The notes under the pieces were generated by a model that ran no database searches, was not told where the DNA came from, and saw nothing but the letters and a program-made list of their open reading frames with translations. A DNA stretch of 64,000 nucleotides from Sphingomonas sp. So64.6b (lineage in GTDB: Bacteria > Pseudomonadota > Alphaproteobacteria > Sphingomonadales > Sphingomonadaceae), in the NCBI RefSeq assembly GCF_014171475.1, contig NZ_CP048817.1, positions 558,001 through 622,000 of the forward strand. The letters are read 5' to 3'. The position numbers were made by a program, and so were the translations under genes. Shown in pieces: positions 1 to 64,000 of this stretch. Within the stretch, counting starts at the first letter, position 1. Every line of letters begins with the position of its first letter.

Positions 1-279
1 GTGATCGGCTTCTCGCTTGCCTATATCCTGGCGGCGAGTGCGATCATCAGCCTGCTCACCGCCTATTCCTCGGCGGTGCTCGGCAGCTGGCGGCGCGGCG
101 CCATGATCGCCGGGCTGCTCACCGCGCTATACGGCGTGCTGTACATCCTGCTCAGCCTGGAGGCTTATTCGTTGCTGATCGGTTCGTTGCTGCTCTTCGC
201 TGCGCTGGCGGCGGTGATGTATCTTACGCGCGGACTGGATTGGAGCAGTGCGCGGCGCCTGATCGACCAAGCTCCCTAA
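1..279 (+). CDS. creD: CreD-like inner membrane protein, C-terminal part
   Basis: The reading frame is open from the first base of the window, so only the last 92 residues are seen and the true start lies upstream. It is almost entirely hydrophobic, with three membrane segments, and carries the pattern seen at the end of CreD proteins: TALYGVLYILLSLEAYSLL followed by a second hydrophobic run and MYLTRGLDW. CreD is an inner membrane protein of the CreBC regulon in enterobacteria; its biochemical role is poorly defined. It lies on the same strand just ahead of sdhB with a 125-bp gap. Family recognition is by pattern memory only. Confidence 0.7.
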   Translation: MIGFSLAYILAASAIISLLTAYSSAVLGSWRRGAMIAGLLTALYGVLYILLSLEAYSLLIGSLLLFAALAAVMYLTRGLDWSSARRLIDQAP

Positions 280-404
280 AGAAAGTGTGACGGGGCCGTG
301 ACCTAGGGTTTGCGGCCCCGCCCCACCTCATGTATCGGCATGCCGACACGGGGTGCCGGCAAGAGCGGTACGGCGCCCGCGACAAGCGATGGGACGTTGA
401 AGCG

Positions 405-1190
405 ATGGCCGAATTTGCCCTGCCCAAGAACAGCAAGATCAAGAAGAACGGCACGGTCCATAAGGCGCCCGCGGACGCCAAAACGGTCAAGAATTTCAAA
501 GTCTATCGCTACGATCCCGATAGCGGCGAAAACCCGCGCTACGATACATTCCAGGTCGACCTCGATAGTTGCGGTCCAATGGTGCTCGACGCGCTGATCA
601 AGATGAAGTCGGAGCAGGACAGCTCGCTGACTTTCCGTCGCTCGTGCCGCGAGGGTATTTGCGGTTCCTGCTCGATGAACATCGACGGCAAGAACGGCCT
701 CGCCTGCACCACTGCGATCGATGATGTGAAGGGCGATGTGACGATCACGCCGCTGCCGCACATGGAAGTGATCAAGGACCTGGTCCCGGACTTCACTCAT
801 TTCTATGCGCAATATGCGTCGATCAAGCCTTGGCTGCAGACCGTCACGCCGCCGCCCTCGGGCAAGGAGCGGCTGCAGTCGCCGAAAGATCGCGAAAAGC
901 TCGATGGGCTGTACGAGTGCATCCTGTGCGCCTGCTGCTCGACCTCATGCCCGAGCTATTGGTGGAATTCCGACAAGTTCCTCGGTCCGGCGATCCTGTT
1001 GCAGGCCTATCGCTGGCTCGCCGACAGCCGTGACGAGATGACCGGCGAGCGGCTCGACGAACTGGAAGATCCGTTCCGCCTCTATCGCTGCCACACGATC
1101 ATGAACTGCGCGAACGTCTGCCCCAAGGGACTGAACCCGGCCAAGGCGATCGCCGAGATCAAGAAGATGGAAGTCGAGCGGGTATTATAG
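405..1190 (+). CDS. sdhB: Succinate dehydrogenase iron-sulfur subunit
   Basis: SdhB (261 aa) passes electrons from the FAD of SdhA to quinone in respiratory complex II, on the cytoplasmic face of the inner membrane. The N-terminal ferredoxin-like domain has the 2Fe-2S motif CREGICGSC plus a later Cys. The C-terminal half has [11 protein letters not shown] and [14 protein letters not shown] for the 4Fe-4S and 3Fe-4S clusters. I chose the ATG at 405 (MAEFALPK) because an in-frame ATG at 330 would add a basic stretch unlike the family. The length is normal. sdhC, sdhD and sdhA are not in the window; the upstream neighbour is creD. The thioesterase gene follows after 5 bp, so they are probably co-transcribed. 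Confidence 0.96.
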
Positions 1191-1195
1191 GTTCC

Positions 1196-1666
1196 GTGAC
1201 CGATATCGTCAGTCCGCCGTTCAGTTACGAAGACGACCCGAACGAACCCGGCTGGAAGAGCTGGCGGTTCCGCGATCCGACCAGGTTCAACAATTTTATT
1301 GAGCCGCTCTTGGTCAAGATGGAGGGCGGCATCGCGCGGGTGCGCATGATGCCCGAGCACCGGCATTCGAATATGCGCGACAATGTCCATGGCGGCGCGC
1401 TGCTCGGTTTCATGGACGTCGCGCTGTTCGCCGCGAGCCGCGGCTTCGGCGTGCTAAGCGCGGGCGGCGCGGTGACGCTCGATCTGTCGGCACAGTTCAT
1501 CGGCGGCGGACGTATCGGTGTGCCGCTCGAGGCGCATATCGAGCTGTTGCGCGAAACCGGCCGGATGTTGTTCCTGCGCGGCCTGATCGTGCAGGAAGGC
1601 GAGCCGACCATCGCGAGCTTCACCGGCACGCTGCGTAAATCGACGCCGCCCGCCAGCCTGTTATGA
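1196..1666 (+). CDS. PaaI-family hotdog-fold thioesterase
   Basis: A 156-aa protein with the hotdog-fold signature around NVHGGALLGFMD (HGG motif near residues 64-66) followed by VTLDLSAQFIGG, as in PaaI/YbgC-type acyl-CoA thioesterases. Such enzymes hydrolyse acyl- or aryl-CoA thioesters; the substrate cannot be read from sequence. The start is GTG at 1196, five bases after the sdhB stop. Its stop overlaps the zapE start (ATGA at 1663-1666), which suggests translational coupling in an sdhB-thioesterase-zapE unit. Confidence 0.85.
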   Translation: MTDIVSPPFSYEDDPNEPGWKSWRFRDPTRFNNFIEPLLVKMEGGIARVRMMPEHRHSNMRDNVHGGALLGFMDVALFAASRGFGVLSAGGAVTLDLSAQFIGGGRIGVPLEAHIELLRETGRMLFLRGLIVQEGEPTIASFTGTLRKSTPPASLL

Positions 1667-2775
1667 GCAAAGTCCTCGCCGCATATCAGGCGCTGGTGGC
1701 GGCCGGTGAATTGCAGGCCGATCCTGAACAGGCCGAGGCCGCGCGCCGGCTCGATATGCTTGCCACCGAACTCGAGGCGACGCCGAAACGCGGCAGCACC
1801 TTGTGGCGCGCGCTCGGCAAAAAGCCCGAGGCACCACGCGGCATCTATCTCTGGGGCGGTGTCGGGCGCGGCAAATCGATGCTGATGGACCTGTTTTTCC
1901 ACACACTCGACATTCGCCGCAAACGCCGCGTCCATTTCCAGGAATTCATGCTCGAAGTGCATCAGCGTCTTGGTGTCGAGCGAGCTAAGGAAAAGGGGGA
2001 CCCGGTCCTTCCCGTTGCCGTGGCGATCGCGGAGGAGACGCGTTGCCTCGCGTTCGACGAGATGATCGTCAACAACAGCCCCGACGCGATGATCCTGTCG
2101 CGGCTGTTCACTGAATTGCTCGCGCGTGGCGTGACCGTGGTCACGACATCCAACCGGGTGCCGACCGATCTCTATAAGGACGGCCTCAACCGCGAGCATT
2201 TCCTGCCTTTCATCGACCTTATCCAGACCAGGCTCGACGTGCTCGCGCTTAACGGCCCGGTCGATTATCGCCGCGACCGGCTGGGATCGCAGGAAACCTG
2301 GCTTGTCCCCAACGGCCCGGAAGCGACCGCGCAGCTCTCCGCAGCATTCTTCCGTCTCACCGACTATCCGCCGGAGGATCGCGCACATGTACCAGCCGAG
2401 GAGATCGCGGTACAGGGCGGTCGCACGCTGCATGTGCCCAAGAGCCTGAAGGGTGTCGCGGTGTTCGCGTTCAAGAAACTGTGCGGCGAAGCACGAGGCG
2501 CTGCCGATTATCTCGCGGTGGCGCGAAAATTCCACACCGTCATCCTGGTTGGCATCCCCAAGCTGGGACCCGAAAACCGCAATGAGGCGGCGCGCTTCGT
2601 CGCGCTGATCGATGCGCTGTACGAACATAAGGTCAAATTGCTTGCCGCGGCCGATGCCGAGCCCGACCGACTTTACGAAAAGGGCGATGGACGCTTTGAG
2701 TTCGACCGCACCGTCAGCCGGCTGGAAGAGATGCGCTCGGAGGAATATCTGGCGGCAGGGCACGGCGCAGCCTAG
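1663..2775 (+). CDS. zapE: Cell division protein ZapE (AFG1-like ATPase)
   Basis: A 370-aa P-loop ATPase of the ZapE/AFG1 family. Walker A is GGVGRGKSMLMD (about residues 66-77), Walker B is LAFDEM, and a sensor-like TSNRVP follows. In E. coli ZapE acts on the Z-ring under stress; the mitochondrial homologue AFG1 helps membrane protein turnover. The length is typical. Its start overlaps the thioesterase stop, and its 3' end overlaps the convergent acyltransferase gene by 62 bp, so the two tails are mutually antisense. Confidence 0.92.
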   Translation: MSKVLAAYQALVAAGELQADPEQAEAARRLDMLATELEATPKRGSTLWRALGKKPEAPRGIYLWGGVGRGKSMLMDLFFHTLDIRRKRRVHFQEFMLEVHQRLGVERAKEKGDPVLPVAVAIAEETRCLAFDEMIVNNSPDAMILSRLFTELLARGVTVVTTSNRVPTDLYKDGLNREHFLPFIDLIQTRLDVLALNGPVDYRRDRLGSQETWLVPNGPEATAQLSAAFFRLTDYPPEDRAHVPAEEIAVQGGRTLHVPKSLKGVAVFAFKKLCGEARGAADYLAVARKFHTVILVGIPKLGPENRNEAARFVALIDALYEHKVKLLAAADAEPDRLYEKGDGRFEFDRTVSRLEEMRSEEYLAAGHGAA

Positions 2776-3871
2776 GTTCCGGCAACCGGGCGGCCAGCCA
2801 GTGGCGTAGCGGCCGCTCCAGCCACCGCGTCACGCCCCAGGCGAGTAGGATCGCCAGCGCGCATGCCAGGATGATCGCGACGCTCTGAGCCATGCCAGCG
2901 CGGACGGCGTGGACGATCAGGACTGCGCCGATGGACTGGTGCAGCAGATAAAGTGGATAGGTCATCAGGCCGAGCGTCACCAATCGCGTGGTGCCGATGA
3001 CCCGAACGAGTGGTTCCTGTACCCGCGCGGCGCCAATGATAAGCGTGACGGCGGCGGCAAAGACGATGATCGGCGCGATGGGAAAGGCAAACAGGCCGCG
3101 CAGGTCGGCCATGCTGCTCGCATTGGCGGCAATTTGCCCGCAACTCCCCGCGAACAATATTGTCGCACAGGCTATTCTCGCCGGCGTCGCGCCCCGGTCG
3201 CGGATCGCCCAAAGCATGATGCCGAGCGCGAAGAATACGCCATAGGGTAGCGACGTCATGCGCCAGATGAGATTTTCCATCGCAAGATCGGGCGATGCGC
3301 CGATCAGCGCGACGATCAACCAATAAGCGATGCTGGCCGATCCCAGTACGACGCCGATCCGCTCGATCCGTGCGCTGTCCCCGGCGTCGCCGCGAAGCCG
3401 CGTCGCCACCAGCAGGTAGAAGCAGAGCTCCACCGTTAGCGTCCAATAGGCGCTATCGATCGGCGTCGGGGTCGGTAAGAAGAAGATCGCCTCGACCCAG
3501 CGCAGCGCGACCATCGGTCCGGCAAGCAGGCTGAAGCCGAACAGGCATGCGGCGGAGAGGCTCGCGCAGATCCACGCTGCGGGCGCGAGGCGCAGGATAC
3601 GGCGGCGCAGGAAACCCCGCGCCGTCATACCCTCGCCTGACCGGGCGATCACATAGCCCGAGACGACGAAGAATATCTGCACCCCGACCCAGCCGAACCA
3701 CGTCCAACGTGCATCGTCTCCCGCGAGCGCCAGCGTGCGATCGAAAGCCCGGATCGTCGCGGTGGGGGCAAGCGGGAAGACGGTCAGATAATGGAACGTC
3801 ATCACCAGCGCGGCGCAGATGAAGCGCAGCAGGTCGATCGCGACGATCTGGCGCGCGGGTTTGCAGGTCAT
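2714..3871 (-). CDS. Acyltransferase 3 family membrane protein (paralogue 1)
   Basis: A 385-aa polytopic membrane protein of the acyltransferase-3 (OafA/NodX-like) family, which O-acylates surface sugars or lipids. Near the N-terminus are DLLRFICAALVMTFHY, with the conserved TM1 His, and an FFVVSGYVIARS segment, followed by RRRILRLAPAAW. About ten hydrophobic helices follow. I chose the start MTCKPARQ at 3871; upstream in-frame codons give a low-complexity Arg-rich lead. It starts 5 bases after the stop of paralogue 2 and probably forms an operon with it. The acceptor substrate is unknown. Confidence 0.88.
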   Translation of the reverse strand: MTCKPARQIVAIDLLRFICAALVMTFHYLTVFPLAPTATIRAFDRTLALAGDDARWTWFGWVGVQIFFVVSGYVIARSGEGMTARGFLRRRILRLAPAAWICASLSAACLFGFSLLAGPMVALRWVEAIFFLPTPTPIDSAYWTLTVELCFYLLVATRLRGDAGDSARIERIGVVLGSASIAYWLIVALIGASPDLAMENLIWRMTSLPYGVFFALGIMLWAIRDRGATPARIACATILFAGSCGQIAANASSMADLRGLFAFPIAPIIVFAAAVTLIIGAARVQEPLVRVIGTTRLVTLGLMTYPLYLLHQSIGAVLIVHAVRAGMAQSVAIILACALAILLAWGVTRWLERPLRHWLAARLPEPRLRRALPPDIPPSASLPAG

Positions 3872-3876
3872 GGCGG

Positions 3877-5013
3877 TCAAAGCGGTGTCGGGCGCCGCGG
3901 CGCGGCCACCGCAATGGCCGCTGTGGTCGTATCGAGAGCCCGCGAGAGCGCGCTTTTGACTATGGGTTCGGCTCGGCGCGCGACCCACCAGGAAAAGCCT
4001 ATTGCCAAGGCGAGCGTCGCGGCGAACGCCAGAGCCATGGGCAATCCGGCGTGCATCAATGCGGTTACCAGTGCCGCGCCCGCCTCCTGGTGGATCAGAT
4101 AGAGCGGATAGGTCATCAAACCCAGCGTCGTTGCAAGCCGGGCGTCGATCATCGTCTCAAGGGTCGGCTGCAATCTGAGCGAAGCCAGCACGAGGATCAG
4201 TCCTGCCGCGAAGACAGCGATCGGAAGCGTCGGTCCGACCTCGATACCGAGCGCCTGTGCCCGTTCGATCGCCCTTCCCGTGATCTCGGCGAAAGCGGTT
4301 GCCGTGAGCAGCGTGAACAGGACCATCCTGTGGCGGGTCACACGGTCGTGGAGCATAGCCCAGGCGAGCACGCCGAGCGCGAAGAAACAGCCATGCGGTA
4401 GCATGAGGAGCTGGAACGGCCGGTAGTCCATCATCTGCGGTGCGCCCCAATCGGCGAGCCGCGCAAAGAGCCAAAAACCTGCACTGAGCGCGCCGATCCA
4501 CACCGCGCGGCGCTCGATCCGCTGGAGCGTGCCGGCCTGGCCAAGGCCGGCCGCGATCACCAGATAAAAGGCCAGTTCGATGCCAAGCGTCCAGTAGGAT
4601 GGGTCGATACTATTGCCGACCGGCCAGAAACTCACCGCCCTCAACCATTGCCGGAGCAGGAAGGGGGAGGGTGCGGCAAACCACAGCACCGCGAGCGTCA
4701 CGGTCGCGCAGATCCACGCGGCGGGCAGCAAGCGCAAGGCGCGACGGCGCAGAAACTCGCCGGTGCTTGCCCCTTGCGCCGACATCGCGATCACGAATCC
4801 CGAGATGACAAAGAACAATTCCACCCCGACCCAGCCAAACCATGTCGCGCCGACTCCGGCGGTCGACAGTGGCAGGCCAGCGAGCATTTCCGCACTGGTC
4901 GGACTCGGCGCGAGCGCGAAGGCGCTGCCGAAATGGAAAGCGACGACCATCAGCGCGCTGGCGAAGCGCAGCAGATCGAGCGCGATAATCGTGCGGGGTT
5001 TTGGTCCGGCCAT
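3877..5013 (-). CDS. Acyltransferase 3 family membrane protein (paralogue 2)
   Basis: A 378-aa acyltransferase-3 family protein closely resembling the gene that follows it. Shared features are IALDLLRFASALMVVAFHF, FFVISGFVIAMSAQ, RRRALRLLPAAWICA, SYWTLGIELAFYLVIA and a late LGLMTYPLYLIHQ segment. It is an integral inner membrane protein of about ten helices that probably moves an acyl group (acetyl or succinyl) onto a polysaccharide or lipid. The tandem arrangement, with 5 bp between the genes, indicates duplication. No glycan biosynthesis genes are adjacent. Confidence 0.88.
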   Translation of the reverse strand: MAGPKPRTIIALDLLRFASALMVVAFHFGSAFALAPSPTSAEMLAGLPLSTAGVGATWFGWVGVELFFVISGFVIAMSAQGASTGEFLRRRALRLLPAAWICATVTLAVLWFAAPSPFLLRQWLRAVSFWPVGNSIDPSYWTLGIELAFYLVIAAGLGQAGTLQRIERRAVWIGALSAGFWLFARLADWGAPQMMDYRPFQLLMLPHGCFFALGVLAWAMLHDRVTRHRMVLFTLLTATAFAEITGRAIERAQALGIEVGPTLPIAVFAAGLILVLASLRLQPTLETMIDARLATTLGLMTYPLYLIHQEAGAALVTALMHAGLPMALAFAATLALAIGFSWWVARRAEPIVKSALSRALDTTTAAIAVAAPRRPTPL

Positions 5014-5099
5014 GGCGTCGGCATGCCGGCAATCGGTTTAAGATCGCGTGTATTCCGCGCGCGAAATCTTCTATGCTCAGGCCATGAAGGAGGGACTCG

Positions 5100-5426
5100 A
5101 TGCTCGTCACCACCACCGAAAACGTGCCCGGTCATAATGTGAAAGCGGTCCTGGGTCAGGTCTTTGGCGTCGTCGTGCGCAGCCGCGGTATCGGCGGCAA
5201 TATCACCGCCAGCCTGCGCTCGATCGTCGGTGGCGAGATTCCCGAATATACCAAGCTGGTCGAAGATACGCGCCGCCACGCGATCGACCGGCTGGTGCAG
5301 AACGCAGCATTGATGGGCGCAAATGCAGTGGTGATGATGCGCTTCGATTCCGGCGAGATCGCCCAGGCGATGAACGAGGTGGTCGCTTACGGCACTGCGG
5401 TCATTCTCGACCCGGCACCCGAATGA
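5100..5426 (+). CDS. YbjQ/UPF0145 family protein
   Basis: A 108-aa protein matching the YbjQ (UPF0145) family: MLVTTTENVPGHNV at the start, GQVFGVVVRSRGIGGNI, and the late ANAVVMMRFDS strand. Family members form small oligomeric rings and have no established function. A clear Shine-Dalgarno sequence, AAGGAGGGA, precedes the ATG at the right distance. Its stop overlaps the next start (AATGATG), so the pair is probably coupled. Confidence 0.88.
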   Translation: MLVTTTENVPGHNVKAVLGQVFGVVVRSRGIGGNITASLRSIVGGEIPEYTKLVEDTRRHAIDRLVQNAALMGANAVVMMRFDSGEIAQAMNEVVAYGTAVILDPAPE

Positions 5427-5713
5427 TGTTGCGGACAATCGTGCTGGTGATCGCGGCACTGGCATTCACAACGGCCCTTGTCGCGGCTTCCATCGATCCG
5501 GCCGTCTGGCCGATGGCGCTGATCCTCGGGTTGACGCTTGCCGGCATCCTGTTCGAGCGCTCGCGCTATGGCGCGATACAGGCGCGACCGGCTGATCGAG
5601 GCTGGCGGGAGACAAGCGAACGGTTCATCGATGACGATAGCGGCCGGCCGGTTGCGGTCTGGTATAATGATGCGACGGGTGAGCGTCGCTATGTCGATAT
5701 CGAACAGACATAA
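5423..5713 (+). CDS. Small membrane protein, hypothetical
   Basis: A 96-aa protein with two hydrophobic segments near the N-terminus (about residues 3-20 and 29-44) and a polar C-terminal tail ending in WYNDATGERRYVDIEQ. I do not recognise the family. It overlaps the YbjQ-family gene by 4 bp and is probably co-expressed. A 165-bp gap separates it from mdh. Confidence 0.65.
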   Translation: MMLRTIVLVIAALAFTTALVAASIDPAVWPMALILGLTLAGILFERSRYGAIQARPADRGWRETSERFIDDDSGRPVAVWYNDATGERRYVDIEQT

Positions 5714-5718
5714 AGCCC

Positions 5719-5768
5719 ATTATTGCAATTGCGAACTAGTTGCATCAAGTAACGCAAATGATAAGCCT
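5719..5768. promoter_or_regulatory. Possible repressor-binding region upstream of mdh
   Basis: The stretch has an unusual density of TTGC/GCAA elements: GCAATTGC (palindrome), GCGAACTAGTTGCA (near-palindrome around AACTAGTT) and ACGCAAATGATAAG. This resembles degenerate Fur-type boxes seen before iron-regulated genes. It lies about 110-160 bp ahead of mdh. The pattern is seen; the regulator is a guess. Confidence 0.25.
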
Positions 5769-5869
5769 TTACCGGTTGCCCCGACGTCAAAACGCGCCTA
5801 AGTCGCGTCGCGCCAGCCGCTTTCGCGGCACACTGAACCCGCCGCTTCTGCGGCGCTCTTTTCCGGTAA

Positions 5870-6841
<972 letters not shown>

Positions 6842-6968
6842 ATTGTATCCCGCCTCTGTGGCGAGTGATCGAATGACGAATCCGGGCTGGGACGATCTGT
6901 TCGAGTCTTTGTTTTAGGTCTGGGCTTCCGCCTTGGCGGATGCACCGGGAAGCGGGAACGACAAGAAT

Positions 6969-7853
6969 ATGGCAATCCTCGTCGACAAGAACACCAAGGT
7001 CATCACTCAGGGGATGACCGGCAAGACCGGCAGCTTCCACACCGAAGCGGCGCTGGCTTATGGCACGCAGATGGTCGGCGGCGTCACGCCGGGCAAGGGC
7101 GGCACGACGCATCTCGGCTTGCCCAATTTCAACACCGTGCACGAGGCGGTTCACGCGACCGGCGCGACCGCCAGCGTCATCTATGTCCCGCCGCCCTTCG
7201 CCGCAGACTCAATCCTCGAGGCAATCGATGCCGAGGTGCCGCTGATCGTGTGCATCACCGAAGGCGTTCCGGTGCTCGACATGGTCAAGGTCAAGCGCGC
7301 GCTATCGGGTTCGAAATCGCGGCTGATCGGCCCGAACTGCCCCGGCGTGCTGACCCCGAACGAATGCAAGATCGGCATCATGCCCGGCAGCATCTTCAAA
7401 CAGGGCTCGGTCGGCGTTGTAAGCCGCTCCGGCACGCTTACCTATGAAGCCGTGTTCCAGACGACGAATGCAGGCCTTGGCCAGACGACTGCGGTCGGTA
7501 TCGGCGGTGATCCGGTCAACGGCACGAACTTCATCGATGTGCTTGAGCTGTTCCTTGCCGACGAGGCGACCAAGTCGATCATCATGATCGGCGAAATCGG
7601 CGGCGCGGCCGAAGAGGAAGCGGCCCAATTCCTGCGCGACGAAGCGAAGCGCGGCCGCAAGAAACCGATGGCGGGTTTCATCGCTGGCCGTACGGCACCT
7701 CCGGGCCGCCGCATGGGTCATGCCGGTGCGATCGTCTCGGGCGGTCAGGGCGGCGCGGAAGACAAGATTGCGGCAATGGAAGCCGCCGGCATCCGGGTGG
7801 CGGACAGCCCCTCGGAACTGGGCACGACCTTGCTTGCGGTACTGAACGGTTAA
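6969..7853 (+). CDS. sucD: Succinate-CoA ligase (ADP/GDP-forming) subunit alpha
   Basis: The alpha subunit (294 aa) of succinyl-CoA synthetase, which makes ATP or GTP and succinate from succinyl-CoA. The CoA-binding Rossmann part has [20 protein letters not shown]. The C-terminal ligase domain has the phospho-histidine motif [13 protein letters not shown] in the form [16 protein letters not shown] chose the ATG at 6969 ([11 protein letters not shown]), where family members start; an in-frame ATG at 6933 would add 12 odd residues. The beta subunit sucC, usually adjacent, is absent here: mdh is 127 bp upstream. Confidence 0.96.
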
Positions 7854-7920
7854 CTTACCCCGCCAGGCGGCGGGCCAATGAGCATTCTCACCTCCCCGGG
7901 AATGCGCCGAGGAACAGCCA

Positions 7921-10854
7921 ATGGGCTATGACGGCCAGGATTTCAGCGAGATCGCGGGCGGCGTGAGCCCCGCGTTCATCGAAACGCTGTACGCGCGCTA
8001 CAAGACGTCACCCGACAGCGTCGAGCCGTCGTGGCGCGCCTGGTTTGAAGGACTTGAAGGGTCGGCACAGGGGCCAAGCTGGGAACAGCCCAACTGGCCG
8101 CTGAGCACGACCGACGACCTGACCGCCGCGCTCGATCCGACTCAGATGGAGCCGGCGCCCAAGCCCGCCAAGGGTGCCGCGCCCAAGCCGGTCGCTGTCT
8201 CGGACGCGACCCCACAGGTCGATGTCACCCGCGCCGCCGCCGACGCGATCCGCGCGATGATGCTGGTGCGCACCTATCGCGTGCGCGGCCACCTTGCCGC
8301 CAATCTCGATCCGCTCGGCCTGTCCAAGCGCGAGTTGCCGGCGGATCTGACGCCTGAATATCACGGCTTTTCCGGCGCCGATCTCGACAAGCCGGTTTAT
8401 ATGGGCGGCACTCTCGGTCTGGAATGGGCGACGGTTCGTGAACTCGTCAGCACCTTGCGCGCCAATTACTGCGGCAATGTCGGCCTCGAATATATGCACA
8501 TCGCCGATGTGGATGAGCGTCGCTTCCTGCAGGACCGCATGGAAGGCAAGGACAAGGCGATCGAGTTTTCGCCGCTCGGCAAAAAGGCGATCCTCAACAA
8601 GGTGATCGAGGCCGAGCAGTGGGAGAAATTCCTCGGCCGCAAATATGTCGGCACCAAGCGTTTCGGCCTCGACGGCGGCGAGAGCATGATCCCGGCGCTC
8701 GAATCGATCATCAAATATGGCGGGCAGCTCGGCGTCCGCGAGATCGTCTACGGCATGGCGCATCGCGGCCGGCTGAACGTGTTGTCGAATGTGATGGCCA
8801 AGCCGTTTCGCGTGATCTTCCATGAATTCGGCGGCGGTTCGGACAATCCCGATGACGTGGCCGGATCGGGCGACGTCAAATATCATCTCGGCACTTCGAC
8901 TGATCGCGAGTTCGACGGGATCAGCGTGCATATGTCGCTGGTCGCCAATCCATCGCATCTCGAAGCGGCAGACCCGGTCGTGCTCGGCAAGACGCGCGCG
9001 ATCCAGACCATCGCCGATGACCTGAAGGATCATACCGGCTCGCTGCCCGTGCTGATCCATGGCGATGCGGCGTTCGCGGGGCAGGGGATCGTATGGGAAT
9101 GCCTCGGCTTTTCCGGCATCCGCGGTTACAATACTGGCGGCTGCATCCACTTCGTCATCAACAACCAGATCGGCTTCACGACCAGCCCGCAATTCGCGCG
9201 CTCCTCGCCCTATCCGTCGGATGTGGCGAAGGGCGTCCAGGCGCCGATCTTCCACGTCAATGGCGACGATCCCGAGGCAGTGACCTTCGCCTGCAAGATG
9301 GCGATCGAGTTCCGCCAGAAGTTCCGCCGCGACATCGTCATCGACATGTGGTGCTATCGCCGCTTCGGTCATAATGAAGGTGACGAGCCGAGCTTCACCC
9401 AGCCGCTGATGTACGACCAGATCCGCCAGCATCCGCCGGTGAGCGAGATCTACGGCGCCAAGCTGATCGAGCAGAAAGTGATCGATCGCGCCTGGATCGA
9501 TGACAATATCAAGCAGTTCACGACTTTGCTCGAAGGCGAGTTCGAGGCGGGCGCAAGCTACAAGCCGAACAAGGCCGACTGGTTCGCAGGGCGCTGGTCC
9601 GGGCTGCACGCACCGGCCGATGCGGAGAGCGCGCGGCGCAATCTCGAAACCGGGATCGAGCCCAAGCGGTTCGACTCGCTTGGCCGCACGCTGACCACGG
9701 TCCCCGAAGATTTGACGATCCACAAGACGCTTGGCCGCGTGATCGACGCGAAGCGAGAGATGTTCAAATCGGGCGCCAATTTCGACTGGGCGACGGGCGA
9801 GGCGCTGGCCTACGGCTCGCTGCTGTCAGAAGGCTATGGCGTCCGCCTGTCGGGCCAGGATTCGGGCCGCGGCACGTTCAGCCAGCGTCATGCCGTCTGG
9901 GTCGATCAGAAGGACGAGCATAAATATCTGCCGCTCGCCCAGATCGAGCATGGCCGGGTCGAGATCCTCGATTCGCCCTTGAGCGAATATGGCGTGCTCG
10001 GCTTCGAATATGGCTATGCGCTGGCCGACCCCAAGACGCTGGTGCTGTGGGAAGCGCAGTTCGGCGACTTCATGAACGGCGCGCAGATCATGATCGATCA
10101 GTTCATCGCCGCCGGCGAAGCCAAATGGCTGCGCGCCAATGGCCTGGTGATGCTGCTGCCGCACGGTTACGAAGGGCAGGGGCCGGAGCATAGCTCTGCG
10201 CGGCCCGAGCGTTTCCTGCAGCTGTGTGCACAGGATAATATGCAGGTCGCGAACTGCACCACGCCGGCGAATTATTTCCACCTGCTGCGCCGGCAGATGC
10301 ACCGCTCGTTCCGCAAGCCGTTGATCATCTTCACGCCCAAATCTCTGCTGCGCCACAAGATGGCGGTGTCCAAGGCGGCGGACTTCCAGGGCGACAGCCA
10401 CTTCATGCGGCTGTTGTCCGATCCTTCGGCGCCGGCCGACGCCGATGTGAAGCGCCTCGTGTTGTGCACCGGCAAGGTCGCCTATGACCTGATCGAGGCA
10501 CGCGACGCGGCGGGCGACACGGACACCGCGATCGTGCGCGTCGAACAGCTCTATCCCTTCCCCGGCGAGCCTCTGGTCAAGCGCCTCAAGGCAATGGCCA
10601 ATCTCGAAGACGTGGTGTGGGCGCAGGAGGAACCGAAGAATAACGGCGCTTGGTTCTTCGTCGAGCCGTTCATCGAGGCATGCCTTGGCGATGCCGCCGG
10701 TAAGGTCGCGCGGCCGCGCTATGCCGGTCGTGCCGCTGCAGCATCGCCCGCCACGGGCCTGATGAAGCGTCACCAGATGGAACAGGCCGCGCTTGTCGCC
10801 GACGCGCTCGGTCACAATGTCCGCGAAGAAATCCGCCGCACGCGCAAATCATAA
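7921..10854 (+). CDS. sucA: 2-oxoglutarate dehydrogenase E1 component
   Basis: The thiamine-diphosphate dependent E1 (977 aa) decarboxylates 2-oxoglutarate and succinylates the E2 lipoyl group. The N-terminus FIETLYARYKTSPDSVEPSW matches the OdhA/SucA entry segment. Later motifs are MAHRGRLNVLSNV, HGDAAFAGQGIV and VINNQIGFTTSP (ThDP/Mg region), then the transketolase-like pyrimidine and C-terminal domains (HGYEGQGPEHSSARPERFLQ, EEPKNNGAW). The length is normal. GAGGAACAGCC precedes the start. sucB follows after 30 bp. Confidence 0.97.
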   Translation: MGYDGQDFSEIAGGVSPAFIETLYARYKTSPDSVEPSWRAWFEGLEGSAQGPSWEQPNWPLSTTDDLTAALDPTQMEPAPKPAKGAAPKPVAVSDATPQVDVTRAAADAIRAMMLVRTYRVRGHLAANLDPLGLSKRELPADLTPEYHGFSGADLDKPVYMGGTLGLEWATVRELVSTLRANYCGNVGLEYMHIADVDERRFLQDRMEGKDKAIEFSPLGKKAILNKVIEAEQWEKFLGRKYVGTKRFGLDGGESMIPALESIIKYGGQLGVREIVYGMAHRGRLNVLSNVMAKPFRVIFHEFGGGSDNPDDVAGSGDVKYHLGTSTDREFDGISVHMSLVANPSHLEAADPVVLGKTRAIQTIADDLKDHTGSLPVLIHGDAAFAGQGIVWECLGFSGIRGYNTGGCIHFVINNQIGFTTSPQFARSSPYPSDVAKGVQAPIFHVNGDDPEAVTFACKMAIEFRQKFRRDIVIDMWCYRRFGHNEGDEPSFTQPLMYDQIRQHPPVSEIYGAKLIEQKVIDRAWIDDNIKQFTTLLEGEFEAGASYKPNKADWFAGRWSGLHAPADAESARRNLETGIEPKRFDSLGRTLTTVPEDLTIHKTLGRVIDAKREMFKSGANFDWATGEALAYGSLLSEGYGVRLSGQDSGRGTFSQRHAVWVDQKDEHKYLPLAQIEHGRVEILDSPLSEYGVLGFEYGYALADPKTLVLWEAQFGDFMNGAQIMIDQFIAAGEAKWLRANGLVMLLPHGYEGQGPEHSSARPERFLQLCAQDNMQVANCTTPANYFHLLRRQMHRSFRKPLIIFTPKSLLRHKMAVSKAADFQGDSHFMRLLSDPSAPADADVKRLVLCTGKVAYDLIEARDAAGDTDTAIVRVEQLYPFPGEPLVKRLKAMANLEDVVWAQEEPKNNGAWFFVEPFIEACLGDAAGKVARPRYAGRAAAASPATGLMKRHQMEQAALVADALGHNVREEIRRTRKS

Positions 10855-10884
10855 GTCCGCACACGCGGATACGAGGAAGATACG

Positions 10885-12117
10885 ATGGCAACCGAAGTCA
10901 CAGTGCCCGTCCTGGGCGAATCGATCACTGAAGCTACGCTCGGCGAATGGCTCAAGCAGCCCGGCGATGCAGTCGCGGTCGATGAACCGATCGCGAGCCT
11001 CGAAACCGACAAGGTGTCGGTCGAGGTACCATCGCCGGTCGCCGGGGTGATGGGCGCGCATGCGGTTCAGGTCGGCGACACGGTGCAGGTCGGCGCGATG
11101 ATCGCGACGATAGACGCTGGTGCCGGTGCACCCGCTCAGGCGGCCGCGCCGCAGCCCGCCGTGACGGAGTCGCCCAAGGTGGCTGAACCCGCCCTTGCAT
11201 CGGATGACGGCCCCGCGGCCCTCTCGCCGTCGGTGCGCCGCGCGGTACTCGAACACGGTGTCGATCCGGCGACGGTCAAGGGTACCGGCAAGGATGGCCG
11301 CATTACCAAGGATGATGTGATTGCTGCCGCCGTGACGCCGGCCGCGGCACCCGTCGCGGCGCCTGTCGCAGTGGGGGCCGCCCCGGTTGCGTCGCCCTCG
11401 GTCGCGCAATCGACTGGCCGCAAGGAAGAGCGCGTGCGCATGACGCGCCTGCGCCAGACGATCGCCAAGCGGCTCAAGGAAGCACAGAACACCGCGGCGA
11501 TGCTCACGACGTTCAACGACGTCGACATGACCGCCGTCATTGAAGCGCGGACCAAGTACAAGGACCTGTTCGAAAAGAAGCATGGCGTGCGGCTCGGCTT
11601 TATGGGCTTCTTCGTGAAGGCGGCGTGCATGGCGCTGAAGGACATTCCATCGGTCAACGCGTCGATCGACGGCGAGGATATCGTCTATCACGACTATGCC
11701 GACATCTCGGTCGCGGTGTCGTCGCCGGGTGGCCTGGTCGTGCCGGTGATCCGCGATGCCGATCAGTTGAGCGTCGCCGCTGTGGAAAAGACGATCGGCG
11801 ATTTCGGCAAGCGCGCCAAGGACGGCACGCTCAAGATGGACGAGATGAAGGGCGGCACCTTCACCATCTCCAATGGCGGCGTTTTCGGTTCGCTGATGTC
11901 GACCCCGATCATCAACCCACCGCAAAGCGCCGTGCTCGGCCTTCACCGCATCGAGGACCGTGCGGTGGTGGTCGACGGCCAGATCGTCGTCCGCCCGATG
12001 ATGTATCTCGCGCTGAGCTATGATCACCGCCTGATCGACGGCCGCGAGGCGGTGACTTTCCTCGTCGCGCTGAAGAACGCGATCGAAGATCCGACGCGCA
12101 TACTCATCGACCTGTAA
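10885..12117 (+). CDS. sucB: Dihydrolipoyllysine succinyltransferase (E2) of 2-oxoglutarate dehydrogenase
   Basis: The E2 core of the 2-oxoglutarate dehydrogenase complex (410 aa). It has an N-terminal lipoyl domain with the lipoylated Lys in ETDKVSVEV (about residue 43), an Ala/Pro-rich linker, a peripheral subunit-binding domain ([15 protein letters not shown]...[11 protein letters not shown], about residues 113-148), a second Ala/Pro linker, and the catalytic domain ending in [13 protein letters not shown] with the active His. It lies 30 bp after sucA. It is separated from lpdA by a palindromic repeat. Confidence 0.97.
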
Positions 12118-12140
12118 TCGCGAGAACAATCCCCATATTC

Positions 12141-12227
12141 CGTTCGTGCTGAGCTTGTCGAAGCACTGTTCTTCTTTCTCGGACGGAAAAGAGAAAGCGC
12201 AGCCCTTCGACAAGCTCAGGGCGAACG
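12141..12227. repeat. Palindromic intergenic repeat, family A, copy 1
   Basis: The left arm at 12141-12163 (CGTTCGTGCTGAGCTTGTCG...) and the right arm at 12205-12227 match as reverse complements at 21 of 23 positions. An inner CTTTCTC/GAGAAAG stem is also present. The same family recurs at 26350-26432. It sits between sucB and lpdA. The last bases (GAACGGAG, also conserved in copy 2) appear to provide the lpdA Shine-Dalgarno sequence. Confidence 0.9.
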
Positions 12228-12236
12228 GAGTGTGTG

Positions 12237-13628
12237 ATGGCTGACTATGATTTCGACGTTCTGGTGATCGGCTCCGGCCCCGGCGGTTACGTCGCGGCGA
12301 TCCGCGCGGCGCAGCTTGGCTTGCGCACCGCGTGCGTGGAAAGCCGCGAAACGCTGGGCGGCACCTGCCTCAATGTCGGCTGTATTCCGTCCAAGGCGAT
12401 GCTCCACGCGTCGGAATATTTCGATGCGGCGTCGAACGGCACCTTCGCCAAGCTTGGCATCAAGGTGACGCCCGAGCTCGATCTTGAGGCGATGCACGGC
12501 CAGCGCCTCGACGCGGTCAAGCAGCTGACCGGCGGCATCGCTTTCCTGTTCAAGAAGAACAAGGTCGAATGGCTCAAGGGCCGCGGCAGTTTCGTCGATG
12601 CCCACACGGTCCAGGTTGGTGACAAGACTGTCACCGCCAAGGACATCATCATTGCCACCGGTTCCAGCGTCACCCCGCTGCCTGGCGTGGAGATCGATCA
12701 GAAGGTCGTGGTGGACAGCACCGGCGCGCTCGAATTGGCCAAGGTGCCCGAGCATCTGGTCGTGATCGGTGGCGGCGTGATCGGCCTCGAACTGGGCAGC
12801 GTGTGGCGCCGCCTCGGCGCGAAGGTCACTTGCGTCGAATTCCTCGACCAGATCCTGCCCGGCTTCGATGGCGAGATACGCAAGGAATCGAACAAGATTT
12901 TCAAGAAACAAGGGATCGAGTTCAAGCTGTCGACCAAGGTCACCGGCGTCACGGTCAAGGGTGACAAGGCGACGCTGACGCTCGAACCTGCGGCTGGCGG
13001 CGATGCGACGACGCTGGAGGCGGATTGCGTGCTCGTCTCGATCGGCCGTCGCCCCAACACCGATGGCCTGGCGCTCGACAAGGCCGGGCTCGCCACCAAT
13101 CAGCGCGGCCAGATCGAGATCGGCCATCGCTTCGAGACCAGCGTGCCCGGCATCTGGGCGATCGGCGACGTGGTTCCCGGTCCGATGCTTGCGCACAAGG
13201 CCGAGGACGAAGGCATCGCGGTTGCCGAGAATATCGCCGGGCTCACCGGCATCGTGAACCATGATGTGATCCCGAGCGTCGTGTACACCTGGCCCGAAAT
13301 CGCCGGTGTCGGCCTTACCGAGGAGGCGGCGAAGGAAAAGGGCGAGATCAAGGTCGGCAAGTTCCCGATGGCCGGCAACAGCCGCGCCAAGACCAACCAT
13401 GAACCCGACGGCTTTGTGAAGATCATCGCCGACGCCAAGAGCGACCGTGTGCTCGGCGTATGGTGCATCGCGGTTCCCGCCGGCACGATGATCGCTCAGG
13501 CCGCACAGGCGATGGAGTTCGGCGCGACGAGCGAGGACATCGCCTATACCTGCCACGCGCATCCGACGCACAGCGAGGCGATCAAGGAAGCGGCAATGGC
13601 GGTGCGGGGCAAGGCGATCCATATCTAA
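12237..13628 (+). CDS. lpdA: Dihydrolipoyl dehydrogenase (E3)
   Basis: An FAD-dependent E3 (463 aa) that reoxidises the dihydrolipoyl group of E2 with NAD. The N-terminal FAD motif is GSGPGGYVAAIRAAQ, and the redox-active disulfide is in GGTCLNVGCIPSK. The NAD-binding GGGVIGLELGSVW follows, then the FAD motif GIWAIGDVV and the C-terminal HAHPTHSE with the active His-Glu pair. An in-frame GTG at 12234 directly precedes the ATG at 12237; I prefer the ATG because GGAG at 12227-12230 is then 6 bases away. That Shine-Dalgarno sequence overlaps the end of the palindromic repeat. Confidence 0.96.
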   Translation: MADYDFDVLVIGSGPGGYVAAIRAAQLGLRTACVESRETLGGTCLNVGCIPSKAMLHASEYFDAASNGTFAKLGIKVTPELDLEAMHGQRLDAVKQLTGGIAFLFKKNKVEWLKGRGSFVDAHTVQVGDKTVTAKDIIIATGSSVTPLPGVEIDQKVVVDSTGALELAKVPEHLVVIGGGVIGLELGSVWRRLGAKVTCVEFLDQILPGFDGEIRKESNKIFKKQGIEFKLSTKVTGVTVKGDKATLTLEPAAGGDATTLEADCVLVSIGRRPNTDGLALDKAGLATNQRGQIEIGHRFETSVPGIWAIGDVVPGPMLAHKAEDEGIAVAENIAGLTGIVNHDVIPSVVYTWPEIAGVGLTEEAAKEKGEIKVGKFPMAGNSRAKTNHEPDGFVKIIADAKSDRVLGVWCIAVPAGTMIAQAAQAMEFGATSEDIAYTCHAHPTHSEAIKEAAMAVRGKAIHI

Positions 13629-13845
13629 AGGCGCGCGAGCGAATCGGGCTGGGGCACTCCTCCGCAGCCTGACGGGATCTGTCGTAGCTGACGCGGCGAA
13701 TCTGCCTCTTGGGCGGTTGGGCCGGTGGCGCAACTCGTGGAGAATATCACCACACCCAAGCGACAGCCGCCGTGTTGGTTCGGATCAGCCCTATTGGCTT
13801 GGCTTTGTGCGAGGCGAACGCGAAATCGCCGAAACGGTGCTGCGC

Positions 13846-14766
13846 TTATGCGCCAATCGCCTCATACCCCGCGCCGCCTGACTGGGTTCGCGCCAGGCGG
13901 GTCAGCCGTTCAGCGAGGAATTCGAGCACCACACGAACGCGCGGCGTGTGGCGCAGCCGCTCGTGAGTCAGCAGCCATATGCCGCGCGGGCTTTCGGGCA
14001 TTGGCGGCAGGCAGCGTACCAGATCCGGGTCGTTATCGGCGATCAGGCACGGCAGTACCGCCAGTCCGACATCGGATCGTACCGCCGCGAGCAATCCCAT
14101 CGCCGAACTGTGATGCATCACCACACTGGCTTCCAGGCCGTTTTTCTGCAGCCACTCGCGATACAGCCGCCACAGGCCATTTTCGCCGCCGCCGACCAGC
14201 GGGTGACCGGCGACTTCGCTGCGGCGCCTCGGATAGCCATGTTCGGCGGCGTAGGAACGGCTGCAATAGAGCGTCCAATGATCGTCGGCGAGCCGTCGGC
14301 CGACGAGACCGGCGCCGGTCGGGCGCACGATGTGACGCAGTGCGATATCGGCCGCACCGGCCGCGAGGTCGCGCACTTCCTCGCTGGTGTCGAGATCGAT
14401 CATGATCGCGGGATAGGCCTGATGCAGATCGCGCAGGATCGGCGAGAGAATGGTGACTGCCAGGATTTCCTGCGCCGTGACGCGTACCGTGCCGCTGACC
14501 TCGCGTTGCTGCGCTGCGGCGGCGTCGCTCAGCGCCTGGGCGGTGCGCTGCACGGCGCGGGCATGCACCAGCAAGTCCGCCCCCGCTTCAGTCAGGCGGT
14601 AACCACCGGGGCTGCGATCGAACAGCGCGACCTGCAGCGCATCCTCCAGCGCTGCGATTCGTCTCGCTGCCGTGGTCTGGCTGACCTTCAGCGCGCGGCC
14701 GGCGGCCAATGTGCTGCCGGTGTCGGCCACTGCCAGGAAATATCGGATGTCATTCCAGTCGACCAT
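13846..14766 (-). CDS. LysR-family transcriptional regulator
   Basis: A 306-aa LysR-type regulator. The N-terminal winged HTH is WNDIRYFLAVADTGSTLAAG...VSQTTAARRIAALED, and a periplasmic-binding-like effector domain follows. I chose the start MVDWNDIRY at 14766; the 41 upstream in-frame residues are unlike the family. It is divergent from the UrcA-family gene, with a TTGCA-N9-TGCAA dyad between them, so that gene is a plausible target. The ligand is unknown. A 217-bp stretch downstream (13629-13845) shows no gene. Confidence 0.9.
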   Translation of the reverse strand: MVDWNDIRYFLAVADTGSTLAAGRALKVSQTTAARRIAALEDALQVALFDRSPGGYRLTEAGADLLVHARAVQRTAQALSDAAAAQQREVSGTVRVTAQEILAVTILSPILRDLHQAYPAIMIDLDTSEEVRDLAAGAADIALRHIVRPTGAGLVGRRLADDHWTLYCSRSYAAEHGYPRRRSEVAGHPLVGGGENGLWRLYREWLQKNGLEASVVMHHSSAMGLLAAVRSDVGLAVLPCLIADNDPDLVRCLPPMPESPRGIWLLTHERLRHTPRVRVVLEFLAERLTRLARTQSGGAGYEAIGA

Positions 14767-14783
14767 CCGGACGTTCTGCACTT

Positions 14784-14802
14784 TTGCATAACGGCAGTGC
14801 AA
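14784..14802. promoter_or_regulatory. LysR-type dyad in a divergent promoter
   Basis: TTGCA-N9-TGCAA is a perfect 5-bp dyad of the T-N11-A type bound by LysR-family proteins. It lies 18 bp upstream of the LysR start and 87 bp upstream of the UrcA-family start. The dyad is seen; binding is inferred. Confidence 0.4.
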
Positions 14803-14888
14803 CATCGTTGTTCGTCGAATCGGCAAATGGAGGCGTAGAAAGAATTCGCACCGGTGCCGAAATCCTCCCCAAATTTCGGAGACAGACA

Positions 14889-15218
14889 ATGAAGACGCTT
14901 TTCACGCTGGCGGCCCTGGCCGCCGCGACCATCGTTGCGCCTGTGTCGGCGCAAGAAACCACGACCGGCAATTCGCCTTACCGGGTGAGCCATGCCGATC
15001 TCGACCTGCGCACTGACGCCGGTATCAGGTCGCTCGACCGTCGCATCGACCATGCCGTTGGCAAAGCCTGTGGCTCGGCTTCCGATTTCGATATCGCAGG
15101 CCAGAATGAAATCCGGCGCTGCCGTAAACAGGCGGTTGCGGCTGCTGCGGCGCAACGCAACAAGGCGATCGATGGCGTTCGACAGCCCGAAATGGCGGCC
15201 AATGAGGTCGCGCGTTGA
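14889..15218 (+). CDS. UrcA family exported protein
   Basis: A 109-aa protein with a clear signal peptide (MKTLFTLAALAAATIVAPVSAQ, cleavage about residue 22). Its mature part fits the UrcA pattern common in sphingomonads: an early V-x-x-x-DLDL-x-T strand (VSHADLDLRT), then LDRRIDHAVGKACG with the first Cys and a later Cys in EIRRCRKQAV. The family is periplasmic and of unknown function. GGAGACAGAC precedes the ATG at 14889; longer in-frame starts lack a signal peptide. Confidence 0.82.
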   Translation: MKTLFTLAALAAATIVAPVSAQETTTGNSPYRVSHADLDLRTDAGIRSLDRRIDHAVGKACGSASDFDIAGQNEIRRCRKQAVAAAAAQRNKAIDGVRQPEMAANEVAR

Positions 15219-15336
15219 GACTGTTATTCCGTGCCGGTGCCATGTCTGGCGCGGATCGCCGTACGGCTTGTCGGTGTCACTGAACCGTCATGGATGACTC
15301 CAAGAAATAAACTGATTGCTCAAGCGGTAAAAACCT

Positions 15337-15365
15337 CTTGAACCCCGAAAACCACCTTCCTATAT
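15337..15365 (+). promoter_or_regulatory. Housekeeping-sigma promoter for the candidate sRNA
   Basis: CTTGAA (15337-15342), a 17-bp spacer, then CTATAT (15360-15365). This matches the alphaproteobacterial RpoD consensus CTTGAC-N17-CTATAT at 11 of 12 positions with ideal spacing. It would start transcription near 15372, just ahead of a run of hairpins. Confidence 0.7.
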
Positions 15366-15371
15366 CGGTGT

Positions 15372-15479
15372 CACGAGGCCCCGTGTCCCCCCTTTCGCGA
15401 GGCCTCGCGATGCACCTTCGGGTGTATCTCCTCCCTGAACCTTGGCCACCTCGGGCGTATGCCCGGGGTGGTTTTTTTA
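15372..15479 (+). ncRNA. Candidate small RNA with anti-Shine-Dalgarno motif
   Basis: About 108 nt between a consensus-like promoter and a strong intrinsic terminator, with no open frame of note. The predicted fold is: CACG/CGTG (15372-15385), a perfect 16-bp palindrome at 15395-15410 able to fold as TCGCGA-ggcc-TCGCGA, a UUCG-capped stem TGCACC-TTCG-GGTGTA (15411-15426), a single-stranded CTCCTCCC (15428-15435), then the terminator. CUCCUCCC loops complementary to the ribosome binding site are the hallmark of alphaproteobacterial alpha-r14/'cuckoo' type sRNAs. Assignment to that class is inference; the size and promoter type fit. It lies between the UrcA-family gene and a minus-strand amidohydrolase. 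Confidence 0.65.
15446..15478 (+). terminator. Rho-independent terminator of the candidate sRNA
   Basis: CCACCTCGGGC-GTAT-GCCCGGGGTGG forms an 11-bp stem (one G-U pair) with a four-base loop. TTTTTTT follows directly at 15472-15478. The T-run is on the plus strand only. Confidence 0.92.
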
Positions 15480-15492
15480 TCGGGAAAATGGA

Positions 15493-16341
15493 TTATTCGG
15501 CGGCGAGCGCCGCAGGCGCGGCAAGCGCTTCGTCGGCGAGCGCATCGATCATGCAGCGCAGCAAGCGTGCCGCTTCCCGCAAGCCCTTGCCAGGCGCATC
15601 GAGCGCGGCATCCAGATACAGCGCGCGATCGAATTCGACCTGCACGGCATGGATATTCTTCGCGGGCGCACCGTGGCGGTCGAGGATATGTCCGCCCGCA
15701 TAGGGCGTGTTGGTCGCCCCGCTTAGTCCCGCCGCCATCGTCTCAGCTTCGAGCCGATGGACGAAGCGCGCCGCTGCCGAGCGCCCGAAGCGATCACCCA
15801 ACACGATCTGGCTGCCCGATGCGAGGGACGGCATCGAATGCAGGTCAAGTAACACCGCCACCCCGAAGCGCGCCCGTGCCGTCGTCAGCAACCGGCCGAG
15901 CAATTCGTGATAGGGGCGATGATCGCCGGCGATCCGGGCCATCACCTCTTCGCCTTCCAACCGGCGCTGCCAGATCTCGCCGGCACTCGCCAGGCGGCGC
16001 GGGATCAGCCCGAGTCCGCCGCGCAGCTTGGCCGACTGCAGGCCGAGCGCACGCCGGTCGGCCCCGGCATCGATATGCGGGTCGCGCTCATTCTCGCTGC
16101 GGTTGAGATCGATCCAGGCGCGCGCGCGCTGCTGTACCAGCATCGTCTCGCTGTGCCGCGCTGCCATCGCCAGCGTATCGATATGGCGGTCCTCGAGCGG
16201 GCGAAGCGCGGTCAATGGGACTCGGATCGCCGCGCGCAACGCCAGCGGATAATCGCGCCCACCATGCGGCACCGACAGGATGACCGGGCTGACCGGCTCG
16301 AGCGGGCCATAAAGATCATAGGGCAGGGCGATATTAGCCAT
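15493..16341 (-). CDS. N-formylglutamate amidohydrolase family protein
   Basis: A 282-aa protein of the N-formylglutamate amidohydrolase (HutG-type) family, which releases formate from N-formylglutamate in histidine breakdown and is widespread as stand-alone copies in alphaproteobacteria. Visible motifs are VILSVPHGGRDYP (metal-binding His), DRHIDTLA, ARAWIDLNRSENERD and VAVLLDLHSMPS. I chose the start MANIALPYD at 16341. No other hut genes are adjacent. It is divergent from cpdR, so the substrate in vivo is open. Confidence 0.87.
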   Translation of the reverse strand: MANIALPYDLYGPLEPVSPVILSVPHGGRDYPLALRAAIRVPLTALRPLEDRHIDTLAMAARHSETMLVQQRARAWIDLNRSENERDPHIDAGADRRALGLQSAKLRGGLGLIPRRLASAGEIWQRRLEGEEVMARIAGDHRPYHELLGRLLTTARARFGVAVLLDLHSMPSLASGSQIVLGDRFGRSAAARFVHRLEAETMAAGLSGATNTPYAGGHILDRHGAPAKNIHAVQVEFDRALYLDAALDAPGKGLREAARLLRCMIDALADEALAAPAALAAE

Positions 16342-16450
16342 CGCGGTCACCGTAGATTGGGCGCATTCTCGTCGCAATGCGTGGATGTGGGCTGGAATTT
16401 CTTAAGGGCTTTGCGCATACACTGGCGGTTCGCAAATGAGTGGGACCGTA

Positions 16451-16828
16451 ATGATCAGGATTCTGCTGGCTGAAGACGACCGGGTGATGCGCGAATATCT
16501 GACGCGTGCGCTTGAGCGTTCTGGCTATGCCGTCAGCGCGGTCGACCGCGGTACCGCCGCGATTCCGCTGCTTGAGACCGAGCATTTCGACCTGTTGTTG
16601 ACCGATATCGTCATGCCCGAGATGGACGGCATCGAACTGGCCCAACGCGCCGGTGAGATGGTCCCGGACCTGCGCGTCATGTTTATCACCGGCTTTGCCG
16701 CCGTCACGCTCAAGGCAGGCAAGCAAATGCCGCAGGCGCGCGTTCTGTCCAAGCCGTTCCATCTGCGCGACCTGGTGCTTGAGGTCGACCGGATGTTCGA
16801 AAAGGAAAGCGCCACCGGCGGGCTTTAA
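16451..16828 (+). CDS. cpdR: CpdR-like single-domain response regulator
   Basis: A 125-aa stand-alone receiver domain with no output domain. Acidic pocket EDD is at residues 7-9, the phospho-acceptor Asp is in LLTDIVMPEMDG, and the switch region is MFITGFAAV followed by LSKPFHLRDLV with the conserved Lys. The D-I-V-M-P-E-M-D-G-I-E-L-A and FITGFAAV strings are typical of CpdR, which controls ClpXP-dependent proteolysis and cell-cycle progression in Caulobacter. The start could also be the ATG at 16436; I prefer 16451 (MIRILLAEDD) by family alignment, with GGGA upstream. Confidence 0.88.
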   Translation: MIRILLAEDDRVMREYLTRALERSGYAVSAVDRGTAAIPLLETEHFDLLLTDIVMPEMDGIELAQRAGEMVPDLRVMFITGFAAVTLKAGKQMPQARVLSKPFHLRDLVLEVDRMFEKESATGGL

Positions 16829-16830
16829 AG

Positions 16831-17035
16831 GCTTGTTTGAAAATGCACCTTCAGTGCATTTTGGCGGTGCCGCCTTCCGCAGCCTTTCCAACGATGCTTC
16901 GCATCGCCGGAACCTTGGGCTGCTCCGCCCGCTCCCCCTCCCGGCCACCCACAGAATATCCTGGATGGGTGGCCGGGAGGGGGAGCGGGCCGGCACCGCC
17001 TTGAAATTCGCTCTTCCGCGAATTTTCAAACAAGC
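16831..17035. repeat. 205-bp nested inverted repeat, MITE-like
   Basis: The ends are perfect 14-bp inverted repeats: GCTTGTTTGAAAAT (16831-16844) and its complement (17022-17035). Inside are a second pair, GGCGGTGCCG (16863-16872) with its complement at 16991-17000, and a perfect 24-bp pair at 16928-16951 and 16966-16989. Each outer arm also has its own small hairpin (AAAATGCAC/GTGCATTTT and AAATTCGC/GCGAATTT). There is no coding capacity and no clear target-site duplication. It lies between cpdR and tRNA-Val. Confidence 0.88.
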
Positions 17036-17044
17036 TCATCCGCG

Positions 17045-17073
17045 CTTGCGCGAGGCGGCAACCCTCGCTAGAG
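17045..17073 (+). promoter_or_regulatory. Possible promoter of tRNA-Val
   Basis: CTTGCG (17045-17050), a 17-bp spacer and CTAGAG (17068-17073) partly match the alphaproteobacterial CTTGAC-N17-CTATAT consensus. Transcription would start about 25 bases ahead of the tRNA. It lies just outside the inverted-repeat element. Confidence 0.35.
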
Positions 17074-17106
17074 CGCGCAACTCGCATGGCCTTCGGGCCC
17101 GCGCGT

Positions 17107-17181
17107 GGGCGTGTAGCTCAGTGGTAGAGCACTGTGTTGACATCGCAGGGGTCGCAAGTTCAATCCTTGCCACGCCCACCA
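17107..17181 (+). tRNA. tRNA-Val(GAC)
   Basis: A complete cloverleaf can be drawn: acceptor GGGCGTG/CACGCCC, D arm GCTC-AGTGGTA-GAGC, anticodon stem CTGTG/CGCAG with loop TTGACAT (anticodon GAC, valine), and T arm GCAAG-TTCAATC-CTTGC. The discriminator is A and the CCA end is encoded. The length is 75 nt. Confidence 0.97.
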
Positions 17182-17187
17182 TTAAAA

Positions 17188-17220
17188 GCCCGCCAGCTCG
17201 ATGAGTTGGCGGGCTTTTTT
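17188..17220 (+). terminator. Rho-independent terminator after tRNA-Val
   Basis: GCCCGCCAGCTC and AGTTGGCGGGC form a stem of 11 pairs with one G-U, followed by TTTTTT at 17215-17220. It starts 6 bases after the tRNA CCA end. Confidence 0.93.
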
Positions 17221-17514
17221 GTTGTTTGCACGGAAGTCGTGCGAACTTCATTCAGCCTGAAGTTTCGACTTAATACCTGTTATATAAAGATATTTATATG
17301 TGTCTCGCTAGAGCGGAGGCGAGAAAAGATATGCAACAACCGGTGTAGCATATCTCCTGCTTGCCCCCGCAGCCCTGTTGCCCGCAGTGATTCAATCGTG
17401 AGGCAGGATTTGGCATCTCATCCCTTGCCTTGCCGAATTACCGGTGCGCTCTTTCTTATTGTCGAAAAGCAGCATTGCCACAGGATCACGAGCGCCTGCC
17501 TCGCTTTGAACGGA
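17221..17514. other. AT-rich gene-free stretch with a duplicated 27-bp motif
   Basis: No convincing gene is seen here. Bases 17260-17310 are much richer in A and T than the surroundings (TTATATAAAGATATTTATAT). A 27-bp motif at 17331-17357 (ATGCAACAACCGGTGT-AG-CATATCTCC) recurs, inverted, at 51054-51080 with two differences. In this copy the flanks form GATATGC...GCATATC, a perfect 7-bp inverted repeat. The local composition suggests inserted or foreign DNA next to a tRNA gene, but no integrase is present. Confidence 0.5.
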
Positions 17515-17985
17515 TCAGACCGGCAGTGCCGTCTCGGTCTTGATCTCCTCCATCACCGCATAGGTATGGGTCTGGGCGATGCCGTCGATCGAGCCGAGCT
17601 CGTCGCCGAGGATGCGGCGATAATCCGCCATGTCGCGGCAGCGTATCTTGAGCAGATAATCGAATCCGCCGGCGACCATGTGACATTCAGTGACTGATGC
17701 GAAAGACTGGATCGCGGCCGCGAACAGGCCGAACACGTCTGTCGTGGTCCGGTCGAGCGTTACCTGGACGAACACCAGCAAGCCAAGGTCGAGCAGGACG
17801 GGATCGAGCCGCGCGGCATAGCCGCTGATGTAACCGTCGCGTTCGAGCCGCTTGACGCGTTCCTGGCACGGCGTCGGCGTCAGGCCGACCTCCCGCGCCA
17901 GCGCCAGATTCGACATGCGTCCGTCCCGCTGCAGCGCGCTGAGAATGCGTCGGTCGATAGCGTCAGGCCTGGCGATCGAGGTTAT
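17515..17985 (-). CDS. putR: Lrp/AsnC-family regulator, probable PutR, with apparent ATA start
   Basis: An Lrp/AsnC-type regulator, 156 aa if started at 17985. The HTH runs through DAIDRRILSALQRDGRMSNLALAREVG...QERVKRLERDGYI. The C-terminal RAM ligand domain has CHMVAGGFDYLLKIRCRDMADY. The family-typical N-terminus T-S-I-A-R-P-D-A-I-D-R-R is in frame, but no ATG, GTG or TTG opens it. The codon placed 8 bases after AGGAG is ATA (17983-17985). The first ATG, at 17916, would remove HTH helix 1. It is divergent from putA, whose protein lacks its own DNA-binding domain, so this is the likely proline-responsive activator. Confidence 0.85.
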   Translation of the reverse strand: MTSIARPDAIDRRILSALQRDGRMSNLALAREVGLTPTPCQERVKRLERDGYISGYAARLDPVLLDLGLLVFVQVTLDRTTTDVFGLFAAAIQSFASVTECHMVAGGFDYLLKIRCRDMADYRRILGDELGSIDGIAQTHTYAVMEEIKTETALPV

Positions 17986-18015
17986 GGTGAATTCTCCTGT
18001 TCTTGATAATCTTGA

Positions 18016-18062
18016 CAGAGGATATCACTATATCGAGGCAAATATACAGGCTTTATCCTCTG
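18016..18062. promoter_or_regulatory. Inverted repeat in the putR-putA intergenic region, candidate operator
   Basis: CAGAGGATA (18016-18024) and TATCCTCTG (18054-18062) are perfect 9-bp inverted copies separated by 29 AT-rich bases. A TTGACA-like CTTGACA precedes the left arm. Lrp-family proteins bind paired sites spaced along AT-rich DNA, so this may be the PutR operator. The repeat is seen; binding is inferred. Confidence 0.5.
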
Positions 18063-18129
18063 GTCGTTGCTGCGATAGAGGCGGCTAGTCACCAAAATTT
18101 GCCTATCACATTCAACAGAGTGTTCGCCG

Positions 18130-21100
18130 ATGTCCTCGATCGCACTTCCCGGCCTGAGCCGCGCCGCCGTCCATGCCGCCTATCGCATGGAGGAGGAAGC
18201 CTGTGTGGCGCAGCGCCTGATCGAGGCCGAAATACCCGTAGCCGAACTGGCTGTTACCCAGGCGCTGGCTCGACAGCTGGTCGAGGGCGTGCGCGCCAAG
18301 GGGCAGGGCAATGCGGTTGATAGCCTGCTGCACAGTTTCGCGCTGTCGACGGATGAGGGCATCGCGCTGATGTGCCTGGCCGAGGCGTTGTTGCGCATCC
18401 CCGATGCCGCGACGCGCGACCGGCTGATCGCCGACAAGATCGGCGGCAAGGAATGGAGTGCCAATCTGGGCCGCTCGCAGTCGCTGTTCGTCAACGCATC
18501 GACCTTCGGCCTGATGCTCACCGGCAGCGTCGTCGCGCCGAGCGAGGGCGAGGATTGGGCGGCGGTCGCCAAGCGCGCCGTGGCGCGGCTCGGCAAGCCA
18601 GTGATCCGCCGTGCGATCTTCGAGGGGATGCGAATCCTCGGCCATCATTTCGTGTTCGGCCGCACGATCGGCGAAGGTTTGAAGCGCGGCGCCTCGGGCG
18701 TTGAAACACACAGCTTCGACATGCTGGGAGAGGCGGCACGGACGCAGGCCGACGCCGATTTCTATTTCAAGGCGTACAAGACCGCGATCGCCGCAGTCGG
18801 CAAGGCGCGCAGAAAAGGCCCGGTCGAAGGTGTCGATGGCGTCTCGGTCAAGCTGTCCGCGCTCCATCCGCGCTACGAATGGACGCAGGTCGACCGGATC
18901 AAGGCGGAGATGCTGCCACGTTTGCGTGAGCTGGTCGCCGATGCCTGCGCCGCCGATATCTGCCTCGCGATCGACGCTGAGGAAGCCGATCGGCTCGACC
19001 TGTCGATGGATTTGATCGAGACCATCGTCGCCGACGACAGCCTGTTCAGGAATGGCTGGCGTGGTTTCGGAATTGTCATCCAGGCCTATCAGAAGCGTGC
19101 GGTACCGCTGGTCGATTGGACCATCGCGCTTGCCCGTCGTTACCAGCGCAAGATGATGGTCCGGCTGGTCAAGGGCGCCTATTGGGACAGTGAAGTGAAG
19201 GCGACGCAGGTCGGTGGCTTCGCCGACTATCCGGTTTTCACCCGCAAGGCGTCGACCGACGTGTCCTATCTGGCCTGCGCGCGCCGTCTGCTTGCCGCCG
19301 ACGATGCGATCTATTCGGGTTTCGCGACACACAATGCGGCGACCGTCGCGGCGGTCAAGGCGATGGCGGGCAAGCGCTTGTTCGAATTCCAGCGCCTGCA
19401 CGGCATGGGCGAGGAACTGTACGAAGTGCTGCGCGAAGGCGAAGGCAACAAGCCGACCGCGGTGCGCATCTACGCGCCGGTCGGCGGACACAAGGAATTG
19501 CTCGCCTATCTCGTGCGCCGGCTGCTCGAAAACGGCGCCAACGCTTCGTTCGTCAACCGCCTTGCCGATGCCGATCAGCCGGTCGAGGCGATCATCGCCG
19601 ATCCGGTCGAGGCGACGACGGAACTCGATATAGGCCGCAACCCGCGTATTCCGCTGCCGAGCCAGTTGTTCGCGCCCGACCGGCTCAACTCGGCGGGAAT
19701 CGATCTGTCCGATCCGCTGGTGCGCGTGCCGCTCATGGCGCGCCTCGCCGCGCTCGAGACCTGGCATCCCGATGCGGTGCCGATGGTCGGCAAGGCGCGC
19801 CTCAAAGGTGTTTCCACGCCGGTCACCGCGCCGTTCGATCGCAGCATCACCATCGGCAAGGTCATCGCGGCATCACCGGACGCCGTTGCCAAGGCGGTGG
19901 CGCTGGCACGGGCCGCCCAACCGGATTGGGATGCGGTCGTCGTCGAGAGCCGCGCCATGGCGCTGGAAACAGCCGCCATGCTTTATGAACGGCACACCGA
20001 CGAACTACTCTCGCTCTGCGTGCGCGAGGCGGGAAAGTCGGTGCCCGATGCGATCCTCGAACTGCGCGAGGCGGTCGATTTTCTGCGTTATTATGCGATT
20101 GAAGCACGTCGCCAGTTTGGCCCCGCCGATCCACTGCCCGGCCCGACCGGCGAATCCAACACATTGACCCTGCACGGCCGCGGCGTGATCGCGGCGATCA
20201 GCCCGTGGAACTTCCCGCTCGCCATCTTCACTGGCCAGATCGCCGCCGCGCTCGCGGCGGGCAATACGGTCGTCGCCAAGCCCGCCGGCCAGACGCCACT
20301 GATCGCGGCGCGGGCGGTCGAACTGCTGCGTGAGGCCGGCATCCCCGCCGATGTGTTGCATCTGTTGCCCGGCGGCGGCGATGTCGGTGCGGCGCTGGTC
20401 GCCAATCCAGACATCGGCGGCGTGGTGTTCACCGGATCGACCAACACCGCGCGTTCGATCAACCTGACGCTGGCGCAGCGCGACGGGCCGATCGTGCCCC
20501 TGATCGCCGAAACCGGCGGCCAGAATGCGATGATCGTCGACAGCTCCGCGCTGCCCGAACAGGTCACGCGCGATGTGGTTCAGTCCGCATTCCAGAGCGC
20601 GGGGCAGCGTTGCTCGGCACTGCGCGTGCTCTATCTGCAGGACGATATCGCCGATGGCGTGCTGGAAATGATCACCGGTGCGATGCAGGCGCTGACGATC
20701 GGCGATCCGCGCAAGCTATCGACCGATGTGGGGCCAGTGATCGACGCGCCCGCGCGCGAATCCTTGCAGAAGCACAGTGACGAACTGACTGGTTCGACGG
20801 TTTGCCGCCTCGCGCTTCCTGCGAGCAAAGGCGACTTCGTTGCTCCTGCCGCTTTCACCATTCCTGGTATCGCGGCATTGAAACAGGAGCATTTCGGCCC
20901 GTTGCTTCATGTCGTGCGCTTCCCGGCCGACGGTCTTGATGCGGTGATCGATGCGATCAACGCGACCGGCTTCGGTCTGACCCTTGGCGTGCACAGCCGG
21001 ATCGACACGACGATCGAACGCGTCGTCGCGCGAGCGCGGGTCGGCAACGTCTATGTCAACCGCAACCAGATCGGCGCGGTGGTCGGCAGCCAGCCCTTTG

Positions 21101-21231
21101 GCGGCGAAGGCTTGTCGGGGACGGGGCCGAAGGCGGGCGGGCCGCATTATCTCGCACGTTTCGCAACCGAGCGAACCCTATGCGTGGATACGACCGCAGC
21201 CGGCGGCAATGCGACGTTGCTGGCGAGCTGA
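18130..21231 (+). CDS. putA: Bifunctional proline dehydrogenase / glutamate-semialdehyde dehydrogenase
   Basis: A 1033-aa PutA that oxidises proline to glutamate in two steps. The N-terminal FAD-dependent proline dehydrogenase barrel covers about residues 60-480 (KLSALHPRYE, RLVKGAYWDSEVK, ATHNAATV, FQRLHGMGEELY). The C-terminal NAD-dependent dehydrogenase covers about residues 560-1030 (SPWNFPLAIFTGQ, GSTNTARS, catalytic Cys828 in AGQRCSALR). It is the short form without the N-terminal ribbon-helix-helix domain, so it should not repress its own gene. That agrees with a divergent Lrp-type regulator. No strong Shine-Dalgarno sequence precedes the ATG. Confidence 0.97.
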   Translation: MSSIALPGLSRAAVHAAYRMEEEACVAQRLIEAEIPVAELAVTQALARQLVEGVRAKGQGNAVDSLLHSFALSTDEGIALMCLAEALLRIPDAATRDRLIADKIGGKEWSANLGRSQSLFVNASTFGLMLTGSVVAPSEGEDWAAVAKRAVARLGKPVIRRAIFEGMRILGHHFVFGRTIGEGLKRGASGVETHSFDMLGEAARTQADADFYFKAYKTAIAAVGKARRKGPVEGVDGVSVKLSALHPRYEWTQVDRIKAEMLPRLRELVADACAADICLAIDAEEADRLDLSMDLIETIVADDSLFRNGWRGFGIVIQAYQKRAVPLVDWTIALARRYQRKMMVRLVKGAYWDSEVKATQVGGFADYPVFTRKASTDVSYLACARRLLAADDAIYSGFATHNAATVAAVKAMAGKRLFEFQRLHGMGEELYEVLREGEGNKPTAVRIYAPVGGHKELLAYLVRRLLENGANASFVNRLADADQPVEAIIADPVEATTELDIGRNPRIPLPSQLFAPDRLNSAGIDLSDPLVRVPLMARLAALETWHPDAVPMVGKARLKGVSTPVTAPFDRSITIGKVIAASPDAVAKAVALARAAQPDWDAVVVESRAMALETAAMLYERHTDELLSLCVREAGKSVPDAILELREAVDFLRYYAIEARRQFGPADPLPGPTGESNTLTLHGRGVIAAISPWNFPLAIFTGQIAAALAAGNTVVAKPAGQTPLIAARAVELLREAGIPADVLHLLPGGGDVGAALVANPDIGGVVFTGSTNTARSINLTLAQRDGPIVPLIAETGGQNAMIVDSSALPEQVTRDVVQSAFQSAGQRCSALRVLYLQDDIADGVLEMITGAMQALTIGDPRKLSTDVGPVIDAPARESLQKHSDELTGSTVCRLALPASKGDFVAPAAFTIPGIAALKQEHFGPLLHVVRFPADGLDAVIDAINATGFGLTLGVHSRIDTTIERVVARARVGNVYVNRNQIGAVVGSQPFGGEGLSGTGPKAGGPHYLARFATERTLCVDTTAAGGNATLLAS

Positions 21232-21248
21232 TTCGCCCGCCAGTCGCT

Positions 21249-21392
21249 TCATACTATCGCGATAAGGCCCGCGATCATTGCCCAAAGCAGGATCGAAATG
21301 GCGGCTGCGATGACGAGGCCGCTGCCCGGCGCCATGGGTCTGTCGTCATGCGGCAGTTCGGGCGGAAGATGTTTCAACACCAATGTTCTCAC
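21249..21392 (-). CDS. Small single-span membrane protein, hypothetical
   Basis: A 47-aa frame starting with GTG at 21392. AAGGA sits 7 bases upstream, a good Shine-Dalgarno sequence. The first 25 residues are polar (LKHLPPELPHDDRPMAPGSG); the last 22 are a hydrophobic helix (LVIAAAISILLWAMIAGLIA). I do not recognise the family. It lies between putA and the cobalamin riboswitch on the opposite strand. Confidence 0.5.
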   Translation of the reverse strand: MRTLVLKHLPPELPHDDRPMAPGSGLVIAAAISILLWAMIAGLIAIV

Positions 21393-21520
21393 GACCAGTT
21401 CCTTCAAGGAATGAGCTGCGAATGGCTCGTTATCCTCTTTCTTTCCTCCAAATTTACTAACGCGGTCGGCGACGGATGGTTGCACTGCGACGACGGGCGG
21501 CGTAGGGCCCGCGTCGTGAC

Positions 21521-21700
21521 GGGTTCCCGGAGACGGGAAGCAAAAGGGAAGTTCGGTGCGTGGACCTGCAGGTCCGCCAATCCGGCGCTGTTCCCGCAAC
21601 TGTAACCGGATAGCCGGTGTTCCATTCATGCCACTGGGCCGATCGGGCCTGGGAAGGCGGAACGCAGGCGACGACCCGGAAGTCAGGAGACCTGCCCGCC
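21521..21700 (+). promoter_or_regulatory. Cobalamin (AdoCbl) riboswitch
   Basis: The landmarks of the cobalamin aptamer appear in order: AAAGGGAAGTTCGGTG, CCCGCAACTGTAA, the B12-box related GCCACTG, GGGAAGGCG, and GACCCGGAAGTCAGGAGACCTGCC closing the aptamer. It precedes btuB, the expected target, which should be shut off when B12 is plentiful. A leader of about 150 bases follows before btuB. The ends are approximate. Confidence 0.94.
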
Positions 21701-21830
21701 ACAGTCGATCCACTGCGCGGGCGGGAAGACCCGGGCGGACGAGGGCGAAACCCCAAAGGGGGCGAACCTTTGAGCGAGCGACATGGACCGGGCCATTGGC
21801 CGGCTGTCGCTCCACGGCATCCGGTACATG

Positions 21831-21847
21831 GCCCCATGCAAAGGGGC
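21831..21847 (+). promoter_or_regulatory. Hairpin covering the btuB Shine-Dalgarno sequence
   Basis: GCCCC (21831-21835) can pair with GGGGC (21843-21847). The AAGGGG ribosome binding site of btuB (ATG at 21853) lies in the right arm, so folding would block translation. This fits a translational expression platform for the upstream riboswitch. The stem is seen; the switching is inferred. Confidence 0.5.
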
Positions 21848-21852
21848 ATACC

Positions 21853-23766
21853 ATGTTCGAATACCGTAAGATTCTGCTGACTACTGCGGCTCTGTTCGCC
21901 GCGACTCCCGTTTTCGCACAGGAAGTGCCGGCTGAAGGCGAAGGCATCATCATCGCCGATGCGATGCAAAAGGAAATCGTCGTCACCGCGACCGGAGTGG
22001 AACAGCCGGTCGACCAGGTTGGCCAGGCGATCACCGTAATCGATGCCGACACGATCCGCCGCCGTCAGGAGATCAACGTCACCGACCTGATCGCGACCAC
22101 GCCTGGCGTACGTTTCAACCGCGCCGGCACCACCGGGACGGTCACTGGCGTGTCGCTGCGCGGCGCGGAAACCACCCAGACGCTGGTGCTCATCGACGGC
22201 GTCAAGGTCAATGACCCGAGCGGAATCGGCGACATGTTCGATTTCGGCAATCTGCTGGTCGGCAACATTCAGCGCATCGAAGTGCTGCGCGGTTCCAACT
22301 CGGTGGCGTTCGGCAGCCAGGCGATCGGCGGCGTGGTCAATGTGATGACCGCCGGTCCGACCGATGGCTTGGCGGCCCATGCGTCGGCCGATTATGGCTA
22401 TAGCAACACCGTCAACGCCAAAGCCGATATTTCCGGCGGTAGTGGCATGTTTTCGGGCGGTGCCGGCATTTCCTATTTCGATACCGATGGTATCTCTTCG
22501 GCGAGCAAGGCATTCGGTGCGACCGAGAAGGACGGCTACAAGAACCTGACCGCAAATGCGAAGCTGAGGGTCGCGTTCAGCGACGATATCAGCCTCGATC
22601 TGCGCGGCTATTATATTGACGCCGATCTCGATTATGACAGCTTCTTCGGTGCACCGGCCGACAGCACAGATGTAAGCAAGTCAAAGCAATATATCGGCTA
22701 TGCCGGGGTCAACGCGGTACTGTTCAATGGCCTGCTCAAGAACCGCTTCGCGGTGACCTGGTTCAAGCATGACCGAGACTATTATTTCGTACGCTCGAAT
22801 ACGCCCGATTACGGCTATTCCGGCAAAAACCTACGCTTCGAATATCAGGGTGTGTTGCAGCCTATCGAGCAGGCAAAGCTGATCTTCGGCTATGAGCATG
22901 AAAAGCCGGAATATGATTTTGCCGGCTTTGGATCGGATGATCATCGGAAGGCCAATACCGACAGCGTCTACGGTCTTGCCGTGGTGCAGCCGCTTGCGGG
23001 TCTTTCGCTTACGGCTGGTGTGCGCCACGACGATCACAGCCAGTTCGGTGGCGCGACGACCCTCGGCGCGAATGCCAATTATTCGCCCAATCACGGCGCC
23101 ACCAATTTTCGACTGAGCTATGGGGAAGGGTTCAAGGCGCCGTCACTCTATCAGCTTTACGATGGCTTTAGCGGCAATGATCTGCTCCGGCCTGAACGGT
23201 CACGCAGCTACGATATCGGCGTCGACCAGTCCTTGCTCGCAGGGCGGGCAAAGGCATCCGTGACCCTGTTCCAGCGTGATACCCGCGATCAGATCGATTT
23301 TTTCGCTACGGGCCCTTTCACTGGCAATTATCGGAATATCGACAAGACCCGGGCCAAGGGTGCGGAATTCACGCTCGCGCTGCGCCCGGTCGATGCGCTG
23401 ACCTTCACTGCGGCCTATAGTTATATCGACGCTCGCGATCGTTCGCTCGACCCTGCGAGTTTTGATAAAAAGCTGGCGCGCCGTGCGGACGATGCGGTCA
23501 GCGTATCGATGGACTATGACTGGTCGTTCGGCCTGTCGACCGGCGCCACATTGACCCAGGTCGGCGACAGCTTCGACGATGTTGCGAACACGCGCAGTCT
23601 CGACGGCTATGTGCTGGCCGGCCTCCGCGCCTCGATCCGCATTGCCGACCGGTTTGAAATCTATGGCCGCGTGGATAACCTGTTCGATGAGCAGTACAGC
23701 ACCGTCTATGGCTATGGCACCTATGGCCGCGCGGCTTATGGCGGCGTGCGCGTGAAGTTCGACTGA
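21853..23766 (+). CDS. btuB: TonB-dependent vitamin B12 receptor BtuB
   Basis: A 637-aa outer membrane receptor. The signal peptide is MFEYRKILLTTAALFAATPVFA; a TonB-box like segment EIVVTATGVEQP follows. The plug has ITVIDADTIRRRQ, LRGAETTQTLVLIDGVKVND and IQRIEVLRGSNSVAFGSQAIGGVVNV, typical of BtuB plugs. The barrel ends in an aromatic residue (VRVKFD region). It imports cobalamin with energy from TonB. It leads a btuB-btuF-btuC-btuD operon with overlapping genes, under a cobalamin riboswitch. Confidence 0.95.
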   Translation: MFEYRKILLTTAALFAATPVFAQEVPAEGEGIIIADAMQKEIVVTATGVEQPVDQVGQAITVIDADTIRRRQEINVTDLIATTPGVRFNRAGTTGTVTGVSLRGAETTQTLVLIDGVKVNDPSGIGDMFDFGNLLVGNIQRIEVLRGSNSVAFGSQAIGGVVNVMTAGPTDGLAAHASADYGYSNTVNAKADISGGSGMFSGGAGISYFDTDGISSASKAFGATEKDGYKNLTANAKLRVAFSDDISLDLRGYYIDADLDYDSFFGAPADSTDVSKSKQYIGYAGVNAVLFNGLLKNRFAVTWFKHDRDYYFVRSNTPDYGYSGKNLRFEYQGVLQPIEQAKLIFGYEHEKPEYDFAGFGSDDHRKANTDSVYGLAVVQPLAGLSLTAGVRHDDHSQFGGATTLGANANYSPNHGATNFRLSYGEGFKAPSLYQLYDGFSGNDLLRPERSRSYDIGVDQSLLAGRAKASVTLFQRDTRDQIDFFATGPFTGNYRNIDKTRAKGAEFTLALRPVDALTFTAAYSYIDARDRSLDPASFDKKLARRADDAVSVSMDYDWSFGLSTGATLTQVGDSFDDVANTRSLDGYVLAGLRASIRIADRFEIYGRVDNLFDEQYSTVYGYGTYGRAAYGGVRVKFD

Positions 23767-24593
23767 TGAGGCGCGGAGCGATCCCGCTGTTCGCCATCAT
23801 GCTCGCGGGCTGCGCTCAGCCGGCACATGTGGCGCGCGGCGGGATCGTCTCCACCAACCCGTGTGCCGATGCGATCCTGATCGAGCTGGTCGAGCCGGAT
23901 CGCATCGCCGCGATCAGCCATTATTCGCACAACCCCGCCGCCAGCTCGATCGCAGCGGATGTGGCGCGGCGCTTCCCGTCGACGGCGGGGACGGCGGAGG
24001 AAGTCATCGCGCTCGACCCCGAACTGGTGCTGACCAGCAGCTTTACACCGCTGGCCACCCGCGCGGCCTATGAGCGCGCCGGGTTGAAGATATTGGTGAT
24101 GAATTCGCCGACCACCGTGGAGGCAAGCAAGGCGCAGATCATTGAGGTTGCCGCTGCACTGGGTGCGACGGCACGGGGCAAGGCGCTCAACGTGCGCATC
24201 GACGCGGCGGTGATCGCTGCAACCCAGCCCGAACGAGAGGGTGGCAGCACTCGACCTTCGGCGCTGCTCTACATCGCCGGCGACCTGGTCAATGGCTCGG
24301 ACACCTTGCTCGACGAACTTCTCCGCAAAGCCGGTTTCCGCGATGCGGCGGCGGATTACGGCCTTGCATCGACCGGCAACCTGCCGATCGAAACCATCGC
24401 CGCACGGCCCCCGCGCGTGATCATGACGCCCGACGATACCTCGCGCACTGCCGCGCTGCGTCGCCGCGTTCTCGCGCGCACGGGTGCCGCGACGACCGAG
24501 GCGCATTTCCCACGCAATTTGGTCAATTGCGGCGGGCCGACGATTATTCCCGCTCTTGCTACGCTGGCCAAGATCCGGCGGTCATTGTCATGA
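23766..24593 (+). CDS. btuF: Cobalamin-binding lipoprotein BtuF-like
   Basis: A 275-aa periplasmic substrate-binding protein of the helical-backbone (class III) type for the B12 ABC importer. The N-terminus MRRGAIPLFAIMLAGC has a lipobox (LAGC), so it should be a lipoprotein. The first lobe has IVSTNPCADAILIELVEPDRIAAIS and the long-helix region AEEVIALDPELVL. Its ATG overlaps the btuB TGA by one base, and its stop overlaps btuC (ATGA). The riboswitch and operon context support B12 rather than heme or siderophore. Confidence 0.88.
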   Translation: MRRGAIPLFAIMLAGCAQPAHVARGGIVSTNPCADAILIELVEPDRIAAISHYSHNPAASSIAADVARRFPSTAGTAEEVIALDPELVLTSSFTPLATRAAYERAGLKILVMNSPTTVEASKAQIIEVAAALGATARGKALNVRIDAAVIAATQPEREGGSTRPSALLYIAGDLVNGSDTLLDELLRKAGFRDAAADYGLASTGNLPIETIAARPPRVIMTPDDTSRTAALRRRVLARTGAATTEAHFPRNLVNCGGPTIIPALATLAKIRRSLS

Positions 24594-25555
24594 AGCTGAA
24601 GCTCGCGCTGCTGACCCTGCTCGTGGCCCTCGCGTTCGGCCTTTCGCTGATCGCAGGCAAGGCATGGGTGCCCTTGTCCGCCTGGTTCTCCGTCGATCCA
24701 CGCTGGGCGATCATCATCGAACTGCGTTTGCCGCGCGCGGTGCTTGGTCTGGCGATCGGCGCGGTACTCGGTCTGTCGGGCGCGGTACTGCAAGGCTATC
24801 TGCGCAATCCGCTCGCCGATCCCGCTGTCGTCGGTGTCTCGTCGAGCGCAGCCCTCGGCGCGGTGTCGGCGATCGTGTTTGGCGTCGCCGCCAGCCCGCT
24901 GATCGTCTTTGCATGCGCGATGGCGGGCGCGAGCGGGTCGATGATGCTGCTCGCCGCATTGACCTGGCGTCAGGCGAGCGCGGTGCACTTCATTCTGGCG
25001 GGTACGGTGCTGGCCAGCCTTGCGGGCGCGCTGACCGCCTTTCTCATCTCGGTCGCGCCAAACCCTTATGCGGTGGCCGAAGTAATCGAGTGGCTGATGG
25101 GCGCGCTCACCGACCGCAGCCTCGACGACGTCACGCTCGCGGTGCCGTTCATGGCGGCGGGCGCGGTGTTGTTGCTGCTCACCGGCCGCTCGCTCGACGC
25201 GCTGACCTTGGGCGAAGTCGCCGCCCGGTCGCTTGGCGTACGGCTTGGCCGGCTGCAGGCGCTGGTCGTGCTTGGCACCGGCCTGACGATCGGCGCGAGT
25301 GTCGCGGTGACGGGCGTGGTTGGCTTTGTCGGGCTGGTCGTGCCGCATCTGCTGCGTCCGTGGTTCGGGCACAAGCCAAGCGCTTTGCTGTTGCCCAGCG
25401 CGCTCGGCGGCGCGGCTTTGGTGCTGATCGCCGACAGCCTGTGCCGCCTGATTCCCGGCGCGGGCGAACTTCGCCTTGGCGTCGCGATGGCGCTGATAGG
25501 CGGGCCGTTCTTCTTCCTGCTGCTGCTCAAGGGGCGGAGGCTGTCATGGAGCTGA
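24590..25555 (+). CDS. btuC: Cobalamin ABC transporter permease BtuC
   Basis: A 321-aa FecCD/BtuC-family permease with about ten membrane helices. Family motifs are LRLPRAVLGLAIGAVLGLSG, LQGYLRNPLADPAVVGVSSS and GVVGFVGLVVPHLLRPW (ATPase coupling region). I chose the ATG at 24590 (MKLKLALL), which overlaps the btuF stop; longer in-frame starts are inside btuF. It ends 10 bp inside btuD. Confidence 0.95.
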   Translation: MKLKLALLTLLVALAFGLSLIAGKAWVPLSAWFSVDPRWAIIIELRLPRAVLGLAIGAVLGLSGAVLQGYLRNPLADPAVVGVSSSAALGAVSAIVFGVAASPLIVFACAMAGASGSMMLLAALTWRQASAVHFILAGTVLASLAGALTAFLISVAPNPYAVAEVIEWLMGALTDRSLDDVTLAVPFMAAGAVLLLLTGRSLDALTLGEVAARSLGVRLGRLQALVVLGTGLTIGASVAVTGVVGFVGLVVPHLLRPWFGHKPSALLLPSALGGAALVLIADSLCRLIPGAGELRLGVAMALIGGPFFFLLLLKGRRLSWS

Positions 25556-26316
25556 GCTTCGACGCGCTCGGTGTAACGCTGGCGCGGCGGCCGGTCCTGA
25601 GCGGCATTAGCGCGACGCTGAAGCCGGGTCGCATTACCGCGATCCTCGGCCCGAATGGCGCGGGTAAGAGCAGCCTGGTCAAGGCCGCCGCCGCGCTGAT
25701 CGCACCAGCCAGCGGTACCGTCCGCCTCGACGGCCGCGATGTCGCCGCGCTCGATCCGCGCGAACGTGCGCGGTTGATCGGATATCTACCGCAGGACGCC
25801 GCAGTGCACTGGAATGTCCCCGCTGCCGATGTCGTCGCGCTTGGCCGATTGCCGCACCGCGCGCCTTATGTCGCGCCGTCGGCGGCGGATCTCGATGCGA
25901 TCATGTGCGCGATGGCGGCGACCGGGACGATCGACTTCGCCAACCGTCCGATCCACGAATTGTCCGGCGGGGAACGCGCCCGCGTATTGCTTGCCCGTGT
26001 GCTTGCCGGCGAACCGGGCTGGCTGCTCGCCGACGAGCCGCTGGCAAGCCTCGATCCCGCGCATCAGATCGACATTCTCGACCGCTTGCGTGACGTCGCC
26101 TCGACCGGGGCAGGGGTTGCGATCGTGCTTCACGATCTTGGCCTGGCGGCGCGCGCGGCTGACCATGTGTTGCTGCTCAAGGACGGGCGGATGGCCGGCT
26201 TCGGCCCCGTCGCCGAGGCGCTGACGCCGGAGGCGATCCGCTTGGTGTTCGGCGTCGAGGCGCGCTGGGTGGATACGCCCGACGGTCCGCCGCTGTTGGT
26301 GACGGTCGGTCGCTAG
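25546..26316 (+). CDS. btuD: Cobalamin ABC transporter ATP-binding protein BtuD
   Basis: A 256-aa ABC ATPase of the FepC/BtuD type. Walker A is GPNGAGKSS (about residues 32-40), the Q-loop is IGYLPQDA, the signature is ELSGGERARVLLAR, Walker B is WLLADEPLASLD, and the switch His is in IVLHDLG. It energises B12 import through BtuC. It overlaps btuC by 10 bp and is the last gene of the operon; a palindromic repeat follows. Confidence 0.95.
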   Translation: MELSFDALGVTLARRPVLSGISATLKPGRITAILGPNGAGKSSLVKAAAALIAPASGTVRLDGRDVAALDPRERARLIGYLPQDAAVHWNVPAADVVALGRLPHRAPYVAPSAADLDAIMCAMAATGTIDFANRPIHELSGGERARVLLARVLAGEPGWLLADEPLASLDPAHQIDILDRLRDVASTGAGVAIVLHDLGLAARAADHVLLLKDGRMAGFGPVAEALTPEAIRLVFGVEARWVDTPDGPPLLVTVGR

Positions 26317-26349
26317 AGCCTCCTTCGTTACGGCGAACAGACCCACCGC

Positions 26350-26432
26350 CGTTCGTGCTGAACCTGTCGAAGCGCTCTTGCCGCACGGATTGCGCTGGTG
26401 GCGCTTGCCCTTCGACAAGCTCAGGGCGAACG
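26350..26432. repeat. Palindromic intergenic repeat, family A, copy 2
   Basis: Arms at 26350-26372 and 26410-26432 have the same sequence family as 12141-12227; the right arms are identical across CTTCGACAAGCTCAGGGCGA and beyond. The right edge again reads GAACGGAGG. It lies between btuD and the DUF1287 gene. Confidence 0.9.
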
Positions 26433-26482
26433 GAGGTTGGTTTCACCCTTGCCGTGTTCGACATCGCTTCTATCCTCCCGAT

Positions 26483-27091
26483 ATGACCACCCATCTCCAC
26501 CGCCGCGCCTTTCTGCTCGGGCTGGGCGCTATCGCCGCGACGCCGCTGCACGCGCAGCGCGGCGGCCGCACCGCGGCCATGCTGATCGCGGCGGCGCGCC
26601 GGCAGGTCGGCGTCACGCTGCATTACGACCCGGCCTATACGTCGCTCGCCTTTCCCAATGGCGACGTGGCGCGCAGCAAGGGCGTGTGTACCGACGTGCT
26701 GATCCGTGCCTATCGCGATGCGTTTGGCATCGACCTGCAGACGCTGGTCAACGCCGATATGCGGGCGGCCTTTTCGGCCTATCCAACGCGATGGGCGCTG
26801 CGCCGGCCGGACCGCAATATCGACCATCGCCGCGTCCCCAATCTCCAGACGCTGATGACCCGCAAGGGTGCGCGGCTGCCGCTCCCCACATCGCCCCAGG
26901 GTTGGCGGCCGGGGGATATCTTCACCAGCCTGATCGACGATCGACTGCCGCATACCGGCATCGTCTCGGACCGGCGTGGGCGCAGCGGCAACTGGGCGGT
27001 GATCCATAATATCGGCGCGGGCGCACGCGAGGAGGATGCGTTGTTCGCCTACAAGCTGACCGGTCATTATCGCTTCATGCTCGATGGCTGA
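26483..27091 (+). CDS. DUF1287 domain-containing exported protein
   Basis: A 202-aa protein whose N-terminus HRRAFLLGLGAIAATPLHAQ is a signal peptide with a twin-arginine look. The rest matches DUF1287: YDPAYTSLAFPNGDV, SKGVCTDVLIRAYRDAFGIDLQ (Cys-Thr-Asp suggests a papain-like NlpC/P60-type fold), and RPGDIFTSLI with HTGIVSD (the second catalytic-type His). The catalytic role is inferred from fold. I chose the ATG at 26483; earlier in-frame starts lie in the repeat region. Confidence 0.85.
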   Translation: MTTHLHRRAFLLGLGAIAATPLHAQRGGRTAAMLIAAARRQVGVTLHYDPAYTSLAFPNGDVARSKGVCTDVLIRAYRDAFGIDLQTLVNADMRAAFSAYPTRWALRRPDRNIDHRRVPNLQTLMTRKGARLPLPTSPQGWRPGDIFTSLIDDRLPHTGIVSDRRGRSGNWAVIHNIGAGAREEDALFAYKLTGHYRFMLDG

Positions 27092-27099
27092 TCACGCAG

Positions 27100-27966
27100 T
27101 CAGCTGATCCCCGCTGCGAAGCCGCGCAACCATTCGATCACCGCCTGGATACGCGGGGTCGCATGCGTGTCCTCATGCGTCACCAGCCAGAAGCTGCGGC
27201 CCAGCGTTACCGATGGCAGGACCGGCACCAGCGTGCGGTCGCGCGTGGCGATGAAATTGGGCAGAATGCCGATCCCCGCGCCGGAGCGGATCATCGCATG
27301 CTGCACGTTGATGCTCGTGCTGCGCGCCCGTGCGACCAGTCCGTCATGAATCTCGGACAGATAGTCCAGTTCGACCGCATGGATATGCTCGGGCACATAA
27401 CTGATCAGCGTATGGCCAGCGAGCTCGGCCGCGCTTGCCGGCATCCCGTGCGCGCTAAGATAACCCTGGGTCGCATAGAGCTTGAGCTGATAATCGGCGA
27501 GCCTGGTTGCGCGCAATTGCCGGTTGCGCGGCCGCGCCAGCATCACCGCGACATCCGCTTCGCGTTTAGACGGATTGAGGAAACCCGATGCGGTGATCAG
27601 GTCGAGCCGGATATTGGGATGCCCGGCGCGGAACGCCGCCACGCCCGGCGCCACGACATGCGTCGCCAGCCCCTCTGCCAAGCTGAGGCGCACATGCCCG
27701 GCCAGCGCGCCGCTCGGGTCGCCCTCGCTCGCCGCGATCACTGCTGCCTCGATCGTCTCGGCATGGGCGAGCATCGCCTGACCCGCCTCGCTCAACCGCC
27801 GGTCGCCGCCCAATGTCTCGAACAGTGGCGCGCCGGTCTCCGCACCGAGCCGCGCGAGCCGCCGCGACACCGTCGTCACGTCGATCCCGAGCAGCCGTGC
27901 GGCGGGCGCAATCCGCCCGGCCCGCGCCACTGCGAGAAAAATTCTCAGATCATCCCAGTTCCGCAA
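27100..27966 (-). CDS. LysR-family transcriptional regulator
   Basis: A LysR-type regulator, 288 aa from a TTG at 27966 that gives the usual N-terminus (M)RNWDDLRIFLAVARAG. The HTH continues with IAPAARLLGIDVTTVSRRLARLG. A GTG at 28005 would lengthen it by 13 residues, but a TATAAT element at 28018-28023 leaves almost no leader for it. The effector domain is complete (GHVRLSLAEG..., GIGILPNFIA). It is divergent from the acylating aldehyde dehydrogenase gene, its likely target. Confidence 0.87.
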   Translation of the reverse strand: MRNWDDLRIFLAVARAGRIAPAARLLGIDVTTVSRRLARLGAETGAPLFETLGGDRRLSEAGQAMLAHAETIEAAVIAASEGDPSGALAGHVRLSLAEGLATHVVAPGVAAFRAGHPNIRLDLITASGFLNPSKREADVAVMLARPRNRQLRATRLADYQLKLYATQGYLSAHGMPASAAELAGHTLISYVPEHIHAVELDYLSEIHDGLVARARSTSINVQHAMIRSGAGIGILPNFIATRDRTLVPVLPSVTLGRSFWLVTHEDTHATPRIQAVIEWLRGFAAGIS

Positions 27967-28017
27967 CCGGCCCCCGCAAAAAGCCCGCCTAATGCAAAAA
28001 TGCACATAGCAGCGGCG

Positions 28018-28046
28018 ATTATAGGCACTTGAAGGCAGAAATGCCT
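28018..28046 (-). promoter_or_regulatory. Minus-strand -10 element and dyad at the LysR promoter
   Basis: On the minus strand TATAAT lies at 28023-28018, and AGGCA-gaaa-TGCCT (28033-28046) covers where the -35 box should be. A dyad over the -35 suggests autoregulation and divergent control. No clear -35 hexamer is visible. Confidence 0.35.
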
Positions 28047-28209
28047 AGTGAGATAAGCCGCGCAACTAAAAAGCCGAGAGGATCGACCCCGACTGCCGGA
28101 CACGCAAGGTATTACAGCCCGGCTCGCGACACATCCTCCAGTCTCTCACTCGCCCTCCGGCCGCGATGTCGCAGCCGACGGGCCACGCGACGCGCCAAAG
28201 GAACACGAT

Positions 28210-29640
28210 ATGGGCCAGGAAAACGTCAAGTTCGTCACCGAGCAGGAAACCGCCGACACCGCTGAAGTGGCGGCGCTGGTCGCCCGCTCGCGCGCTGCCC
28301 AGGCCCAGATCGAGAATTACACACAAGAACAGGTCGATGCGCTGATCCGCGCAATGGTGTGGTCGGTCGCGCGCGAGGATCGCGCCAAGGAGATCGCCCA
28401 GTTCACCGTCGATGAGACCCAGCTGGGCAATTACGACGGCAAGTTCCTCAAGATTTTCCGCAAGACCCGCGCGACGCTGATGGACATCATCGACGACAAG
28501 TCGGTTGGCGTGATCGAGGAGGACCCGATCCGCAACATCGTGAAGATCGCCAAGCCGGTCGGGGTGATCGGCGCGCTGTCGCCCTCGACCAATCCCGAGG
28601 CGACTCCGGTGATCAAGGCGATTAGCTCGGTCAAGGGGCGCAACTCGATCATCATCGCGCCGCATCCACGCGCGAAACTGACCAACAAGCTGATCTGCGA
28701 TTATATGCGCGAAGCAATCGTCGCGATGGGCGCGCCGGCGGATCTCGTGATCAGCATCGATACGCCGTCGGTCAACAAGACCAACGAGCTGATGAAGCAG
28801 TGCGACCGCATCCTCGCCACCGGCGGCGGTGCAATGGTCACCGCGGCTTATTCCAGCGGCACGCCGGCGCTCGGCGTCGGTGTCGGCAATGCGGTGATCA
28901 CGGTCGACGACACCGCCGATCTCGACGATGCGGCGGAAAAAATCCGCATCTCCAAGACGCTCGATCTTGCCGCGTCCTGCTCATCGGACAACAGCGTCAT
29001 CCTGCTCGACGCGATCTATGACGAGATGCTCGCCAAGCTGCAGGGCAAGGGCGGTTTCATCCTCGATGCCGAGGCGAAGCAGAAGTTCCAGGACGTGTTG
29101 TGGGTCGACGGCCACATCAACGCCAAGGTCGTCGCACAGACGCCGAAGTTCATCGCTGATTTCGCCGGCTTCGAAATCCCCGAAGGCACGCAATTCTTCA
29201 TCATCCCGGAAACCGGTTATGGTCCCGACCATCCCTTTTCGGGTGAGAAGATGACGGTGGCGATGGCGCTTTACCGCGCGAAGGATATCGACGACGCGAT
29301 CCGCCTGACCAACGCGATCCAGTCCTATCAGGGGCAGGGGCATAGCTGCGGCATCTATTCGCGTTCGGACGCGAACATCATGAAGCTCGCCAATGCGACG
29401 CGCACCAGCCGCGTGATGGTCAATCAGCCACAATCCGCCTCGAACAGCGGCAATCTATGGAACGGCATGCGCCAGACCTTCTCGCTCGGCTGCGGCTCCT
29501 GGGGTGGCAACGGCACCAACAACAACATCACCTGGCGCGACCTGATCAACGAGACCTGGGTGTCGAAGCCGCTCGCCACGCCCAAGGTACTGGTGTCGGA
29601 CGAGGAACTGTTCGGCGATGTGATGGCCAAGCTGGCCTGA
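28210..29640 (+). CDS. CoA-acylating aldehyde dehydrogenase, SauS-like
   Basis: A 476-aa acylating aldehyde dehydrogenase that would convert an aldehyde plus CoA and NAD(P) to an acyl-CoA. It resembles the N-terminal half of AdhE and sulfoacetaldehyde dehydrogenase SauS. Features are KPVGVIGALSPSTNPEATP, PHPRAKLTNKL, RILATGGGAMVTAAYSSGTP and catalytic Cys257 in LAASCSSDNS. The late segment GSWGGNGTNNNITWRDLIN is typical of this subfamily. No sulfonate transport or sulfoacetyl-CoA genes are adjacent, so the substrate is uncertain. It is probably regulated by the divergent LysR gene. Confidence 0.85.
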   Translation: MGQENVKFVTEQETADTAEVAALVARSRAAQAQIENYTQEQVDALIRAMVWSVAREDRAKEIAQFTVDETQLGNYDGKFLKIFRKTRATLMDIIDDKSVGVIEEDPIRNIVKIAKPVGVIGALSPSTNPEATPVIKAISSVKGRNSIIIAPHPRAKLTNKLICDYMREAIVAMGAPADLVISIDTPSVNKTNELMKQCDRILATGGGAMVTAAYSSGTPALGVGVGNAVITVDDTADLDDAAEKIRISKTLDLAASCSSDNSVILLDAIYDEMLAKLQGKGGFILDAEAKQKFQDVLWVDGHINAKVVAQTPKFIADFAGFEIPEGTQFFIIPETGYGPDHPFSGEKMTVAMALYRAKDIDDAIRLTNAIQSYQGQGHSCGIYSRSDANIMKLANATRTSRVMVNQPQSASNSGNLWNGMRQTFSLGCGSWGGNGTNNNITWRDLINETWVSKPLATPKVLVSDEELFGDVMAKLA

Positions 29641-29719
29641 TCCGGCTTGTGGGGGCAGCGGCGATCTGGATTATCGTGCCGGCATATGCGGTCACGATGA
29701 CTCGTCGCTTGCTCACCCG

Positions 29720-30517
29720 TTACGCGGTTACCAGCTCGGGCGAAGCCTTCACGTGTGCCGCGACGGCCTCGAACTTCTCATGATAACGCGGATGTTCGGT
29801 GCCCATCATCCGGTCCCACCAGGTGAAATAGAGTCCGAAATTATACCGACCCTCGCTGTGATGCAGGTCGTGATGCGTGGTGGTGGTCAGCCATCCGGTC
29901 CAGCGGCTTTTGGTGAAGCCGCTCCACGCCAGCTCATGTCCGGAATGGCCGATCGCGTTGCGTGCGATCTGATGGCCGAGAAAGATGAACACGGCGAGCG
30001 GCTGGATCGGCGCGACCTGCGACATGCCGATCAGCAGCACCGGCACATAAAGCGCCTCGGTCACCGATTCGATCGGTGCGAAGGCATAGGATGCCCAACT
30101 GGTCGGGGTGCGCGACACGTGATGCGCGGCATGGGCGCGGCGGAACATCGCACGCAAATGCAGCCCGCGGTGCATCCAGTAGAAATAGGCGTCGTGGGCA
30201 ATGACCATGACGATCAATTGCGCAGCGAGGATCGCCAGATCGGGCGTATGACCGATCCGGACGATGCCCGCGCCGATCGCCGCGAAGGTGATCAAATTCA
30301 CCACGCCGAAGATCGCGATGGTCTGCACCGACAGACGCAATTCGCGTCGGCGGTCGGCCATGGTCGCGGTGCGTTGCTGGATGCGCCGCGACGCCGTCCA
30401 GCGCCGCAACAGCCAATAAGTCAGCGCGACGCCCGCCGCCCCGAACAGATAGCGGATCATCTCGACCTGGAAGCTGTGCGCCCAGTGGAGGGCAATGGTC
30501 TTCAGCGTCTCGATCAT
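29720..30517 (-). CDS. Sterol desaturase / fatty acid hydroxylase family protein
   Basis: A 265-aa integral membrane di-iron oxygenase. Histidine clusters HDAYFYWMHRGLH, RAHAAHH and THHDLHH match the family, which hydroxylates or desaturates lipids and some carotenoids. Several hydrophobic helices flank the clusters. I chose the ATG at 30517, with GGAG 7 bases upstream; a GTG one codon earlier is also possible. No carotenoid or hopanoid genes are nearby, so the substrate is unknown. It may be linked to the membrane AraC gene upstream. Confidence 0.9.
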   Translation of the reverse strand: MIETLKTIALHWAHSFQVEMIRYLFGAAGVALTYWLLRRWTASRRIQQRTATMADRRRELRLSVQTIAIFGVVNLITFAAIGAGIVRIGHTPDLAILAAQLIVMVIAHDAYFYWMHRGLHLRAMFRRAHAAHHVSRTPTSWASYAFAPIESVTEALYVPVLLIGMSQVAPIQPLAVFIFLGHQIARNAIGHSGHELAWSGFTKSRWTGWLTTTTHHDLHHSEGRYNFGLYFTWWDRMMGTEHPRYHEKFEAVAAHVKASPELVTA

Positions 30518-30627
30518 CACGCGGCTCCGTCGGGGCAGGTCTTCCCGACCGGCGCTACGCTAACGATCGATGGGTGGCTGCGCGCGGCTGAAAAACTCCG
30601 ATCGATTCCGCAATCGATCGGCTTTTT

Positions 30628-31713
30628 TCAATTGGCGACGATCGCGGCACGACGGAATTCGCTCGGTGTCACGCCGGTCTCCTCGCGAAACGCGCGATTG
30701 AACGGCGCAAGCGAGCCATACCCGAGATCCATTGCCATGGTCAGGATCGGCAGATCGACCCGGGCCGGATCGGCCAGCCACAGCTTCGCTTCGGCGATGC
30801 GGTGATGGTTCAGGAACGCCGAGAAATTGCGATAGCCAAGCCGCTGGTTGATCAGCCCACGCAGTCGGTGTTCGGGTACACCGAGCCGTTCGGCGAGCGA
30901 ACCGATCGACAGTCCCGGTTCGCGATGGATCGCCCCGGCGATCACCACGTCGAGCTTCTGCCGCAGCACATGTTCGGCGGGACTGAGGCTCGGAACAGGA
31001 ATCGGTGCTGGCCGGGCCGGATCGAACAGCAATTCGGGATCGCTCTGCAGCAGGGCGACGCCCATTGCGGTGGTCGCGGCGAGGATCGCAAAGGCCTGAC
31101 CGATCGCGACGCCCGCCCCCGTGCGCTGAAATCCGAACAGCATTTCCAGCACGATCACCATAAACGACAACGCACCGACCACGACCACGAAGCCGACGCG
31201 CAGCCGCCGGCGTTTCTCGATCAGATCGTCGCCGCGTTCGCGCATCGCGATCAGGATCGCATGACCGATCAGCACCAGCGATACGCCGCGCTGAAGCAAG
31301 GCGATCCAGAAACGTGCTTCGGGCATCCACAGCGCCGCGAAGAAGAAGCCGATCCAGCAGCCGATCAGCACAATGAAGCCAATCGCCGCCGCACGCCGGT
31401 CGATCGCGCGTTCGAACAGCAGATGCGCGAAGATCCACAACAGCAATGGCACGCTTTGCGCGGCCAACTGGACCAGTGCCCAGAATGGTCCGCTGATCGG
31501 CCGGAACAGCAGCGTAGCAAGCGTCAGATAGCAGGCGACGCCGGTCAGCAGCAGCGCTGTCGCCAGCCGCACGGGTCGCGGTGCGCGACCCCGGCCGATC
31601 ACGATCGCAATCAGCAGCAATTGGCCGATCGCCAGCAGCCGCATTGCCGTATCGAGGAGGATCAGCTTGGTCATCACGCCGATGATATGACTTGCCGTCA
31701 CCGCGCCGTCCAT
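30628..31713 (-). CDS. AraC-family regulator with membrane N-terminal domain
   Basis: A 361-aa protein. About seven hydrophobic helices fill residues 15-225; a cytoplasmic AraC-type HTH pair fills the last 100 residues (LSIGSLAERLGVPEHRLRGLIN and LTMAMDLGYGSLAPFNRAFREETGVTPSEFRR). Such membrane-bound AraC proteins are common in sphingomonads and probably sense envelope or lipid signals. The start could also be the Met at 31674 (MTKLILL). The signal and targets are unknown; the desaturase-family gene downstream on the same strand is a candidate. Confidence 0.87.
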   Translation of the reverse strand: MDGAVTASHIIGVMTKLILLDTAMRLLAIGQLLLIAIVIGRGRAPRPVRLATALLLTGVACYLTLATLLFRPISGPFWALVQLAAQSVPLLLWIFAHLLFERAIDRRAAAIGFIVLIGCWIGFFFAALWMPEARFWIALLQRGVSLVLIGHAILIAMRERGDDLIEKRRRLRVGFVVVVGALSFMVIVLEMLFGFQRTGAGVAIGQAFAILAATTAMGVALLQSDPELLFDPARPAPIPVPSLSPAEHVLRQKLDVVIAGAIHREPGLSIGSLAERLGVPEHRLRGLINQRLGYRNFSAFLNHHRIAEAKLWLADPARVDLPILTMAMDLGYGSLAPFNRAFREETGVTPSEFRRAAIVAN

Positions 31714-31808
31714 GGTGTCGGAGGGAGAGGTTTCGGACCGGATGCGTTAACAGCGGATGCGATCGGGCAAATTCCGATCCCTCGACACCTGGAGGCGCTG
31801 TTTTCGTC

Positions 31809-32345
31809 ATGACCAAGAAACTGATCATCCCCGCCGTGCTGGCCTGCATGCTCGCGGCTTGCGAAAAACCGACCACCTCGTCCAACGTCACGATCGATAT
31901 CTCGGAGAGCGAAGTCGCCAATGATAGCGCCGCCGGCACCGCTGCTGGCCAGACGACGAACGACAGCATGGCGACCACCGACAATGCGACCAATGTCCCG
32001 ATGCCCACGCCGACATCCACCGCGAAAACCGCCAATGCCTTTCCTGCCGCGTACCAGGGTCGCTGGGGAATGAACGCCAATGACTGCGATCCGAAGCGCG
32101 ACGATAACAAGGGTTTGCTGACGGTGTCCGCCGAAACGCTCAAATTCTACGAATCGCGCGCGAGGATCGCGTCGCTCAAGGCGATCTCACCGACGCGGCT
32201 CATCGCGGATCTCTCCTTCAGTGGCGAAGGCCAGACCTGGAACAGCAAGACCGCGTTCGAACTGACCGATGGCGGCAAGACGCTGCTCCGTACCGAAGAA
32301 GAGCCGGCCTCGTCGTATCGCTATGCGAAATGTCCGGCGGTATGA
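31809..32345 (+). CDS. Lipoprotein, hypothetical (tandem paralogue 1)
   Basis: A 178-aa protein with the lipobox LAAC (Cys19). A Ser/Thr/Ala/Asn-rich linker (about residues 25-75) is followed by a small domain: YQGRWGMNANDCDPKRDDNKGLLTV, LKFYESRARIASL, then a Cys near the C-terminus. The domain recurs in the next gene. I do not recognise a named family. I chose the ATG at 31809. Its last bases overlap the next start. Confidence 0.75.
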   Translation: MTKKLIIPAVLACMLAACEKPTTSSNVTIDISESEVANDSAAGTAAGQTTNDSMATTDNATNVPMPTPTSTAKTANAFPAAYQGRWGMNANDCDPKRDDNKGLLTVSAETLKFYESRARIASLKAISPTRLIADLSFSGEGQTWNSKTAFELTDGGKTLLRTEEEPASSYRYAKCPAV

Positions 32346-32827
32346 TGCGCGCACGCGGCATCGTTATCGCCCTGGCGCTCGCCGGTTGTTCGTCCGATGC
32401 ATCGGAAGACGCGAAGGAAAAAGCGGCGGCCGCCAATATCGAGGCGGTGGTCGCGCAAAACGAAGCGCAAGCCGCGGCGATCGGTCTACCCCGAGGCGGC
32501 ACGCCGAGCCCGGCCAAGGCGGCGAAGACGCTGCCCCCGGCGTTCCTCGGTCGCTGGGGAATCACTCCGGCCGATTGCGATTTCAGCCGCAGCGATACCA
32601 AAGGATTGGTGACGGTCTTTGCCGACAAATTGAGCTTCTACGAATCGACCGCGAAGGTCGCATCGCTGACCCCGGTGTCGCAGTATAAAGTCGTCGCCGA
32701 TCTCGATTATACGGGTGAGGGTCAGGCTTGGCGGAAGCGCACCACGCTTGAACTCGTCACGGCGGGCACAGCATTGCTGCGGACTGAACAATCGCCCGCT
32801 GCAACCTTCCGTTATGAGCGCTGCTAG
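32342..32827 (+). CDS. Lipoprotein, hypothetical (tandem paralogue 2)
   Basis: A 161-aa protein with the lipobox LAGC. After an Ala/Glu-rich linker comes the same domain as the preceding gene: LGRWGITPADCDFSRSDTKG, LSFYESTAKVASLTPVS and a terminal YERC. Shared positions (GRWG, DC, KGL, FYES, ASL, two Cys) make duplication clear. It starts in ATGATG at 32342, overlapping the previous stop. The function is unknown; both are probably anchored in the cell envelope. Confidence 0.75.
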   Translation: MMRARGIVIALALAGCSSDASEDAKEKAAAANIEAVVAQNEAQAAAIGLPRGGTPSPAKAAKTLPPAFLGRWGITPADCDFSRSDTKGLVTVFADKLSFYESTAKVASLTPVSQYKVVADLDYTGEGQAWRKRTTLELVTAGTALLRTEQSPAATFRYERC

Positions 32828-32889
32828 GGCAATCGCATGGATATGAAGATGCCCGCGGGGCGAGCCGGATACGAGAGACAGTGGAAACC

Positions 32890-34035
32890 ATGACCAACCA
32901 GTTCGACCTCACCGATGACCAGCGCGAGATCCAGGATCTGGCGCGCAAGTTCACGGCCGATCGCATCACGCCGTTCGCGGCGGAATGGGATGAAAAACAC
33001 ATCTTCCCGCGCGACACGATCAAGCAGGCGGCTGAGCTCGGCTTTGCATCGATCTACGTCTCGGAGGAATCGGGCGGGATCAATCTCGGTCGCCTCGAAT
33101 CCGCGCTGATCATGGAGGCGATGGCTTATGGCTGCGCCTCCACCAGCGCGTTCATCTCGATCCATAATATGGCGAGCTGGATGATCGATCGCTTCGGCGC
33201 GCAGGCGGTGAAGGACAAGTTCCTGCCCAGCCTGGTCACGATGGACAAGATCGCCAGCTACTGCCTGACCGAACCGGGTTCGGGCTCGGACGCCGCCGCG
33301 CTGAAAACGCGCGCGGTGAAGGACGGCGACGACTGGCTGGTCACCGGCACCAAGCAGTTCATCTCGGGCGGCGGCGAGAACGAAATCTACGTCACGATGG
33401 TCCGCACCGGTGAGGATGGTCCCAAGGGGATCAGCTGCATGGTGATCGAAAAGGACATGCCCGGGGTCAGCTTCGGTGCGAACGAACGCAAGCTCGGCTG
33501 GCATTCACAGCCGACCGCTCAGGTCATCTTCGACAATGTCCGCGTGCCGGGAGAAAACCTTGTCGGCGGGCTGGGCGAGGGGTTCCGCATCGCGATGATG
33601 GGCCTTGATGGCGGGCGCCTCAATATCGGCGCCTGCTCGCTCGGCGGTGCGCAGCGCTGCCTCGATGAGGCGGTGAAGTATACCAAGGACCGTAAGCAGT
33701 TCGGCACCGCGATCGCCGATTTCCAAAACACGCAATTCACTCTGGCCGACATGGCGACCGATCTCGAGGCAGCGCGCGCCCTGCTCTATATCGCGGCGGC
33801 CAAGGTCACCGCCAATGCGCCCGACAAGACCAAGTTCGCGGCGATGGCCAAGCGCCTGGCGACCGATACCGGATCGAGCGTGGCGGATCGCGCGCTGCAG
33901 CTGCACGGCGGTTATGGTTATCTGATGGACTATCCGATCGAGCGCTTCTGGCGCGACCTGCGCGTGCATTCGATTCTTGAGGGCACCAATCAGGTGATGC
34001 GCATGATCGTCGGCCGCGAGCTGACCCGCCAATGA
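32890..34035 (+). CDS. Acyl-CoA dehydrogenase, probably isobutyryl-CoA
   Basis: A 381-aa FAD-dependent acyl-CoA dehydrogenase. Motifs are YCLTEPGSGSDAAALKTRA, TGTKQFISGGGE, GWHSQPTAQVIFDNVRVP, DRKQFGTAIADFQNTQF, and the catalytic Glu364 in LEGTNQVMRMIVGREL. Position and neighbours (3-hydroxyisobutyryl-CoA hydrolase, mmsB) point to isobutyryl-CoA in valine breakdown. I chose the ATG at 32890; a GTG at 32881 is in frame. The stop overlaps phaC (ATGA). Confidence 0.92.
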   Translation: MTNQFDLTDDQREIQDLARKFTADRITPFAAEWDEKHIFPRDTIKQAAELGFASIYVSEESGGINLGRLESALIMEAMAYGCASTSAFISIHNMASWMIDRFGAQAVKDKFLPSLVTMDKIASYCLTEPGSGSDAAALKTRAVKDGDDWLVTGTKQFISGGGENEIYVTMVRTGEDGPKGISCMVIEKDMPGVSFGANERKLGWHSQPTAQVIFDNVRVPGENLVGGLGEGFRIAMMGLDGGRLNIGACSLGGAQRCLDEAVKYTKDRKQFGTAIADFQNTQFTLADMATDLEAARALLYIAAAKVTANAPDKTKFAAMAKRLATDTGSSVADRALQLHGGYGYLMDYPIERFWRDLRVHSILEGTNQVMRMIVGRELTRQ

Positions 34036-35774
34036 CCGATCAGCCCAATCCGCCGAGCGTCTCCGCTTTGTGGCAGGACGCGCTCGCCAATGTGTCGAAC
34101 GCGCTCGGTGCTGCCGCGCGCGCGCCGATCCGGACCGGGCAGAGCCAGCCTTACGATCCGCTGGCGCTGTTCCGCTCCATGTCGGGCTTCGCCATGGGGC
34201 TGGGGTCGAACCCGCAGCAATTGTTCGATGTGCAGCTTCAGGCCGCACGTGAATGGGGTGATTTCTGGACTCAGGCCTGGTTGCCCAAACCCGATGCGGA
34301 AAAACCGCGCGACCGCCGTTTCGCCGCCGCCGATTGGGAAGAACAGCCCTATTTCCGCGCGTTGCGCGACGCATATCTGCTTGCCTCGAAGCAGTTGCGC
34401 GCCGTGGCCGAAGTCGCAGAGGGGCCGCATAGCCGCGATAAGGCGATGACTGCGTTCGTACTCGATCAGTATCTCAACGCCATCGCCCCGACCAACTTCG
34501 CGATGACCAACCCGGAAGTGATCCAGCGCACGATTGAAACCGGCGGCGCCAATCTCGCGGCGGGCTTCGCGCATCTCATCGAGGATATGGCGTCGGGCAA
34601 GGGCATCGTGCGCCGTCGCACCGACGAGAATGCTTTCACCAAGGGCGGCAACATCGCCGCCACGCCGGGCAGCGTGGTGTTTCAGAACCATCTGTTCCAG
34701 CTGATCCAGTACGATCCCGTCACACCCGACGTGCATGCCGAGCCGATGCTCTACGTGCCGCCGCTGGTGAACAAATTCTACATGATCGACCTGCAGGCGC
34801 GCTCGAGCATGGTGCGCTGGCTGGTCGAACAAGGCCGCACCGTATTCGTCATCTCGTGGATCAATCCCGACGAGAGCCATCGTGATTGCGGCGTCGAGCA
34901 GTATGTCCTTGACGGCATCGTCACCGCGCTCGGGGAAGTACGAAAAAAAGCCGGCAAGGCCAAAGTCGATCTCTTCGCCTTCTGCCTCGGTGGTACATTG
35001 GTCGCAATCACGCTGGCGTATCTGGCGGCAAAGGGCCGTGCCGGGGAGATCGGCAGCGCGACCCTGATCGGATCGATGGTCGATTTCGCCGATATGCGCG
35101 ACTGGTCGGCGTTCGTGCACGAAGCGCATCTCGACGCGCTTGAGGAGCATCTCGAAAAGCGCGGTTTCATCGATTCGACCGAGTTGCAGCAACTCTTCGC
35201 GGCGGTGCGGTCGAACGACCTGATCTGGTCGTCGGTGATCAACCATTATCTGCTCGATCGCGCCGCGCCGCCGTCCGATCTGCTTTACTGGTTCGAGGAT
35301 GGCGCGCGCATCCCGCAGGCATTCCTCAAATCGTATAATCGCGGCCTGCTCTTCTCCAATGCGCTGAAGGAAGGCACCGGGTTCGAGGTGGGTGGAGTCG
35401 CGATCGACTTGTCGATCGTGCAGACTCCGGTGCTGCTCGTCGCGCTGAAGGACGATCATGTCTCGGCCTGGAGCGCGGTCTATGACGGCGCCAAGCTGTT
35501 CGGTGGTCCGGTCACCTTCATTCTCGGCGGCTCCGGACACAATGCCGGGGTGATCAACCCGCCCGCGGCCAATAAGCATGGTTATTGGACAGCGGACACG
35601 ATGCCGCCGACCGCCGAGGAATGGCTTGCCGATGCCGAGCAGCATCCCGGTTCATGGTGGCCGCTATGGGACGGTTGGCTCAGTGCCGCGGGCTCGGGCA
35701 AGCGCGTGGCGCCCCGGAAAGCCGCCAACCCGATCGAGCCCGCCCCGGGCTCCTATGTCTCCATCACTCACTGA
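34032..35774 (+). CDS. phaC: Class I polyhydroxyalkanoate synthase
   Basis: A 580-aa PHA synthase that polymerises 3-hydroxyacyl-CoA into storage polyester. The N-terminal domain has PHSRDKAMTAFVLDQYLNAIAPTNFAMTNPEV. The catalytic Cys318 lies in FAFCLGGTLVA, where the usual first Gly of the lipase-like box is Ala. The Asp is in LKDDHVSAW and the His in GGSGHNAGV. The length is typical of class I. No phaE, phaR or phasin gene is adjacent. It overlaps the acyl-CoA dehydrogenase and sits within a valine degradation cluster. Confidence 0.93.
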   Translation: MTDQPNPPSVSALWQDALANVSNALGAAARAPIRTGQSQPYDPLALFRSMSGFAMGLGSNPQQLFDVQLQAAREWGDFWTQAWLPKPDAEKPRDRRFAAADWEEQPYFRALRDAYLLASKQLRAVAEVAEGPHSRDKAMTAFVLDQYLNAIAPTNFAMTNPEVIQRTIETGGANLAAGFAHLIEDMASGKGIVRRRTDENAFTKGGNIAATPGSVVFQNHLFQLIQYDPVTPDVHAEPMLYVPPLVNKFYMIDLQARSSMVRWLVEQGRTVFVISWINPDESHRDCGVEQYVLDGIVTALGEVRKKAGKAKVDLFAFCLGGTLVAITLAYLAAKGRAGEIGSATLIGSMVDFADMRDWSAFVHEAHLDALEEHLEKRGFIDSTELQQLFAAVRSNDLIWSSVINHYLLDRAAPPSDLLYWFEDGARIPQAFLKSYNRGLLFSNALKEGTGFEVGGVAIDLSIVQTPVLLVALKDDHVSAWSAVYDGAKLFGGPVTFILGGSGHNAGVINPPAANKHGYWTADTMPPTAEEWLADAEQHPGSWWPLWDGWLSAAGSGKRVAPRKAANPIEPAPGSYVSITH

Positions 35775-35788
35775 GTTTACGCTGACCG

Positions 35789-36883
35789 ATGAACGATATG
35801 ACCACCGCGGCCGAAACGCTTGCCTATCGCGATGGCGCGGCCGGGCGCCTGCGCCTCAACCGGCCCAAGGCGCTCAATGCGCTCAACTTGCCGATGGTGC
35901 AGCAGATGACTCGCGCGCTGCTCGACTGGCGCGAGGATCGCAGCGTGCGCCTTGTCCTGATCGACCATGCCGAGGGGCGTGGCTTCTGCGCCGGCGGCGA
36001 TGTCGTGACGATCGCGCGTAGTGCGCAAGGGCACGGCGCGGCGGGACATGCGTTCTTCTTCCAGGAATATCGCCTCAACCATTTGATGTACACTTACCCC
36101 AAGCCCGGCGTGGTGTTCATGGACGGCGTGACGATGGGCGGCGGGGTCGGCATTGCTTGCCCGTGTCGCTACCGCGTCGTCACCGAACGCACGATGTTCG
36201 CGATGCCCGAAACCGCGATCGGCCTGTTCCCCGATGTCGGCGGCGGACGTTATCTGTCGCGGCTGCGTGGTCGCGCGGCGCAATATCTCGCGCTGACCGG
36301 CGCGCGGCTCGACGGCGCCGACTGCATCGCGCTCGGCCTGGCCAATTATTATGTGCCGTCCGACAAGCTCGAAGCGCTCAAGGCCGAACTCTGCGCGACG
36401 CCGGAAAAGGTCGAATCGATCCTTGCCGGTGCCGCTGTGGTGCCGCCGCCGGCGAAGATCGTCGAGCATCTGCCGGCGATCGACCGGCTGTTCGCGTCGG
36501 ATGACTATGAGGAGATCCTCGCCGCGCTAAAGGCCGACGGCTCCGACTGGGCGATCAAGCAACGCGAGACGCTGCGCCCCAAGTCGCCGACCGCCTGCAA
36601 GGTATCGCTGCGCATGCTTGTCGAAAGCCCGCGCCAGCCGCATTTCGTCGATGAGATGCGCATGGAATTCGGCATCGCCGCGCGCATGTTCCGCCATCCG
36701 GACTTTGGCGAGGGCGTGCGCGCACTGCTGATCGACAAGGACAATAACCCGACCTGGAACCCCGCCACGCCGGAAGGCGTGACCGAGGCGATGGTCGATG
36801 GTTTCTTCCAGCCGCTGCCATCCAGCCAGGCCTGGACGCCGCTTCCCGCACCATCCTTTGCTGACAATGCCGACGGAGACTGA
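35789..36883 (+). CDS. 3-hydroxyisobutyryl-CoA hydrolase
   Basis: A 364-aa crotonase-fold protein of the HIBCH/Ehd3 type, which releases 3-hydroxyisobutyrate from its CoA ester in valine degradation. Features are [30 protein letters not shown] (oxyanion region), [12 protein letters not shown], and [22 protein letters not shown] with the catalytic Glu-Asp pair. The extended C-terminal helical part separates it from ordinary enoyl-CoA hydratases. It lies 14 bp after phaC. Confidence 0.92.
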
Positions 36884-36887
36884 TCCC

Positions 36888-37664
36888 ATGGCCACATATG
36901 AAACCCTGCTCGTCGAACAACGCGACGCCGTCACGTTGATCACGCTCAACCGGCCCCAGGCGCTCAATGCGCTCAACAATCAGGTGCTCGGCGAACTGAT
37001 CGCTGCGATGACAGCCTATGACGCCGACGACAGCCAGCATTGCGCGGTGCTGACCGGCAGCGAAAAGGCCTTTGCCGCCGGCGCTGACATCAAGGAAATG
37101 GCCGATCAGTCGTTCGCCGATATGTTCATCGACAATTATTTCGCTGGCTGGGAGCGCTTCACCGCGACACGCAAGCCGATCATCGCCGCGGTTGCCGGCT
37201 TCGCGCTTGGCGGCGGATGCGAACTGGCGATGATGTGCGATTTCATCCTCGCCGCCGACACCGCGAAATTCGGCCAGCCCGAGATCAAGCTCGGCGTCGC
37301 GCCCGGCATGGGCGGGTCGCAGCGCCTGACCCGCGCGGTGGGCAAGGCAAAGGCAATGGAGATGTGCCTGACCGGCCGGATGATGGGCGCTGAGGAAGCC
37401 GAGCGCGCCGGCCTGGTCAGCCGTATCGTGCCGGCCGCCGAACTGCTCGACGAGGCGCTGAAGACCGCTGCGACGATCGCCGGCATGGCGCCACTTGCGG
37501 CGCTCGCCAACAAGGAGATGGTCAACGCGGCATTCGAGACCGGCCTCGCACAAGGCATCCAGTTCGAACGCCGCCTGTTCCATGCCCTGTTCGGCACCGC
37601 CGACCAGAAGGAAGGCATGGCTGCGTTTGTTGAGAAGCGTCCGGGGAACTGGACCGGGAAATAA
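36888..37664 (+). CDS. Enoyl-CoA hydratase
   Basis: A 258-aa crotonase. Motifs are [28 protein letters not shown] (oxyanion), [15 protein letters not shown] with the first catalytic Glu, and [19 protein letters not shown] with the second. Both Glu are present, so hydratase activity is expected, probably methacrylyl-CoA to 3-hydroxyisobutyryl-CoA in this cluster. I chose the ATG at 36888, 4 bases after the previous stop. A palindromic repeat follows, then mmsB. Confidence 0.93.
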
Positions 37665-37687
37665 TCGAACCACGCCTTTAACCGAAG

Positions 37688-37770
37688 CGTCACTCCAGCG
37701 CAGGCTGGGGTCTCATTGGGGAGTGCGCAACGCCAGCCCCACAAAGATCCCAGCCTTCGCTGGGATGACG
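37688..37770. repeat. Palindromic intergenic repeat, family B
   Basis: The left arm CGTCACTCCAGCGCAGGCTG (continuing to 37713) and the right arm at 37745-37770 are near-perfect reverse complements. The TGGGATGACG edge is typical of a repeat widespread in alphaproteobacteria. It sits in the gap between ech and mmsB, inside the likely operon. Confidence 0.88.
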
Positions 37771-37793
37771 AGAGTGAATTTGGAGAGAAGAAA

Positions 37794-38675
37794 ATGGCAC
37801 GCGTCGCATTCATCGGTCTCGGCAATATGGGCGGCGGGATGGCCGCGAATCTCGCGAAGAAGGGGCATGACGTCCGCGCCTTCGACCTTTCCGCCGACGC
37901 GCTCGCGCGTGCCAGGGAAGCCGGCTGCCTGCCCGCCGCGAGCGTCGAGGAAGCGCTCGACGGCGCCGAGGCGGTCATCACCATGCTGCCCGCCGGCAAG
38001 CATGTTGAAGGCGTCTATAGCGACGCGATTTTCACGGCCGCACCGCAATCCGCGATCCTGATCGATTGTTCGACGATCGACGTCGCCACCGCGAAGCGTG
38101 TCGCCGAAACCGCGGCCGCCAAGGGTTATGCCGCGGTCGATGCGCCCGTATCGGGCGGCATCGCCGCCGCAAATGGCGGCACGCTGACCTTCATGGTCGG
38201 AGGAAGCGACGCGGCGTTCGAACGTGCCCAGCCTTTCCTCGTCGATATGGGCAAGGCGGTGATCCATGCCGGCGCCAGCGGCACTGGTCAGGTCGCCAAG
38301 ATCGCCAACAACATGCTGCTCGGCATCACCATGGTGGGCACGTGCGAGGCGTTTCTGCTGGCGCGCAAACTCGGTCTCGATCCGCAGAAATTCTTCGACA
38401 TCGCCAGTGTCTCGTCCGGCCAGAGCTGGTCGATGACCAGCTATGCGCCACTCCCCGGCGTCGGCCCGACTACGCCCGCCGATAATGATTACCAGGGCGG
38501 CTTCGCCACCGCGCTGATGCTCAAGGATTTGCGTCTCGCAATGGAAGCCGCCGGCACCGCGCACGCCGACACCCCGATGGGCGCCAAGGCCGCGGAATTG
38601 TATGAGAAGTTCAATGCCGCAGGGCAGGGCGGGCTGGATTTCTCCGCCATCCTCCGAATGCTTGACGGGGACTAA
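37794..38675 (+). CDS. mmsB: 3-hydroxyisobutyrate dehydrogenase
   Basis: A 293-aa beta-hydroxyacid dehydrogenase that oxidises 3-hydroxyisobutyrate to methylmalonate semialdehyde. The NAD-binding motif is IGLGNMGGGMAANLAKKG, the substrate motif DAPVSGGIAAANGGTL, and the catalytic Lys is in GQVAKIANNMLLG. GGAGAGAAGAAA precedes the ATG at 37794. It is the expected step after the hydrolase. mmsA (the next dehydrogenase) is not in the window. Confidence 0.95.
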   Translation: MARVAFIGLGNMGGGMAANLAKKGHDVRAFDLSADALARAREAGCLPAASVEEALDGAEAVITMLPAGKHVEGVYSDAIFTAAPQSAILIDCSTIDVATAKRVAETAAAKGYAAVDAPVSGGIAAANGGTLTFMVGGSDAAFERAQPFLVDMGKAVIHAGASGTGQVAKIANNMLLGITMVGTCEAFLLARKLGLDPQKFFDIASVSSGQSWSMTSYAPLPGVGPTTPADNDYQGGFATALMLKDLRLAMEAAGTAHADTPMGAKAAELYEKFNAAGQGGLDFSAILRMLDGD

Positions 38676-38702
38676 TCGGGATTTTTTTTGGAGAGGCGAA
38701 AT

Positions 38703-38725
38703 ATCCTGACACTTGGTGTCAGGAT
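38703..38725. promoter_or_regulatory. Perfect 10-bp inverted repeat, hairpin or operator
   Basis: ATCCTGACAC-TTG-GTGTCAGGAT is a perfect dyad with 10-bp arms. It has no T-run after it, so it is not a standard terminator. It lies 28 bp after mmsB and 41 bp before the next gene. It could be a repressor operator or an RNA processing hairpin. Confidence 0.45.
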
Positions 38726-38765
38726 CAGGCGACTAGACAGGACGTCCACCAAGTAAGGACGCCCG

Positions 38766-39320
38766 ATGATCGACCGCCGCGATATGCTCAGCTTCACTGT
38801 CCTGGCCGGCGCCGCCACCGCGACGCCCGCCTTCGCTGCGACCCTTGCCGATGACGATCACGCGCGCGATTTCGATTTCCTGATCGGATCGTGGCGCGTA
38901 AAGCATCGCCGTCTCAGGGAACGGCTGACCGGCAGCGACGCGTGGCAGGAATTCGACGGCACATGCATCATGCAGCCGCTGATGGACGGTGTCGGCAATG
39001 TCGAAGACAATTGGCTCGACCTGCCCGCCGGCGCCTATCGTGCGGTCGGCCTGCGATCCTATGATCCAAAGTCCAAACTCTGGGCGATCTGGTGGCTCGA
39101 TGGGCGTACCCCGCATACGCTCGACGTACCGGTAAAAGGCAATTTCCAGGACGGCGTCGGCACTTTCCTGGCCGATGACACGTTGCGCGGAAAGCCGGTC
39201 AAGCTGCGCTTCCAATGGTCGGCGATCGCCGCCAACAGCGCGGAATGGCGCCAGGCTTTGTCGGACGATGGCGGCAAGACCTGGGAAACCAACTGGGTCA
39301 TGCACTTTACCCGCACCTGA
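38766..39320 (+). CDS. Exported hypothetical protein, DUF1579-like
   Basis: A 184-aa protein with an N-terminal signal of twin-arginine appearance (DRRDMLSFTVLAGAATATPAFA). The mature part starts DFDFLIGSWRVKHRRL, and later has WLDGRTPH and DDGGKTWETNW. The beta-barrel pattern F-x-x-L-x-G-x-W suggests a lipocalin-like or DUF1579-type fold. The function is unknown. It stands alone between mmsB and a convergent transporter pair. Confidence 0.7.
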   Translation: MIDRRDMLSFTVLAGAATATPAFAATLADDDHARDFDFLIGSWRVKHRRLRERLTGSDAWQEFDGTCIMQPLMDGVGNVEDNWLDLPAGAYRAVGLRSYDPKSKLWAIWWLDGRTPHTLDVPVKGNFQDGVGTFLADDTLRGKPVKLRFQWSAIAANSAEWRQALSDDGGKTWETNWVMHFTRT

Positions 39321-39325
39321 CCTGT

Positions 39326-40282
39326 TCAGTCGGACCGCCGCTCCGGCGCATCGCTCTGCCCTCGAGCGGAAAAGCCGACATGGGCGAGGCGCCACGCGGT
39401 GTCGTCGTCGCCGGGCCAGAATTCGCGCAAAGGCAGGCTAGGCTCGGGCGCGCTGACGCCGTGTACTTCGGCGCGGATCAGGCGTCCGGTTTCGCGCACG
39501 CGGATCGTCGCGTCGGGGAAACGGCGGCCTAGCTCGGCATGCAGCGCTGCGGCGTCTTTAGCGATGCCCGTCCCGCCGAGCTCACGCGGCGCGCCATCGA
39601 CCAGTTCGGCCGTCGAGGATCGTAGCGCTTTGATCCCGTCATGCAGCACGTCGAGGGCAATCACGATCGCCGCAACAGAATCCGCCCACCACCAGCCAAG
39701 GCCCAGACCGATGATCCCGGCAAAGCCGGCCGCGCCGGTCAACCAGTTGGCCTTGTTCATCAGCGCGTCGGTGTGGAGCAATTTGTCATTGAGCTTCACC
39801 GCGAGCGGCAATTCCTTACGCCCGATGATCATTGGCGGAATCAGCGAATAGAATTGTGCCGCGAGCATCAGCCAGCCGAGCCAGATATCGCGTCCGAACA
39901 GATGGATCGAAGGTACCGATGCATGCTCGGCGGCGATTAGCGTCACCACCGAATTCCACAGCAGGGCTGCGCCGACCGAGGCCAGAGCGACCGCCGCGAC
40001 GAAGAAGCCGAGTCCGTTGACCCGGTCGAAGCCGAAGGTGAAGCGGCGAGAGCGTGTGCCGCGCATTTCCATCTTCGCCGCGATCAGGAACGCGATCGGC
40101 GGGATCAGCCCTAGCGTATCCTCGATCCAGGCGGTCTTCATCGTCTGGCTCTGGCCGAGCACCAGGCCCATCAAGGTGATGATCGACACCGTCCAAGCGA
40201 TGTTCCAATATTCCAGTCGCACGGCGCTGCGCATCGTTTCTTGCAGCTCAGGCGGCAGCCGGTCGCTATCGCTGCCGCTCAT
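39326..40282 (-). CDS. Cation diffusion facilitator family transporter
   Basis: A 318-aa membrane protein with about six helices and a short C-terminal soluble domain, matching the CDF (cation efflux) family. Metal-site candidates are WIEDTLGLIPP in helix 2 and HTDALMNKANW and WWWADSVAAIVIAL in helices 5-6. The exact HxxxD pattern is not clear, so metal specificity cannot be assigned. The start at 40282 overlaps the stop of the lipoprotein gene upstream (ATGA), suggesting coupled expression. Confidence 0.82.
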   Translation of the reverse strand: MSGSDSDRLPPELQETMRSAVRLEYWNIAWTVSIITLMGLVLGQSQTMKTAWIEDTLGLIPPIAFLIAAKMEMRGTRSRRFTFGFDRVNGLGFFVAAVALASVGAALLWNSVVTLIAAEHASVPSIHLFGRDIWLGWLMLAAQFYSLIPPMIIGRKELPLAVKLNDKLLHTDALMNKANWLTGAAGFAGIIGLGLGWWWADSVAAIVIALDVLHDGIKALRSSTAELVDGAPRELGGTGIAKDAAALHAELGRRFPDATIRVRETGRLIRAEVHGVSAPEPSLPLREFWPGDDDTAWRLAHVGFSARGQSDAPERRSD

Positions 40283-40731
40283 GATCTGGCGGCCTCCGGC
40301 GCGACCGCGCGGGTCGCTTTCTCGACCAGCATGACCCAGCGATTCTCGCCATTGGGCATCGCCGCGCGCAGTTCCAGTCGGTCGGCGTTCTCACCCTGGA
40401 TCGCGAGCGGCGGTGCAAGTGCTACGCGCGTCGCCCATGGCGTGTCGTGCGCAAACGCGGCGATCACTATGTCGAGTCGCCCCTGCTCGAGGTTCACAAG
40501 CAGCGGCTCGAGCGACCCCCGCGCGATCTGCGGCTTTGCGCCGGTCTCTTCGCCGACGCGAGCGAGCAATGCGGCAGCCGGTCCGGCCAGGCCGGTATCG
40601 TCAGGCAAAGCAACGCCGACGCGGATGACTTGACCACCGCGGATCCGGTCAAGCGTGCTGTCCGGATCCCTTGGCAGCGTGTCGCATCCGGACAGAGCGG
40701 CGCAGGTAAGAAAGATCGAGATCGCTTTCAT
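40279..40731 (-). CDS. Small lipoprotein resembling a substrate-binding protein lobe
   Basis: A 150-aa protein with the lipobox LSGC (MKAISIFLTCAALSGC). The rest looks like one lobe of a type-3 solute-binding protein: GGQVIRVGVALPDDTG, LEPLLVNLEQGRLDIVIAAFAHDTPWA. Full-length family members are about 100 residues longer, so it may be reduced. It is translationally coupled to the CDF transporter, which suggests a shared role, perhaps metal sensing or delivery (inference). I chose the ATG at 40731. Confidence 0.72.
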   Translation of the reverse strand: MKAISIFLTCAALSGCDTLPRDPDSTLDRIRGGQVIRVGVALPDDTGLAGPAAALLARVGEETGAKPQIARGSLEPLLVNLEQGRLDIVIAAFAHDTPWATRVALAPPLAIQGENADRLELRAAMPNGENRWVMLVEKATRAVAPEAARS

Positions 40732-40856
40732 TTCAGCCGGACAACAATCGTCCGGTCCGACCGTTCCGCACAGTGTGACGATCGATCTGAGCAACACGGG
40801 CGCTTGCCGCTCCCGACAATCCCGCTAAACCTTGATGGTCCTAGGGGGAGTAGAAG

Positions 40857-42479
40857 ATGGCCATAACCACGGCAGCCGATATCGCGTCAGAGCCTGACAT
40901 GACGTCCGAACCGTCGGTGAAGGACATCCGTCTGGTCATCACCGCGTCGTCGCTCGGCACCGTGTTCGAATGGTACGACTTCTTCATCTACGGGACGCTC
41001 GCCGCGTCGGGCATCATTGGCCGCACCTTTTTTCCGGCAGGCAATGAGCTGGTGCAGACTCTGCTCGCCTGGGCGGGTTTCGCGGTCGGCTTTGGTTTCC
41101 GGCCCCTGGGCGCCGTGCTGTTCGGATATCTCGGCGACAAGCTCGGACGCAAATATACCTTTCTCGTCACCATCACGCTGATGGGTGTCGCCACCGCTTG
41201 CGTCGGACTCATCCCCTCCTTCGCCGCGATCGGCTTTGCCGCGCCGGTCCTCGTTATCGGCTTGCGCATCCTGCAGGGCCTTGCGCTCGGCGGCGAATAT
41301 GGCGGTGCGGCAATCTATGTCGCGGAGCATTCGCCGAAGGGCAAATCGGGCTATTATACCAGCTTCATCCAGGCCAGCGTGGTCGGTGGATTCATCCTCA
41401 GCCTGGTCGTCGTGCTTGGCACCAAATCGGCGCTGTCGACCGAAGCCTGGGACAGCTGGGGCTGGCGTTTTCCGTTCCTCTTCTCGCTCCTGCTGCTTGC
41501 CGTGTCGCTGTGGATGCGTCTCAAATTGTCGGAAAGCCCGGTCTTCAAGAAGATGAAGGCCGAGGGCGAAATGGCCAAGAATCCGTTCGTCGAGAGCTTT
41601 ACTTATCCCGGCAATCTCAAGCGCCTGTTCGTCGCGCTGTTCGGCATCGCCGCGGGGCTGACGGTGATCTGGTACACCGCGATGTTCAGCGTCCTGTCGT
41701 TCCTGCAAACGACGATGCGCGTCCAGGAAACCACCGCGCAGCTGATCGTCGGCGCGGGCTGCTGCATGGGGCTGTTCTGGTTCATCCTGTTCGGCAAGCT
41801 TTCCGACCGGGTCGGACGCAAGGCGCCGATCGTGATCGGCTATGCGCTGACCCTGGTCCTGCTTTTCCCGATCTTCTGGACGATCGGCAGCGCCGCCAAT
41901 CCCGAGCTCGCGCGTGCCGCAAAGCGCGCGCCGGTGGTCGTTTCCGGTCCGGTCTGTTCGTACAGCCCGTTCGCGCCGAAACAGACCGACCAGTGCGGCA
42001 TCCTGCTCGACTATTTCTCGAAAAAGGGCGTGCAATATACCAAGGCGCACAGCCCGGTGACGGTGGTAATGATCGGCGGCAACCCGATTCCCGACACCAG
42101 CCCGGCGGGCCTCGACAAGGCGCTGGCGGATGCGGGGTATAATCTCGACAAGGTCGTACCGTCGCCGTTCAACATCGCCGTCATCCTGTTCGCGATCCTC
42201 ATCCTCGGCGCGCTGTCGGGGGTCACCTATGGCCCGGTCGCGGCGTTGCTGTCGGAGATGTTTCCGCCGCGTATTCGCTACAGCTCGATGTCGATTCCCT
42301 ATCATCTCGGCACCGGCTATTTCGGTGGTTTCCTGCCCTTTATCAGCCAGTTCATCGTCGCGCGCACCGGCGACCCCTATGCGGGGCTGTGGTACACAAT
42401 GGCCGTGGTCGCCATGGCCTTGGTCGTTACTGTGTGGGGTTTGTCAGAAACCAGGCCGGGTATGGCGAGCGCCGACTAG
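40857..42479 (+). CDS. MFS transporter, metabolite:H+ symporter (MHS) family
   Basis: A 540-aa major facilitator of the MHS/ProP-KgtP type. The opening VITASSLGTVFEWYDFFIYG and the motif GYLGDKLGRKYT followed by GLRILQGLALGGEYGGAAIY are diagnostic. It is longer than usual because of an insertion of about 90 residues between helices 10 and 11 (about residues 355-440, with VCSYSPFAPKQTDQCG), probably periplasmic. The substrate could be a dicarboxylate, proline or betaine. GGGGGAGTAGAAG precedes the ATG. Confidence 0.9.
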   Translation: MAITTAADIASEPDMTSEPSVKDIRLVITASSLGTVFEWYDFFIYGTLAASGIIGRTFFPAGNELVQTLLAWAGFAVGFGFRPLGAVLFGYLGDKLGRKYTFLVTITLMGVATACVGLIPSFAAIGFAAPVLVIGLRILQGLALGGEYGGAAIYVAEHSPKGKSGYYTSFIQASVVGGFILSLVVVLGTKSALSTEAWDSWGWRFPFLFSLLLLAVSLWMRLKLSESPVFKKMKAEGEMAKNPFVESFTYPGNLKRLFVALFGIAAGLTVIWYTAMFSVLSFLQTTMRVQETTAQLIVGAGCCMGLFWFILFGKLSDRVGRKAPIVIGYALTLVLLFPIFWTIGSAANPELARAAKRAPVVVSGPVCSYSPFAPKQTDQCGILLDYFSKKGVQYTKAHSPVTVVMIGGNPIPDTSPAGLDKALADAGYNLDKVVPSPFNIAVILFAILILGALSGVTYGPVAALLSEMFPPRIRYSSMSIPYHLGTGYFGGFLPFISQFIVARTGDPYAGLWYTMAVVAMALVVTVWGLSETRPGMASAD

Positions 42480-42512
42480 CGCGCCTGCGCAAGCGACGCT
42501 AACCGCAAACGC

Positions 42513-43544
42513 ATGACCTATGCCCCCTTACGGTTAAACCTCGATGGTGCTGCCCTTGTCGGTAACTGGCGCGCACTTTCCGCCATGAGCGGTGGCGCGG
42601 CATGCGGCGCTGCGATCAAGGCGGACGGCTATGGGCTGGGTGCGGTCGAGGTGGTGAAGCGGCTCGCCGCTGCCGGGTGTCGCGATTTCTTTGTCGCCAA
42701 CTGGGCCGAAGCAAACGCCATCGCTGCCTTGGGCGTGCAGGTCTCGGTTCTGCACGGTGTTCGCGATGCGGATATGATGCTTGCCGCGGCAGGGGGAGCC
42801 CGCCCGGTGCTCAACACCGCAAACCAGGTCGTGCGCTGGAAACAGGCGGGCGGCGGTCCGTGCGACGTGATGGTCGATACCGGCATGAACCGGCTCGGCC
42901 TGTCGGTCGATGATGTGACGAGCGGTCTGCTCGATGGCGTACAGGTCGAGACGCTGATGAGTCATCTCGCCTGCGCCGATGAGGACGACGCGATGAACGA
43001 GCGCCAGCGCGCCACCTTTGCCGCACTTGCCGGACGGACGCAGGCGAAGCGGCTGAGCCTGGCGAACTCCGCCGGGATCGGGCTCGGTTCCGATTATGCG
43101 TTCGACCTGACCCGCCCCGGTCTCGCGCTCTATGGAGGTGTCCCGCGGCCCGAATTCAACGGCGTCGTCCGCCAGGTCGTGACACCCGAGGCGCAAATCC
43201 TTCAGCGCCGCACCGTCCCCGCGGGCGGTATGATCGGCTACAACGCGATCTTCACCGCACCGGCCGAGATCGAGGTCGCGATCCTCAATCTCGGTTATGC
43301 CGATGGTTATTTCCGTGGTTTCTCGGACAAGGGCGCGGCGCTGTTCGAAGGACGGCGGTTGCCGCTGCTTGGTCGCGTGTCGATGGATCTTATCGCCGTC
43401 GACGTATCGGGTGCGCCGGAACTCGGTGAAGGCGACTGGCTGTCGCTCGATTATGCATTGCCTGAGGCGGCGGCGCTGTCGGGGATGTCGCAATATGAAT
43501 TGCTGACTGGTTTGGGCAAACGCTTCGATCGGGTTTGGCGCTGA
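42513..43544 (+). CDS. alr: Alanine racemase
   Basis: A 343-aa PLP-dependent racemase making D-alanine for peptidoglycan. The PLP Lys36 is in AAIKADGYGLGA, and MVDTGMNRLGL follows. The second catalytic Tyr is in GMIGYNAIF, and LGRVSMDLIAVDV is the C-terminal domain signature. The length is slightly shorter than usual but complete. It lies 33 bp after the MHS transporter on the same strand. Confidence 0.95.
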   Translation: MTYAPLRLNLDGAALVGNWRALSAMSGGAACGAAIKADGYGLGAVEVVKRLAAAGCRDFFVANWAEANAIAALGVQVSVLHGVRDADMMLAAAGGARPVLNTANQVVRWKQAGGGPCDVMVDTGMNRLGLSVDDVTSGLLDGVQVETLMSHLACADEDDAMNERQRATFAALAGRTQAKRLSLANSAGIGLGSDYAFDLTRPGLALYGGVPRPEFNGVVRQVVTPEAQILQRRTVPAGGMIGYNAIFTAPAEIEVAILNLGYADGYFRGFSDKGAALFEGRRLPLLGRVSMDLIAVDVSGAPELGEGDWLSLDYALPEAAALSGMSQYELLTGLGKRFDRVWR

Positions 43545-43706
43545 CGTTCGGGGCTTATCAGCAAAATCACCTCCCAGACGCTGCGCGCAACCAACCTCCA
43601 TCTGACAAATTAACAAGCCGGACTTGGTTCGCAGAGGAATCCCTTGTGGGAGAGGGGAAGACTGCACACCTCGACGGCGCGTCCACATCGCACTATCGGC
43701 ACGGCC

Positions 43707-44285
43707 ATGTCCGGACTCGAGGCGATCGCCTCTCTCCTCATTGTCATCAACGTCGTGCTGGTCGCCCGCCGCAGCATCTGGAACTATGCGTTCGCGATCA
43801 TGGGCGTGCTGCTCTTCGCGTGGATTTTCTTCCACGCGAAGCTGTACAGCGATGCGCTGCTGCAGGGTTTTTTCCTGGTGATCAATCTTTATGGCTGGCG
43901 GCACTGGTCGCACTCGGTTGCGCGCGAGGGAGAGATCCGGGTCGAGCGAATGAAACCGGCGGATCGGTGGCTCTGGCTTGGCGGAATCGCTGCGGCGACG
44001 GCGGGCTGGGGCTGGTTGATGCACCGCTTCACCGACGCGGCCTTGCCCTGGCTCGATGCCGGCGTCGCGATGGCCAGCATCGCCGCGCAAATCCTGTTGT
44101 CGCGGCAGAAAATCGAGAATTGGCTGTTGTGGATCGCGGTCGATCTGATCGCGATCGGCATGTACGCGCTGAAGGATCTGTGGGTCACCTGTGCGCTGTA
44201 TGTGGTGTTGCTGGCGGTTTCGATCTGGGGCCTGCGCGACTGGCGTCGTGCCGAACGGAGCGGTCCAGATAAGGCTGGGATATGA
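43707..44285 (+). CDS. pnuC: Nicotinamide riboside transporter PnuC
   Basis: A 192-aa PnuC-family membrane protein. Features are EAIASLLIVINVVLVARRSIWNYAFAI, the YGWRHW motif, and a late WLLWIAVDLIAIGMYALKDLW helix with the family WxxW-like pattern. It should import nicotinamide riboside because the next, overlapping gene encodes a NadR-type kinase. I chose the ATG at 43707; an in-frame GTG at 43644 is possible. The 162-bp leader shows no riboswitch I recognise. Confidence 0.9.
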   Translation: MSGLEAIASLLIVINVVLVARRSIWNYAFAIMGVLLFAWIFFHAKLYSDALLQGFFLVINLYGWRHWSHSVAREGEIRVERMKPADRWLWLGGIAAATAGWGWLMHRFTDAALPWLDAGVAMASIAAQILLSRQKIENWLLWIAVDLIAIGMYALKDLWVTCALYVVLLAVSIWGLRDWRRAERSGPDKAGI

Positions 44286-44794
44286 CCCGCACCATCTGTC
44301 TTCACGGACCGGAGAGCACGGGCAAGTCGACGCTCGCCCCGCGTCTCGCGCGGCATTTGTCGGGCGCGGTGGTCGATGAATATGGTCGCACCTTCGCGGA
44401 GGCGCACGGCGTGGATTTCACCATGGCCGACCTGGTCACGATCGCGCAGACGCATGACCGGCTGACGCGCGCGATGAACGGCATCGATTTGCTGATCCTC
44501 GACACCGATCCGCTGATGACCGCGGTATGGGCGGACATGCTGTTCGGATATCGCGATCCCTGGTTCGATGCGTGGACCGGGACGGCCGATCTTTATCTGC
44601 TGTTCGATATCGACTTGCCCTGGATCGAGGACGGCACGCGCATGTTCGGGTCGGTGGCGGAGCGGCAGCGTTTCTTCGACTTGTCACGGGCCGAGCTCGA
44701 ACGGCGTGGGGTGCGCTGGGCGCTGGTGCGGGGCGAGGGTGAGGAACGCTTCGCCAGCGCGCTTGCCGCGATCGAGGCGGCGGGGTTGGTTTAG
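44282..44794 (+). CDS. NadR-like ATPase, probable ribosylnicotinamide kinase
   Basis: A 170-aa P-loop protein of the NadR C-terminal type. Walker A is HGPESTGKSTLA, followed by VVDEYGRTF and DTDPLMTAVWADML, then DLPWIEDGTRMFG. It lacks the HTH and adenylyltransferase parts of E. coli NadR, so only kinase activity is expected (nicotinamide riboside to NMN). It overlaps pnuC by 4 bp. This forms a two-gene NAD salvage unit. Confidence 0.88.
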   Translation: MTRTICLHGPESTGKSTLAPRLARHLSGAVVDEYGRTFAEAHGVDFTMADLVTIAQTHDRLTRAMNGIDLLILDTDPLMTAVWADMLFGYRDPWFDAWTGTADLYLLFDIDLPWIEDGTRMFGSVAERQRFFDLSRAELERRGVRWALVRGEGEERFASALAAIEAAGLV

Positions 44795-44818
44795 GGTGTT
44801 CTTGCTCTCCCTTATTTA

Positions 44819-44859
44819 TTCCTTCCTTCCTTCCTTCCTTCCTTCCTTCCTTCCTTCCT
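44819..44859. repeat. (TTCC)n microsatellite, about 10 units
   Basis: An uninterrupted 41-bp tract of the tetranucleotide TTCC starts 24 bp after the NadR-like gene stop. It is intergenic between convergent genes. Such tracts mutate by slipped-strand mispairing. Confidence 0.95.
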
Positions 44860-44870
44860 CTTTTCTTACT

Positions 44871-45003
44871 CCCCTCCCTTTATGGGAGGTCGGGGGAGGG
44901 TGCGATCGCGCAGCGCATCGCTCGGTGCGTAGCGCCGAACGGGGCTTCGAGCCCCGTCCGCCGCTGACCCACCCCCAGCCCCTCCCTTGCAGGGAGGGGA
45001 GTA
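44871..45003. repeat. Compound hairpin repeat between convergent genes
   Basis: Successive hairpins: CTCCC-tttat-GGGAG, CGGGGCT-tcg-AGCCCCG, and CCCCTCCC-ttgca-GGGAGGGG at the right end. CGGGGGAGGGTG and CCACCCCCAGCCCC-type segments can also pair across the element. It resembles the other hairpin-rich intergenic block at 48769-48971. It ends 8 bp before the peroxiredoxin stop and may act as a terminator. Confidence 0.75.
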
Positions 45004-45011
45004 AGAGGCGC

Positions 45012-45548
45012 TTAGCGTTTGCGTGCTTTCCATGCCTTGACCGCGTCGAGCGTGCCCTGGACGTGTCCGGCGGGGTTCATCTGCGACAAAGTGAAGAGCA
45101 CCTTGCCGTCGGGCGCGATGACATAGGAGGTGCGGTTGGTCATCGTTGCGCCGGCCTTGAGCGGCACGTCATAGCCGGCGATCGTCGTGGCGCTGGCGAC
45201 GCCGACCGGAAATTTGTTGCGGCACGCCTCGACCGAGAATTTGGCGAGCTTGTCGATCGGGTCGGCGGACAGGCCGATCAGCGTCGCGCCGTTCCTGTGG
45301 AATTCAGCGGCGGCTTCGGCGAATTCATGCGTTTCGATCGTGCACCCCTGCGTGAAGGCGGCGGGGAAGAAATAGATCACCACCGGACCCTTTTTCAGCG
45401 CCCTGGCCAGGGCGAAATCGAACGGCTTGCCGCCAAGCGCGGCCTTGGTGGTGAAGACCGGCGCCTGGGCGCCGACCGGCAAAGCCGCGGAAGCGGGCAG
45501 GGCGATGGTCGCGGCGGCGAGGGCGAGGGCGGTGGCGATCGATTTCAT
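45012..45548 (-). CDS. Exported peroxiredoxin (AhpC/Bcp type)
   Basis: A 178-aa protein with a signal peptide (MKSIATALALAAATIALPASA) and a thioredoxin-fold peroxiredoxin domain. The peroxidatic Cys is in FFPAAFTQGCTIE, where the family has P-x-x-x-T-x-x-C. A possible resolving Cys is in EACRNKF. It should reduce peroxides in the periplasm. Most Bcp-type enzymes are cytoplasmic; the signal peptide is the notable point. Confidence 0.9.
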   Translation of the reverse strand: MKSIATALALAAATIALPASAALPVGAQAPVFTTKAALGGKPFDFALARALKKGPVVIYFFPAAFTQGCTIETHEFAEAAAEFHRNGATLIGLSADPIDKLAKFSVEACRNKFPVGVASATTIAGYDVPLKAGATMTNRTSYVIAPDGKVLFTLSQMNPAGHVQGTLDAVKAWKARKR

Positions 45549-45645
45549 GGGCTTACGACTCCGGACAGGCGGGAACGCGTTACGCTACGACCGGAGACGA
45601 CGAACCGCTATCCCATGCTTCGCGTTTTCGATTGTCGTCAGACAC

Positions 45646-45680
45646 GAAAACGGCGCGGCGTTGAATCAACGCCGCGCCGT
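45646..45680 (-). terminator. Terminator after the CsgG-like gene, possibly bidirectional
   Basis: ACGGCGCGGCGTTG-aat-CAACGCCGCGCCGT is a perfect 14-bp stem. On the minus strand TTTT follows; on the plus strand ATTTTTG follows. It lies 37 bp downstream of the CsgG-like stop. Confidence 0.88.
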
Positions 45681-45716
45681 ATTTTTGATCCTCCCCGGTA
45701 ACGGGGAGGATTTAGG

Positions 45717-46691
45717 TTACAGCGACGGCGCCAGCTTGGTGTTCATGACCCACCCGACATTGTCGTTTTCGTCCGCGACTTCCCACCACAGGCCGTTCTG
45801 CTGGCCGGTGGGATAGACGATCGAGCCGACCGGCAAGGTGCGGATGATCGCGCCCTTGGGGTTGGCGGCGCGGCGCATCGCGACCGGGCCTTGCGCGGTG
45901 AAGGTCTTTTTGGGCGCGGCCTGCGCAGTGCCCTCGTCGCCGGGGGTGATGTACCCCAGGCTGGTCACCATCTTGGTATAGGCCTGGATGAACGACAGCG
46001 TCACGATGCGGCCGATATCGGTGCTTTCGTAACCGCCGCCGATCCCGCCAACGCCGACGCCACCGCCGCCGAACACGCCACCGACCGCAAAGCTGGTGTC
46101 GCGCTTCGCGGCATAACCGTCCTCGACCGCGATCGTTTCAGTGGTGCGGACATTGGTCAGCGACAGGACCGTGTTGGCCTCCATCTTGCGCGACTTGATG
46201 CCGCCGAGCAGACCGCCGATCGGGCCGCCGAGCAGTGCGCCCGCCGCGCCGGCCGCGCCGTTGCCGCTGACATTGCTGTTCGCGCCCTGGATTTCAGCGA
46301 CGAGGACATAGTCCGCCGCCTTGATCTGACCCTGGCCGACATTCGACTGGCGCTGCAGGCCGAGCCCTGCGCCGATGTCGCGTTCGCGCGTCGCGGCGTT
46401 CAGGCCGGTGCCGCGATCGACGATGTTGAAGCAACCCGAACGCTGCACCAGCACGCGCAGCAGTTTCTGCGGCGGGGCCAGACTGTTCTGCGTCCAGCCC
46501 GAGGGATCGTCACCATCGGCGATCGATACCGTGCCATGTTTGCGCGAGCAGCGCGGCACGTCGCTCATCGCTGCCTGTTGCAGCCGCTGGCCATTCGAGG
46601 CCTTGGCCTGTTTCGGTTCCTTACCGGCAAGTGCCGGTGTCGTTGTAATCAGCAGCATCGCTGCCCCGGCGAGCATTGTCTTTCCAGCCAT
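45717..46691 (-). CDS. CsgG/HfaB-like exported protein with C-terminal SH3 domain
   Basis: A 324-aa protein with a signal peptide (AMLLITTTPALA). The centre matches the CsgG/HfaB assembly-protein fold: LRVLVQRSGCFNIVDRGTGL, AADYVLVAEIQG, and a Gly-rich VGGVFGGGGVGVGGIGGGY loop where CsgG has its channel region. The end is a bacterial SH3-like domain (VAMRRAANPKGAIIRTLPVGS...LWWEVADENDNVGWVM). No curli or holdfast genes are adjacent. There is no lipobox at the signal end, unlike CsgG. Confidence 0.8.
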   Translation of the reverse strand: MAGKTMLAGAAMLLITTTPALAGKEPKQAKASNGQRLQQAAMSDVPRCSRKHGTVSIADGDDPSGWTQNSLAPPQKLLRVLVQRSGCFNIVDRGTGLNAATRERDIGAGLGLQRQSNVGQGQIKAADYVLVAEIQGANSNVSGNGAAGAAGALLGGPIGGLLGGIKSRKMEANTVLSLTNVRTTETIAVEDGYAAKRDTSFAVGGVFGGGGVGVGGIGGGYESTDIGRIVTLSFIQAYTKMVTSLGYITPGDEGTAQAAPKKTFTAQGPVAMRRAANPKGAIIRTLPVGSIVYPTGQQNGLWWEVADENDNVGWVMNTKLAPSL

Positions 46692-46838
46692 CTGGCATCC
46701 CCTTTTGACAAAAAAATGATTCGCGCCCTTGGATAGCTCGTCGCATCATTGGCGGAAAACCGCAATTGCCTCTTGGTTGCCATGTGACCGCGCGATGCTA
46801 TGGCAAGCCAATAGCTGCCACGCCATCCAGAGAAAACA

Positions 46839-48647
46839 GTGACCCCGCTCGACAAGATCCGCAATTTTTCGATCATCGCCCATATCGACCATGGCAAATC
46901 GACCCTGGCCGACCGGCTGATCCAGCTTACCGGCGGGCTGACCGCGCGCGAGATGTCCGAACAGGTGCTCGATAACATGGATATCGAGAAGGAGCGCGGC
47001 ATCACGATCAAGGCGCAGACCGTGCGCCTGAGCTACACCGCGAAGGACGGCGAGACCTATACGCTGAACCTGATGGACACGCCGGGGCATGTCGACTTCG
47101 CCTATGAAGTCTCGCGCAGCCTGGCCGCGTGCGAGGGCGCGTTGCTGGTGGTCGATGCGGCGCAGGGCGTCGAGGCGCAGACATTGGCCAATGTCTATCA
47201 GTCGATCGAGCATGATCATGAGATCGTGCCGGTGATCAACAAGATCGATTTGCCCGCCGCCGACCCGGAAAAGGTCCGGGCCGAGATCGAGGAAGTGATC
47301 GGGCTCGACGCGTCGAACGCGGTGCTGACCAGCGCCAAATCGGGCATCGGCATCGCCGAAGTACTCGAGGCGATCGTCACGCGCATCCCGCCGCCCAAGG
47401 GCGATGCCGATGCGCCGTTGAAGGCGATGCTGGTCGACAGCTGGTACGACCCGTATCTCGGCGTCGTCATCCTGGTGCGCGTGATGGCCGGCACCTTGAA
47501 AAAGGGCCAGCAGATCAAGTTCATGGCGACCGGCACGACGCATCTGGTCGACCGGGTCGGCTGTTTCCGGCCGAAGATCGAACAGCTTACCGATCTTGGC
47601 GTGGGCGAGATCGGCTTCATCACCGCGCAGATCAAGGAAGTGGCGCAGACCGCGGTCGGCGACACGATCACTGATGCCAAGCGCCCGGCGGCCGAAGCCT
47701 TGCCCGGCTTCAAGCTGGTTCAGCCAGTGGTGTTCTGCGGCCTGTTTCCGGTCGATGCGGCGGATTTCGAGAAGCTGCGTGAATCGATCGGCAAGCTCAG
47801 GCTCAACGATGCGAGCTTCACTTTCGAGATGGAGTCGAGCGCGGCATTGGGCTTCGGTTTCCGCTGCGGGTTCCTCGGCCTGTTGCATCTGGAGATCATC
47901 CAGGAGCGGCTGACGCGCGAGTACGATCTCGACCTGATCACCACCGCGCCGTCGGTGGTCTATCAGATCGAGCTGACTCACGGGCAGGGCCATATCGAGC
48001 TGCACAATCCGGCCGACATGCCCGAGCCGAACAAGATCGCGACGATCGCCGAGCCGTGGATCGAGGCGGTGATTTATTGCCCGGACGAATATCTCGGCCC
48101 GATCCTGAAGCTGTGCCAGGACCGGCGCGGGATCCAGAAGAATTTGACCTATGTCGCGGGCCGCGCGCAGGTGACGTACGAATTGCCGCTCAACGAAGTG
48201 GTGTTCGACTTCTACGACCGGCTGAAGAGCATCTCCAGAGGTTATGCGAGCTTCGATTATCATCAGATCGGCTATCGCGAGGGCGATCTGGTCAAGATGG
48301 GCATCCTGGTCAATGGCGAGCCGGTCGATGCGCTGAGCATGATCGTTCACCGCGGCACCGCCGAAGCGCGCGGGCGCGGCATGTGCGAGCGGTTGAAGGA
48401 TTTGATCCCGCGGCATTTGTTCAAGATCCCGATCCAGGCCGCGATCGGCGGCAAGGTGATCGCGCGCGAGACGATCGCGGCGATGCGCAAGGACGTGACG
48501 GCGAAATGCTATGGCGGCGATATCAGCCGCAAGAAGAAGCTGCTCGACAAGCAGAAAGAGGGCAAGAAGCGGATGCGCGAATATGGCTCGGTGAGCATTC
48601 CGCAAGAGGCGTTCATCGCCGCGCTGCGCATGGGGGATGATGGCTGA
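46839..48647 (+). CDS. lepA: Elongation factor 4
   Basis: A 602-aa translational GTPase, back-translocase/elongation factor 4. G1 is [15 protein letters not shown]3 is [10 protein letters not shown]4 is NKIDLP, and SAKSG follows. The LepA-specific C-terminal domain is present ([18 protein letters not shown]). The start is GTG at 46839. The length matches the family. A hairpin-rich repeat block follows. Confidence 0.97.
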
Positions 48648-48768
48648 GCTCATGCTTGCCGGGGCACGCGCCATCTTGAGTGGATGGCGTGTGGCCAGGT
48701 GAGATGGGTTCGCGCGGAGCCGCGGAGACGCGGAGACGCGGAGATATTGCGGCGCGGTCATTTAACTC

Positions 48769-48971
48769 CTCGCCCATTGGGAGTGTTGGGTTGGACTGCC
48801 CCCGGCAGTCCAAGATCGTGCCGGGGGCACGATCGACCCAACACTGGGGACCATTTGCTTCTTCAGCAAATGGTGGAGGGGGCGTGCCAAGCAGCGTAAC
48901 GCTTGTGGCGGGCCCCCTCCACCACGCGCTGAAGAAGCGCGCGGTCCCCCTCCCCCTGCGGGGGAGGAATT
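48769..48971. repeat. Hairpin-array intergenic block
   Basis: A gene-free stretch after lepA in which nearly every base can pair. GTGTTGGGT/ACCCAACAC encloses two hairpins, TTGGACTGCC/GGCAGTCCAA and GATCGTGCC/GGCACGATC. Then come CCATTTGCT/AGCAAATGG, TGGTGGAGGGGGC paired with its complement about 50 bp later, CGCGC/GCGCG, and CTCCCCC/GGGGGAG at the right edge. No coding potential is seen from 48648 to 48970. Confidence 0.85.
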
Positions 48972-50500
48972 TAGGTTTGCCCGTCGTCTCTGAGATCCTT
49001 GTACAGGCGTTCGCATTCCTCTTCCTCGGTGAGGGGGCGCTGACGCGGTTGGGGGGCGCTGGGCCAGTAGAGCGTGTCGCGGGGCATGACCGGTGCGGCG
49101 AAGGTGAGGGCGAGGGCGTCGGCATCGTCGGGTGAGGCAAGGCCACGGGCCTTCATATGCTCCTTCTTCTCAAGCAGGATCTCGGCGTCGTTGGCATAAC
49201 CGTATTCGACGCCGGTCAGGTCGGTCGCCAGTGCATCATCGTCGGGGATCGCGCCGTTTTCCAGCCAGCCGCGCATATTGGTCCACATCTCTGCGCGCTT
49301 GTTGGCGGTCTTGACGCGCATGCTGCCCGACCAGGTGGCGTCACCACCTTTGCCGCCGAACCAGACTTCATGGACATTTTCGACACCGAGCTGGCGCAGG
49401 CGATCGACCACTGCGGCGCCGACACTGCCGGCATCGACGAAGATCGCATCGGGGCGATGGATCTGGGCCTGCAACGCGACATCACCGGCCAGCGTCATCG
49501 CATCGGTCTTGTACCAGCGCTTCCACGGGCGGCTGCGCGCGTCGCGGCCACAGCGGATCGCGAGCGTCGAATGATCGTCGCCGAAGCGCGCGCAATCGAG
49601 CCCGAAGATGATCGGGTCGGTCGGCAGATTGTGGAAATCGCGCACGCGCGCCGCGTCGACCAGATCGCTGGCGATGAACTGCATCGATGACGCGGATGGG
49701 AACTGGCCGCGGACACGGACCTTCACGATGTCGCTGTCGACGCCATAAGTCTCGATCAGTTCGTCGAGATAGGCTTTGTTGGTGCCCTCGACGGTGCGGC
49801 TGTCGATTTGCGCTGTGTTCCACAGATGACGGTGCGCGCCGAAGCATTCGCGGAAAGGCCCTGAATTGCTGGTCGGGTTGCCGAAAGCGAGGAAGATGAT
49901 CTCGGTCTGCTCATCGGTCAGCGCACCGAGGGCGACCTCCCACACCTTTGCCGGGATGCCGCTGGCCTCGTCGAACACGAGGATCAGGCGTTTGCCCTGA
50001 TTGTGGAGGCCGGCAAACGCCTCGGTATTGGTCAGGCTCCAGGTGACGAGGTCGGCGCGCCAGCTTTTGTCATGGCCGGGGCTGGTCGAGACCAAAGCCG
50101 TTGCGCCGACCCGGAACCAGTCGCGGGTAAGTGAGAGATTGGACCATTTGGCGAGCTCGGGCGCTGTCTTGGTGAGGAGCTGGTTCTCGGTGTTGGCGGT
50201 GACCACGATGCGCGTGTCGACGCCGGTATCGAGACCCCATTTGATCAGCATCGCGATCAGCGCCGACTTGCCGATGCCATGGCCTGACGCGCGGGCGATG
50301 CGGCAGGGGGTGAATTGGGTCGCGGGGTTTTGAAGGTGTTCCCCGATCGCTTCCATCACCTCGCACTGCCATTCGCGTGGGCCAGTGACGCCCTTCAGCG
50401 TGCCTTCGCCCCAGGGGTAGGCGAAGGCGGCATGGCCGAGCGGGTTATGCCTGAAGTCGGGCATCTGCGCGGCGAACGAGTCCGTGGAAGAGGTGTCCAT
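48971..50500 (-). CDS. Phage terminase large subunit
   Basis: A 509-aa DNA-packaging motor homologue. The N-terminal ATPase has Walker A in ASGHGIGKSALIAM and Walker B in RLILVFDEASG. The C-terminal RNase-H-like nuclease has Asp residues in IFGLDCARFGDDHSTLA, AIFVDAGSVGAAVVDRL and DDADALALTF. It appears intact. I chose the ATG at 50500 (MDTSSTDSF); a longer frame reads into the small-subunit gene. No portal, capsid, tail or integrase gene is nearby, so it is an orphan pair with the next gene. Confidence 0.9.
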   Translation of the reverse strand: MDTSSTDSFAAQMPDFRHNPLGHAAFAYPWGEGTLKGVTGPREWQCEVMEAIGEHLQNPATQFTPCRIARASGHGIGKSALIAMLIKWGLDTGVDTRIVVTANTENQLLTKTAPELAKWSNLSLTRDWFRVGATALVSTSPGHDKSWRADLVTWSLTNTEAFAGLHNQGKRLILVFDEASGIPAKVWEVALGALTDEQTEIIFLAFGNPTSNSGPFRECFGAHRHLWNTAQIDSRTVEGTNKAYLDELIETYGVDSDIVKVRVRGQFPSASSMQFIASDLVDAARVRDFHNLPTDPIIFGLDCARFGDDHSTLAIRCGRDARSRPWKRWYKTDAMTLAGDVALQAQIHRPDAIFVDAGSVGAAVVDRLRQLGVENVHEVWFGGKGGDATWSGSMRVKTANKRAEMWTNMRGWLENGAIPDDDALATDLTGVEYGYANDAEILLEKKEHMKARGLASPDDADALALTFAAPVMPRDTLYWPSAPQPRQRPLTEEEECERLYKDLRDDGQT

Positions 50501-50507
50501 GGCGCGG

Positions 50508-50993
50508 CTATTCCCGCGCTTGATGGTGCGGTGCTTGACGAAGTCGCGACCCTGCGATTCTGTCGACCCGCTCCATTGCCTTGCGGATTTCCTCGGCGAT
50601 ATTTTTCTCCTCCTCAGGCGGCGGCATGGGGCGAGCCCAGATGCCGGGGCGGGCGCGCAGCCATTGCAGCGCGGCGGTGGTATCGGCACGCACCTCGCGC
50701 TTGTAGCGCACGATCACCGGCTCCTCGGCGTCCGCCGGATGATAGATGCGGACCGCTTCCTCTTCATAACCGATCGCGCGCTCGTACAGCGCCCGCTCGA
50801 CGCGATCATCGGCAACCTCCTTGCCGAGCTTCGTCGCCTCGGCAAACTCCGGGTAAGCGGCGCGCCAGCGGAAGATGGTTGTGCGACAGACGCCGAACAC
50901 GGCGGCGAGTTCGCGATCGGTCAGGCCCTGGGCGTAAAGCTCGCGGGCTTGGCGGATGTAGGCGGGTTTGAAGGTCGAGGGGCGGGTTTCCAT
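50508..50993 (-). CDS. Terminase small-subunit-like HTH protein
   Basis: A 161-aa protein. The N-terminal HTH is YIRQARELYAQGLTDRELAAVFGVCRTTIFRW. The middle has DDRVERALYERAIGYEEEAV with EEPVIVRYKREV, and a late ALQWLRARPGIWA segment, as in small terminase proteins. It lies 7 bp upstream of the large subunit on the same strand. I chose the ATG at 50993 (METRPSTFK). The duplicated 27-bp motif lies 61 bp further upstream. Confidence 0.82.
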   Translation of the reverse strand: METRPSTFKPAYIRQARELYAQGLTDRELAAVFGVCRTTIFRWRAAYPEFAEATKLGKEVADDRVERALYERAIGYEEEAVRIYHPADAEEPVIVRYKREVRADTTAALQWLRARPGIWARPMPPPEEEKNIAEEIRKAMERVDRIAGSRLRQAPHHQARE

Positions 50994-51053
50994 GCTGCCC
51001 AGATAACGCGGCGCGCATTGCGTTTGAATCGAGCCGCTCGATGAAGGGCGAGG

Positions 51054-51080
51054 GGAGATATGGGACACCGGTTGTTGCAT
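51054..51080 (-). repeat. Second copy of the 27-bp motif found at 17331-17357
   Basis: Read on the minus strand: ATGCAACAACCGGTGT-CC-CATATCTCC. It matches the copy beside tRNA-Val at 25 of 27 positions. It lies just upstream of the terminase pair. Confidence 0.85.
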
Positions 51081-51411
51081 AATCTTGGCGTGCGGTCGCC
51101 GGCAGTATCGAGCAGGTTGCCGCGTAGAAAGTCTTTAATTATCAAATTGGTAATTGCTTTTAACGTGCCTTCGACCTTGGCGGCTGCAAGATAAGTATTG
51201 TGTCCCCACAATCCGTGTCCCCACAATCCGCGCGGAACGGCAATGACCGGCGCGCGGTCACGGGCGCGGGACACAGGGCATCATCGGATAGCAATGACGC
51301 CACCGCAATGAAGTGCGGATGACGCTCGGATGACAAGCGCGTCATCCGTCGCCGCCGGTGATTCAGCGGCCGGATCAGCCGTGGCAGTCGATGGCGCGTT
51401 GCCGCGTCGCC
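51081..51411. other. Gene-free stretch upstream of the terminase pair
   Basis: No gene is supported in these 331 bp. It contains an AT-rich patch (TTTAATTATCAAATTGGTAATT, about 51135-51156), the 15-bp tandem repeat at 51201-51230 and a GGATGACG-rich part near 51320. Open frames here are short and unlike proteins. Confidence 0.6.
51201..51230. repeat. 15-bp tandem duplication
   Basis: TGTCCCCACAATCCG occurs twice in direct, perfect tandem. The first copy overlaps a small dyad, ATTGTG-TCCC-CACAAT (51197-51212). Confidence 0.9.
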
Positions 51412-51684
51412 TCAGCTCTCCACAACCCGGTATCCGCGTAGCGCCCATTGCTGTTTCGACAGACAGGTGCGCCGGAGAAACGATCCAGCGATCACCGCTT
51501 CGCCCCTAGCATATGGGGTGAGGCAGACCCTGCGCGGACCCGACGCATTGCTTTCGGTCGAGACGATGACGCGCGTCTTGCCGGGATCGGCGGCGTGCTG
51601 GGCGCTCGCCATGGCCGGTACGATCAGGCCTGCCGCGGCGGCGAGGATGAGGGCGGGGGCGAGTGAAGAGTTGACGATGAACAT
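51412..51684 (-). CDS. Exported hypothetical protein
   Basis: A 90-aa protein with a signal peptide (LAPALILAAAAGLIVPAMASA) and a short mature part with two Cys (RRVCLTPYARG and RRTCLSKQQW), likely disulfide-bonded. AGGGAGA sits 6 bases before the ATG at 51684. I do not recognise the family. It stands alone. Confidence 0.68.
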   Translation of the reverse strand: MFIVNSSLAPALILAAAAGLIVPAMASAQHAADPGKTRVIVSTESNASGPRRVCLTPYARGEAVIAGSFLRRTCLSKQQWALRGYRVVES

Positions 51685-51884
51685 GCGTATCTCCCTGCGA
51701 TGTGCGCACCATCGATCGGTGCGCTGCGGGGCGACAGGTGCATTAGTCGTGCCATACACATGAATGGCGTAATTTCAATACGTTAGAATGATGGCCGGCG
51801 TTAGCGGCCTGTCCTGACGCGCCAACAGGTCGCCAATTGCACCAGTTTTTGGTCGCCGCAGCGGCGTTATCGCGGTGTGCAATC

Positions 51885-53672
51885 CTAGATATTGCGCAGC
51901 AGCGGCAATGCCTGTTTCGGCGGCAGCGTCAGCACGGTTTCGATCAGTGCGATGCGCGCCGCGCAACGGCTTTTCGGCGTGCCGCCGTCATTCATCGATT
52001 TGACGAACAGGTCGCGCGGCAGACCGGCACGCTTGCTCGCGGCGTCGATCACCGATCCGGCAACGCTGAACTTGCCGCCCTGCGCTTTGGGCATCGGATC
52101 GCCGTTGGTTTCGAGCAGGGCGCGGCCGATCAAATCGGTCTGGCGATCGACCAGTGTCGGGGATTGCCAGGCCTGAGGAATATCGCCGTCCTTGAAGAAA
52201 TTGTCGCACGCTTCATAGCCATGCCCGCGCATACCCTTGGCCTTTTCGAGCCATAGCCGCCGGTCGTCGGCGAGCAGGTCATAACCGGCGCGGCGCATGC
52301 CGTTGACATAACGGTCGATCAGCAAGGCGCGCGTATCCCTGGCGAAAACAAAGCGCGAATTCCGGTTCTCCTGCGCAAGCCGCCAATTGCTTGCGAGCTG
52401 ATCGTGCAGTTTCGGGTTGTGCTGCTGGATCGCCTTCATGGTCAGTGCGGAACCGCCCAACCGAGTGAGGATCGCGTCCAGATCAGTATCCAGGTCGATC
52501 AACGGATCGATCATCGGGGCGGTGGTGGAAAATGTCACCGGGATCGGCGCACCGGATCGCCGGTCATCGGGAATCCTGCCAAGCGCATTGAGCAGGAACA
52601 GGACGAAGAAAATGCCGATCGCCCAGGGACGCCAGTTGCCCGCCAGGTCGCTGACCCGCGGCTTGTCCCATAGCGACACGCGATACCAGTCGAGCCTGTC
52701 TTCCAGGTCGGGATGGTCCTGCCGGATACGGGCGAGAAGCTGATGAACCTTGCCGTTGCTGACGCCGAACGTCTTGCGCGACCCCTCCTGCGCGGGCCGT
52801 GTCAGTTCGCGCCACGCGCGGTTGAGCGGATGACCGGGCTTGCGGACCTGTTCGACGAACGCCAGCGATTCGCAACGCGCGACGATTGCCGCGACCGCCG
52901 GCGGCTGATCGATCCGTCCGCGATGTTTCATCCAGCCGAACGCCGCCGCGACCTGATCAAGCAACGAATCGGAAAAAGGGATGGCCTGGGCAAACACATT
53001 GGCGAACCAGCGGTCAGCTTCTTCACGAAAGGCGATCTGTTCCATCCGCGGATCGGCGAGCAGGGTCGACACATGGTCGCGCAGGGCGGTCAGTTGCTGC
53101 CCGGAGAGCATTGGCTCCGGATGGCCGCCGGGCGGAAACAGGATCGCCAACACGGCATCGTAGCGACGGTCCATGTCGGCGATGAACGATGCGGTTTCGT
53201 TGCCGACGGCGAGCAGCGAAGCGGTATCCGCGGGCAGGTCGAGCACTGGCGTGGTCAGCCCGGCATCGACCGGCGGGAGGCTGACTTCTTCGCCGGTCGG
53301 GGCGGGATCGGGTGCCTGCCGATAGCTATCGCCCGCCGGGTCGGGCGTCACCGAAACCAGGTTTTCCGGCGGCAGATCGGATTCGGTCAGGACAGGTGTG
53401 AATAGTCCCACCGGCACCGAGATCGGCAATTCCATGCCGAACGTCGCGGGCGCCTCATCATCGCTTTCGTCATCGTCGTCCGCGTGTTCTTGCGGCGGGT
53501 TGCGCGCATAGGCGAGCGCCTGGTCGCGCGCATTGCGCAGCGTTTCGAAGCGCGCCGGATCATCATCGACCTCGAACGATTTCAGCGCCCGCGCATAGGC
53601 CGAGCGGATCGCAGCGGTCTCGCTGGTTTTGGCGATGCCGAGTGTGCGCCAAATGCCGTAAAGCCGGCTCAT
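51885..53672 (-). CDS. Membrane J-like protein, probable HscC partner
   Basis: A 595-aa protein. The first 60 residues look like a J domain (IWRTLGIAKTSETAAIRSAY, ALKSFEVDDDPARFETLR), but the HPD motif is missing and VDDDP stands in its place. An acidic linker follows (ADDDDESDDEAP). One membrane helix lies at about residues 350-368 (WAIGIFFVLFLLNALG), and a C-terminal domain has two late Cys. E. coli HscC works with membrane J-like proteins DjlB and DjlC, and the 4-bp overlap with hscC suggests the same partnership. The C-terminal function is unknown. Confidence 0.75.
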   Translation of the reverse strand: MSRLYGIWRTLGIAKTSETAAIRSAYARALKSFEVDDDPARFETLRNARDQALAYARNPPQEHADDDDESDDEAPATFGMELPISVPVGLFTPVLTESDLPPENLVSVTPDPAGDSYRQAPDPAPTGEEVSLPPVDAGLTTPVLDLPADTASLLAVGNETASFIADMDRRYDAVLAILFPPGGHPEPMLSGQQLTALRDHVSTLLADPRMEQIAFREEADRWFANVFAQAIPFSDSLLDQVAAAFGWMKHRGRIDQPPAVAAIVARCESLAFVEQVRKPGHPLNRAWRELTRPAQEGSRKTFGVSNGKVHQLLARIRQDHPDLEDRLDWYRVSLWDKPRVSDLAGNWRPWAIGIFFVLFLLNALGRIPDDRRSGAPIPVTFSTTAPMIDPLIDLDTDLDAILTRLGGSALTMKAIQQHNPKLHDQLASNWRLAQENRNSRFVFARDTRALLIDRYVNGMRRAGYDLLADDRRLWLEKAKGMRGHGYEACDNFFKDGDIPQAWQSPTLVDRQTDLIGRALLETNGDPMPKAQGGKFSVAGSVIDAASKRAGLPRDLFVKSMNDGGTPKSRCAARIALIETVLTLPPKQALPLLRNI

Positions 53673-55375
53673 AGATAGCGGTCGCCCTCGAGCTGGTTGA
53701 GCGCTTCCTCGAATTGCGCGCGCGCTGCTGCGATGATCTTCGGATCCTGTCCGTCGAGCGCGGTTTCGAACTGCGCGGTCCAGTGGCCGACCATATCGCG
53801 GCGTTCGCCGATGAAGGATTCATAGCATCGTGCGGCGCGGGCGAGCACCGCCATGTTGTGGCTGTCCTCGCGCGGATGGCGCTTGAGCGCGGCGAGCACC
53901 TTGCGCCGTGCCTCGACTTCTTTCGCGTCGGGCGCATCCTCGTCGTCCATCAGCACCAGGTTGCGCACCAGCCCGGACGCGGGGACGTGCACATCGACCT
54001 CAAGCAAACCGCTGGTGTCGTAGCTGAAGCGGCATTCGACATGGACTTCGCCGGCGCGCGCGGGCGGCACGGGGACCTTGATCGCACCGAGCTTGACGTT
54101 GCCCTGCACCTCGCGCGCTTCGCCCTGATAGATGCCGAATTCGATGTTGCGCTGATTGTCGATCAGCGTCGAATAATAGCTGACGCGGCTTGCCGGGATC
54201 GGCGTGTTGCGTTCGATGATCGGCGAGAACAGGCCGTGGCGGAATCCGCCGCGCCCGTCCGACGCGCTGTTGTCGACGCCGAGCGTGAACGGGCAGACAT
54301 CGGTCAGGCGGATTTCCTCGAGATCGGCATCGCGCGACTTGAGGCCACCCTGCACCGCGGCGCCGAGCGCGACCGCGTGATCGGGATGGACCGCGGCATT
54401 GGGGAAGCGGCCGAACATGCGCGTGATCGTCTTGCGCACGACCGGCATGCGTGTGCCGCCGCCGACCAGGATGACTTCGCTCAAGCTTTCGACCCGGATG
54501 TCGCTGTCGCGCAGCGAGCGCAGCACGGGGTCGCGCAGCCGCGCGAGCAACGGCGCGGCCTGAGTTTCGAATTCGCTCGCCGTGACATTGGTGGTGAACT
54601 GGCGGTCGCCCGAGGTGACGGTGAAGCTCGCCTCCTCCTCGTCGCTCAAGCCGCGACGGCAGCGTTCGGCGGCGGCACGCAGCAATTCGTGCAGTACCAT
54701 CGGATCGACTTCGCTCAGCCGCCCTTCCGGGTCGATGCGAGGGCGGGCGATCTCGATGATCGTATCGTTGAAATCCTCGCCGCCGAGCCGGTTGTCGCCG
54801 GCCGAGGCGCGCACCTCGATCACGCCGTCGAAGATCTCGACGATCGACACGTCGAACGTGCCGCCGCCCAGATCGAAGACCAGGAACGGCTCCTTCTCCT
54901 CGCGGCTCTGGATGCCATAGGCCAGCGCGGCGGCGGTCGGTTCGTTGATCAGCCGTTCGACGGTCAGGCCGGCGAGTTCGCCTGCGCGGCGTGTCGCCTT
55001 GCGCTGGCGGTCGTTGAAATAGGCCGGCACGGTGATCACCGCGCTGGTCACGGGCTCGCCGAGGAACGCCTCGGCATCGGCCTTCAGGCTTGCCAGCATA
55101 ATTGCCGAGAGGTCCTCGGCGTTGAAGGTCTTGCCGCCGAGCTTGACCGTCTGGCGCGTGCCCATCCAGCGCTTGAAGGCGGTGACGGTCGCGGCGGGAT
55201 GAGTCGATTGCCGGTCGCGCGCGGCCATGCCGATGATCACCGCGCCGCTATCGTCGATCGCGACCGCCGAGGGCGTGAGCAGATCGCCGATCGCGTTGGG
55301 GATCAGTTCCGCCTGTCCATTGCGCCATATGCCGATCGCGCTGTTGGTCGTGCCAAGATCGATTCCGACGATCAT
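53669..55375 (-). CDS. hscC: Hsp70-family chaperone HscC
   Basis: A 568-aa Hsp70 homologue. The ATPase domain has VGIDLGTTNSAIGIW at the N-terminus, ITVPAYFNDRQRKATRRAGELAGL, LINEPTAAALAYG, LVFDLGGGTFDVSIV and VGGGTRMPVV. A shortened substrate-binding part starts at DVCPFTLGVDN. The length is close to E. coli HscC and well short of DnaK. I chose the ATG at 55375 (MIVGIDLG). Its stop overlaps the J-like gene. A 273-bp gap with no evident gene lies upstream (55376-55648). Confidence 0.88.
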   Translation of the reverse strand: MIVGIDLGTTNSAIGIWRNGQAELIPNAIGDLLTPSAVAIDDSGAVIIGMAARDRQSTHPAATVTAFKRWMGTRQTVKLGGKTFNAEDLSAIMLASLKADAEAFLGEPVTSAVITVPAYFNDRQRKATRRAGELAGLTVERLINEPTAAALAYGIQSREEKEPFLVFDLGGGTFDVSIVEIFDGVIEVRASAGDNRLGGEDFNDTIIEIARPRIDPEGRLSEVDPMVLHELLRAAAERCRRGLSDEEEASFTVTSGDRQFTTNVTASEFETQAAPLLARLRDPVLRSLRDSDIRVESLSEVILVGGGTRMPVVRKTITRMFGRFPNAAVHPDHAVALGAAVQGGLKSRDADLEEIRLTDVCPFTLGVDNSASDGRGGFRHGLFSPIIERNTPIPASRVSYYSTLIDNQRNIEFGIYQGEAREVQGNVKLGAIKVPVPPARAGEVHVECRFSYDTSGLLEVDVHVPASGLVRNLVLMDDEDAPDAKEVEARRKVLAALKRHPREDSHNMAVLARAARCYESFIGERRDMVGHWTAQFETALDGQDPKIIAAARAQFEEALNQLEGDRYL

Positions 55376-55648
55376 CCGTATCCCCCTGTTTCGCGGACGG
55401 CGATAATTGGTTGGCGGGCCGGGCGCCAGCGGGGAGAAGGCGATGTGCGCAAGAATCTGTGTTGATTCGGTCGTGTGGTCGGTTGGCCCGTACCGAGTTT
55501 TCATCGGCCAGGCTGGCGATGAACCAGTGGCGGACATTAAGCCATTTCAAGGTCGGCTACTTGCGACAGTGGTTCGCGCGTGCTCATTGGGCTTGGGTGA
55601 GGACTGACTTATCGCCGCGACGCCCGGCGCGATCGACATGGGGAATCG

Positions 55649-56212
55649 ATGATGAAGTTGACTTACTGCCTGGCTGCCGGACTCGCCCTGTTCGCGCTTC
55701 CCGCGGTCGCTGTGGCAAAAGGCATTACCTATGACTGCGACACAGCCGCCGATCATTTCTCCGAATTGAACCTGCCCACGCCTGGCGTTCCGTTCACCGT
55801 CTCCGGCAATGTTCAATTGCGTACGCTTGCTGCGAGCAAGACCTATGTGCCGCTCGCGCGCATCCAGATCGCTCCGTCCGCCGCGCCGGGACAGTCGTCG
55901 CCTGTCTTCGCGGGTTTTTCTCTCGCTGCCCTGCCGGCAGATGCCAAAAAGACCGCGTCCGGCGCACCGGCAATCCAGATGCTGAGCTATAATTTCGGCG
56001 GCAAGGACGACGAGCTGCTGCCGATGTCGCTCATGACGAAGCCTGGGACCGTCCAGCCGTTCACGATATCCTATGACGGCAGCGAGGTTTCCGTGAAACT
56101 CGGTCCCGAAACCAAGAACTTTCCCCTGAAAGCGACCGAGCCGGTTGTGCGGATCGTGTGTTCGACCGGCGAATTCCTGTTCACGGACCTGACGATAGAC
56201 GCCTCGCGATAG
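55649..56212 (+). CDS. Exported hypothetical protein
   Basis: A 187-aa protein with a signal peptide (MKLTYCLAAGLALFALPAVAVA). The mature part has a Cys near its start (ITYDCDTAA) and one near the end (RIVCSTGEFLFTDL), with beta-rich sequence between. I recognise no family. GGGGAATCG precedes ATGATG; the start may be 55649 or 55652. It stands alone between hscC and modA. Confidence 0.7.
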   Translation: MMKLTYCLAAGLALFALPAVAVAKGITYDCDTAADHFSELNLPTPGVPFTVSGNVQLRTLAASKTYVPLARIQIAPSAAPGQSSPVFAGFSLAALPADAKKTASGAPAIQMLSYNFGGKDDELLPMSLMTKPGTVQPFTISYDGSEVSVKLGPETKNFPLKATEPVVRIVCSTGEFLFTDLTIDASR

Positions 56213-56320
56213 CGTCGTTCCCGGGATCGTGCGGCACGTGTCGCATATCGAAACTAACTGCTGACGCCTGGGTGCGATAGCATTAGGCCATAGCGATCGA
56301 TCGCCAGCACGAGGCCGACC

Positions 56321-57100
56321 ATGTTCCGAACGATGCTATGTCTGATGCTGTTGCTTGTCGGCAGCGCGGCGCCGGCCACGGCAGCAACGCCGCCCGCCGC
56401 ACCGCTGGTGCTGGCGGCGGCGAGCCTGCAGGAATCGCTCAGCGCCGCGGCCGATGCCTGGGCGCGCAAGGGGCATCCCAGGCCGGTCGTATCTTTTGCC
56501 GCGTCCTCGGCGCTGGCGCGGCAGGTGATGGCCGGTGCGGGTTCGAGTGATGGGGCCGACCTGTTCATTTCGGCCGATGAGGAATGGATGGATGCGCTGG
56601 CGAAACAGGGCCTGATCGTGCCCGGCACGCGAGCGTCGTTCCTCGGCAACCGGCTGGTGCTGGTCACGGCGGCGAGCAATGCGGTGACGGTGGATATGCG
56701 CAACGGGCGGCGCATCGTCGCGGCGATCGGGGCAGGGCGGCTGGCGATGGCCGATCCGGCTTCGGTGCCGGCGGGGCGTTATGGACAGGCGGCGCTGACC
56801 CGGCTTGGCGTGTGGCCGGTGCTGGCGCCCAAGGTGGTGCGGGCGGAGAATGTCCGCGCCGCGCTCCTGCTGGTCGAACGCGGGGCGGCGCCGTTCGGGA
56901 TCGTCTATGCGACCGATGCGCGGGCTTCGGCCAAGGTTCGCGTGGCGGGGGTTTTCCCGGTCGGGAGCCATCCGGCGATTACCTATCCGGTGGTGCGGTT
57001 GAAAGGGTCGACGAACCCGGAGGCGGAGGGGTTTCGGCGGTTCCTGATTTCGCGAGAGGGTAAGGCGATTTTTGCGCGGTTCGGGTTTTTGCCGCGTTGA
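56321..57100 (+). CDS. modA: Molybdate ABC transporter substrate-binding protein
   Basis: A 259-aa periplasmic binding protein with a signal peptide (LMLLLVGSAAPATA). The start of the mature protein, LVLAAASLQESLSAAADAW, and FAASSALARQV, ADLFISADEEWMDAL, and RAENVRAALLLVERGAAPFGIVYATDA are characteristic ModA segments lining the oxyanion pocket. It delivers molybdate to ModBC. modB follows after a 150-bp gap that holds a palindromic repeat. Confidence 0.95.
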   Translation: MFRTMLCLMLLLVGSAAPATAATPPAAPLVLAAASLQESLSAAADAWARKGHPRPVVSFAASSALARQVMAGAGSSDGADLFISADEEWMDALAKQGLIVPGTRASFLGNRLVLVTAASNAVTVDMRNGRRIVAAIGAGRLAMADPASVPAGRYGQAALTRLGVWPVLAPKVVRAENVRAALLLVERGAAPFGIVYATDARASAKVRVAGVFPVGSHPAITYPVVRLKGSTNPEAEGFRRFLISREGKAIFARFGFLPR

Positions 57101-57127
57101 TGGGGGTTGGTTGCCTCAAGAGATTCG

Positions 57128-57230
57128 TCATGCTGAACTTGTTTCAGCATCCAGGCGCGGTCAGCTGTCCCAGAGACATTGTCCGTGTGGCAGACGACCG
57201 CGCCTGGACCCTGAAACAAGTTCAGGGTGA
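57128..57230. repeat. Palindromic intergenic repeat, family C
   Basis: The left arm TCATGCTGAACTTGTTTCAG (continuing through CCAGGCGCGGTC) pairs with the right arm GACCGCGCCTGG...ending 57230, which reads TCACCCTGAACTTGTTTCAG in reverse complement. Arms are about 35 bp with few mismatches. It is inserted between modA and modB. Confidence 0.9.
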
Positions 57231-57251
57231 CGAAGTTGGTGGGGCGTCGCC

Positions 57252-57941
57252 GTGCTGACCGCCGAAGAATGGTCGATCGTCGTGCTGTCGTTACAGGTCG
57301 GCGGCGTGGCGATGCTGGCGACGTTGCCGATCGCTTTTGCGCTCGCCTGGATTCTCGCGCGCGCGACCTTTCCGGGCAAGATCGTGCTCGACGGGTTGAT
57401 CCATTTGCCGTTGGTCGTGCCGCCGGTGGTTACCGGCTGGCTATTGTTACTGGCGTTCGCGCCGGGCGGTCCGATCGGCGGCTGGCTGGAGAGCTGGTTC
57501 GGCGTGTCGGTGCTGTTCCGCTGGACCGGCGCGGCGATCGCGGCGGGGGTGATGGCGATGCCGCTGATGGTGCGTGCGATGCGGCTATCGATCGAAGCGG
57601 TCGACCGGCGGCTGGAGGGGGCGGCGCGAACGCTGGGGGCAGGACGCTGGCGGGTGTTCCGGACGATCACCTTGCCGTTGTCGGTGCCGGGTATCCTGGC
57701 CGGCGCGGTGCTTGGGTTCGCGCGCTCGATCGGCGAGTTCGGCGCGACGATCACGTTCGTCTCCAACGTGCCGGGGCAGACCCAGACCTTGCCGCTGGCG
57801 ATCTATGCCGCGCTCCAGCAGCCGGACGGCGATGCGATGGTGCTGCGCCTGTCGGCGATCTCGGTGGCGCTGTCGCTGGCCGCGCTGATCGCGTCGGAAC
57901 TGCTTGCGCGGCGAGCGGGCAGGGGGCTGCATGTCCTTTGA
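57252..57941 (+). CDS. modB: Molybdate ABC transporter permease
   Basis: A 229-aa permease with about five to six helices. The coupling EAA loop reads EGAARTLGAGRWRVFRTITLP, and GFARSIGEFGATITFVSNVPG is the usual ModB segment. The start is GTG at 57252, 21 bp after the repeat. The end overlaps modC by 11 bp. Confidence 0.95.
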   Translation: MLTAEEWSIVVLSLQVGGVAMLATLPIAFALAWILARATFPGKIVLDGLIHLPLVVPPVVTGWLLLLAFAPGGPIGGWLESWFGVSVLFRWTGAAIAAGVMAMPLMVRAMRLSIEAVDRRLEGAARTLGAGRWRVFRTITLPLSVPGILAGAVLGFARSIGEFGATITFVSNVPGQTQTLPLAIYAALQQPDGDAMVLRLSAISVALSLAALIASELLARRAGRGLHVL

Positions 57942-58533
57942 GATAGAGGTCGCCCGGCGGCTCGGCGATACCGATATCGCGCTGAGCCTTGCCGCGGGAG
58001 CGGGCGCCACGGTGCTGTTCGGGCCATCGGGTGTGGGCAAGACCAGCGTGCTCAATATGGTCGCGGGATTGTTGCAGCCCGATCGCGGTTTGATCCGGGT
58101 TGGTGGCGAGACGCTGTTCGATGCCGCTGCCGGGATCGATGTCGCGCCGGAGCGACGGCGGGCGGGTTATGTGTTTCAGGAAGCGCGGTTATTCCCGCAT
58201 CTGAAGGTGCGCGCGAATTTGCTTTATGGCGCGGGGGATAGGGCGCTTGATATGGGGGAAATCTCGTTCCTCGGTATCGACCAGTTGCTCGATCGCTGGC
58301 CGCGCAGCTTGTCGGGCGGCGAGGCGCGCCGGGTGGCGATCGGACGGGCGTTGCTTAGCCGGCCCCGTTTCCTGTTGCTCGACGAGCCGCTCTCCTCGCT
58401 CGACCGCGCGCGGCGAGAGGAGATCATGCTGGCGATCGAGCATATCCGCGACGTGCTCGAGCTGCCGGTCCTGCTCGTCACGCACGATGCAGGCGAGGCG
58501 GAGCGGCTGGGCACGCGCATCGTCGCGATGTGA
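57931..58533 (+). CDS. modC: Molybdate ABC transporter ATP-binding protein, short form
   Basis: A 200-aa ABC ATPase. Walker A is GPSGVGKTS, the Q-loop is GYVFQEARLFPHL, the signature is SLSGGEARRVAIGR, Walker B is LLLDEPLSSLD, and the switch His is in LLVTHDAGEAERLG. It ends right after the ATPase domain and lacks the C-terminal TOBE/MOP molybdate-binding domain of full ModC (about 350 aa). It may thus lack regulatory inhibition by molybdate. The stop is 3 bp from the convergent GH3 gene. Confidence 0.93.
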   Translation: MSFEIEVARRLGDTDIALSLAAGAGATVLFGPSGVGKTSVLNMVAGLLQPDRGLIRVGGETLFDAAAGIDVAPERRRAGYVFQEARLFPHLKVRANLLYGAGDRALDMGEISFLGIDQLLDRWPRSLSGGEARRVAIGRALLSRPRFLLLDEPLSSLDRARREEIMLAIEHIRDVLELPVLLVTHDAGEAERLGTRIVAM

Positions 58534-58536
58534 GGC

Positions 58537-60783
58537 TCAGGCGGTCAGCGCGACGCTACCCTGCAATCCGCCGACCGATGAGGTGCCGATCCAGATATCG
58601 AATGCGCCCGGTTCGCTGATCCATTTGTCGTCGGCCCAGAATTGCAGGTCGGCCGTGGTCAGGTCGAAGCGGACCTGCTTCGTCGCGCCCGGCGCAAGCG
58701 TGACGCGTTCGAAGCGCTTGAGTTCGCGCACTGGCCGGGTGCGGCTGGCGACGCGGTCGTGGATGTAGAGCTGGACGACTTCAGTACCCGACACCTTGCC
58801 GCTGTTGGTCAACGTCGCCGAGACCGTAAGCGTGCCGCTTGCCGGAACCGTGGCGGGCATTTGCAGCGCCGATAGCGCGAAGCTGGTGTAGCTCAGGCCG
58901 TGACCGAACGGGTAGAGCGCCTCGTTGGTGGTTTCGCGATAGCGCGCCTTATATTCCTCGTTCGGCGTGCCGCTGGCGGGGCGGCCGGTGGTCTTGTGGT
59001 TGTAGTAATAGGGCTCCTGGCCGCTTTCGCGCGGGAAGCTGACCGGCAGCTTGGCGGACGGGTTGACCGTGCCGAACAAGACATCGGCGACCGCATTGCC
59101 CATCTCGCTGCCAAGGAACCAGGTCGCGACGATCGCCGGCGCGTCTTTGACCGCGCCGGATAGCGCCAAGGCGCGGCCGTGGCGGAGCAGGATGATCAAC
59201 GGCTTGCCGGTTGCCGCGACCGCCTCGACCAGCGCTTGCTGGGCAGGAGGGATGACGATCGCGACGCGCGACTGCGCTTCGCCCGACATGGCCTGAGTCT
59301 CGCCGATCGCGAGCAGCACCACGTCGGCCGCGCGCGCCGCCGCGACCGCCGCGTCGATCCCGCCGGGCAGGGCGGCTTCGACGTCGCTGCCCTTCACCAC
59401 GTCGAGCATCTTGGGGTTGGCGAGTTTGGCGCGGATGCCGGTGGCGAGATCGACCCCGATCGTCTTGTCGGCCATGAACGCCCAGGCGCCGGCGACATTG
59501 TCGCGATCGTCGCCGAATGGGCCGATCAGTGCGATGCGGCCCGGACTGGCCTTGAGCGGCAGCAGGGCGCCATCGTTGCGGAGCAGCACGATCGACTTCG
59601 CGCCGGCCTCGCGCGACAATTTGCGCAAGGCGGGACTGGCGATCTGCGTGCGTTCGGCCTTTGCGTTCATCGAACGATAGGGATTGTCGAACAGGCCGAT
59701 CGAATCCTTCAACTGCAAGACGCGGCGCACCGAGGCATCGACCGCGGCGACCGGCACTTCACCCGCCTCGACCAAAGCGGGCAAGTGGAGGTTGTACAGG
59801 TTGCTCGACATGCTCATGTCGACCCCGGCGAGGAACGCTTTCTTCGCCGCGTCGCGGCCATCGGCGGCATAACCGTGCGCGATCAGTTCCTCGTCCGCGG
59901 TCCAGTCCGATACGACCAGGCCCTTGAACGCCCATTCGCCGCGCAACAGATCGGTCAGCAGCCAGCGATTGGCGGTCGAGGGCACGCCGTTGATGTCATT
60001 GAACGCCGACATGGTGGTCAGCGCGCCCGCCGCGAAGCTCGACTGGAAGGGCGGGAGATGGACTTCGCGCAGCATTTCCATCGAGATATCGACGCTGTTG
60101 TAATCCATGCCCGCCGCGACCGCGCCATAGGCGGCGAAATGCTTGGGGCAGGCAAGCATGCGCGTCGGATCGCGCAAGTCCGTGCCCTGGAATCCGCGCA
60201 CGCGTGCGGCGGCCATTGCCTGGCCAAGGCACGTGTCCTCGCCCGAGCCTTCCGCGACGCGGCCCCAGCGCTGGTCGCGCGCGACATCGACCATTGGCGC
60301 GAAGGTCCAGTGAATCCCGGTCGCGGTCGATTCAAGCGCCGCGCCGCGCGCGGTGCGCTCGGCGAGATCGGGGTCGAACGATCCGGCCTCGGCCAGCGGG
60401 ATCGGGAAAATCGTGCGCAGACCGTGAATGACATCGGCGGCGAAGATCAGCGGGATGCCGAGCCGGGTTTCCTCCAGCGCCATACGCTGCATGGTCCGCG
60501 CGCCCGCGACGCCGGTCCCGTTGAACAGCATGCCGAACTTGCCCGCGCGCAGATTGGCGAGCTGCTCAGCGGTATTGCCCGATGCGGCCCCGGGATTGAA
60601 CACGATGCCGGGCGCGCGCAGCAAGTCGCTGAAGCAACTCAACTGTCCCGCTTTCTCGGCCAGCGTCATGCGTCCGATCAGGCTTTCGATCCGATCGGAT
60701 TGGGCAAGCGCGACGCGCGGCGCGAGCGAGAGACCGGCGACTATGGCGCCGGATCGGAGAAGCGCGCGACGGGAAAGCTGCAT
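58537..60783 (-). CDS. bglX: Glycoside hydrolase family 3 beta-glucosidase
   Basis: A 748-aa exported GH3 enzyme. The N-terminus LSRRALLRSGAIVAGLSLAP...ALAQ is a twin-arginine type signal. The first domain has IPLIFAADVIHGLRTIFPIP and KHFAAYGAVAAG; the nucleophile Asp293 is in GLVVSDWTADEE. The second domain has GETQAMSGEAQSR, holding the acid/base Glu region. A C-terminal fibronectin-III-like domain completes it (LYPFGHGLSYTSF, VQLYIHD). It removes glucose from beta-glucosides in the periplasm. The motif layout is that of BglX. Confidence 0.94.
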   Translation of the reverse strand: MQLSRRALLRSGAIVAGLSLAPRVALAQSDRIESLIGRMTLAEKAGQLSCFSDLLRAPGIVFNPGAASGNTAEQLANLRAGKFGMLFNGTGVAGARTMQRMALEETRLGIPLIFAADVIHGLRTIFPIPLAEAGSFDPDLAERTARGAALESTATGIHWTFAPMVDVARDQRWGRVAEGSGEDTCLGQAMAAARVRGFQGTDLRDPTRMLACPKHFAAYGAVAAGMDYNSVDISMEMLREVHLPPFQSSFAAGALTTMSAFNDINGVPSTANRWLLTDLLRGEWAFKGLVVSDWTADEELIAHGYAADGRDAAKKAFLAGVDMSMSSNLYNLHLPALVEAGEVPVAAVDASVRRVLQLKDSIGLFDNPYRSMNAKAERTQIASPALRKLSREAGAKSIVLLRNDGALLPLKASPGRIALIGPFGDDRDNVAGAWAFMADKTIGVDLATGIRAKLANPKMLDVVKGSDVEAALPGGIDAAVAAARAADVVLLAIGETQAMSGEAQSRVAIVIPPAQQALVEAVAATGKPLIILLRHGRALALSGAVKDAPAIVATWFLGSEMGNAVADVLFGTVNPSAKLPVSFPRESGQEPYYYNHKTTGRPASGTPNEEYKARYRETTNEALYPFGHGLSYTSFALSALQMPATVPASGTLTVSATLTNSGKVSGTEVVQLYIHDRVASRTRPVRELKRFERVTLAPGATKQVRFDLTTADLQFWADDKWISEPGAFDIWIGTSSVGGLQGSVALTA

Positions 60784-60923
60784 GGGACAATATCCTGGGG
60801 AGGGCCGTCACCCTTAACCGGCGAACCGGGTCAGGAAAACCGCCAACCTGCCGCCTCCCGCGAGATCCGCCATCGGCCGAACAGCAGATCGCCCGGCTCG
60901 GCTCCGGCAAATATTGGGTCCAT

Positions 60924-61163
60924 ATGGCTGAACCGGGCAAGCATGCCTATCGCACGGAGGGGGAGAAGACGGACGTTCTCAATCTCGAGATCGAACCCGA
61001 CGAGACCTATTTCGTGAAGTGCAAGATCGGCATGGGCATCATGGCGGGGCGCGCCAATATCTCGCCGTCGGATCAGGCGGAATTCAGCAAGAAGGCCAAG
61101 GGTCTGAAGCTCTGGGAGCCGAAGGCGGACAAGGACGAGCAGGCGACGGACGCGAAGAAATAA
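60924..61163 (+). CDS. DUF2846-like protein, possibly N-terminally truncated
   Basis: From the ATG at 60924 the protein has 79 aa: AEPGKHAYRTEGEKTDVLNL, IEPDETYFVKCKIGMGIMAG, then a Lys-rich end. This is the C-terminal part of the DUF2846 fold. In-frame codons before the ATG also fit the domain (RLGSGKYWVH), with no stop back to at least 60790 and no ATG, GTG or TTG. It may be a fragment or use an unusual start. No signal peptide is visible. Confidence 0.55.
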   Translation: MAEPGKHAYRTEGEKTDVLNLEIEPDETYFVKCKIGMGIMAGRANISPSDQAEFSKKAKGLKLWEPKADKDEQATDAKK

Positions 61164-61195
61164 CCGGCCGGCACGCGGACAGCTAAAAGCAGGAA

Positions 61196-61230
61196 GGCCG
61201 TCGTTCGGATGATGCGGACGGCGGCCTTTT
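61196..61230 (+). terminator. Rho-independent terminator
   Basis: GGCCGTCGTTC and GGACGGCGGCC pair over 11 positions with two G-U pairs, followed by TTTT. It lies 33 bp after the DUF2846-like stop. Confidence 0.82.
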
Positions 61231-61333
61231 CAATGGTACTTGATGTAAATCAGGCAGAAAGCGGGCCGCGGCCGGCAACTACACCGCCTCCCAATGGGTT
61301 CCGATGATCGACCTGATCGAAGGAGCCACTACA

Positions 61334-62215
61334 ATGACGATACAGGACCCCAAATCCAAATACCCCAAGCCGCCGTTCAAGCGGCAGGAGCAACCCTGGC
61401 CAGGGCTGGCAGGCAAGATGGAGCCGCGGCCCGATCATGGCGAGACGAGCTACAAGGGGTCCGGCCGGTTGGCGGGGCGCCGGGCGCTGATCACGGGCGG
61501 CGATTCTGGCATGGGGCGAGCGGCGGCGATCGCCTTTGCGCGCGAAGGCGCCGATGTCGCAATCAACTATCTTCCGGATGAAGAGGCGGATGCCCGCGAA
61601 GTGATCGACCTGATCGAGCAAGCGGGCCGCAAGGGTGTCGCGCTGCCCGGCGACCTGCGCAGCGAGGCGTTCTGCGTGCAGATGGTCACGGACGCGGTCG
61701 ATGCGCTTGGCGGGCTCGACATCCTGGTCAGCAATGCCGCGCGCCAGCAGACGCGCGCGTCGATCCTGGATATTTCGAGCGAGGATTTCGACGCGACGAT
61801 GAAGACCAATATCTACGCGCCGTTCTGGATCATCAAGGCTGCGCTGCCGCACCTCGCACCAGGCTCCAGCATCATCGGCACGACGTCGGAACAGGCGAAC
61901 GACCCGTCCAAGGACCTGTACGATTATGCCCAGACCAAGGCGGCGACGACCAGCTATGTCCGGTCGCTCGCCAAGCAGCTGGCGCCCAAGGGCATCCGCG
62001 TCAACGGTGTCGCGCCGGGACCGATCTGGACGCCGCTGCAGGTCAGCGGCGGTGCGACGATGGAGAAGCTTGAGCAGTTCGGCGGCGACACACCATTGGA
62101 GCGGCCAGGCCAGCCGGGCGAGCTGGCGGGCATTTATGTGCGCCTGGCCGAGGAAGACGGCAGCTATGCCACGGGCCAGGTCTATGGCGCGATGGGTGGC
62201 GGCGGACGGCCTTGA
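61334..62215 (+). CDS. SDR-family oxidoreductase, YghA-like
   Basis: A 293-aa short-chain dehydrogenase. A long N-terminal extension with YPKPPFKRQEQPWPGLAGKM is typical of the YghA/GsiB-like branch. The cofactor motif is ITGGDSGMGRAAA, with LVSNAARQQ next. The catalytic Tyr-Lys are in YDYAQTKAA, and VAPGPIWTPLQ follows. It probably reduces an aldehyde or ketone with NADPH. Members of this branch are often linked to stress responses. AAGGAG lies before the ATG at 61334. Confidence 0.92.
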   Translation: MTIQDPKSKYPKPPFKRQEQPWPGLAGKMEPRPDHGETSYKGSGRLAGRRALITGGDSGMGRAAAIAFAREGADVAINYLPDEEADAREVIDLIEQAGRKGVALPGDLRSEAFCVQMVTDAVDALGGLDILVSNAARQQTRASILDISSEDFDATMKTNIYAPFWIIKAALPHLAPGSSIIGTTSEQANDPSKDLYDYAQTKAATTSYVRSLAKQLAPKGIRVNGVAPGPIWTPLQVSGGATMEKLEQFGGDTPLERPGQPGELAGIYVRLAEEDGSYATGQVYGAMGGGGRP

Positions 62216-62338
62216 GAGAGCCGATTCGGGGTGTGAAGGTTCCGGCGCAATAATTGGGTCCGGACAGGGCGGTGGGCCGATCCCATAAGGGATGGAAATA
62301 GTCGCCGCGCCGACCGGCACAACATCATCAGCGCCAAG

Positions 62339-62375
62339 AACAACCGCCGTCCGGTATTTCCGGGCGGCGATTGTT
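62339..62375. terminator. Hairpin between convergent genes, probable bidirectional terminator
   Basis: AACAACCGCCGTCCGG-tattt-CCGGGCGGCGATTGTT forms a 16-pair stem with one mismatch and one G-U. Short T-rich bases flank it on both strands. It lies between the SDR gene and the TonB-dependent receptor. Confidence 0.65.
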
Positions 62376-62399
62376 CCTGGTTCGCAGGTCGGGCCGCGA

Positions 62400-64000
62400 T
62401 CAGAAGCTGAATTTTGCCGAGCCGCCGATGATTCGCGGTTCGTTGACCATCGCGGTGAGATTGTTGAAGTCGATCGCGCTGACCGCACGGATCTGGTTGG
62501 TGATGTTGCGGGTGAACGCCGCGACTTCGATACCGTTCGACATCCTGTAGCCGACGCGCAGGCCGCCTTCGAGCGACGACTTTCCGCGGAACTCCCTGGC
62601 GGTGTAGAGGAAGTAATTGACCTCGCTGCGATAGGCCCAGTCGGTGAAGGCGAAGATCTCGCTGCCATCGGCAAGCGGGATGCCGTAGCGCGCCGTCCAG
62701 TTGGCGATCCAGCGCGGGGCCTGGGGCAGGTCGTTGCCGTCGAGGATCGCGCGGCCGGCGCCGTTGAGCGCGTTGGTGACCGTGCAGCCGCCGCCGCACA
62801 CCGCGACCGACTGAACGGGGTCGCGCATTTCGGTGAAATTGTAGCTGAGGCCGGCGGTCAGGAGCAGCGGATCGATCGGACGGGCATTCAGTTCGGCCTC
62901 CAGACCGTAGCCGACGACCCGGTCGATCGTCAGCGGTTGCGCCGAATTGTTAGTGCCGCCGACCGCGGTGACCAGGAAATCCTTGGTACGGTAATAATAG
63001 CCGGTCAGGTCGAAGCGGACGCGATCGCTGAACTGCGTCTTGATGCCGCCTTCACCCGATATCGTCGTCTGCTTTGGCGCGGTGCTGGGGAAGTCGCCGA
63101 AATTGACGCGGTCGGAGATCACGGGCCCGAGATAACCGGTGGCGAAGCGGGCATAGAGGCTGACCGTCTCGTCGATCTTGTAATTGGCGCTCACGTCCCA
63201 CGACACATTGTCGTCCTTGGCCTTGGTCGTGATCGGCAAAGGCTTGCCCGGGAAGCTGGCGAGACCACTCACCAGATCGGTCTTGTTGTCCTTCGAATAA
63301 CGCACCCCGGCACGCAGCGTCAGGGCGTCGGTCGCGGCATATTCGGCCGAAGCGAACAGCCCGAAATTCTCGTTCTTGTTATCGTGCAGCACGTTCTGCG
63401 TAAGCGTGCCGGCGCCGTCATAGGCGACCTCGTTATAGGTCAGGTTCTGATGGAAATAATATGCGCCGATCTGTCCGCGCAGGCCGTTGAAATCTTCGGT
63501 TTCGAAACGCAGCTCCTGGCTGAATTCCTTTGGCTTGGTAGTGCCGCCGGTGTTGACCGGAAAAGCGCCGACATTGATCGTGCCGAGCGTGCAGCCGGGA
63601 ATGAAGCTGTAGCAACTGCCGCCGTCGATATCGCCGGTGCTCTGCACCTTCACTTTTTCGAACGCGGTGATCGAATGCAGCGTGCCGGCGCCGCCGAATT
63701 TGTAACCGAGCTTCAGATTGGCGCCGACGGCGTTCAGCGTCTGGCTGGTAAGGCCGTCGAGCGAGATGCGTTCGATGTCGAAACCGGTGTTGAAATCATT
63801 GCTGCCGGGACGGAATGCGCCGGCGCGGAACGAGCGTGGCGACGCGTCGAGGTCACGCGCATGGATGTTGAGCAGGAAGGAGAAATCGCTGTCGTCATAA
63901 CCGATCTGAACGCGGCCAGCGAGGTCGCGATACCCTTCGAGCTTGCGATCGGCGAGGCCGGCCGGCGCGGTGTTGGTGACCCAGTCGTCGCGTCGCTGGA
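62400..64000 (-). CDS. TonB-dependent receptor, C-terminal part
   Basis: The frame is open from the window end to the stop at 62400, about 533 residues of beta-barrel; plug and signal peptide lie beyond 64000. Barrel features are alternating strands such as EFSQELRFET, LFASAEYAATDALTLRAGVRYS and VSLYARFATGYLGP, and the terminal aromatic residue (SAKFSF). The RFATGYLGP and C-terminal MNGIEVAAFTRNITNQI-like repeats fit large sphingomonad receptors. The substrate is unknown. The TAFEKVKVQS start at 63653 is internal, not a real start. Confidence 0.9.
   Translation of the reverse strand, partial: QRRDDWVTNTAPAGLADRKLEGYRDLAGRVQIGYDDSDFSFLLNIHARDLDASPRSFRAGAFRPGSNDFNTGFDIERISLDGLTSQTLNAVGANLKLGYKFGGAGTLHSITAFEKVKVQSTGDIDGGSCYSFIPGCTLGTINVGAFPVNTGGTTKPKEFSQELRFETEDFNGLRGQIGAYYFHQNLTYNEVAYDGAGTLTQNVLHDNKNENFGLFASAEYAATDALTLRAGVRYSKDNKTDLVSGLASFPGKPLPITTKAKDDNVSWDVSANYKIDETVSLYARFATGYLGPVISDRVNFGDFPSTAPKQTTISGEGGIKTQFSDRVRFDLTGYYYRTKDFLVTAVGGTNNSAQPLTIDRVVGYGLEAELNARPIDPLLLTAGLSYNFTEMRDPVQSVAVCGGGCTVTNALNGAGRAILDGNDLPQAPRWIANWTARYGIPLADGSEIFAFTDWAYRSEVNYFLYTAREFRGKSSLEGGLRVGYRMSNGIEVAAFTRNITNQIRAVSAIDFNNLTAMVNEPRIIGGSAKFSF

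Follow-up and report, generated by a model that had tools for sequence, protein, structure and literature searches.

A putative conserved small RNA gene of the Sphingomonadaceae, a probable diverged ortholog of alpha-r8 (MmgR/SisA)

Here we describe a putative small RNA (sRNA) gene in a 64-kb stretch of DNA (the whole stretch analyzed, hereafter the window) that is very likely the sphingomonad ortholog of the alpha-r8 (MmgR/SisA) sRNA, with a promoter of its own and a role in masking Shine-Dalgarno regions. As the best explanation of the whole, this view rests on the anatomy of the locus, its conservation, its gene neighborhood, reciprocal matches of covariance models, and the predicted exposure of C-rich stretches. 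Sequence comparison supports a putative sRNA gene that stands on its own, exposes an anti-Shine-Dalgarno stretch, and is conserved in relatives. The cut-off of the Rfam family for alpha-r8 (RF00519, suhB/mmgR), below which the locus scores, is a limit of the annotation model and not a property of the RNA; we therefore regard the locus as a diverged ortholog, not as a plain member by the Rfam rule.

Anatomy of the locus

The features of the locus and its conserved neighbors are given in Table 1. An earlier note, made from the letters of this DNA, had described a CTTGAA-N17-CTATAT promoter followed by a unit of about 108 nt. The promoter sequence is present as described, and TTGAA is kept in the expected upstream stretch in 104 of 141 distinct copies, while a control stretch lying farther upstream has it in 4 of 141; a strict scan for TTGACA/TATAAT promoters gave no match. 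The unit would measure about 107 nt, its two ends being predicted. The same note had pointed to a UUCG-capped stem, which is found as hairpin 2, and to an exposed motif, CUCCUCCC, which is indeed mostly single-stranded in the predicted fold. The sequence CTCCTCCC occupies positions 15428-15435, where its first C closes the stem of hairpin 2 and the remainder is predicted to be unpaired. The terminator was correctly recognized together with its seven T, but its stem has 13 pairs instead of the 11 that had been counted. The 16-bp palindrome that had been noticed (TCGCGAGGCCTCGCGA) does exist at 15395-15410; it appears to be incidental and is not kept in relatives, in which its 3' half pairs with an upstream arm to form hairpin 1. 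As a functional element the palindrome was rejected, since relatives such as the one at locus L040 keep the stem of hairpin 1 instead.

Table 1. Features of the sRNA locus and its conserved neighbors (window positions).
Feature	Position	Strand	Basis or remark
-35 element CTTGAA	15337..15342	+	read from sequence
-10 element CTATAT, 17-nt spacer to the -35 element	15360..15365	+	read from sequence
sRNA gene, probable alpha-r8 (MmgR/SisA) ortholog, ~107 nt	15372..15478	+	both ends predicted
Hairpin 1, sphingomonad form	15374..15407	+	predicted fold, relatives
Loop of hairpin 1, UCCCCCCUUU	15386..15395	+	unpaired in predicted fold; candidate second seed
Hairpin 2, 8-bp stem capped by a UUCG loop	15409..15428	+	predicted fold
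Seed and linker, UCUCCUCCCUGAACCUU	15427..15443	+	15427-15428 close hairpin 2; 15429-15443 unpaired in predicted fold
Rho-independent terminator	15444..15478	+	13-bp stem 15444-15473; seven T 15472-15478
N-formylglutamate amidohydrolase gene (PF05013), convergent, conserved neighbor	15493..16377	-	start codon uncertain
Response regulator (PF00072), second conserved neighbor	16436..16828	+	Pfam

The predicted fold of 15372-15480 has a free energy of -57.2 kcal/mol (z -5.8), and none of 200 shuffled sequences was equally stable. A terminator scan found one terminator versus 0.5 in shuffled sequences. It should be noted that CTCCTCCC by itself is no evidence, because it occurs once in the 64-kb window while 1.8 occurrences are expected; what raises the locus above chance is its conservation in the genomes of the family.

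A distance of 14 nt separates the end of the T run from the stop codon of the convergent amidohydrolase gene, as might be expected if the locus were no trans-acting sRNA but belonged to a neighboring gene as its terminator or as part of its 3' UTR. We consider this very unlikely, because the minus strand beside the stem has no T run, the promoter word is conserved, and the identity of a 20-nt core in 30 of 30 loci is more than a mere terminator would account for. Moreover, the gene upstream is not conserved, for which reason an origin from a 3' UTR was rejected: its protein was found in only one of 30 loci, the window's own. This small protein (window 14889-15218), which we take to be UrcA-like, shows a signal-like start and matches nothing in Pfam.

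Conservation and gene neighborhood

DNA matches to a 201-bp stretch of the locus were found in 221 of 298 family genomes, representing 76 of 96 genera (E<=0.01). A sphingomonad covariance model, built from 30 copies, gave a single match per genome in 100 of 119 family genomes, which represent 82 of 96 genera (E<=0.001); 12 of the 100 had supplied training sequences, and the other 19 genomes gave no match at E 0.001. In the alignment, CCTCCCTGAACCTTGGCCAC is identical in all of the 30 best loci, an identity that is flattered by the choice of the best-scoring loci. RNAalifold, applied to the 30-copy alignment, places 20 pairs, all within hairpin 2 or the terminator, and 13 of these show double compensatory changes; hairpin 1 was misaligned by MAFFT, and RNAalifold therefore gives no pairs in it. 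When named genome records were scanned for TCCTCCCTGAACCTTGGCCAC, at least 120 of them matched. Among the 80 titles of matches listed, those with a genus or family name belong to sphingomonads and erythrobacters; a few go no further than Alphaproteobacteria or Pseudomonadota, and a single title reads Actinobacteria, which may reflect a mislabeled bin.

The gene neighborhood is conserved as well. The amidohydrolase gene and the response regulator, which is presumably CpdR, accompany the sRNA at all but one (L066) of 30 loci, a count of 29 in which the window's own locus is included. Among 120 named records, the amidohydrolase gene lies within 800 nt in 107, the regulator gene in 96, and both in 95. 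As for the 13 records in which the amidohydrolase was missed, six have less than 550 nt on that side, in one the gene lies just past the limit, and in the other six it was not found in 1.5 to 7.9 kb of flanking sequence. The gene was also present at 26 of 28 family loci fetched by the sphingomonad model (10 of these genomes were already among the first 30). In other families, it adjoins 24 of the 30 top RF00519 loci (1.5-kb flank) and 15 of 28 loci fetched by the sphingomonad model. According to the part of PMC12559287 consulted, alpha-R8 RNAs occur in all Alphaproteobacteria except the Rickettsiales, mostly as a single copy beside an amidohydrolase gene, and sisA is the copy that holds this place. 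The location beside an N-formylglutamate amidohydrolase gene, an alpha-r8 trait in most species, is thus found at the locus, and since this gene adjoins it, the sphingomonad RNA is the positional counterpart of mmgR/sisA.

Some other features were observed in the surroundings. A tRNA gene (window 17107-17178) lies just past the response regulator, and several relatives' loci are arranged likewise. Two viral contigs (L249 and L250) begin with the sRNA, and these hits proved to be host flanks of prophage-like contigs; the reading frames near the sRNA are, we assume, integrase-like, and the pattern looks as if prophages use the neighboring tRNA as an attachment site. A cobalamin riboswitch (108 bits) is present at window 21504-21713.

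Relationship to alpha-r8 and alpha-r14

The earlier note had inferred membership of the alpha-r14, or 'cuckoo', family and had proposed a covariance search with Rfam sRNA models. In this search, the ar14 model has no match at the locus, and RF00519 matches it over the full length of the model, with a score below the cut-off (33.7 bits versus a gathering score of 41; E 7.4e-5 genome-wide). As regards ar14 (RF02344), six places were found in the genome up to E 10, none of them at the locus and none above the cut-off, and there was no match up to E 5 within 14500-16500. In the accessible part of PMC10746234, alpha-r14 RNAs are described as having three hairpins, each with CCUCCUCCC where it is unpaired. 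The locus resembles a NfeR1/CcsR-like RNA in having CUCCUCCC, three hairpins, and a C-rich loop in hairpin 1; yet CCUCCUCCC is absent from the 64-kb window, the shorter motif CUCCUCCC occurs in it once, in the linker between hairpins, and the gene neighborhood is that of alpha-r8. Membership of alpha-r14/cuckoo, which the missing CCUCCUCCC and the ar14 result led us to rule out, is therefore extremely improbable. The anti-Shine-Dalgarno class of mechanism that had been proposed along with it is supported by homology to SisA-type RNAs.

The locus is the third-best RF00519 place in the genome, after two copies that score above the cut-off. At relatives' loci, RF00519 matched 12 of 20 and 7 of 9 at E<=0.5, all below the cut-off, and gave nothing at this threshold in 10 of those 29. 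Only one of the 100 places found by the sphingomonad model (G082, 43.6 bits) overlaps the 150 above-cut-off RF00519 matches listed, which are most of those in the family, a few more being present. In the reverse test, in which the sphingomonad model was run on 190 genomes of the class, 36 matches were obtained outside the own genome and one congener, and 33 of them fall on RF00519 hits; the remaining three include L121, with a 25.3-bit RF00519 match, and L125, with none at E<=0.5. RF00519 itself matched 118 of the 190 class genomes at E<=0.01, 86 of them above the cut-off, which is a less complete coverage than the near-universal occurrence given in PMC12559287; among 14 control genomes it gave a match in Thermus composti at E<=0.01. 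Rfam scores of about 33 bits are not decisive alone, because the unrelated ar35 model reaches 33.9 bits in the same genome (G000:C1:3018745-3018862, +; E 2.1e-4, cut-off 45). The same strand carries a weak match to RF00519 that overlaps this ar35 match.

According to the available text of PMC12559287, the alpha-r8 core consists of UUUCCUCCCU, which is single-stranded and lies below a weak hairpin, together with a terminator. Positions 15427-15436 align with this 10-mer at 9 of 10 positions (the form at the locus is UCUCCUCCCU), and 8 of the 10 are unpaired in the predicted fold, the hairpin above being strong; a Rho-independent terminator follows the core, as in alpha-r8. The exact 10-mer is found in 12 of 143 sphingomonad copies, and CCUCCC is in all 143 because the set was selected by it.

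Copies above the Rfam cut-off

The two above-cut-off RF00519 copies of the own genome (G000:C1:3981013-3981088, +, and 4141357-4141433, -; loci L002 and L003) carry a CCUCUCC seed, have no amidohydrolase neighbor, and score 56.9 and 55.7 bits, versus 33.7 at the locus. In 87 of 119 family genomes, a listed above-cut-off copy occurs together with a match to the sphingomonad model. The best of the above-cut-off family copies, which were chosen by score so that other forms may exist, read in essence GCCTTTCAGGCATCCTCTCC[CT]AA, and CCTCTCC is present in 31 of 31 (the two from the own genome plus 29 others, one per genome), none of which has an amidohydrolase gene within a 1.5-kb flank (0 of 31). 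By comparison, TTCCTCCC is present in 30 of 30 copies examined from other families. From these counts it follows that the mostly sub-cut-off copy keeps the usual place and seed, while the above-cut-off copies lie elsewhere and carry another seed, which suggests that the latter are paralogs with a different seed in the Sphingomonadaceae.

The higher scores of these two copies, together with the absence of the hairpin 1 loop from 30 copies of other families, could also be taken to mean that the place of alpha-r8 next to the amidohydrolase gene has been taken by an unrelated sRNA, which acquired a C-rich seed by convergence, the true alpha-r8 being the two above-cut-off copies. This is unlikely, since CTTC-GGGTGTATCTCCTCCCTGAACCTTGGCCAC at the locus aligns with CCCTTCCTGGGCGTTTCCTCCCTAAACTTGGGCCGC of the class copy L069, 33 of the 36 reverse-test matches fall on RF00519 hits, and the above-cut-off copies have both a changed seed and another location. 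We therefore keep to orthology of the locus with alpha-r8.

The 5' hairpin

For the region upstream of hairpin 2, 150 candidate sphingomonad sequences were reduced to 143 distinct copies by leaving out two that lay at contig ends and then merging duplicates. C3+UUU or C3+UCAU is present there in 139 of the 143, versus 0 of 30 in the same stretch of copies from other families, many of which can form some hairpin there. The mean unpaired probability is 0.98 for the loop of hairpin 1 (139 sequences), 0.83 for the core (lowest value 0.31), and 0.38 for the whole RNA (143). In an ungapped subset of 64 sequences, the stem of hairpin 1 is 67% paired, a value that is probably low because part of the subset is out of register, whereas none of 500 shuffles exceeded 61% and slid versions reached no more than 44%; a single position shows as many as six types of pair. 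According to the text available from PMC12559287, CrfA binds SisA in a region that starts at nt 33 and includes the 10-mer. The 10-mer of the sphingomonad RNA would begin near nt 56, counted from the predicted 5' end, so that the 5' part is apparently longer in sphingomonads.

Hairpin 1 with its predicted exposed C-rich loop thus appears to be a sphingomonad feature, and it is perhaps a second pairing site. A more far-reaching proposal, which we put forward tentatively and think somewhat less likely to be right than wrong, is a two-headed regulator that combines the inherited CUCCUCCC seed with a gained site in the hairpin 1 loop (CCCCUUU or CCCUCAU, depending on the lineage), while the unlinked copies were reseeded to CCUCUCC; two RNA lineages would then have different targets, and annotation by the cut-off would pick the one that moved. 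The kind of RNA is already known, and the sphingomonad form, with its added C-rich loop and split seed, seems to be the new part, as it was not met in our literature search, a weak negative because subscription papers lay mostly outside it. The published alpha-r8 phylogeny, cited in the part of PMC12559287 consulted, may already list sphingomonad members.

Proposed mechanism and targets

By homology to SisA, the RNA most likely masks Shine-Dalgarno regions of mRNAs. An sRNA of about 107 nt would be made from its own sigma-70-type promoter and end at the intrinsic terminator; the stretch CUCCUCCCU, which follows hairpin 2, precedes the terminator, and is predicted to be exposed, would pair, probably aided by Hfq, with the G/A-rich Shine-Dalgarno regions of several mRNAs, thereby blocking ribosome loading and lowering translation. 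Its targets would most likely be genes for nutrient uptake and carbon status, as in relatives. As far as the available text of PMC12559287 goes, SisA, with Hfq, pairs upstream of a start codon, as proven by compensatory mutation, and represses genes for TonB-dependent receptors and others. The part of PMC6563040 consulted reports that Sphingopyxis SuhB represses thnR with Hfq, and an RNA of that name thus acts in this way in a sphingomonad.

A simple search for Shine-Dalgarno targets gave 14 matches versus 4 in the control, with eight distinct candidate sites before frames of at least 80 codons; this difference is no proof of targeting, because G/A-rich sites before ATG are enriched anyway. 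None of the candidates was shared in the congener loci fetched (30 of 42 rows). Among possible long complements of the core, as in a CrfA-like sponge, none stands out (7 imperfect matches versus 3 in the control).

Implications

Our analysis gives an identity, a position, and testable seeds to a widespread sRNA of the Sphingomonadaceae that lies mostly under the Rfam cut-off. Target predictions based on annotated suhB copies would miss the sphingomonad alpha-r8 RNA. With the two kinds of copies, nature also provides a comparison of the ways in which, after duplication, a regulator of the anti-Shine-Dalgarno type may acquire another site or switch seeds. Under the tentative two-headed proposal, a single ancestral regulator of this type would have given rise to two RNA lineages in the sphingomonads.

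Comparison with known systems

The closest known RNAs are those of the alpha-r8 family, MmgR of Sinorhizobium meliloti and SisA-D of Caulobacter crescentus. Like the locus, they have an anti-Shine-Dalgarno core between a hairpin and a terminator and an adjoining amidohydrolase gene, and the Rfam model and the model built here match in both directions. The locus differs from them by a 5' hairpin with a conserved C-rich loop, by a strong hairpin 2 (8 bp) where that of alpha-r8 is weak, by the core UCUCCUCCCU instead of UUUCCUCCCU, and by a score under the Rfam cut-off. The sphingomonad RNA would also be longer, with a predicted length of about 107 nt versus 77 nt for MmgR. The part of PMC7143759 consulted gives MmgR three predicted stem-loops as well, and the two RNAs therefore do not differ in how many hairpins they have.

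The alpha-r14/cuckoo RNAs (NfeR1; RFMSmelA075/A099, as given in the accessible part of PMC3927594) share with the locus a C-rich anti-Shine-Dalgarno motif and the proposed repression of multiple mRNAs. Unlike the locus, they carry CCUCCUCCC in each hairpin loop, and they form a separate Rfam family without a match there. Finally, SuhB of Sphingopyxis granuli TFA (61 nt, according to the text available from PMC6563040) is, like the RNA described here, a sphingomonad sRNA; it acts on a 5' UTR and bears the name of the Rfam family; judging from length alone, its likelier counterpart would be the unlinked CCUCUCC copies.
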